A DNA stretch of 30,661 nucleotides, from assembly GCA_014730235.1 (NCBI GenBank), contig WJIO01000252.1, forward strand, positions 1-30,661, in the 5' to 3' direction. The position numbers were made by a program, and so were the translations under genes. Shown here one piece after another: positions 1 to 30,661 of this stretch; positions within the stretch are counted from its first letter, which is position 1; each line of letters starts with the position of its first letter. Below the pieces are notes generated by a model. That model had not been told where the DNA came from and searched no databases. It saw nothing but the letters and a program-made list of their open reading frames with translations. This stretch comes from Candidatus Poribacteria bacterium. GTDB lineage: Bacteria > Poribacteria > DTPJ01 > WJIO01.

Positions 1-150
1 CATATCCAGCGTCTCTTCAATTTCAGTCCATAATTTCTGAAACTTCATAAAATTAAAAACAATCTCTTCTTTTTCACCCTTGTCATTTGTAATAAAACGG
101 GTGTCTAACTTTTTAATAATGGGGTGTTCTAAGAATTCAATTTTTTTCAT
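1..150 (-). CDS. Small antitoxin-like protein, C-terminus off the window
   Basis: An open frame starts at the ATG at 150 and runs off the left edge, giving 50 residues beginning MKKIEFLEHPIIKKLDTRF. A purine-rich Shine-Dalgarno (AGGGGG) lies five bases upstream, which makes this a credible start. The lysine- and glutamate-rich N-terminus followed by an FMKFQKLWTEIEETLD helix resembles small antitoxins of type II toxin-antitoxin pairs; this is an impression of style, not a family match. It lies 68 bases downstream of the Wzm-like permease on the same strand, where a Wzt ATPase would be expected. Its partner, if any, would lie outside the window. Confidence 0.5.
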   Translation of the reverse strand, partial: MKKIEFLEHPIIKKLDTRFITNDKGEKEEIVFNFMKFQKLWTEIEETLDM

Positions 151-218
151 GATTTCCCCCTCTTAATTCTGCTTATGGAATTTGCCAAGAAAAACTTCAG
201 AGGATATATCGTATATCC

Positions 219-1058
219 CTAGACTATATCCGCAAAAGTCCGTTCCGTCCTCCGAAAGTATACCAATCCCCCTATAAGCAAAACCAGCACCACACCGGCT
301 GAGATTAATACCATAGTCATGGAAGGCGGCGCTTTGCCCAGCAATCCCCACCGGAAGCCCTCTACAACCCCCACCATAGGATTCAATCCATACAATGCCC
401 GCCATCTCTCCGGCACAATGCTGGACGAATAGGCGATAGGTGTAGAAAAAAGCCACAACTGGGTCAAAAAGGGTATGGTGTATCGGACATCCCGGTATTT
501 TACGTTTAAGGCTGAAAGCCATGTACCCACAGCCAAAGCCGTCATCATGGCCAGTATCGTCCACAGAGGTAAAGCCAGTATGCCGATAGTGGGTTTTATT
601 CCGTACCATATCATCATGGCAATTAAAAGTATAAAGGCGATGGCAAAGTCCACCAGTCCGCTGAACATGGGAGCTAAGGGTATTACCAGCCGGGGAAAAT
701 AGACCTTGGTTATAAGCCGCTGTTCCCGCACAAGGCTTTGTCCGGATTGGGACAGGGCATGGGCAAAGTAGTGCCAGGGTATAAGGGCCGAATAGGCGAA
801 TATGGGATACGGCAGACCGTCGGTGGGCACTTTGGCAAACCTGCCGAAGAATATGCTGAATACCACCATGGTAAAAAACGGCTGGATAACAGCCCAGGCC
901 GCGCCTAAAATCGTCTGTTTATACCTTACCTTAACGTCCCGCCATACCAGAAAATACAGCAGTTCCCGGTATTTCCACACCTCCCGAAAGCTGGGAAAGC
1001 TCCACTTCCCGGAGGGCTTGATAACGGTTATGGGAGTTGATTCAATTACATCGGACAT
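219..1058 (-). CDS. wzm: ABC-2 type polysaccharide export permease (Wzm/TagG-like)
   Basis: This 279-residue inner-membrane protein has the length and pattern of ABC-2 permeases that export O-antigen, teichoic acid or capsule chains. An N-terminal cytoplasmic segment with the family motif LVWRDVKVRYKQTILGAAW (about residues 37-55) is followed by about six hydrophobic segments and a basic tail (FRRTERTFADIV). Such permeases work with a Wzt/TagH ATPase, but no ATPase gene is visible here; the next ORF downstream is antitoxin-like. No convincing Shine-Dalgarno precedes the ATG at 1058; a possible -35/-10 pair (TTAAAC, 17 bases, TATAAA) ends almost on the start codon. The permease belongs functionally with the Wza- and Wzc-like genes upstream but is separated from them by a HEPN-like gene pair. 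Confidence 0.88.
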   Translation of the reverse strand: MSDVIESTPITVIKPSGKWSFPSFREVWKYRELLYFLVWRDVKVRYKQTILGAAWAVIQPFFTMVVFSIFFGRFAKVPTDGLPYPIFAYSALIPWHYFAHALSQSGQSLVREQRLITKVYFPRLVIPLAPMFSGLVDFAIAFILLIAMMIWYGIKPTIGILALPLWTILAMMTALAVGTWLSALNVKYRDVRYTIPFLTQLWLFSTPIAYSSSIVPERWRALYGLNPMVGVVEGFRWGLLGKAPPSMTMVLISAGVVLVLLIGGLVYFRRTERTFADIV

Positions 1059-1141
1059 CTTTTATACCAGTGACTTATTTTTTGTTTAACCAAATATTCA
1101 AAAATTATTCGGGCATTTAAATTCAAGGTTAAGCATCAGTA

Positions 1142-1252
1142 TTACCTATATAAGACCTGAATTTTGATACTGAGTTCTTCTGGTGTCATCAATCGGCAAA
1201 GAGTAGCGTTCATAAATTCCGCAGTAGTAGGTTTCCATCCTTTAACTTTCAT
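1142..1252 (-). CDS. Possible small ORF (36 aa) overlapping the 3' end of the HEPN-partner gene
   Basis: The ATG at 1252 lies inside the last codons of the preceding gene (11-base overlap), with AGGG just upstream. The frame reads MKVKGWKPTTAEFMNATLCR and continues LMTPEELSIKIQVLYR before a stop. The composition is protein-like and the overlap is typical of coupled genes, but it is short and unrecognised. It may be the N-terminal stub of a third gene cut off before the permease. The rest of the 1059-1241 gap holds nothing else I can identify. Confidence 0.25.
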   Translation of the reverse strand: MKVKGWKPTTAEFMNATLCRLMTPEELSIKIQVLYR

Positions 1253-1505
1253 ATTCCCTCACAGATATTCCCACAGGCAAACCTTGTTCCTCAAAATCAT
1301 CAGACAGAAGATGACTTAGCTTTAAAATCTCTGTTAAATCCCGTTTACTTTTAATATAAACAACCACTTCATAATTTGAGGGATATTTACCTATATATAT
1401 TTTCTTGACAAATCCTGCCCCAAATCTCTCGGTAAAAGCTTCATATACTTTCTTTTCTATATTTTCTTCATCAATTTCCAAGTATCTTGAATTACATATT
1501 CTCAT
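1242..1505 (-). CDS. Small protein paired with HEPN-like gene (possible degenerate MNT-type partner)
   Basis: The preferred start is the ATG at 1505 (MRICNSRYLEIDEENIEKK), giving 87 residues. It overlaps the end of the HEPN-like gene by 14 bases, and GGGAG lies about 10 bases upstream. An in-frame extension to a TTG at 1550 is less likely. The predicted pattern is helix, strands (KKIYIGKYPSNYEVVVYIKSK), then a helix and a C-terminal strand (LPVGISVREYE), loosely recalling the fold order of minimal nucleotidyltransferases. The catalytic GSx10DxD signature is absent. Overlap with a HEPN gene suggests a toxin-antitoxin-like pair. I do not recognise the family, and the MNT comparison is only a guess. 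Confidence 0.55.
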   Translation of the reverse strand: MRICNSRYLEIDEENIEKKVYEAFTERFGAGFVKKIYIGKYPSNYEVVVYIKSKRDLTEILKLSHLLSDDFEEQGLPVGISVREYES

Positions 1506-2031
1506 CAAAATCCAGCTCCCTTTCTTGAAAACAACAGACCATAAGCTCAATGGAAGTCTTAGTTTCTACTAATATATGCTCTGATATTTCTCTCAGGGAT
1601 CTATCAACCTCTGGATAAGGTGAGTATTCAACTTCGTTCCTAATACCGCGAAATCTCTCTAATTTATCAATAAATTCGGCATATTCTGTAGATAGAATTT
1701 TACCAAGATTTTTAGGTAATTTTTCGTGTTTGTCAATATCATCTCGCGAAATCCAGAAAATCATTGCTCTTGCAAGGTGATAATGACAATAATAGCATCT
1801 CGATATTATACTACGATAGTCACCATCCTTTTTGTCTTTATGTTCATCAAGACTTATGGCACAAGTATACAAAGAAAACGCGAGTTTTATTCTATCAATG
1901 GTAACTTCTCTAATATAACTTTCTAATCTTTCTTGAGTTAAACCTTCACCTCTACATATATATCTCAAATCACCGTATAATCTCGATGATATACGAGATA
2001 TTCTTCTCATTATCCCATGTTCTTCAGCCAA
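1492..2031 (-). CDS. HEPN-like domain protein
   Basis: This all-helical protein of about 179 residues carries RNEVEYSPYPEV near its C-terminus, matching the R-N-x3-[H/Y] end motif and DYxP-like tail of some HEPN proteins; the usual catalytic histidine is a tyrosine. The helix RSIISRCYYCHYHLARAMIFW fits the HEPN core. The start is uncertain: the TTG at 2031 has AGGGG at good spacing, an upstream TTG at 2049 has none, and the ATG at 2010 has only a weak site. It begins 36-55 bases after the Wza-like gene and overlaps the next small gene by 14 bases. The pair sits inside an export operon, so it looks like an inserted toxin-antitoxin or defence cassette. RNase activity is not assured given the Tyr-for-His change. 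Confidence 0.6.
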   Translation of the reverse strand: MAEEHGIMRRISRISSRLYGDLRYICRGEGLTQERLESYIREVTIDRIKLAFSLYTCAISLDEHKDKKDGDYRSIISRCYYCHYHLARAMIFWISRDDIDKHEKLPKNLGKILSTEYAEFIDKLERFRGIRNEVEYSPYPEVDRSLREISEHILVETKTSIELMVCCFQERELDFDENM

Positions 2032-2085
2032 ATTGGTTTCCCCTGTCAATCCTTGGATTATTTAACAGATGATTTCCCTATTCCA

Positions 2086-3588
2086 CTACCTGGCTATCCC
2101 GGTTCCGGTGGTGATCAGAATATAGGCGATAAACACGGTGGATATCTCGGCAGCGGTTTTGACTATAGTGCTCCAGAGCTCCCGCTTGGACTTGGTGGTG
2201 GGGACGAATATGGTATCGTCCTCCTGTAAGGGTATCATCTGGTCTATATCGCTCTCTGTCAGCACCTTTTCCATGTCTACTTCCAGGCGTTTTCCATCTC
2301 CCTTGCGCACAACCGTTACACCTTCTAAGTCTGCGTCAGCCGTAGGCCCTCCGGCCAGCTTTAAGACATCCAGGATGCTGGAATCCGCCGATACCTTGTA
2401 TGTGCTGGGCTTGCTAACCGAGCCGATTATACTTACGGTGATCCGGGAGCGGAAAGGCTGATGTATAGACGGGATCAGTTTCGATTCGTCCATTATAGGC
2501 ACAAACACCGTATCGCCTTCTTTAAGCTCCGGGTTGTTGCTCAGATCCCCCTCTTTGAGGTACTTGTCCAGGTTAAATTCATATTTCGTGGGGCTCTGGG
2601 ATTTTCTATGTATGATGGCCACGTTTCTTATAGATGCATCGTCGGTAAGCCCACCGGCGGTGGATATGGCGTCAAAGAGGCGATCCCCCTCTTTGACCGG
2701 AACTATCCCCGGCTGTAGGACCTGTCCTACCACGTTCACCGAAAAGCTGGGTAACCGCAGGTCTTCCAAAGACTCCAGCTTGGGCACGAATACCATCTCA
2801 CCGGGTGAAATCCGTGGATTGCCGGAGACATTACCGTCGGCCATAAAGCTCTTAAAGTCCACCTTCGCCCAGTTCTGTCTGCCGTCGGTGACGCTCATAA
2901 CGGATATGCTTTCTGTATCCGCGTCGTCAGTCGGCCAGCCGGCCAGAGAAAGCACCTCCACCAAGGACATGGAGTCTGGCATCTCAAAGGTTCCCGGGGT
3001 GTTTACTGCTCCGGTAACGGCTATAGTCTGGGCTGCCCGTTGTTCTCTGGACAAACGGGGGATAACGATCACGTCGTTGGGATTTAGCTCCGGGTTTGCT
3101 GATATATCCGCGTTCTCTATGAATTTTGTAAAATCTATTATGGCTTCTTTGGAGTCCTCCCGGATCATCTTGATGCGCTTAAGGTCCGCCATATCGGTAA
3201 ATCCACCGGCCCTGGTGACTGCCTCCTGCATACTGGTTCCCACCGGTATCTGGTAAAAATCCGGCTGCTTTACCTCGCCCAATACATGTACTGTAAACCC
3301 CTGAGCCGGGATAACTGAGACAAATACCGTGGGATTTTTGACATATTCTTCCAGACGCTGGGTCAGCATATTGGTGATTTCCGGGGCAGTCTGACCCTCA
3401 ATCTTCATGCTGCCCACTGGCGGCGGCAGGGATATAAACCCGTTGGCGTCCACCACCAGAGTTCCCGACAGGGAATCCCGCTCCCATACCGTTATGTTTA
3501 TGGTATCCCCGGGTTTAACTTTGTATTCCTGACCTAAAGCGACCTGAGGGATCAGGGCGAAACACAGTAATATAAGTAAAAATCTCAT
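2086..3588 (-). CDS. Polysaccharide export protein with SLBB repeats (Wza-like)
   Basis: This protein of 500 residues has a signal peptide at 1-19 (MRFLLILLCFALIPQVALG) without a lipobox cysteine. A Poly_export domain follows at about 22-95 (YKVKPGDTINITVWERD), then four SLBB repeats at about 99-177, 188-269, 283-364 and 384-463, each ending in a D-x-[IV]-[FI]-VP strand. A hydrophobic C-terminal helix spans about 471-497. Wza homologues form the outer-membrane channel for capsule or exopolysaccharide; four SLBB repeats is more than E. coli Wza has. The ATG has AGGA eight bases upstream and begins 13 bases after the Wzc-like gene, so the two are co-transcribed. The lack of a lipidation site separates it from classical lipoprotein Wza. 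Confidence 0.9.
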   Translation of the reverse strand: MRFLLILLCFALIPQVALGQEYKVKPGDTINITVWERDSLSGTLVVDANGFISLPPPVGSMKIEGQTAPEITNMLTQRLEEYVKNPTVFVSVIPAQGFTVHVLGEVKQPDFYQIPVGTSMQEAVTRAGGFTDMADLKRIKMIREDSKEAIIDFTKFIENADISANPELNPNDVIVIPRLSREQRAAQTIAVTGAVNTPGTFEMPDSMSLVEVLSLAGWPTDDADTESISVMSVTDGRQNWAKVDFKSFMADGNVSGNPRISPGEMVFVPKLESLEDLRLPSFSVNVVGQVLQPGIVPVKEGDRLFDAISTAGGLTDDASIRNVAIIHRKSQSPTKYEFNLDKYLKEGDLSNNPELKEGDTVFVPIMDESKLIPSIHQPFRSRITVSIIGSVSKPSTYKVSADSSILDVLKLAGGPTADADLEGVTVVRKGDGKRLEVDMEKVLTESDIDQMIPLQEDDTIFVPTTKSKRELWSTIVKTAAEISTVFIAYILITTGTGIAR

Positions 3589-3601
3589 AAGGCTTTCCTA
3601 T

Positions 3602-5902
3602 CTATTGTTCCTCGCTGTCATGGGAATAGTAATATTGGTAATAATAACGGTAGTAATAATAAGAGCCGTATTGCTTCGAATAGTCAACGGTGTTTAATAC
3701 CACACCGAATATATTGGCGTCCACCTTATCCAGCAGTTCCTGAGCCCGTTGGGCCACCTCCCGCTTAGTCTGGCCTGAGCGTACCACCAGCAAAACCGTA
3801 TCAGCCAGGTCTGAGGCTAATAAGGCAGCATCGGTGACAGGAACTATAGGCGGCGTGTCAAATACTATTATATCGTAATCCCTCTTAAGCTTCTCTATCA
3901 ATTGCCGCATCTTTTCAGAACCCAGCATTTCTGCTGGGTTAGGGGGCCTTTTCCCGCTGGTAAGTAGATAAAGGTTTTCCATCTCTGTGGGTATTACAAT
4001 ATGATTCGGATCCAATTCGCCGTCTTCGCCGCCTATTATCAGGTCGCTTAAACCCGGTTCCCGGGCAACCTGAAACAGCCGGTGTAACCGGGGACGCCGC
4101 AGGTCAGAGTCGATTAACAGGGTCTTTACCCCCATCCGGGCCATGGTTATGCCCAAGTTGGTAACGGTTATGGTCTTACCTTCCCCGGGGGCTGAACTGC
4201 TTACTAATATGGTCTCTATCTTTTCATCCACCTTGGCAAACTGGATGTTAGTCCACAGGGTCCTGTAGCTCTCGGTAACCGGGGATTTTGAATCCAGATT
4301 GGTTATCTTTCTGGAGAGCAAGTTGGCTATAGACTGCTTGTAATCACTGCCATGTTTTCTTACCTTTACCGGAAGCTGTTTTTCCTCAATCCCGTTATCA
4401 TCCACAATGGTTTCTTCCGGTATCTTTATATTCTGTTCTATAGCTTCCAACTCCGCATGAGAGGGTTTTATCATAGGTATTATCCCCACGATAGGCAGAC
4501 CAAGGTAACGCTCTATATCCCCCTCCAGCTTTAAGGAGTTATCCATATATTCCAAAAAGAAGGCTGCCCCAAAGCCGGCCATTAGACCAATCAACATGCC
4601 CAGGGTTATGGTCAGCCGCTTGTTAGGGGCCACCGGTGATTTAGGCTCTGTAGCCTTGTCAACAACGGTGTAGCCGGCGGTTTTAATCTGCTTTAGGAGC
4701 CGCGTCTCCTCGTATTTATCCGTGAGGAGCATATAGGTCTGTTCAAGCTGTCGAGCAGTTCGCTCTAAACGTGTAAGTTCTACTTCTTTGCTGATAAGCT
4801 TCGGGTGGTCCTCTTTGAATTTCTGAATCCTGTTTTTTACCAATTCCTCGTTTTGTTCCAAGCCCTTAAGCTGTATGTCCAGTTGGACGTATTCCTGGGA
4901 CAGGTTCTGCCACTCGGATAAGGGGTCTATGGAAACCCCCTGGGCCTTGAGATCCTGAAAATATACGTCCAGTTGGCTTTGGGCTTCGGCAATTTTTTCC
5001 TTTAAGTCTATTACCTCTTGTGCCTTATCCGTCAGGGTCTGGCGAAGCCGAACCAGTTCTGCCTGCCAGCTTGATATCATGGATCGGAGGGATTCTATCT
5101 GGGCCACCAGATTGTTATTCTCCAGGGAGGCCATCTCCTGTTTCTTCTCATCCAGGAGCTGCTTGGCGGCGTCCCGCTTTGCCTTGGTATATTCTCTTTC
5201 GTTTTGTAACCGACTTAGTTCAGCGTATAGATTACCTAGCTGCTTTAACAGTCCTGAACTACCTTCCGAGCTGTAGGTGCTAACTATTCCGGAACTCTCC
5301 CTAAAGGCGTTAAGGGCCTCCTCCGCGTCCCGCAGGTTATCGTCCACCACCGTCATCTGCTCTGACAAAAAGACCTGGGCCTTATCCAGGTCTGAGGACT
5401 TAAGCTTTGACATCTTATTTATATAAACATCGGATGTCAGGTTTGCCAGCATCATGGCCTTGGTTGGGGTATCTGCTGTGGCCTTTATCCGCAGTATATC
5501 GCTCTCGCTGGTTACTGAACTCAGGGATATGTTCCTGCGTATCTCGCCCGGGGTTATCTGCAAGCCCTGGGCTATTATCTGATTTTGTATTTCCTGGACA
5601 ATCAGGTTGCTCTTCAGCAATATCTGTTGTCGTTGTATAGACGGACCGGACATGAACGTGACACCTCTACCGGCAAAAAGCAACTCGGAAGCCCCAACTT
5701 CACTGGCTTCCCGCATAATGGTGGTAGATGCCTCGTAAATAGGGGTTTTCACCTGTAGATATACCATAGTGGCCGTCATTATGATTATAAACCCTGATAC
5801 AATAACCCACTTGTGGGTAAATATAATGCGCCAGTAATCCCGTAAATTTACCTGGGATATCTGTCTTTGAGCTTTATCTTGAGCCTGTAAATTCTCTTTC
5901 AT
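3602..5902 (-). CDS. Polysaccharide co-polymerase / BY-kinase (Wzc-like)
   Basis: This 766-residue protein fuses a Wzz chain-length domain to a bacterial tyrosine kinase. TM1 is at about 32-50. A long periplasmic coiled-coil region (about 165-400) is followed by the GNVR-like segment and TM2 at about 431-450. The cytoplasmic kinase has Walker A (SSSAPGEGKT, 568-577), Walker A' (LLIDSDLRRPR, 595-605) and Walker B (IIVFDTPP, 678-685). The tail at 741-759 contains twelve tyrosines, the autophosphorylation cluster that controls oligomer cycling in this family. It lies upstream of the Wza-like partner and downstream of the SDR gene. The ATG at 5902 has only a weak ribosome-binding site. Assignment to the family is secure. 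Confidence 0.93.
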   Translation of the reverse strand: MKENLQAQDKAQRQISQVNLRDYWRIIFTHKWVIVSGFIIIMTATMVYLQVKTPIYEASTTIMREASEVGASELLFAGRGVTFMSGPSIQRQQILLKSNLIVQEIQNQIIAQGLQITPGEIRRNISLSSVTSESDILRIKATADTPTKAMMLANLTSDVYINKMSKLKSSDLDKAQVFLSEQMTVVDDNLRDAEEALNAFRESSGIVSTYSSEGSSGLLKQLGNLYAELSRLQNEREYTKAKRDAAKQLLDEKKQEMASLENNNLVAQIESLRSMISSWQAELVRLRQTLTDKAQEVIDLKEKIAEAQSQLDVYFQDLKAQGVSIDPLSEWQNLSQEYVQLDIQLKGLEQNEELVKNRIQKFKEDHPKLISKEVELTRLERTARQLEQTYMLLTDKYEETRLLKQIKTAGYTVVDKATEPKSPVAPNKRLTITLGMLIGLMAGFGAAFFLEYMDNSLKLEGDIERYLGLPIVGIIPMIKPSHAELEAIEQNIKIPEETIVDDNGIEEKQLPVKVRKHGSDYKQSIANLLSRKITNLDSKSPVTESYRTLWTNIQFAKVDEKIETILVSSSAPGEGKTITVTNLGITMARMGVKTLLIDSDLRRPRLHRLFQVAREPGLSDLIIGGEDGELDPNHIVIPTEMENLYLLTSGKRPPNPAEMLGSEKMRQLIEKLKRDYDIIVFDTPPIVPVTDAALLASDLADTVLLVVRSGQTKREVAQRAQELLDKVDANIFGVVLNTVDYSKQYGSYYYYRYYYQYYYSHDSEEQ

Positions 5903-5963
5903 GCTAAGTTAATTGACCTTATAATAAAGTGATTCACCTCTTGACTTATTTATATTCCCTCTA

Positions 5964-6926
5964 TTATACACAAACAGGGCTTGCAATCATACTCCGGATA
6001 ATATCGTCCAGCTCGTATTCCGGTTTCCAGCCTATATATTCGTATATCTTGCTTATATCCGGTACCCGGCGTCTCATGTCCTCAAAGCCCTCTTCGTAGA
6101 CCTGTTCGTAGGGTATATGCTGGACGAGGGAACTGCTGCCGGATATCTCGATAATCCTGTTGGCCAGGTGGTTTATACTTACCTCCTGATTGTTGCCAAT
6201 ATTGAATATCTCCCCTTGGGCATCTTCACATTGGGACAGGGATATTATAGCACGGATAGCGTCGCCAACAAAGGTAAAACATCTTGTCTGGTTGCCATCT
6301 CCGTAGATTGTCAAGGGCTTGTTATTTAACGCGAAACTTACAAACCTGGGTAGTACCATGCCGTAGCAGCCCAACTGCCGGGGGCCCACCGTGTTAAAGA
6401 AACGCATGATAATAACCGGTAGTTCCTTTTCCTTGTGATAGGCCAGAGACAGAAATTCGTCCAATGCCTTGGTGCATGAATAGCTCCAGCGATGATATAT
6501 GGTAGAGCCCATTACTCGGTCGCTGTCCTCCTTATAGGGAATTTTACCGTTTTTACCGTATACCTCCGAGGAGGAGGCTATCATAACCTTTTTATTACCT
6601 TTGCTGGCAGCTTCCAGGACGTTTTCGGTTCCCTGAACGTTTATCTTAAAAGATTTAATGCGGTTTTCCATTATATATTTAACACCTACGGCGGCAGCCA
6701 GGTGATATACTATATCGCATTCATCAATAATTCTGTCCATCAACTCTTTGTCCAATAGACTGCCGTTTACCAGACTAAAGTTATGATAATCCTGTAGATG
6801 TAAAATATTTTCGTTTAACCCGGTGGAAAAATCATCAATAACACATACATAATCACCTTTATCTATAAGGGCTTCGGTTAAATGCGAACCGATAAACCCC
6901 GCCCCTCCCGTTATCAGAGCTTTCAT
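5964..6926 (-). CDS. NAD-dependent sugar-nucleotide epimerase/dehydratase (extended SDR)
   Basis: The start is the ATG at 6926, preceded by AGAGGAAG at seven bases, giving 320 residues; a TTG 21 bases upstream is not needed. The Rossmann motif TGGAGFIG is at 6-13, the catalytic serine is in ASSSEVYG (about 117-124) and the YxxxK pair is Y149/K153 (YSCTK). FNTVGPRQ and the FTFVGDAIRAI segment are typical of UDP-glucose 4-epimerase, dTDP-glucose dehydratase and UDP-xylose synthase relatives. The C-terminal FEDMRRRVPDISK segment fits the UDP-glucuronate-binding side of the family, but the exact reaction cannot be fixed. It is the first gene of the export operon and presumably supplies a nucleotide sugar. 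Confidence 0.88.
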   Translation of the reverse strand: MKALITGGAGFIGSHLTEALIDKGDYVCVIDDFSTGLNENILHLQDYHNFSLVNGSLLDKELMDRIIDECDIVYHLAAAVGVKYIMENRIKSFKINVQGTENVLEAASKGNKKVMIASSSEVYGKNGKIPYKEDSDRVMGSTIYHRWSYSCTKALDEFLSLAYHKEKELPVIIMRFFNTVGPRQLGCYGMVLPRFVSFALNNKPLTIYGDGNQTRCFTFVGDAIRAIISLSQCEDAQGEIFNIGNNQEVSINHLANRIIEISGSSSLVQHIPYEQVYEEGFEDMRRRVPDISKIYEYIGWKPEYELDDIIRSMIASPVCV

Positions 6927-7029
6927 CTTTTTTCTTCCTCTCCCCAAGTTATGCCTTCCGGATCAGAAATTTAATCCCTTCTCCTGGATGCCTATCCTCT
7001 TAGCTTATGAGATATAAATAAAAACATAA

Positions 7030-7137
7030 TTATCCCTTTATTTCGTAAAAGTTGTAATGTAGACTCAGATTTCCAGAATTATCAATTGTTGGAGGATTAT
7101 ACCCTGGGTTACCTCTATAATTATCTACTTTATCCAT
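7030..7137 (-). other. 424-bp gap (6927-7350) with one possible 35-aa ORF
   Basis: The region between the SDR gene and the MNT gene is AT-rich. It contains one short protein-like frame from an ATG at 7137 (or 7164), reading MDKVDNYRGNPGYNPPTIDN and ending EIKG. I see no clear ribosome-binding site or family, so this may be chance or a gene remnant. The right part of the gap (about 7290-7365) holds one copy of a diverged direct repeat described separately. I found no strong promoter for the SDR gene. Confidence 0.2.
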
Positions 7138-7286
7138 ATTTACCAAAACGTTAATAAACCACATTAACGTATGCCCTTATATTAATAGACACCAAAATTT
7201 AACCGTTTGTGACAAAAAAATAGGCTTTTTAGTGAGAAATTTTCAATTTTATGAAAGGCAATGATTTTAAAACCATTATTTTGCAA

Positions 7287-7364
7287 CAAATCAAGCTTAA
7301 GCCGATTGCGACACATAAATTCCTGTGTCTTGTTTTTATCAGCCACGTTATCAGGGGTTTCCAC
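7287..7364 (-). repeat. Diverged direct repeat, copy 2 (downstream of MNT gene)
   Basis: Read on the minus strand, this stretch runs from inside the last codons of the MNT gene into the gap and would encode TPDNVADKNKTQEF, then MCRNRLKLD. It resembles the tail of the deacetylase gene at 8236-8316 (TATNVADKTKPLEC, then IECHQLSFD). The best core is AACGTGGC, one mismatch, GATAAAA. By eye about 60% of bases agree over roughly 65. The two copies bracket the HEPN/MNT locus in the same orientation. Confidence 0.4.
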
Positions 7365-7743
7365 AAGCTTTATGACGCTTTATTTCTATCTCAGAACATT
7401 TATAAACCCATACAGCTTCATTTAAAGCCGTTTGAATGAAGCTGTTTTCTTTATTCAGTTCTCCCTCTGTATAAACCATCAAGTCTACAGGAACAGGTAT
7501 TTCGCTTGTATCCCAACCCAATGTTCGCTTTTCAAAAGGCAATTGGGAGTTTCTTAATATTACTATAAGGTCCAAATCGCTTCCTACTCCCCAATCACCC
7601 CGAGCATAGGATCCAAAATAGCCTATTTGAGTTATATCATCCCTGTCATTCGCAGCAGCAGATGCCCATTTGCGGACAGCAGAATCCACCATTTTAGCAT
7701 CAGGCCACTTCATAATGGGTGAATTTAGATACCTTACAGGCAT
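7351..7743 (-). CDS. Minimal nucleotidyltransferase (MNT) domain protein, HEPN partner
   Basis: This 130-residue protein has the complete MNT signature: G44-S45, ten residues, then D56-x-D58 (GSYARGDWGVGSDLD), with a third acidic residue D87 in PVDLMVY. This is the GSx10DxD pattern of MntA-type antitoxins, which in studied MntA-HepT systems AMPylate and silence the HEPN toxin. The ATG at 7743 has AGG nine bases upstream. It lies 98 bases downstream of the intact HEPN gene, and the gap holds the scar of a deleted nuclease gene. A 22-residue stub of a homologous MNT gene lies at 23138-23206. Antitoxin function is inferred from family and context. Confidence 0.85.
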   Translation of the reverse strand: MPVRYLNSPIMKWPDAKMVDSAVRKWASAAANDRDDITQIGYFGSYARGDWGVGSDLDLIVILRNSQLPFEKRTLGWDTSEIPVPVDLMVYTEGELNKENSFIQTALNEAVWVYKCSEIEIKRHKACGNP

Positions 7744-7752
7744 TTATAACGC

Positions 7753-7833
7753 CTACTTGTTTTTATAGCCAAAAGTCTAAAGCTTGTTTTCCAATCGCAC
7801 TAAAGCATGATAATCATCAACAGTAAAATTCAT
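7753..7833 (-). pseudogene. Internal-deletion scar of a coiled-coil nuclease gene (paralogue of 23216-24016)
   Basis: Both ends of the 801-bp nuclease gene at 23216-24016 survive here, joined directly. The first 28 bases from the ATG at 7833 match that gene's start with one mismatch and encode MNFTVDDYHALVR (intact copy MSFTVDDYHDLVQ). After the junction, with a one-base frameshift, the frame reads DWKQALDFWL and stops; the intact gene ends NWEQALVFWL plus ETGK. About 720 bp are missing. The scar begins eight bases after the HEPN stop and ends ten bases before the MNT start, so the ancestral order was HEPN, nuclease, MNT. The homology was read by eye on DNA and protein. Confidence 0.8.
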
Positions 7834-7841
7834 TAAATGAC

Positions 7842-8234
7842 CTAAGTCTTGATAAAAGAGCGAACAAAATCAAAAATTTCCTGGACGTATTCTATGGCTT
7901 TGTGGCTCTGTAATGGGCCATAGTGTTCAAAAGGAGCACCTTCCGGATGACCATTTGGATAGCGCGTAGGTATATAAAAATTGTCAAGTATTCTGGCTTT
8001 TTCAGTTAGTTCACTTGAAACAACAACACTTTTTGGCAGCTCATCCAATAATTTGGTTAAAACATGTCCCCATGCATCCTGACCCATATAAAGGTGTAAA
8101 GCCTTGATAGCTTTTTCAGCAGCTTGATGGGAAGCAAAGCAGGCCCATTCATGCCGTCCCGAATCCTGGGAATCTCTGGCCTGTTCTATATCCCTTGAAC
8201 TTTGTCTTAACCAGTCAATTGAACGATCCGGCAA
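7842..8234 (-). CDS. HEPN domain protein, locus A (putative RNase toxin)
   Basis: I place the start at the TTG at 8234, two bases after the deacetylase stop, because GAGG lies six bases upstream; an in-frame TTG at 8246 would overlap the deacetylase. The 130-residue protein begins MPDRSIDWLRQSSRDIEQAR and has the helix FASHQAAEKAIKAL typical of HEPN proteins. It ends with R91-YPNG-H96, which fits the Rx4H RNase motif, then GAPFEHYGPLQS. HEPN proteins of this class are usually paired with MNT proteins as toxin and antitoxin. It is co-directional and close-packed with the deacetylase, so it is probably transcribed from the promoter near 9420. A truncated homologue lacking the motif lies at 24013-24240. 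Confidence 0.85.
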   Translation of the reverse strand: MPDRSIDWLRQSSRDIEQARDSQDSGRHEWACFASHQAAEKAIKALHLYMGQDAWGHVLTKLLDELPKSVVVSSELTEKARILDNFYIPTRYPNGHPEGAPFEHYGPLQSHKAIEYVQEIFDFVRSFIKT

Positions 8235-8235
8235 A

Positions 8236-8316
8236 TTATACCTCAATCATATCAAAACTAAGTTGATGACATTCAATACATTCTAAAGGTTTTGTTTTAT
8301 CTGCCACGTTGGTAGC
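8236..8316 (-). repeat. Diverged direct repeat, copy 1 (inside the deacetylase 3' end)
   Basis: This is the last 27 codons of the deacetylase gene (TATNVADKTKPLEC, then IECHQLSFDMIEV). It matches in frame the stretch just after the MNT gene at 7287-7364. The peptide looks like an appendage beyond the usual family end (LLREFQF). A duplicated 3' gene end flanking a HEPN/MNT module would be expected if the module had integrated there, but the copies have diverged and other origins are possible. Confidence 0.4.
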
Positions 8317-9117
8317 TGTATCAAATTGAAATTCTCTCAACAGATTTCTCAATTTTGTCTCTGTGCTACCCAGGTTGTGATAATGGGTCAACCTGATACG
8401 AAGGGGTAATTCTAACCTGGGATGTCCCGGATCAAGCTCCCAGGGGTGAAGGTAAACTACAGCGGGATATCCCTCGCTGTTTATGGACTTTATTGCCCTT
8501 TTAATAACATAATACGGAAAAAATCTCAAGTAAAATCCACCGGTAAAAGCCAAATTTCCACCCATAGCCCGGACTGTTGATACGGGTATCTCTGTAATTA
8601 TACCGTTTTTGGTTTTTATTGAATGTATATATCTCCTGGCCCTGGGTATACCGTAGCGATAATTGCTGATTGGAAATACGCTGGAATCGTATTCTATACC
8701 GTGTCTGGTCAGTATATCTATTGCCCAGGTGGATTTATTCGTTATAGAGAAATATGGAGCCCTGTAAATTTTTACGGGATAATTTACAATATCTTCAAGA
8801 ATTTCCATAGACCGTCTTAAATCATCGGAAAACTCCCCGGGAGTTAGCTCGTAAACAAAGTCATGTCCATAGCCGTGAGTTCCTACCTCATGACCCATCA
8901 GGGATATTTCTCTAACCAGGTCAGGAAATCTTTCAGCCACGTGTCCTAAAATAAAGAAAGTTGCTTTAGTGTTTTCTTCCTTTAGCATTTTCAACAGCAA
9001 ATCTACGCTGTATTCTATCCTGTCCTTGCAATTGCTCCACTGACAATTGGGCAGCTCGATTCCATGATACCAGTCCTCCAGGTCAATGGTCAGCATATTG
9101 CATATCCGGCCCGTCAA
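8236..9117 (-). CDS. Polysaccharide deacetylase, XrtA/PEP-CTERM-associated type (NodB + DUF3473)
   Basis: This 293-residue protein has a NodB domain: DLEDW (12-16) supplies the catalytic and metal aspartates, HGYGH (81-85) the metal histidines, and RAPYFS (119-124) the family arginine motif. The C-terminal part, with TGGFYLRFFP and YLHPWELDPGHPR, matches DUF3473 seen in deacetylases linked to exopolysaccharide and exosortase loci. It would deacetylate N-acetylated sugar residues in an exported glycan. The start is a TTG at 9117 with AGGGAGAG about four bases upstream; the ATG at 9096 has no such site. It has no signal peptide. A tail of about 27 residues after the domain is unusual. The likely promoter is at 9416-9444, leaving a leader of about 290 bases. 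Confidence 0.9.
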   Translation of the reverse strand: MTGRICNMLTIDLEDWYHGIELPNCQWSNCKDRIEYSVDLLLKMLKEENTKATFFILGHVAERFPDLVREISLMGHEVGTHGYGHDFVYELTPGEFSDDLRRSMEILEDIVNYPVKIYRAPYFSITNKSTWAIDILTRHGIEYDSSVFPISNYRYGIPRARRYIHSIKTKNGIITEIPVSTVRAMGGNLAFTGGFYLRFFPYYVIKRAIKSINSEGYPAVVYLHPWELDPGHPRLELPLRIRLTHYHNLGSTETKLRNLLREFQFDTATNVADKTKPLECIECHQLSFDMIEV

Positions 9118-9415
9118 GATTCTCTCCCTTTAATGTATTTTTGGGCAAACTAATACCTATAAGACTCAAAAACATATTAAACTTTACCGAGTCCAATAAC
9201 ACTTGATCACCCATTTAGGAAACGGGAATATCACAAAAGACAGCTTCACAAATGCCATATTCTCAAACACCACATATTACAAGTCGTTCCTCAGGGCAAA
9301 ATATGGTTTACAAATTTTATTTCTTGGAATGAAGACTAACTACGGAGCTTTTCTTTATAATATGCAAATAAGTTATGCATCGTATTTTGTTGTACCGCTT
9401 TTTATCCCTTGGAGG
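9118..9415 (-). other. Long untranslated leader or decayed sequence before the deacetylase
   Basis: About 300 bases separate the predicted promoter from the deacetylase start. On the minus strand a frame broken by a stop reads RNKICKPYFALRNDL, stop, then YVVFENMAFVKLSFVIFPFP, which looks like decayed coding sequence. The plus strand is also open (9203-9439) but overlaps the promoter and has no credible start. I recognise neither and cannot say which strand, if any, once coded. Confidence 0.25.
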
Positions 9416-9471
9416 ATTCTAACAAATTTTATTTTTTAAGTCAAGGACAAAATTTGACGGTTGTCGCATAA
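9416..9471 (-). promoter_or_regulatory. Sigma-70/A promoter with upstream TTATGC box (site 1)
   Basis: On the minus strand: -35 TTGACT at 9444-9439, a 17-base spacer, -10 TAGAAT at 9421-9416. A TTATGC box at 9471-9466 lies 21 bases upstream of the -35, and AAATTTTGTCC abuts it. The same layout occurs at 12748-12802, 24259-24313 and, less perfectly, 21185-21240. It would drive the deacetylase, HEPN and MNT genes. The rest of 9472-9668 holds no gene that I can see. Confidence 0.7.
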
Positions 9472-9668
9472 TTTTTAAAGGTAACATCACAGATCTCTAT
9501 ATTTACCTTTTCTTATCATAATTTTTACCATATCCTCACCGAAAAGCCCACAATTTGCATGAAGAAAATGAAGCTTCTTGACACTTATGCAATTTAGAAA
9601 AAGCCAGCCATCTTGTTAAAATCCAGTGGCTTGACCCCAGATAAACCACATTTAGCCATGTAATTGGA

Positions 9669-12600
9669 TCAAAGGACATTTACCCTCAGACCTTCATAAT
9701 CTACCTGAAAATCAAAAAACCTGGCCCGATTGTTGGGGGGATTTTCTATCAATATTTTTCTGATCTTCTCCGATTTCTTTGCCCCTTTAGTCACTATAAA
9801 CAAAAATCCGCCGCCGCCGGCTCCCAGTAACTTGGCCCCATATATCAAATCTTCTATCCTATCAAATATGGCTTCAATATCGCCGTTGCTGGTACCAGGG
9901 TCCAGGGCCTTGTTTAACTCCCATACCCGGGATATATTTTCCCCAAAGCTTTCTATATCCCTGGCGTCAAGCTGTTCTTTCATTTCCATGGATATTTGTT
10001 TTAGTTGGTGGATAGTCTTTATCACATTTGGCTCCCGGTCAAGATACCCACCAACGATATTCTGCAATATATTCTTGGCTGTGCGCCGCATGCCTGTGTA
10101 GTAGAGCAAAAACCTTTTACCCGTATTATCATCATTACAGACTAAATCCGTCCAGGAAATTAGGGGGTTCTGATAATATCCGGGTTGAGTGCTGATAAGT
10201 TTTACCCCGCCTATAACTCCCCCCACCTGATCCTGCCACCCGCCTCCGGTGGTCATCAACTGCTCCATATACATAGTACGGTTAAAAAGTTCAACCTGGG
10301 TCAATTCCCGGTCAAACATCCGGGATAAACAGGCTATTACAGCCGAACCTAAAATACTGCTGGTTCCCAGTCCCGATCCGGCAGGAACTGCGCTGAAGGT
10401 TGTCAATTCAATACCACAACCTATCTCAGCAAGTATATCTTCCAGACGACAACCTATATCTTCAGGGATAACTCCAGATGCCACAAAGGCAGCCTTGGGA
10501 AGACATTGCCAGTTACCCGGGTTCTGACACGACAACATTTCGTCCATCTGGTATACCACAGCCTGCTGGCTCAGGTCAATTGAGTTGATCTTAATAGCTC
10601 TATCTTTACAGCATTTACCTATGGCTTGTATGGGATATTGACCGTTTAGCTTTACCGACGCATTTAACACATTGCCGCCGTATTCCAGACAATAAGGTGG
10701 GGTATCGGACCAACCGCCGGCAAAATCCAGCCTGGATGGTACACAGACCCATACTACCTCGTCGGAGCGTATACTCATTTTTTGCGATGTGTAGCCCAGA
10801 TCCAGGCCGGTTTTTACGGCTTTCCGAACAGAATCAAAGGCCATGCTTTCATATTCCTGGGCCGAAGATAGGCCCACAAAATCAGTCTCAGGTGAAGACT
10901 TTATTATACTGCCTAAAAGCTTATATAAACGTCCTTTTAAGATCAGATCACCTGTATTATCTACTTTATGCAAAATCCTCCCGGCGGCTTTCAGGTAATC
11001 CTGAGGGTTTTTACACCAGAAAAGTATATCTTCCGTCGGTATCTCCTTTTCTGAAACCACAATATCATCCAGTTTTTCCAGATTTGTCCTTTCAATGATC
11101 CTGATACGACTTTCCCACAAGCGGCTGTAATCCACAGACGAGAGAACCTGGGACATGGAAATACGCTCAGAACTTAACCATCCCTGTGTTATCCCATCCT
11201 GCAATTCCAGAACCAGAGATAGGGTTTCATCCAGGTCATGGCTGACAGGAAATAACCAGGCCTCCCATATATCATGTATATCATGTGATTTGCCTTTGTC
11301 CCATAGTTCATCAATTTTTACCCCTTTATCTCCTATCCAATCCCTGAGCGGCTGATTCATAAAAGTTGTCCCATCTTCCAGATCACCCTTGAAGCTGTCT
11401 TTTACACCGTATATCAACGAAACCCAATTCCCTTTACCCACTGGTATACACGACAGACAAGTATCCCTCTTGAGCTTCAAAGGCTCATCGCATCCGATCA
11501 CACCTGTAACAATATTACCCCCTTTCAGGGAAATATCCCTCAGGTCGCAGCCCTCAATAATGCACATACCGCCAATTTCATACTTGCTACCGGTGAGGTT
11601 GGTGTTGTATACAAAGGCCTTCCTGAAATTCTCAAAATCACTTACATTGGTTCGGGTGAAATTTTGAAAATTATATGCCGAACTGGTATAGCTGGTGGTA
11701 TGAAACTCCTGTAGAAATTGTTGACTTGTGCCCAGGTGAAAGAACTCGCAGTATGACAGGACACAAACATGATAGGGTATCCTCCTCAGAACATCCCAAA
11801 GGCCTCTATCATGAAAATTGCCATTCTTACCCAGCAGCATAAAGGGTATCTCCCGGTAGATGTCCAGTTCCGCTTCGCCCTTCATTATTCCTTCGCATAA
11901 ACTTCCCGCTTTCAGACAGGGTTTTCCATTCCCTAGGTATACCCCTGAACCATGTAGCAAAGCGGATATTGAATCCAGGTTGAAGTTTATAATCCCTGTA
12001 TCCACCAGGGCTTTACCGGCAATATCAACGGAGCTTTTAAGTTCATCAGGGGATGGTTTCTGCAAAAAATCCATCACTTCCCGAAGGTTATCACCCCACT
12101 TCCTGTGTTCTGTTATGTAAACACCGTGTCTTGAGGCCACATCCACAGCACCCGGATAGGCAACCCCTGTTATTCCGGAATGAGAAAAAACTAGTTCATT
12201 ATTATTATAGCTCAACAGCACATCCCCGGATGCTATAACCATCTGTCCTTTATCCTGTATGGGAAGTCGGATCAAATTCTCCAGGATCAGGTCAAACAGG
12301 GCAACAGGACGATCAAATTCTCGCTCCACCGGCAGCGGTATAAACACCTTGCCAAAGGGCGAATAGGCCGGCAGCCTTTTACTGTCTCCCCCGGAGTGTA
12401 ATATCCATATTCTTTTACCCACAAAAGCGTCTTCAATTGAGTCAAAGTTATCATCCCGACAGAAATCCTCCAGCAACCTGTAAAGGGTGTAGATGGTGCT
12501 GCCGCCGGAACCAACCCGCCGTCCTTTAGGGTCGTGGATTACATGAAAATCAAAGTCCGGCGGCAAATATCCCCTCTCTTTGCGCCACTGAATCTGTCTT

Positions 12601-12674
12601 TTATATCCATCAGCTTGATACTCATTGGCGGCTGTGATTACAAATATATCCCTTTTGATAAATGATGAATTCAT
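9669..12674 (-). CDS. fkp: Bifunctional fucokinase / L-fucose-1-phosphate guanylyltransferase (Fkp type)
   Basis: At 1001 residues this matches the length and architecture of Bacteroides Fkp and plant FKGP. The N-terminal pyrophosphorylase half carries HDPKGRRVGSGGSTIYTLY (about 47-65) and the HSGGDSKRLPAYSPFGK segment (about 93-109). The C-terminal GHMP kinase has PSRLDFAGGWSDTPP (646-660), PAGSGLGTSS (764-773) and LLGAGGGG (949-956). Together these convert L-fucose to fucose-1-phosphate and then GDP-fucose, a salvage route that feeds fucosylated surface glycans. D-arabinose is an alternative substrate in this family. It stands alone on the minus strand, with its own promoter at 12748-12776 and divergent to xdhC. 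No fucosyltransferase is visible in the window. Confidence 0.92.
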   Translation of the reverse strand: MNSSFIKRDIFVITAANEYQADGYKRQIQWRKERGYLPPDFDFHVIHDPKGRRVGSGGSTIYTLYRLLEDFCRDDNFDSIEDAFVGKRIWILHSGGDSKRLPAYSPFGKVFIPLPVEREFDRPVALFDLILENLIRLPIQDKGQMVIASGDVLLSYNNNELVFSHSGITGVAYPGAVDVASRHGVYITEHRKWGDNLREVMDFLQKPSPDELKSSVDIAGKALVDTGIINFNLDSISALLHGSGVYLGNGKPCLKAGSLCEGIMKGEAELDIYREIPFMLLGKNGNFHDRGLWDVLRRIPYHVCVLSYCEFFHLGTSQQFLQEFHTTSYTSSAYNFQNFTRTNVSDFENFRKAFVYNTNLTGSKYEIGGMCIIEGCDLRDISLKGGNIVTGVIGCDEPLKLKRDTCLSCIPVGKGNWVSLIYGVKDSFKGDLEDGTTFMNQPLRDWIGDKGVKIDELWDKGKSHDIHDIWEAWLFPVSHDLDETLSLVLELQDGITQGWLSSERISMSQVLSSVDYSRLWESRIRIIERTNLEKLDDIVVSEKEIPTEDILFWCKNPQDYLKAAGRILHKVDNTGDLILKGRLYKLLGSIIKSSPETDFVGLSSAQEYESMAFDSVRKAVKTGLDLGYTSQKMSIRSDEVVWVCVPSRLDFAGGWSDTPPYCLEYGGNVLNASVKLNGQYPIQAIGKCCKDRAIKINSIDLSQQAVVYQMDEMLSCQNPGNWQCLPKAAFVASGVIPEDIGCRLEDILAEIGCGIELTTFSAVPAGSGLGTSSILGSAVIACLSRMFDRELTQVELFNRTMYMEQLMTTGGGWQDQVGGVIGGVKLISTQPGYYQNPLISWTDLVCNDDNTGKRFLLYYTGMRRTAKNILQNIVGGYLDREPNVIKTIHQLKQISMEMKEQLDARDIESFGENISRVWELNKALDPGTSNGDIEAIFDRIEDLIYGAKLLGAGGGGFLFIVTKGAKKSEKIRKILIENPPNNRARFFDFQVDYEGLRVNVL

Positions 12675-12747
12675 GTTTCTTTTATCCTCGTTGCTTAATT
12701 CTAAATATATACTTTTTGGTTCGGTTCTACCGCACTATATATTGGCA

Positions 12748-12802
12748 ATTCTAAAAAATGCATCCCTTTAAGTCAAGGACTAAATTTACCCATCAGGCAT
12801 AA
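12748..12802 (-). promoter_or_regulatory. Promoter of the fucokinase gene with upstream TTATGC box (site 2)
   Basis: On the minus strand: TTATGC at 12802-12797, 20 bases, -35 TTGACT at 12776-12771, a 17-base spacer, -10 TAGAAT at 12753-12748. AAATTTAGTCC abuts the -35 exactly as in site 1. The transcript would start about 70 bases before the fucokinase ATG. Confidence 0.75.
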
Positions 12803-12825
12803 ATTGCAAAATGACAAACAAAATA

Positions 12826-12854
12826 TTGATTTTTATGCTTTTGTTCTGTTATAC
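12826..12854 (+). promoter_or_regulatory. Promoter of the xdhC operon
   Basis: TTGATT (12826-12831), a 17-base spacer and TTATAC (12849-12854) lie 44 bases before the ATG at 12899. A second TTATGC (12833-12838) falls within the spacer and is inverted relative to the box of site 2, so one regulator could touch both divergent promoters. Confidence 0.65.
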
Positions 12855-12898
12855 TAGACTAATATTGATAATAGGTCATCTACATAGGGGTAAGAAGA

Positions 12899-13942
12899 AT
12901 GAAAAACATCTATATAAAGCTGGCAGAGAAACTCAATAATAATTCTCTTGCTCTTGCTACAGTTATTGAAAAGCGAGGTTCAGCACCTCAAATTCCAGGG
13001 TCTTCAGCTCTGTTTTCCTCCAAGAGGTTACTCACAGGTACTGTGGGCGGTGGTCTTTTAGAGGTTAATACCCAGAAGAGAGCATATCGTGCACTACATA
13101 AGAAGACCTCAATTATTTATAAATTCAGTTTGACTGCCGACATATCTTCATCGGAGGAACCAATATGCGGCGGAGAAGCCACCATCCTGATAGATGGGTG
13201 TCCGCAAGACCATATAGAAATATTTCAGGATATTGCCGACTCCATGGATAAAAGGCAGCCAGGTGTTTTATTAACACATATAACAAAGACCGAAGTAGAT
13301 GCTTCCCTTGATCGCTATTGGATAGAAGCTGAAGGAAAAGAAAAGAATGCTGTTTTTGTCAAATTCCGTGAAGAAATCAGTAATTCTTTGCTGAGTAAAA
13401 AACCGGAGCTGATCAAGACAAAGGAGGATGAGCTTATATTTCTGGAACCTATATACCCCCTACCGAATTTGATTATAGCCGGTGCAGGACATATCGGTCA
13501 GGCTCTATCCCATCTGGCAAGACTTCTGGATTTTGAGGTTACAGTTATAGACGACAGGTGGGAATTTGCCAATAAAGACAGATTCCCTGAAGCACATAAT
13601 ATCATCGTAGATGACATTGGAAGGGCTATGGCATCTGTTGAAATATATCCTGACTCATATATAGTTATAGTTACCAGAGATCATAAGAACGACGCCGATG
13701 CCCTCAGGCAATGCATAGATTCTGAAGCGGCTTATGTGGGTATGATAGGCAGCAAACGAAAGATAGAGCTTATGAGGGAGAAATTCCTACAGGAGGGCTG
13801 GGCTACCCCTGATCAATGGGAGCAGGTTTATGCCCCCATTGGTATTGATATTCATTCCAAGACAGTGCAGGAGATCGCCATCAGCATAGCCGCCCAGCTT
13901 GTACTGATACGTCGGCAGATAAACTCAGGGGAAAAACTATGA
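12899..13942 (+). CDS. xdhC: XdhC-family molybdenum hydroxylase maturation factor
   Basis: This 347-residue protein has the XdhC/CoxI N-terminal motifs ATVIEKRGSAP (20-30), GTVGGGLLE and CGGEATILID. A C-terminal Rossmann domain follows, with IAGAGHIGQALSHLARLL, VIDDR, GMIGSKRK and the conserved end motif IGIDIHSKTVQEIAISIAAQL. XdhC proteins bind molybdenum cofactor, promote its sulfuration and deliver it to xanthine-dehydrogenase-type enzymes. It is the first gene of a four-gene plus-strand operon, with AGGGG eight bases before the ATG. It overlaps the next gene in an ATGA junction, consistent with translational coupling. Its target is almost certainly the IorB-like subunit at 15011. Confidence 0.92.
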   Translation: MKNIYIKLAEKLNNNSLALATVIEKRGSAPQIPGSSALFSSKRLLTGTVGGGLLEVNTQKRAYRALHKKTSIIYKFSLTADISSSEEPICGGEATILIDGCPQDHIEIFQDIADSMDKRQPGVLLTHITKTEVDASLDRYWIEAEGKEKNAVFVKFREEISNSLLSKKPELIKTKEDELIFLEPIYPLPNLIIAGAGHIGQALSHLARLLDFEVTVIDDRWEFANKDRFPEAHNIIVDDIGRAMASVEIYPDSYIVIVTRDHKNDADALRQCIDSEAAYVGMIGSKRKIELMREKFLQEGWATPDQWEQVYAPIGIDIHSKTVQEIAISIAAQLVLIRRQINSGEKL

Positions 13943-14526
13943 TCAGTGCCGTTATACTGGCAGCCGGGGAATCCAGAAGGATGGGCGGAATAAAACTCCT
14001 TCTTCCCTTCGGCGAGAAGACAATAATTGAGACAGTAGCGGATAGTGCTTTGCAATCAAAATTAGATAATGTATTGGTAATTCTTGGTTCCAGTGCTAAA
14101 AAGATAAGTGAAAAGATCAGGGATATGCCTGTGGAAATTTCTGTTAATCCGAATTTCAGCCGGGGGATGCTTTCGTCGATCCTGTGGGGATTTCGACATT
14201 TGCCCGATAGTACAGATGCAGTTTTGATTATGCTTGGGGATCAACCTATGGTTTCCAGTTCGGTAATTGATGCAATAATTAATGGCTACAGCGAAACAGA
14301 AAAAGGTATTATTTTGCCTGTATACAACAAAAAACGAGGGCACCCGGTTCTTATTGATGTGAAATACAGTGATGATCTGAAAAGACTTGATCCCGAAAAG
14401 GGTTTGCGGGAACTTATGCACAAATATACCGGAGACATAATGGAAGTCCATGTGAATACCCCCACAATTCTCAGAGATATAGATACACCGGAGGACTACA
14501 GCGAGGAGATCAAATACCGGAGGTAA
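13939..14526 (+). CDS. mocA: MocA/MobA-like molybdenum cofactor nucleotidyltransferase
   Basis: This 195-residue protein is a compact nucleotidyltransferase with LAAGESRRMGGIK (7-19) for nucleotide binding, GDQPM (100-104) for metal binding, RGHPV, and the C-terminal DIDTPEDY motif. This set is typical of MocA, which adds CMP to molybdopterin for xanthine-dehydrogenase-family enzymes, rather than MobA, which adds GMP. It overlaps xdhC by four bases (ATGA) and is followed eight bases later by the iron-sulfur subunit gene. The choice of MocA over MobA rests on context and general resemblance. Confidence 0.85.
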   Translation: MISAVILAAGESRRMGGIKLLLPFGEKTIIETVADSALQSKLDNVLVILGSSAKKISEKIRDMPVEISVNPNFSRGMLSSILWGFRHLPDSTDAVLIMLGDQPMVSSSVIDAIINGYSETEKGIILPVYNKKRGHPVLIDVKYSDDLKRLDPEKGLRELMHKYTGDIMEVHVNTPTILRDIDTPEDYSEEIKYRR

Positions 14527-14534
14527 ATGTAAAA

Positions 14535-15008
14535 ATGGAAACTATTAATTTTCAACTTAATGATAAACCTGTAGAAATAACAATAGATGATGCGCGGATG
14601 CTATTGTGGGTACTACGGACTGATCTGGAACTTACAGGAACCAGGTTCGGATGCGGAGAGGGTATCTGCGGGGCCTGCACCGTCCTGGTGGATAATTATC
14701 CTGTCCGATCGTGTCAGTTCCCGGCTGTAAACGCCGATGGAAAGGAAATTGTAACAATTGAAGGATTGGCTAAGAACGGAGAACTTCACCCACTGCAAAA
14801 GGCATTTATGAGCCATGATGCTCTGCAATGTGGGTTTTGCACATCGGGGATGATCCTCACCGCCTACAGCCTGTTGCTGGATAATCCTGAACCCACAAGG
14901 GAAGAGATCATTGAAGGGATGGAGGACAATCTGTGCAGGTGCGGCTCTTACGGCAGGATAATAAAGGCCGTCCAGACTGCCGCTCAAGAAATGAAGGAGG
15001 CGCGATAG
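14535..15008 (+). CDS. [2Fe-2S] subunit of a molybdenum hydroxylase (IorA/CoxS-like)
   Basis: At 157 residues this is the standard small electron-transfer subunit. The plant-type cluster ligands are C40, C45, C48 and C60 (CGEGICGAC, then SC). The second cluster uses C99, C102, C134 and C136 (CGFC and NLCRCG). It passes electrons from the molybdenum site to an outside acceptor. GGAGGT lies about 12 bases upstream of the ATG. The large subunit follows two bases after its stop. No FAD subunit is present, as in two-subunit isoquinoline 1-oxidoreductase and related aldehyde dehydrogenases. Confidence 0.92.
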   Translation: METINFQLNDKPVEITIDDARMLLWVLRTDLELTGTRFGCGEGICGACTVLVDNYPVRSCQFPAVNADGKEIVTIEGLAKNGELHPLQKAFMSHDALQCGFCTSGMILTAYSLLLDNPEPTREEIIEGMEDNLCRCGSYGRIIKAVQTAAQEMKEAR

Positions 15009-15010
15009 AT

Positions 15011-17134
15011 ATGAAAGAGAAGGAATATTTGGACCTTGATTTTAGTGATATAAAAACTCCTTTTACCCTTAATCGTCGGGAATTTATCAAAGCTGTCGGC
15101 GGTGGGATATTTATTTTTCTCACCATAGGTGATCCCCTCGATGCCGAAGCACAGAGACGTGGTGGACGATTGCCTACAGATTTTAACGCTTTCCTTCAGA
15201 TAAAGGAAGATGGCAGAGTAAACTGCTTTACCGGTAAGATCGAAATGGGCCAGGGTGTCATAAACTCTATACCCCAGTCCCTGGCTGACGAACTGGACGT
15301 GCCGCTGGATTCGGTTGATATGGTTATGGGAGATACGGACCTGTGTCCCTGGGATATGGGTACTTTTGGCTCCATGACCACCCGGTTCTTTGTGCCGCCC
15401 CTCAGGGAAGCTGCCGCCGAAGCCAGAGCTGTCCTGATAGAACTGGCGGCTGAACGTTTGGAATTGCCAGTCGAAAAGTTAAGAACAGAGGGCGGCGCGG
15501 TTATTGAAAAAAACAACAGCAAAAATCGGGTGACCTACGCTCAATTGACAGAAGGGAAACGCATCGAAAGACATCTGGAGGAAAAGCCCCCGGTAAAGGA
15601 TTTCTTGGAATTTAAGATAGTCGGCAAACCTGTCTTGCGTCGGGATTCACTGGAAAAAGTCACCGGTGAAGCCAAGTTTGCAGGGGATATTCGTCTACCT
15701 GGTATGCTGTATGCAAAAATTCTGAGACCACCGGCTTATGGGGCAAGGTTGAAGAGCGTGGACACCTCCGCTGCGGAAAAAATTGAAGGTGTAAAGGTTG
15801 TCAGGGACGGTGACCTTGTTGCTGTTTTACATACACTGCCTGATGTTGCTGAAAAGGCAGTATCAAAAATCAAAGCTGATTATGATCTGCCGGAAAGCGA
15901 TGTGGATGATAAGAGTATTTTCGATCATTTACTTAAGACTGCATCCGAGAGCAATATAGAAGCGAACGGCGGAGATCTTGAGGAAGGGAGAGAGCTATCC
16001 CATCATATCTTTGAAGAAAAATATCTGAACTCTTACGTCGCTCATGCCCCTATTGAAAACCATACAGCAATAGCCAATATTGAAGGGAATAAAGTGACGG
16101 TATGGGCATCCACTCAAGCACCTTTCAGGGTTAAGGATCAGGTCGCAGAGGCCCTGGGCGTTTCTGCTGAAAATGTCCGCATTATTGCGCCATTTGTAGG
16201 TGGAGGGTTCGGCGGTAAAACCCGATGTCAGCAGGGAATAGAAGCAGCGCGTCTGGCAAAACTCACCGGGAAGCCCGTTCAGGTTGCATGGGGTCGCGCT
16301 GAGGAATTTTTATACGACACCTTTCGTCCTGCCGCAGTTGTAAAAATAACCTCGGGAATCACTGATGATGGCAAAATTTCTCTATGGGATTACGGTGTAT
16401 ATTACGCCGGCGGAAGGGGTTCCCAACAATTTTATGATATCCCCCATCACCGAACAATGACACATAGCGGTGGCTACCCCCACCCCTTTGGCACAGGGGC
16501 TTGGCGCGCACCCGCCAACAACACCAATACCTTTGCCCGAGAGTCACAGATCGACATCATGGCTGCCAAAGCAGGTATAGATCCCCTGGAATTTCGCCTG
16601 AAAAACCTGAAGAATAATCAGGTGATCAGGATACTAAAAGCCGCTGCGGATAAATTCGGCTGGACGCCAGCAAAAGGTCCAAGTGGCCGGGGGTACGGTA
16701 TAGCCTGTGGAACCGATGCGGGTACCTGGGTTGCACACATGGCCGAGGTGGAAGTAAATGATGACGGTCATGTTCAGGTAAAGCGCGTCGTATGCGCCCA
16801 GGACATGGGATTGGTAGTAAACCCTCAGGGGGCAAAATTGCAGGTGGAAGGTTGTATAATAATGGGTTTAGGGTATGCCCTGTCTGAGGAGGTTCATTTT
16901 AAAGGCGGGGAGATACTTGACACCAATTTCGATACATACCAAATCACACGCTTTTCCTGGACACCAGAGATCGAGACGGTGCTGATTGAATCGGATGCTC
17001 CGCCGCAAGGTGGTGGCGAACCGGCAATTATCTGCATGGGTGGTGTAATAGCAAACGCAATTTTCGATGCAACTGGCGCTAGATTATATCAGCTACCCAT
17101 GACTCCTGATAGAATTATGCAGGCGCGCCGATAA
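15011..17134 (+). CDS. Molybdopterin-binding subunit of a xanthine-dehydrogenase-family enzyme (IorB-like), with Tat-type leader
   Basis: The start is the ATG at 15011, with AAGGAGG ten bases upstream; the frame is open further left only because it runs through the small-subunit gene. The 707-residue protein begins with a Tat-like leader (NRREFIKAVGGGIFIFLTIG, 21-40), suggesting export or membrane attachment. EMGQGV, FVGGGFGGKT and GTGAWRAP are molybdopterin-contact motifs, and GGGEPA near the C-terminus holds the probable catalytic glutamate (about E670). These enzymes hydroxylate N-heterocycles or oxidise aldehydes; the substrate cannot be told. It completes the operon with its own XdhC and MocA-like factors. 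A MITE lies 40 bases downstream. Confidence 0.9.
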   Translation: MKEKEYLDLDFSDIKTPFTLNRREFIKAVGGGIFIFLTIGDPLDAEAQRRGGRLPTDFNAFLQIKEDGRVNCFTGKIEMGQGVINSIPQSLADELDVPLDSVDMVMGDTDLCPWDMGTFGSMTTRFFVPPLREAAAEARAVLIELAAERLELPVEKLRTEGGAVIEKNNSKNRVTYAQLTEGKRIERHLEEKPPVKDFLEFKIVGKPVLRRDSLEKVTGEAKFAGDIRLPGMLYAKILRPPAYGARLKSVDTSAAEKIEGVKVVRDGDLVAVLHTLPDVAEKAVSKIKADYDLPESDVDDKSIFDHLLKTASESNIEANGGDLEEGRELSHHIFEEKYLNSYVAHAPIENHTAIANIEGNKVTVWASTQAPFRVKDQVAEALGVSAENVRIIAPFVGGGFGGKTRCQQGIEAARLAKLTGKPVQVAWGRAEEFLYDTFRPAAVVKITSGITDDGKISLWDYGVYYAGGRGSQQFYDIPHHRTMTHSGGYPHPFGTGAWRAPANNTNTFARESQIDIMAAKAGIDPLEFRLKNLKNNQVIRILKAAADKFGWTPAKGPSGRGYGIACGTDAGTWVAHMAEVEVNDDGHVQVKRVVCAQDMGLVVNPQGAKLQVEGCIIMGLGYALSEEVHFKGGEILDTNFDTYQITRFSWTPEIETVLIESDAPPQGGGEPAIICMGGVIANAIFDATGARLYQLPMTPDRIMQARR

Positions 17135-17166
17135 CGAGCCAGAGCTAAATCTCTCAAAGAAAGGTA

Positions 17167-17322
17167 TTAAACTTGGCTCTTCCGGGTTCAGTGTGGTAAA
17201 GATAAGAAACTTTTTTATGCTGTCATTCCTGCTTCAAGCTTTTTAAAAAGCTTGAAGCAGGAATGACAAGCTGAGGGGATTTTCAATTATAACCACAGTA
17301 AACCCGGAAGAACCTTAAACTT
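17167..17322. mobile_element. 140-bp MITE (ISL3-like ends) with 8-bp target duplication
   Basis: The element spans 17175-17314. Its ends are inverted repeats matching at 20 of 23 bases: the left begins GGCTCTTCCGGGTT and the right, inverted, begins GGTTCTTCCGGGTT. It is flanked by an exact 8-bp direct repeat, TTAAACTT (17167-17174 and 17315-17322). There is no coding sequence, so it is non-autonomous. GG-[CT]-TCTTCC ends and 8-bp duplications fit the ISL3 family from general knowledge. It lies between the molybdenum operon and the heparinase-like gene. The intact duplication suggests fairly recent insertion. Confidence 0.88.
17221..17268. repeat. Perfect 48-bp palindrome inside the MITE
   Basis: The two 24-base halves (17221-17244 and 17245-17268) are exact inverted complements with no loop base; the left half begins TGTCATTCCTGCTTCAAGC. 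As RNA it would form a very strong hairpin from either strand, so it could end or stabilise transcripts of the operon upstream. Confidence 0.95.
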
Positions 17323-17356
17323 ATTGAGTTTGATCTCAGTGTAGAAGGAAAATTAC

Positions 17357-19621
17357 ATGAACAGATGGGTGAAGGATATTGACTCCAATTGGAAAAACGC
17401 GCGGCCACGATTGTTTTTTACCTCCAAAAGAATAGAGAGGTTTCGCGATCATATCAAGCGACAAGGGAAGTTGAGGGAGGCGTGGTTAAAACTGATACAA
17501 CGGGCGGAGGGCTTACTTGAAGCGGAGTTTGTCCCGGAGGAATACGCGGAGAAAGGAAGCGGACAGCATGGAAACTACGGCAGGCCAAGCTCACAGGTAC
17601 GGGATATAGGCGGAACCCTTGGCTTGGTCTATCATATAACCGGTGATAAACGTTATGCCGAAAAACTCCAGGAAACTCTATTCTATTACGGCAATTACAG
17701 ACGATGGTGCGGCTTGCAGTTTACTACATGGGATCCACCCTGGCACTCAGAGCTTAACACCGCCAGGTTCTGCTATGGATACGCCGTAGGATACGACTGT
17801 ATATATGACTTCCTCTCGCCAGAAGATAGAGTCAGGATCGGTGATTCCATGATTCGTCTGGGCATCTTACCAACACTGGAAGACTGGTTGCTCCCGGAAA
17901 ATCGCGTTCATGCCCTGGATTCCATGGGACATAATTGGTGGAGTGTATGCGTTGCTATGGCAGGATTGGCTGTACTCTCGATCCTGGGGGATGAACCCCG
18001 GGCGAAGGGCTGGATATCCCGGATTTCCCGGGGGTTCTCCCAATGGTTCTATTATGAGGGTAATGTCCTTCAGAGCAAACCGAAGAACTTTGACCGTGAG
18101 GGCGCATTCTATGAGTCGGTTAACTACACAAACTATGCGCTGTCCGAGTATCTGTTATATCGACTTGCCTGGGTAAATACCTTCCCTGACTCATCGCCGC
18201 CCCGTATTGATCTGCTGGATAAAGCAGGGGGGTTCTTCCTCCATACATGCTATCCCACTTCAGATGGCCTGCTATCGGTAAATTTCGGGGATAGCGGCGT
18301 TGAATCAGACGGTTCAAGAACAATAAGTATGCTGCTGGCCAACGGATATGATAACGAGCAATATAGATGGTACCTGGAACGAACCCATCCGGACCTGCGG
18401 GATCCGGTTGCGCTGGTTTACTGCGAACCGGAAGCCGAAGTCTCTTCGCCGAAGGATTGGCCAAGATCGGTTATATATACTGATATAGGGTGGGGGAGCA
18501 TGCGATCCTCGTGGGAGGATGACGCCACCTTTCTGGCGGTGAAGTCCGGGTTTACCTGGAACCACGCCCACGCTGACGCCGGTTCGTTTATACTCCTTCA
18601 TAAAGGAAAACCGCTGATTATAGATTCCGGAAGTTGTTCCTATAGCCGTCCTGAGTATACCCGATACTACTGTCAGAGTCAGGCTCATAACGTGATTTTG
18701 TTTAATGGCCAGGGCCAAAGCCGGGAGGACATTCCCAGAGGTGTAAAGACTTCTGGAACGTTGCACCACTTGATGGATATGGACGGACTCAAATACATAT
18801 TTGCCGATGCTACCGGTCCTATGTCACATCATCTTTCCCGTAATTATCGTCATTTTCTATGGCTCGGTGGTGTTATACTTGTTATTGATGACCTGCGCGC
18901 TCACTCCGAAGGGAGATTCGATTGGCTACTGCACTACGAAGGCGAGGCGCAAATTCACGATTCCAAAATTTGCCTGGATAACGGTCAGGCTAAGGCCATT
19001 ATCCATACCATGTTTCCCGAAGCGTCCATCATAGTTGAAAAAGAGGGGTTAAAAGACCATAGGCCCAATGAAAAAACAAGCTATTTTTCCCTCCAGACCC
19101 GGGGAAATGTTCGGGATATGAAGTTTATAACCGCTATCGTACCTGGAGAAAAAGACGCAAATATGCCTTATATAGAGGGGATCCAGTCATCCGAGATGAT
19201 AGGTGTGCGGATCCATGAAAATGGCATGGTGAGTGATGTATATCTGAACCTACGAGCCGACGGCAGACGTATGCACCGCAACAGCAACAACTCCTTCTTT
19301 GGCTGGGAAACTGATGCATATCTCATGGCTACTACCCGGCTGAAGGACGGGGATGAAAAGGATCCTGATTCAGTCTTACGCTATTTTGTGGCCTGTGGCA
19401 GTTATCTGCGTAGGGACAAAAGGGTAATACTGGATTCGCTGTCAAAGGTCTACGCCGCCTGCACTATGGGTCAGAGTGAAATGGATATAATACTGCAGGG
19501 ACAGCCACTGATGGAAGTGGAATTAGGGGTTCCCCAAAAACCAGAAAAGGTTAGGCTCAATTGTCAGAACGTGGACGTTGACTATAACGACGCGACCAAA
19601 TCCGTAAAATTGACCGTATAG
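17357..19621 (+). CDS. Heparinase II/III-like polysaccharide lyase
   Basis: This 754-residue protein has an N-terminal all-helical toroid and a C-terminal beta-sandwich, as in heparinase II/III, alginate and chondroitin lyases. Likely active-site motifs are GHNWW (H192, N193), FYESVNY (251-257) and NHAHADAGSF (402-411), the last being the signature of the heparinase II/III C-terminal domain; QSQAHNVILF follows. It would cleave uronate-containing chains by beta-elimination. There is no signal peptide: the protein begins MNRWVKDIDSNWKNARPRLFF, so it probably acts on imported oligosaccharides in the cytosol. AGAAGGA lies nine bases before the ATG. It is convergent with the arylsulfotransferase-family gene. 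The substrate is not determinable. Confidence 0.87.
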   Translation: MNRWVKDIDSNWKNARPRLFFTSKRIERFRDHIKRQGKLREAWLKLIQRAEGLLEAEFVPEEYAEKGSGQHGNYGRPSSQVRDIGGTLGLVYHITGDKRYAEKLQETLFYYGNYRRWCGLQFTTWDPPWHSELNTARFCYGYAVGYDCIYDFLSPEDRVRIGDSMIRLGILPTLEDWLLPENRVHALDSMGHNWWSVCVAMAGLAVLSILGDEPRAKGWISRISRGFSQWFYYEGNVLQSKPKNFDREGAFYESVNYTNYALSEYLLYRLAWVNTFPDSSPPRIDLLDKAGGFFLHTCYPTSDGLLSVNFGDSGVESDGSRTISMLLANGYDNEQYRWYLERTHPDLRDPVALVYCEPEAEVSSPKDWPRSVIYTDIGWGSMRSSWEDDATFLAVKSGFTWNHAHADAGSFILLHKGKPLIIDSGSCSYSRPEYTRYYCQSQAHNVILFNGQGQSREDIPRGVKTSGTLHHLMDMDGLKYIFADATGPMSHHLSRNYRHFLWLGGVILVIDDLRAHSEGRFDWLLHYEGEAQIHDSKICLDNGQAKAIIHTMFPEASIIVEKEGLKDHRPNEKTSYFSLQTRGNVRDMKFITAIVPGEKDANMPYIEGIQSSEMIGVRIHENGMVSDVYLNLRADGRRMHRNSNNSFFGWETDAYLMATTRLKDGDEKDPDSVLRYFVACGSYLRRDKRVILDSLSKVYAACTMGQSEMDIILQGQPLMEVELGVPQKPEKVRLNCQNVDVDYNDATKSVKLTV

Positions 19622-19657
19622 GTATGGCATCCCTCTTTCCTTCACCCAGTTGGATAC

Positions 19658-19816
19658 CTAGAGTTGAGTGTCCTTAGCTGCCTTGTCGTCGCCCCAGAAG
19701 AATAGCGCATCTGGGATCTGACCGTCCTCCGGCGGCATAGTATAGATCACGGGCTGCTCGCCCTGTAAAAACAGGGCGCTTGTATGCGGGTATCCATGTA
19801 TATCCAATGCTGACGT
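19658..19816 (-). pseudogene. Possible 3' remnant of an unidentified protein gene
   Basis: Downstream of the arylsulfotransferase gene, a minus-strand frame between stops reads TSALDIHGYPHTSALFLQGE, then QPVIYTMPPEDGQIPDALFF and WGDDKAAKDTQL. The composition is strongly protein-like, and GYPHTSALFLQGEQPVIYTM looks like one blade of a sialidase/BNR-type propeller. There is no good start; a TTG at about codon 4 has no ribosome-binding site. A different frame over the same bases is also open but reads less naturally. I take this as a C-terminal fragment of a lost gene, at low confidence. Confidence 0.35.
19759..19778. repeat. Small inverted repeat (8-bp stems) between convergent genes
   Basis: CGCCCTGT, AAAA, ACAGGGCG forms a stable stem-loop between the convergent heparinase-like and arylsulfotransferase genes. 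No T-run follows on either strand, so it is not a textbook terminator, and it may simply be part of the remnant reading frame. Confidence 0.4.
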
Positions 19817-19859
19817 TTAAGGAAACACCCGGAATCAGGGTAAAAACAAATTTCATATT

Positions 19860-21080
19860 TCATTTGGTTCCTGAGGACTGATATAGGCGAATTAGCTCCG
19901 GATAGGTCTGTATTCGTCTTCCATCTCTGTCAACTTCACCGATAATACGGTCTTTTCGGGCCTCCAACAGTGGTTTCACGTATTCCGGGGAATATCGGGT
20001 TGCGCGATGTATCCGTTTTCCCAGATGCTGCCGCCCCTGACCGACATAAGGGGAGTAAAAATCCCATACTATCTCCTTTTCGGGGGTTACTTCAAACAGG
20101 TGCCCCGCGTCACATTCACAGATAAGGGTGTTTCCGTTAGGAAGCCTCTGATTCCCTGAGCGAAAAGGTGAGAAAAAATCCCCTACGTTCTCATATTCCC
20201 ACACAATATCCCCGGAAACAGGTTCGATCTCCCGGACAATTGAATATCCGCGATATGTGCCATTGTCAAAGACCAGTATATTTCCGTTGTCCAGCATGGT
20301 AGGTTGATGCTGCCCATCCAGAATGCCGGGTCCATAGTACCATACTATGGCGTCTTTATCCACGTCAATTATACCGATGGTATCCATATGTCTCAGGCTG
20401 AAGAGTATATTACCCGCTTTGAATCGCGGGTCTTTCTTTCCCAGCGGTGTATCCGGCAGAATTTCAACTGTGTTAGCGTGGGCCCAGTCCGACGGTCCAT
20501 AGGGCACAAAATCCCCGGTATCCGTCTTTCTCATATAGGGTATAGGTATGGGGTATCCCGCTAGTTCGCATAATTCCTCTACATGGTCGCTCAGGGAAAA
20601 TTCCCAGACAACCTCTTTCTTTTTGTTGATCCTGAGGAAAACATCTGTCCTCATGTGATCAGGTTCGGTATCGGGAACGTAAAATCCATCCATCACCGGT
20701 TCATTCATGGCACCGAGTGAGATTATATCATCCGCGCTTGCCCGGTAAAAATCATGGTGATTGGGTGCTGTCAGTGTGTCGTCGCCTTCCCATCTCCATA
20801 TTATTTCACTGTCCGGGCTGATCTCTTCCAGCCAGCTTCCACAGTTATGCGTAAAAAGGTTGCCGTTGGGTAGAATCTCCGCCACGTTGCTGTGAGTTAC
20901 TTGCCATCGATGAACCAACAACCCCCGCATATCGATCAAATACTCAGTATCATCCCAGCACGGTGAAAAAAGCGTGTATCCGGAGTAACACTTTTCAGGG
21001 ACATACTTCCGCACCCCGAAAAGTCCCGGATCAAGGCGCATCTTCTCACCGGCTGTCACAAGTTTCCCGTCAATATACAT
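19860..21080 (-). CDS. Arylsulfotransferase (ASST)-family beta-propeller protein
   Basis: This 406-residue protein consists of repeated propeller blades: GYTLFSPCWDDTEYLIDMRG, ILPNGNLFTHNCGSWLEEIS, IIDVDKDAIVWYYG, MLDNGNILVFDNGTYRGYS, LPNGNTLICECDAGHLFEVT. This is the pattern of the Arylsulfotran PF05935/PF14269 families. Characterised ASSTs move sulfate between phenolic donors and acceptors in the periplasm. This one has no signal peptide (MYIDGKLVTAGEKMRLDPGL), so either it acts in the cytosol or its role differs. GAGGG lies seven bases before the ATG. A promoter with the TTATGC box lies about 130 bases upstream. Sulfotransferase activity is inferred from family only. Confidence 0.75.
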   Translation of the reverse strand: MYIDGKLVTAGEKMRLDPGLFGVRKYVPEKCYSGYTLFSPCWDDTEYLIDMRGLLVHRWQVTHSNVAEILPNGNLFTHNCGSWLEEISPDSEIIWRWEGDDTLTAPNHHDFYRASADDIISLGAMNEPVMDGFYVPDTEPDHMRTDVFLRINKKKEVVWEFSLSDHVEELCELAGYPIPIPYMRKTDTGDFVPYGPSDWAHANTVEILPDTPLGKKDPRFKAGNILFSLRHMDTIGIIDVDKDAIVWYYGPGILDGQHQPTMLDNGNILVFDNGTYRGYSIVREIEPVSGDIVWEYENVGDFFSPFRSGNQRLPNGNTLICECDAGHLFEVTPEKEIVWDFYSPYVGQGRQHLGKRIHRATRYSPEYVKPLLEARKDRIIGEVDRDGRRIQTYPELIRLYQSSGTK

Positions 21081-21184
21081 TATTTTCCCTCACAGGTAGA
21101 TGTTATTAAAAGAAGTGCAGCAGTATAATTCACAAAACCATCCCCTAATTTCCCAATAGTTTTACATCATAATACAATACAGCA

Positions 21185-21240
21185 AATATTAATAGCTTCG
21201 TGGATTCTGATAAGACTAATTTAACAGAATGTTAGCATAA
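21185..21240 (-). promoter_or_regulatory. Putative promoter of the arylsulfotransferase gene with TTATGC box (site 4, weaker)
   Basis: On the minus strand: TTATGC at 21240-21235, 21 bases, -35-like TTATCA at 21213-21208, a 17-base spacer, -10-like AATATT at 21190-21185. AAATTAGTC abuts the -35, echoing AAATTTAGTCC at sites 1 and 2. The -35 and -10 are poor matches, so it may need an activator. Confidence 0.45.
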
Positions 21241-21295
21241 TTTTCCAATAAAGTCGATAGTATTTCAACGCTTAAGGCTCAAAACTGAAAATCAC

Positions 21296-21325
21296 TTGTA
21301 TTATATGAAACATCTATGGTATATT
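21296..21325 (+). promoter_or_regulatory. Candidate promoter for the 21448 gene
   Basis: TTGTAT (21296-21301), an 18-base spacer and TATATT (21320-21325) lie about 120 bases before the TTG start. The 367-bp gap 21081-21447 otherwise contains only the divergent site 4. Confidence 0.4.
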
Positions 21326-21447
21326 GCATACAAGGCGAAATTATGTCAGATAAAGTAATCGTTAAAAATGAAAAATGTTTTAGAATAATATCTTTGCTGC
21401 AGTGACGAATTTAGAAAAACACTGAATATTACTTAAGGAGTTATCCT

Positions 21448-23133
21448 TTGATATATATGACTATTCCCCTGGCTTTAGTAATAATGGTTTTAAATACCGA
21501 TTATGAAAATCAAAATCCCTTTCCCCATATGGATATGGTTATAGGAACGTCGGTCTCTGTGCCAGTGTCCGGAGAGAGGGTAACGGTGGATATTCTGGAA
21601 AAATACAGAAAGGATAATATTCCCCTCAGGATAACCGGGCCTAAGGGTGATATTGTGAAATTACCCCTGGATAACCGAGGAAGTGCCATATGGCAAACAA
21701 CCCGATATGGCAAATACATTCTGGAATATAACGGGTATACCAGGACTATATGGGTGACTTCACAGCCTGTGATATTCAACTGGTGGACCGGGGATATATT
21801 TCCGGATTTTATCACCCACGCTATGATCTCCGGTGAAGATTCGGAAGAATACTGGCGGCGTCGGGGCGTAGTGCGCCTGCACTGGATCGGTGGAGAATAC
21901 CTGTCCCGGGAGGAGCACCAGGTTACCTTTCGTCATCCGGAACAATGGTTTAAAAACTGGTGGAGCAGACTCTACCAAATATCCCGCGAACCCCAGCAGG
22001 GGGTCTGTCTTGATGAGCTGTACGCTACCGATGAGCGCTTTGACGGTGTGGCCCTGCCAAAAGCCGTGACCATGTTGCGAAATGCAGCAGGAGAAGATTT
22101 TTATATAGGCGTGTATTACTCCGGCATTACACCTGAATTTTCAACTGGTATGTGGTACCTGCGTCAGTCGAATGTGTATCATCTGGAGGAGTGTTACTGG
22201 GGTACCGAGGATATATATCTCAAGCGATGGCAGGATGTTACGTTGTATCGTATACAGGATCAGGCCGTGTTGGTTATTTCCCCCGGATTCAACCAGTCTA
22301 AGAAGATAAGGGGTTCTTTAACTCCCCAGAAACTAAGGGAGGAATTTGCCATGGTAAGGAGGGTGGCTCCGGAGGCTGCCGGTATCGGTATATTCAACGC
22401 CTACAAAAACCCGACCCTGGAGAAACTTGCCGATAAGCTGATCCAGGAGTATTTCCTCAAACCGGTCATACACCTTCAGCCCAAAAACGGAAATATACTG
22501 GCTCGGAATATAGGTCATGAAGACGCGGAGGGATGTTACGCGGTATTTCTCAACGAAGAAGGTCAGGATTTACACGAAATCAAACTGAAAAAGCTCAAGT
22601 CCATGGAATCCCGGGAAATAGAAATCCCATCCGGCGCGGTATCGCTAAAATTGGTCACGCCGGAAGATTCGGTAAACATCTATCCTGACGGCATATACGT
22701 TTTCCCGAAGGTTATGAACCCCTTGCAGGTTATTGAAACCTCCATTAAGAATATGGAAGTTATAAATTCCAATGATGGAGATATAACATTCCGCGCGGTC
22801 TTCAATAAACCTTTAGATACCAAGTATATTGCCAGAGATAGCTTTTTACTTCAGGGGGTTACCAGTGGCTATCATGAAGGCCGGATTACCTGTGATAATA
22901 AAAGCCTGAAACTTTCTATAGAGTTCTATAACTTGCCATCGGATTTTTACACCCTCCGATTGATCAGCGGCAGGGATAAAATCTCTGATGAAGATGGTCT
23001 TCCCCTTGATGGTTCAGATAATGGCTTGCTGGATCCTATAAACGACCATTATGCTGTTCATTTTATTCTGATACGGAACGGCAAAGAACCCGAACTTCCT
23101 CTTCCTGAAAGTTCCATATTGTCATCACCTTAA
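21448..23133 (+). CDS. Unrecognised extracytoplasmic protein: Ig-like, TIM-barrel-like and Big_5-like regions
   Basis: The 561-residue protein starts at a TTG, chosen because AAGGAG (21435-21440) is seven bases upstream; the ATG three codons later is 16 bases away. A hydrophobic N-terminus (about 2-16) suggests a membrane anchor or weak signal. Residues 25-105 look like an Ig-like domain (PLRITGPKGDIVKLPLDNRG). Residues 108-340 look like a glycosidase-type barrel, with HAMISGEDSEEYWRRRG, GVCLDELYATDERFDG, FYIGVYYSG and LVISPGFNQSKK. The C-terminus (about 440-550) resembles a SbsA/Big_5 Ig-like domain (ITFRAVFNKPLDTKYIARDS). Acidic pairs such as CLDE and HLEE could be catalytic. The neighbours suggest a role on a glycan. 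I do not recognise the family. Confidence 0.7.
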   Translation: MIYMTIPLALVIMVLNTDYENQNPFPHMDMVIGTSVSVPVSGERVTVDILEKYRKDNIPLRITGPKGDIVKLPLDNRGSAIWQTTRYGKYILEYNGYTRTIWVTSQPVIFNWWTGDIFPDFITHAMISGEDSEEYWRRRGVVRLHWIGGEYLSREEHQVTFRHPEQWFKNWWSRLYQISREPQQGVCLDELYATDERFDGVALPKAVTMLRNAAGEDFYIGVYYSGITPEFSTGMWYLRQSNVYHLEECYWGTEDIYLKRWQDVTLYRIQDQAVLVISPGFNQSKKIRGSLTPQKLREEFAMVRRVAPEAAGIGIFNAYKNPTLEKLADKLIQEYFLKPVIHLQPKNGNILARNIGHEDAEGCYAVFLNEEGQDLHEIKLKKLKSMESREIEIPSGAVSLKLVTPEDSVNIYPDGIYVFPKVMNPLQVIETSIKNMEVINSNDGDITFRAVFNKPLDTKYIARDSFLLQGVTSGYHEGRITCDNKSLKLSIEFYNLPSDFYTLRLISGRDKISDEDGLPLDGSDNGLLDPINDHYAVHFILIRNGKEPELPLPESSILSSP

Positions 23134-23137
23134 TTTT

Positions 23138-23206
23138 TTACAGCGTTTTATCCAGCAATTGTATTGGGTCACTTCTGACCGATGAATTTGGATGTCTAAG
23201 TTGCAC
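23138..23206 (-). pseudogene. N-terminal stub of an MNT gene (locus B)
   Basis: From a GTG at 23206 the frame reads VQLRHPNSSVRSDPIQLLDK, then TL and a stop. It aligns with the start of the intact MNT gene at 7743 (MPVRYLNSPIMKWPDAKMVD): R4, N7, S8 and P14 agree, and the bases around the start are close (GTAGG-x2-TTA-x-AA before each start codon). It begins nine bases after the nuclease stop, the same position as MNT in locus A. Its own stop lies five bases from the end of the convergent gene at 23133, so the truncation may mark a rearrangement breakpoint. Confidence 0.65.
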
Positions 23207-23215
23207 TTGTAAAAC

Positions 23216-24016
23216 CTACTTACCTGTTTCCAACCAAAAAACCAGGGCCTGTTCCCAATTTTTGATATTGCCATCCTGAACCACTGCAACGTATTGTTCT
23301 TCTGAGGCTACCAGCGCTCCTTTAGTTATCTCTTTACCAGCCACAGTCGGTATAACCCTGTATCCCGCTTTTCTTATAAGACCAGCCCTTCGCCATGCCC
23401 TGTCAACATCGTTGATATCTATTACATTAGATATCTCCATGGCTAACAATATATCCGGCGAATCAGTTATATCTCTGGATTTTCCCCTTAAGATCAAATC
23501 CAGACGGAACACATCCTTGAATTCGCTCTTTGTCAATGCGGATTCAAGGGAATCTTCTATTGATGTCAGACGTAAAACCTTTATACGTCTGAGAATATGT
23601 CCCAGATAACCATAAGCCTTATCACGATACTCAATCTCCAGCATAGAGCCTTTCATATCACCTATATCGTCAATTACTTTGTCAAATCTTTCAGTAAGAA
23701 TACCCATTTTAACCGCTAATTCGTTTAACCTTTGTTCAGTTATTTTCTGGGCTTCCGCTAATTCATCTATCCTTTGTTCAGTTCTTCTCTGGGCTTCCGC
23801 TAATTCAGCAATTCTTTCTTCAGTTTTTCTTTGAGCTTCTACTAATCTGTCTATCCTCTCTTCTGTTCGGTCTTGAGAATCAGCTAATTTCCTGACGATC
23901 TCAGGAAGAGATAATAGATCTTGAGACAGTAAAAGCCCTCTTAGCTCGGACTTCCATTCTGGATGTTCGATCAGCAGTTGTACCAGGTCATGATAATCAT
24001 CAACAGTAAAACTCAT
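23216..24016 (-). CDS. Coiled-coil PD-(D/E)XK-like protein (DUF3782-type), middle gene of the HEPN/MNT module
   Basis: The start is the ATG at 24016, overlapping the HEPN stop (ATGA) with GGAG seven bases upstream, giving 266 residues. The N-terminal SFTVDDYHDLVQLLIEHPEW is followed by four 14-residue repeats of the type RTEERIDELAEAQR (50-105), a long coiled coil. The C-terminal domain (about 125-266) has D173 (RLDLILRG), E194 (LAMEIS) and the helix INDVDRAWRRAGLIRKAGYR with IPTVAGKE, a pattern seen in restriction-endonuclease-like proteins; serine stands where the usual motif has lysine. Nuclease activity is therefore uncertain. It sits between a truncated HEPN gene and an MNT stub. A deleted paralogue occupies the same place at 7753-7833. 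Confidence 0.75.
   Translation of the reverse strand: MSFTVDDYHDLVQLLIEHPEWKSELRGLLLSQDLLSLPEIVRKLADSQDRTEERIDRLVEAQRKTEERIAELAEAQRRTEQRIDELAEAQKITEQRLNELAVKMGILTERFDKVIDDIGDMKGSMLEIEYRDKAYGYLGHILRRIKVLRLTSIEDSLESALTKSEFKDVFRLDLILRGKSRDITDSPDILLAMEISNVIDINDVDRAWRRAGLIRKAGYRVIPTVAGKEITKGALVASEEQYVAVVQDGNIKNWEQALVFWLETGK
23702..23869. repeat. Four tandem 42-bp repeats encoding the coiled coil
   Basis: Residues 50-105 of the gene at 23216-24016 are four 14-residue units (two heptads each). At DNA level the two middle copies are very similar (GGGCTTCCGCTAATTCA recurs 42 bases apart, and CTTTGTTCAG also recurs). Such in-frame repeats can gain or lose units. Confidence 0.8.
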
Positions 24017-24240
24017 ACTCCAACTCCACATTCGCTGTGTATCATTAAGCTATTTTCCCTTGTAATAAATTTCTGAGTAAAGCTCAAAATATCATTGGCA
24101 TATTCTATATCCTGCTGACTCTGTAATAAACCATAATGTTTAAAAGAAGTATTATCCGATTCCAATAATATATCAGGAACGATAATATTTCTGGCAGTCT
24201 TAAATATATTAATATTCCTGAATATTAAGTCTTCTGGCAT
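24013..24240 (-). pseudogene. Truncated HEPN gene (C-terminal half only), locus B
   Basis: From an ATG at 24240 the frame gives 75 residues. Its second half, SFKHYGLLQSQQDIEYANDI, aligns with the HEPN at 7842-8234 (PFEHYGPLQSHKAIEYVQEI). Where the intact protein has the RYPNGH motif, this one has DILLES, so the RNase residues are gone, and the N-terminal helices are missing. No ribosome-binding site precedes the ATG, and a promoter lies only about 20 bases upstream, giving a nearly leaderless transcript. It could still be translated and serve to couple translation into the overlapping nuclease gene. Confidence 0.7.
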
Positions 24241-24258
24241 TAATTCATCATTAATGTG

Positions 24259-24313
24259 ATTCTAGCAAATACATATTATTAAGTCAAGATCACAGTTCGA
24301 CTTCCAAGCATAA
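24259..24313 (-). promoter_or_regulatory. Promoter of the locus B module with upstream TTATGC box (site 3)
   Basis: On the minus strand: TTATGC at 24313-24308, 20 bases, -35 TTGACT at 24287-24282, a 17-base spacer, -10 TAGAAT at 24264-24259. Core elements and spacing equal those of site 2. The predicted transcript start (about 24252) is some 12 bases before the ATG of the truncated HEPN. Confidence 0.72.
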
Positions 24314-24346
24314 ATTTTATGTTCGGATAAAGAAACAGAATTCCCT

Positions 24347-26707
24347 TTAAAAGTACCGGTGTTCTGTACGGGTTATTATCTCGTCCTGTAAAGATTCACT
24401 TAGATCGCAGAAGTAATCGCTGTATCCAGCCACCCGGACAATCAGGTTTCGGTATTCATGGGGATTTTCCTTAGCGGCTTTCAATGTAGCCGCATCAACC
24501 ACGTTAAACTGTATGTGATGACCATCCAGCCCGAAGTATGTACGTATGAGTTGAACCAGTTTACTCAGACCTTCATCTGTATCCAGAATATGAGGGGTGA
24601 ATTTCTGGTTCAGGAGAGTTCCACCGGTGCGCACATGGTCCATCTTTGATACGGATTTTATAACAGCCGTCGGCCCTTTCTGGTCTGCGCCCTGAACAGG
24701 CGATACTCCCTCGGAAAAGGGCTTCCATGCCTTTCTGCCGTCGGGCATGGCCCCGGTTACTGAACCGAAGTATACATGGACGGTGGTGGGTAGTAAGTCA
24801 ATGTGGTACGTGCCGCCTTTGGTGTTTTTGCGACCATCTACGGCCTGGAAATAGATTTCGAACAGTTCCCGCATTATGCTGTCTGCATAATCATCATCAT
24901 TTCCGTATTTTGGTGTCTTGTTAAGCAGAACCTGGCGAATCTGCTCGTTGCCCTCAAAATCCGTTTTTAAGGCTTCCATAAGTTCCTGCATTGAGAGAGT
25001 TTTCTGGTCAAAGACATGATGCTTAATAGCTGTAGCTGAATCGGTTAGAGAGCCTAATCCCACGCCCATAATATATGATGTGTTATACCTGGCTCCGCCG
25101 TTGTGATAATCCTTGCCTTTAGCTATACAGTCATCCACTAGCAAAGACATAAATGGTGACGGCATGTGGGTTGCGTACAGTCTTTCTATGATCTGGTTGC
25201 CCCTGATCTTTATGTCAATAAAATAGTTTAACTGCTTTCTGTATGCGTCAAAAAGCTGGTCAAAGGTCTGAAAACCCTCCGGGTTGTCTGTTTCAATTCC
25301 TATACGCTTGCCGGTCTTTGTATCCATGCCGTTATTTATTGTGATCTCAAACACCTTGGGCATGTTAAAATAGCCGGTAAGATTGTAATTTTCCTTGCCG
25401 AAGGCTCCGGATTCCACGCATCCGCTGTTGCCTCCGTTTCTGGCATCTATAACAGATTTTCCCTGCCGGATAAGCTCCTGTATAACCACGTCTGTATTGA
25501 AGATAGACGGCTGGCCAAAGCCTGTTTTGATGATCCTGCCAGCCCTTTTGATAAAGGCATCCGGGTTCTTTTTACTTACCTGAAGACATGAACTGGGCTG
25601 AAGCAGGCGCATTTCCTGTATAACGTCCAGTATAAGGTAAGTTACCTCGTTTACCGCGTCAGAACCGTCTTCTTTAACTCCGCCGGTGTTGATCAGGGCA
25701 AAGTCCGTGTATGTTCCGCTTTCGGCTGCGGTGACTCCTACTTTTGGCGGCGCTGGCTGGTTGTTGAACTTGATCCAGAAGCATTGCAAAAATTCCTCTG
25801 CTTTATCTTTTGTTAGTGAACCATCCTCTAAACCCAACTTATAGAAGGGGTAAAGATGCTGATCCAGACGCCCTGGATTGAAGGAATCCCATGTGTTGAG
25901 TTCTGTTGTTACACCCAGATGCACGAACCAGTAATACTGTAAAGCCTCGTGAAAATTCCGGGGAGTATGAGCGGGAACATGTCTGCAAACTTGAGCGATT
26001 TGTTCAAGTTCCTGTTTACGCTTTAAATCCGATTCTTTTTCTGTCAATTCCATAGCTTTTTCAGCGTGACGTTCTGCAAAGCATATCAGAGCGTCAACGC
26101 AGATGGACATGGCTTTGAGTTCATGCTCTTTGCTGTATGCTTCGGCATCATTCATATAGTCAAGATTATTCAGACTGTTTTGTATATCGTCTTTAAAATC
26201 CAGAAAGCCCTTTTTGTATATTTTATCGTCCAGAACAGTATGTCCCGGGGCCCTCTGCTCCATAAATTCGGTAAAGATACCCGCTTCATAAGCGTCTATC
26301 CATTCCTGAGTCATCTCACTAAACAACAGGTCTCTCATGGACTTTTCCTGCCAGAACGGAATAACCTTTTCCTCATAGGTCTTTCGTCCTTCGGGGGTTA
26401 CTACAAATGAAGTCTTTTCCCGGGAATTCAATATGTCCAGGTCTTCCAAACTGTGACAGCATAACTCAGGATATGTGGGTGTGGCTTTTGGAGCAGGCCC
26501 CTTTTCGCCAACTATCAGTTCGCCGTCATTTATACAGATAGTCTTATTTTCCATCAAATATTTAAAGGCCATAGCCCTGGTCAAAGGGGCAGACCTGAGA
26601 GGTGGGTTCTGACTGTAAAATTGTGTTATAAGCTCCGCCCGTTCTGTTGATATGGACGGCACAGCGTCAAGACTCTGCTGTCTTAGACGGGCAACGCGGT
26701 CAGTCAT
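24347..26707 (-). CDS. hypD: Glycyl-radical enzyme, trans-4-hydroxy-L-proline dehydratase (HypD) type
   Basis: This 786-residue protein has the radical loop RVAGYS (glycyl radical at about G761) and the active-site loop GNSGCVESGAFGKE with thiyl Cys430 and Glu432. The residues I recall as lining the Clostridioides difficile HypD pocket (H160, D278, S334, F340, C434, E436, Y450, T645) all have the same residue here, each shifted by four: H156, D274, S330, F336, C430, E432, Y446, T641. This supports dehydration of trans-4-hydroxyproline to pyrroline-5-carboxylate. The radical is oxygen-sensitive, so an anaerobe is implied. AGGAGA precedes the ATG by about nine bases. No radical-SAM activase or P5C reductase is in the window; the upstream neighbour is a TIM-barrel protein 23 bases away. 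Confidence 0.88.
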   Translation of the reverse strand: MTDRVARLRQQSLDAVPSISTERAELITQFYSQNPPLRSAPLTRAMAFKYLMENKTICINDGELIVGEKGPAPKATPTYPELCCHSLEDLDILNSREKTSFVVTPEGRKTYEEKVIPFWQEKSMRDLLFSEMTQEWIDAYEAGIFTEFMEQRAPGHTVLDDKIYKKGFLDFKDDIQNSLNNLDYMNDAEAYSKEHELKAMSICVDALICFAERHAEKAMELTEKESDLKRKQELEQIAQVCRHVPAHTPRNFHEALQYYWFVHLGVTTELNTWDSFNPGRLDQHLYPFYKLGLEDGSLTKDKAEEFLQCFWIKFNNQPAPPKVGVTAAESGTYTDFALINTGGVKEDGSDAVNEVTYLILDVIQEMRLLQPSSCLQVSKKNPDAFIKRAGRIIKTGFGQPSIFNTDVVIQELIRQGKSVIDARNGGNSGCVESGAFGKENYNLTGYFNMPKVFEITINNGMDTKTGKRIGIETDNPEGFQTFDQLFDAYRKQLNYFIDIKIRGNQIIERLYATHMPSPFMSLLVDDCIAKGKDYHNGGARYNTSYIMGVGLGSLTDSATAIKHHVFDQKTLSMQELMEALKTDFEGNEQIRQVLLNKTPKYGNDDDYADSIMRELFEIYFQAVDGRKNTKGGTYHIDLLPTTVHVYFGSVTGAMPDGRKAWKPFSEGVSPVQGADQKGPTAVIKSVSKMDHVRTGGTLLNQKFTPHILDTDEGLSKLVQLIRTYFGLDGHHIQFNVVDAATLKAAKENPHEYRNLIVRVAGYSDYFCDLSESLQDEIITRTEHRYF

Positions 26708-26730
26708 GTATTATTTTCTCCTGGTTTTTG

Positions 26731-27528
26731 CTATTTCAATTCATCTTCATAATCTTTGAGAGTTTTCAGCTCTCTGGGTAAATGCACATCAAAGGGGTCT
26801 TCCCAGTTAATCCATTCGCCGCTCATATATCCGTCAAAGTCTGTAGTCATAAGGAGTTCCATAGCCCTGCGATGGTCTATAAATCCTGTGCCGATAGGAG
26901 CAAGTTTTCCAGTTTCTTTTGAAGCGTCATGGATGTGAAGGTGTTTTATCCAGGGTTCAAGGATTTCAAAGGATTCGTCAATAGTAGCATTTTCAGTGCG
27001 CACCGGGTGCATGATGTCCCAGTTTACAGCAATTGCCGGATGGTTTACCTTATCCATAATGGTGGAAACGTTTTTGGGATCACACCAGGCGTCATGGGTT
27101 TCCATACATACCACAACACTTTTATTTTGCGCGTGATCCGCTATGGTCAATAGAGATTCAGCCACCAGATCAATTGCTTCCTCTCGGCTCAAGCCTTCGC
27201 CTATCTTACCGCCGAATACCCGGATGCGGTTTGAGCCAATATCGGCAGCCAGATCAATGGCGAGGAGGGTGTCATCTATCATCTTTTGGTTATTGGCCGG
27301 GTCGGCGTATCTACATGAAGTAGCAACGCAGGCCGGAGCAATGCCGCTGGATTCAAATTTCGTCCTCGCTTCCCTTCGGATTTCCTGGGGAGTATTAAAT
27401 TCCAGTCCGTGCGCATGGTTAGCAGAAACTCTCGGCTCTACTCCATCGTAACCAACGCGCTTGGCCAGTTCAAGAACTGAGTCCAGGGTTAAGTTTGGAC
27501 ATGAAAAAGTCATGAATGAATATTTCAT
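26731..27528 (-). CDS. Sugar phosphate isomerase/epimerase-like TIM-barrel protein (AP endonuclease 2 family)
   Basis: This 265-residue protein shows the xylose-isomerase-like barrel: GYDGVEPR, NRIRVFGGKIGEG, VVVCMETHDAW, AVNWDIMHPVR, IKHLHIHDASKE and DGYMSGEWINWEDP. The metal-binding set is the usual Glu, Asp/His, His and Glu at strand ends (E in CMETHD, D in NWD, H in HIHD, E in GEW). The family includes myo-inositol catabolic enzymes, tagatose/fructose epimerases and hydroxypyruvate isomerase; the substrate is not determinable. CAGGAGA lies about nine bases before the ATG. It lies 23 bases upstream of the HypD-type gene and 47 bases after the helicase, so it is part of one minus-strand operon. 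Confidence 0.85.
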   Translation of the reverse strand: MKYSFMTFSCPNLTLDSVLELAKRVGYDGVEPRVSANHAHGLEFNTPQEIRREARTKFESSGIAPACVATSCRYADPANNQKMIDDTLLAIDLAADIGSNRIRVFGGKIGEGLSREEAIDLVAESLLTIADHAQNKSVVVCMETHDAWCDPKNVSTIMDKVNHPAIAVNWDIMHPVRTENATIDESFEILEPWIKHLHIHDASKETGKLAPIGTGFIDHRRAMELLMTTDFDGYMSGEWINWEDPFDVHLPRELKTLKDYEDELK

Positions 27529-27575
27529 TTTTTTAGTCTCCTGAAGTTTAACAAGTTTCTTATTGTTTTAAACAC

Positions 27576-30071
27576 TTAAAGCTTTTTATTCTTTCCCAAT
27601 TTCTTTTCAAGCTTTGTTTTCAATGAATCGGGAAGCTCTACGTTACGTTGTTTCCTGGCTGTTTCACGCCTTTCTACATCTTCTGGCTTGTGGCTGTCCA
27701 TGCGATCCCGCCAGGCCCGGTATTTTTCTGAGAAGGGTCTGGGATTATATGGTTCAAGGCCGAGAAAATCGTGGAGAAGCATTATTGCGCCTTCTTTATC
27801 AGGAACTCGGCCCTCCCAGTTTTCGGGATCATGGCGTATATGGGGACGAAGGTAAAAGCCAACGCATGAGGGACATCCGTCCTCACATTCACATTCCTCA
27901 ATCATGGAAAGGGTAGTCTGCAAAAGGTCAACTATAGTGACATAAGCCCTTTCGGTAAATCCCAATCCACCTTGATAGTTGTCAAAGATAAAAATAGTGT
28001 AATCGGGTATCCAGGGTGTTGCACATTCATCACCGGAGCTATAACGCACATCCAGGGGGTAACAGTGGGCGAATAAGGCTGTTATAACCATCAAAGCCTG
28101 TCCTAAACCATATATTCCGTCGTCTATGATACGTCCAGCGGCGACCATGCGTCTTATGGTTTCCTCAGAAGGTACAATCCAGTAGGACATGGTTTCCAGA
28201 ATCTGCGGGGGAAGATTTACAGGATTCTCAGCGAAAACTTCCCGAGTCCAGAGTTTGATCTTGTTATATGCGCCGGTGTTAAAATGTGCTGTCACCTCGC
28301 CGAAATACACACGACCAAGGCCCGGCAGGTCTTTTTCATCCTCCACCGTATCTACATATGTTACACCTCTGCCGCCTAAAGGGCTGGTGTAATAGTCTAC
28401 ATCCACCTTTCTTACCCTCACCACATGCTGTTCTAGGTCTAAATCTTCCACGAAGTAGCTTTCCCCGTTGTGGAAATATATGGCCTCAGGATGGGCAATG
28501 GGATATGCGCTGATCTGGTCTATAGTCCCAATGACTTTGTCATTGTCGGATGTGTCAATGATGGTATAGTTATGGCTTGTGATATTTCTTAGACTCACCC
28601 TATAAGCCGGGTTATGCTGGCCGGTATAATACCACGCGCCGTTGGAATAGTGAACCATATCCTCCTCTTTCATTATGCTTAGTATGGGGAGGGAATCCTC
28701 ACCGAATTCCAGGGCTTCTTCATTTGTCAAAGGCAGTTCATGACATGCACAGGCCAGTTGACCGCCCAGTATATACTGGTTATTGGGAACAATCAGGGCG
28801 ACTTCATGGGGTTTCCCGAAAAAGTAATCTGGATGGTTCATTATATACTGGTTTATCTGGGTATCGTAACCCACCATTACTGTCAGGGATTCTTCATCCC
28901 CCCGGCCCGCTCTTCCGGCTTGCTGCCATGTGGCCGAGATTGTGCCGGGATAGCCAATTATTATACAGGCATCCAGGCCCCCGATGTCTATACCAAGTTC
29001 CAGTGCGGTGGTGCTGACTACACCCAGGAGTTCACCTGAAAACAGACGGGCCTCGATCTCCCGACGTTCCTCCGGCAGATAGCCGCCGCGATACGAATTC
29101 ACTTTTTCCGCCAATTCTGGCGATACCTTCGACAGCTTTTCCCGACAGTATCTTAATACCAATTCTGTTGCGCTCCAGTTTTTTGTAAATGTTATGGTGC
29201 GGATGCCCTTGAGTATCAGCTTTGCCATTAGTTCCACCGCTTCCACATTCCCGCTTTTGCGGCGTAAGACCAGGGGATCGTCTACAGCAGGATTCCAGAA
29301 GATAAATTTCTTCGGGGCCCTGGGTGAACCGTCGTTATCTATCAGAGTCATCTCTTTGCCGGTAAGTTTTTCGGCATGTTCCAGGGGGTTGCCGATGGTG
29401 GCGGAACAGCAGATAAATTGGGGATTACACTCGTAATGTTGGCATATTCTCTCTAACCTGCGGAACAGGTTGGCGCAGTGAGAACCAAAGATGCCCCTAT
29501 ACATGTGAAGTTCATCAATTACAATGAATTTCAGGTTTTGCAGAAATCCATGCCACCGGGGGTGGCTGGGAAGCAGATTGATATGGATCATGTCAGGGTT
29601 GGTTAGAATTATGTTTGCCTGCTGTTGTACCTTTTTGCGGGATGCTCTGGATAGATCGCCGTCATACGGGCTTATTACAGGCAGTTGAGGGCATTGTTCC
29701 CGGTAATCCAAAAGCTTTCTTAGCTGATCATGGGCCAGGGCTTTGGTAGGAAAAAGATATAGGGCAGTCATCTCAGGGTCATCAAGGGCAGCTTCCAGCA
29801 CCGGTATGTTATAACACAGGGTTTTGCCGCTGGCTGTACCTGTGACCACGACGATGTTTCTACCGGCTCTTACTGCATTTACAGCGTCAACCTGATGGGT
29901 ATATAAGGATTCAATACCCTGATCTGACAGGAGAGTCATAATCTGTGGATTGAGCGGCTCATTCAGTTGACCATATTCAGCTTGTTTTCCGGGTATTTCC
30001 TCCAGATGGACTATCTGCCCACTGTAATTTGACTCTTTCTGGATTTCAGCTAAAAACCTGTAAACATCCAT
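27576..30071 (-). CDS. mrfA: DEAD/DEAH-box helicase with C-terminal DUF1998 Cys cluster (MrfA/YprA-like)
   Basis: This is an SF2 helicase of 831 residues. The Q motif YTHQ is at about 57-60, Walker A TGTASGKT at 77-84, motif II DELH at 186-189 and motif III SATIGNP at 223-229. The second RecA lobe has TTALELGIDIGGLDACII and QQAGRAGR. The C-terminal DUF1998 region includes a cysteine cluster CECEDGCPSC (about 727-736), probably a zinc site. Bacillus subtilis MrfA unwinds DNA in repair of mitomycin lesions together with the exonuclease MrfB, which is not seen here. It begins eight bases after the galactokinase stop, with a weak ribosome-binding site, so it is in a sugar-metabolism operon with no obvious functional link. 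Confidence 0.9.
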   Translation of the reverse strand: MDVYRFLAEIQKESNYSGQIVHLEEIPGKQAEYGQLNEPLNPQIMTLLSDQGIESLYTHQVDAVNAVRAGRNIVVVTGTASGKTLCYNIPVLEAALDDPEMTALYLFPTKALAHDQLRKLLDYREQCPQLPVISPYDGDLSRASRKKVQQQANIILTNPDMIHINLLPSHPRWHGFLQNLKFIVIDELHMYRGIFGSHCANLFRRLERICQHYECNPQFICCSATIGNPLEHAEKLTGKEMTLIDNDGSPRAPKKFIFWNPAVDDPLVLRRKSGNVEAVELMAKLILKGIRTITFTKNWSATELVLRYCREKLSKVSPELAEKVNSYRGGYLPEERREIEARLFSGELLGVVSTTALELGIDIGGLDACIIIGYPGTISATWQQAGRAGRGDEESLTVMVGYDTQINQYIMNHPDYFFGKPHEVALIVPNNQYILGGQLACACHELPLTNEEALEFGEDSLPILSIMKEEDMVHYSNGAWYYTGQHNPAYRVSLRNITSHNYTIIDTSDNDKVIGTIDQISAYPIAHPEAIYFHNGESYFVEDLDLEQHVVRVRKVDVDYYTSPLGGRGVTYVDTVEDEKDLPGLGRVYFGEVTAHFNTGAYNKIKLWTREVFAENPVNLPPQILETMSYWIVPSEETIRRMVAAGRIIDDGIYGLGQALMVITALFAHCYPLDVRYSSGDECATPWIPDYTIFIFDNYQGGLGFTERAYVTIVDLLQTTLSMIEECECEDGCPSCVGFYLRPHIRHDPENWEGRVPDKEGAIMLLHDFLGLEPYNPRPFSEKYRAWRDRMDSHKPEDVERRETARKQRNVELPDSLKTKLEKKLGKNKKL

Positions 30072-30079
30072 AAGCAGTT

Positions 30080-30661
30080 TTATACAATATCTTCCGAACC
30101 TGCCCCATCTTCGGCTTTAGACACATATATGTCCGGTTCAAGTCCGGTACGTTCAGGATATTTTTTTCTGACTTTTTCTATTAATTTATCAATGAAGTTA
30201 TCCACAACAAGAGAAACTGTGCAGCCGCCAAATCCCGCGCCGGTCATTCTGGAGCCAATAACCCCCTCAGTATCCCAGGCTAGCTCAACCATTGCGTCAA
30301 GTTCCGGGCAACTGACTTCATATTCATCCCGCAGACCTTTATGGGATTCGTTCATCAGGAGGCCGAATTTAATCAGGTCGTTTTCCTTCAGTGCTTCTAC
30401 GCTTTCCAGAACTCTTTCGTCCTCTTTAATCACATATCCGCAGCGTTTCTCGGTGATTTTTGGCAGATGGAGACCATATTTTTCAAAATCCTCTATATCC
30501 ACATCCCTGAGAGCCTGAATACCGGGTAGATATTCCTCCAGCAATTCCACACCTTTTTCACACTCAGAGCGGCGCTTATTGTATTCTGAATCAACCAGCC
30601 CGCGCTGCTTGTTGGTGTTGCATATAACTACCTTTACACCTTCAAGGACAAGGGGTATAAG
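30080..30661 (-). CDS. galK: Galactokinase, N-terminus off the window
   Basis: The frame continues open past the right edge; 193 C-terminal residues are present. It contains the conserved VICNTNKQRGLVDSEYNKRR segment, typical of GalK, and the third GHMP motif SRMTGAGFGGCTVSLV. GalK phosphorylates galactose at C1 as the first step of the Leloir pathway. The C-terminal tail (YVSKAEDGAGSEDIV) is normal for the family. It is the first gene seen of the operon running through the helicase, TIM-barrel and HypD-type genes. The promoter and start lie beyond the window. Confidence 0.92.
   Translation of the reverse strand, partial: LIPLVLEGVKVVICNTNKQRGLVDSEYNKRRSECEKGVELLEEYLPGIQALRDVDIEDFEKYGLHLPKITEKRCGYVIKEDERVLESVEALKENDLIKFGLLMNESHKGLRDEYEVSCPELDAMVELAWDTEGVIGSRMTGAGFGGCTVSLVVDNFIDKLIEKVRKKYPERTGLEPDIYVSKAEDGAGSEDIV

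Follow-up and report, generated by a model that had tools for sequence, protein, structure and literature searches.

Fixed-distance boxes upstream of sigma70 promoters in a poribacterial genome very probably mark the ends of promoter-targeting insertion sequences and MITEs

The hexamer TTATGC, found at a fixed distance upstream of the -35 of several predicted promoters, is part of a longer sequence, TTATGCTTGG. This sequence very probably forms the outer tip of the terminal inverted repeats of an insertion sequence (IS) of the Mutator-like ISKra4/ISLre2 type and of its non-autonomous MITE relatives, which insert at promoters. What looked like a promoter design comes from the way a transposon selects its target sites and not from a regulon; an insertion leaves the tip and a target-site duplication at a fixed distance to the -35. 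The window, that is the whole stretch of DNA analysed (30,661 nt), is contig C184 of a genome of 5.53 Mb in 451 contigs. All promoters are consensus predictions only.

A motif longer than the hexamer

The sequence-only reading of the window described four sites that share a promoter layout, and the four stretches are as it gave them. TTATGC, 20 or 21 bases, TTGACT, 17 bases and TAGAAT are present at three (9416–9471, 12748–12802 and 24259–24313), and the fourth (21185–21240) shares the box and spacing, with weak core elements. Its claim that the fixed spacing is beyond chance is true genome-wide, whereas within the window alone the pattern is at chance level: the box plus TTGACT with up to two mismatches is seen 4 times versus 2.8 expected. 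The genome-wide scan it proposed is positive, TTATGC-N20/21-TTGAC-N18-TANAAT giving 13 exact matches versus 0 for the reversed pattern and TTATGC-N18..23-TTGAC giving 98 versus 13. When TTATGC-to-TTGAC distances are tallied over 1.16 Mb of sampled sequence, the histogram has its maximum at precisely 20 bp, with 37 occurrences versus about 1–2 at distant spacings.

Most matches extend to TTATGCTTGG, which has 191 copies genome-wide versus 10 for the control; the exact 18-bp tip occurs 66 times in the genome versus 0. Common hexamers lying by chance near AT-rich promoters would account for the window-only count and for the poor match of 9471 and 21240 to the tip. For the family this explanation is refuted by the 13 versus 0 and 191 versus 10 genome-wide and by the sharp distance peak, and its probability is close to nil; chance stays likely for 21185–21240 and possible for 9416–9471.

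A promoter element common to several species was also considered and rejected, as a contig scan gave seven single matches in unrelated taxa, about the chance level.

Element ends, MITE copies and an intact insertion sequence

Many TTATGCTTGG copies form outward-facing pairs, 160–300 bp apart, with related, palindrome-rich DNA inside. The 9 bp directly outside both boxes are alike: in 1.57 Mb, 34 of the 57 pairs agree at 7 or more of the 9 positions, 21 of them perfectly. Since 9-bp target-site duplications adjoin both boxes, the box is taken as the end of a mobile element, and a regulator binding site was dropped as the main reading for the same reason. Pairing and promoter statistics come from a 1.16–1.57 Mb sample partly selected for containing sites, so that they give only rough genome-wide fractions.

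The short non-coding copies (163–356 bp, and others of 23 bp) have 9-bp duplications and CCAAGCATAAA ends in common with the IS, as MITEs do. Bare 23-bp mini-copies with a duplication are found on contigs C93 (9/9) and C337 (8/9), and C106 carries a variant bare copy with an extra CCAAGCA. As in other bacterial MITEs, the copies are short, lack an open reading frame, carry the ends of an autonomous IS, are flanked by target duplications and contain nested palindromes; they differ in being placed base-precisely relative to promoters. The IS transposases would move the MITEs in trans.

An intact 1.5-kb IS is present at G000:C354. Its terminal bases are 22/22 identical, it is flanked by a perfect 9-bp duplication, ACAAATCGG, and it encodes a 442-aa transposase. 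The terminal repeats begin with CC, in agreement with the ISKra4 group (18–39 bp, terminal C), and the 9-bp duplication, perfect here and in 21 MITE copies, agrees with the 8–9 bp of that group. No clear promoter is seen at 16 bp from this IS. A second IS type, known from broken ends only, has repeats nearer to the MITE repeats.

The best family for the C354 transposase is ISKra4 with 152.9 bits, below the NCBIfam equivalog cut-off of 205; ISLre2 gives 144.5 bits (cut-off 200). The catalytic motifs DLDG, GDGA and DYYH align with relatives, which includes the two Asp residues and the C/D(2)H signature 11–19 aa after the second. The third catalytic residue is Asp in both ISKra4-type transposases of this genome (SADKAG and SVDKAG; Table 1) and Glu in 10 aligned relatives, including ISCasp2. 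Because the Glu expected at the third position is replaced, the element is filed only as ISKra4/ISLre2-type and not as canonical ISKra4.

Promoter-targeting transposons are already known. TnGBS/ISLre2 elements and members of the ISKra4 group choose sites 15–17 bp ahead of a sigmaA -35 and duplicate 8–9 bp there, the promoter lying on either side when both repeats are nearly identical, and the transposase has been proposed to contact the transcription initiation complex (Guerillot et al., 2014; PMC3942029). The present case fits this published rule closely. With the ISKra4 group (p-MULT 4; ISKra4, ISCasp2) it has in common the position about 16 bp upstream of a sigmaA -35 and the 8–9 bp duplications (PMC3942029), near-perfect terminal repeats starting with C, the ability of either end to face the promoter, and the best family model. 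It differs in that the transposase is only 22–30% identical to named plasmid relatives and under the curated cut-off, the third catalytic residue is Asp and not Glu, most of the copies are MITEs, and the host phylum is apparently not among the phyla listed in PMC3942029. The TnGBS conjugative elements and the ISLre2 family (p-MULT 3) likewise insert 15–17 bp upstream of the -35 and have a related transposase (144.5 bits), but TnGBS are conjugative elements of large size, the orientation of insertion is always the same in both, and they are found mainly in Firmicutes. No paper on ISKra4-group MITEs was found in the literature searched. The MITE expansion, the 23-bp mini-copies with target duplications and the Asp replacing the catalytic Glu are mildly new here.

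Distance to promoters and the meaning of the fixed spacing

Of the 34 duplication-proven copies, 24 have a sigma70 promoter 15–17 bp beyond one of their two tips, the distance being 16 bp in nearly every case; no copy has a promoter beyond both. The ISKra4 group is characterized by a sigmaA promoter 13–17 bp from the repeat end in >20% of insertions, with which the 24/34 at 15–17 bp agrees. For the remaining 10 of the 34, no promoter reaches the threshold at 15–17 bp; some have one at 14 or 22 bp and a few have none. A promoter is found at exactly 16 bp for 53 of 182 tips, distant spacings having about one each. Contigs mostly chosen regardless of full tips (0.30 Mb) contain 9 tips, one with a promoter at 15–17 bp.

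What stays constant is the distance to the -35; the -35/-10 spacer ranges between 16 and 18, and the position of transposase action on the promoter is set by the -35, not the -10. The 16 bp consist of the 9-bp duplication and 7 bp without strong consensus. Since the 9 bp beside the tip are a target-site duplication, the promoter is outside the mobile unit. Many duplications have remained perfect, which makes the insertions young, and the promoters were therefore probably there beforehand as targets. ISKra4-like elements elsewhere in the phylum, whose GGGTGTGTAAA ends are unrelated, lie at 16 bp at five loci and at 15 bp at two (Table 1).

In the proposed mechanism, promoter-bound RNA polymerase or the -35 region probably guides the transposase to a sigma70 promoter that is already there. 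The element would be joined 16 bp ahead of its -35, and the 9 bp beside the element, about -52 to -44, would be duplicated. Each insertion would produce the order tip, 9-bp duplication, 7 bp, TTGACA, 17 bp, TATAAT.

One regulon or a spreading promoter cassette had been suggested from the window. As to the cassette, something does spread, namely the transposon end, but the promoter itself is not mobile, as the duplication adjoins the tip. Box, spacer, -35 and -10 travelling as one would fit the recurrence of the combination at many loci, and 9416 and 12748 do have a copied promoter in common. However, that copy is local and unique, the box-to-35 sequence is not conserved, and the first 9 bp after the box are the duplication found at the other side of the element, which places the promoter outside the mobile unit and makes this explanation highly improbable.

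The regulon found no support, as the downstream functions are unrelated and the 18-bp tip is absent from every other one of the phylum's 84 genomes. The genes behind proven copies include those for a glycosyltransferase, HAD hydrolases, an aldo/keto reductase, a sigma54-type regulator, a CNNM transporter, lectin-like proteins and an aminotransferase, among others, and form no recognisable regulon. Neither coherent targets nor conservation of the site in relatives, the marks of a host-factor regulon, is seen. TTATGCTTGG might still be a host activator site at about -62, or an unusual upstream promoter element, if randomly placed insertions with the right spacing had been selected. The very tight spacing, the activator-like position, the bare palindromes at promoters, and an inner tip at exactly 16 bp in C106, C191 and C353 despite a second partial tip nearer the -35 would fit such a site. 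Class I activator sites (CRP-like, about -61.5) have a similar position upstream of the -35, but the box here is flanked by transposon target duplications, has no helical-phase series and precedes unrelated targets; the histogram of the 1.16-Mb sample has no additional peak at 30–31 bp as for class I activators. The insertions are young, often with perfect duplications, and most of the proven ones lie at promoters, so selection would have to purge nearly all others, and the unrelated ISKra4-like ends keep the same distance. An activator site is thus very unlikely.

Tandem tips, with a second partial TTATGCTTGG nearer the -35, are found at C106:7552–7591, C191:8655–8681 and C353:2739–2780 (G000). 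Even so, these loci keep exactly 16 bp between the inner tip and the -35, and they may represent repeated insertion at one hot spot.

A box at a fixed spacing upstream of the -35 would usually be taken for a regulator site; the boxes described here were left behind by a promoter-recognising transposon, and motif searches in such genomes will therefore report false regulons. The MITE copies provide a dense natural map, with dozens of sites in this single genome, of Mutator-like transposase action on sigma70 promoters. It is conceivable, though unlikely, that MITEs aimed at promoters, the smallest of them 23-bp palindromes, have placed the same cis-element at about -62 of perhaps at least 70 unrelated promoters, that the tip influences transcription, and that the target rule of a transposon is thereby giving rise to a new promoter element or regulon in this one lineage.

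Another recurrent promoter is found in family f3 of the phylum (L097, L098, L101–L106). It displays the palindrome ATGCTAAA-WW-TTTAGCAT upstream of TTGACA and GCTAAAAT at the -10, and resembles a conserved operator.

The four sites in the window

Table 1. Coordinates of the window sites and of ISKra4-type elements in this and other genomes of the phylum; fractions are matches to the 17-bp tip consensus
Feature	Position	Strand	Remarks
Bare 23-bp palindrome CCGAACATAAAATTTATGCTTGG	24304..24326	-	promoter-side tip 24304–24320, 17/17; other half 15/17
AAGTCGAAC, expected place of the 9-bp duplication	24295..24303	-	
-35 TTGACT	24282..24287	-	16 bp outside the tip
-10 TAGAAT of the targeted promoter	24259..24264	-	
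Open reading frame behind the tip-bearing promoter	23216..24031	-	271 aa; no confident Pfam family
Fucose salvage gene promoter, TTATGCCTGA box	12748..12802	-	13/17; -35 12771–12776, -10 12748–12753
Promoter before deacetylase/HEPN/MNT genes, TTATGCGACA box	9416..9471	-	12/17; -35 9439–9444, -10 9416–9421
TTATGC with weak core elements	21185..21240	-	11/17
Own-genome ISKra4-type transposases, Asp at third catalytic position	L221 5195–6523; L048 1533–1796		
GGGTGTGTAAA-ended ISKra4-like IS, other genomes of the phylum	L245, L250, L256, L257, L262, L263, L265		15–16 bp upstream of -35

The match to the tip consensus is complete at 24313 and falls from 12802 through 9471 to 21240 (Table 1). On these scores, 24313 is the only clear member of the genome-wide family among the four. 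The palindrome at 24304–24326 is a mini-copy or remnant of a MITE. A second AAGTCGAAC copy was not found on its far side; the copy would have arisen by the same insertion route, with a duplication that is not recognisable. Target duplications were likewise sought at the other window sites. None was found for 12802 or 21240, and the sole match for 9471, with two mismatches, overlaps the box itself. The 21185–21240 box is probably due to chance.

The sites at 9416–9471 and 12748–12802 show homology along about 70 bp, which runs from AAATTT past the -35 and -10 into the leader. The AAATTT-x-GTC noted earlier as common to three sites is real but local, as the 20-mer AAATTTNGTCCTTGACTTAA across the -35 is exact in the whole genome only at 9436–9455 and 12768–12787. 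The pair looks like a local promoter duplication before two consecutive genes on the same (minus) strand, and the two boxes may be one decayed tip copied along with it, or chance.

A 50-bp decayed element at 12793–12842, with both ends at 13/17, was rejected since its flanks do not match. A nested palindromic repeat without TTATGCTTGG tips is situated at 17175–17314. It has 23-nt outer arms (87%) with a perfect 24+24-nt palindrome within, and its palindrome modules are also found inside the MITEs.
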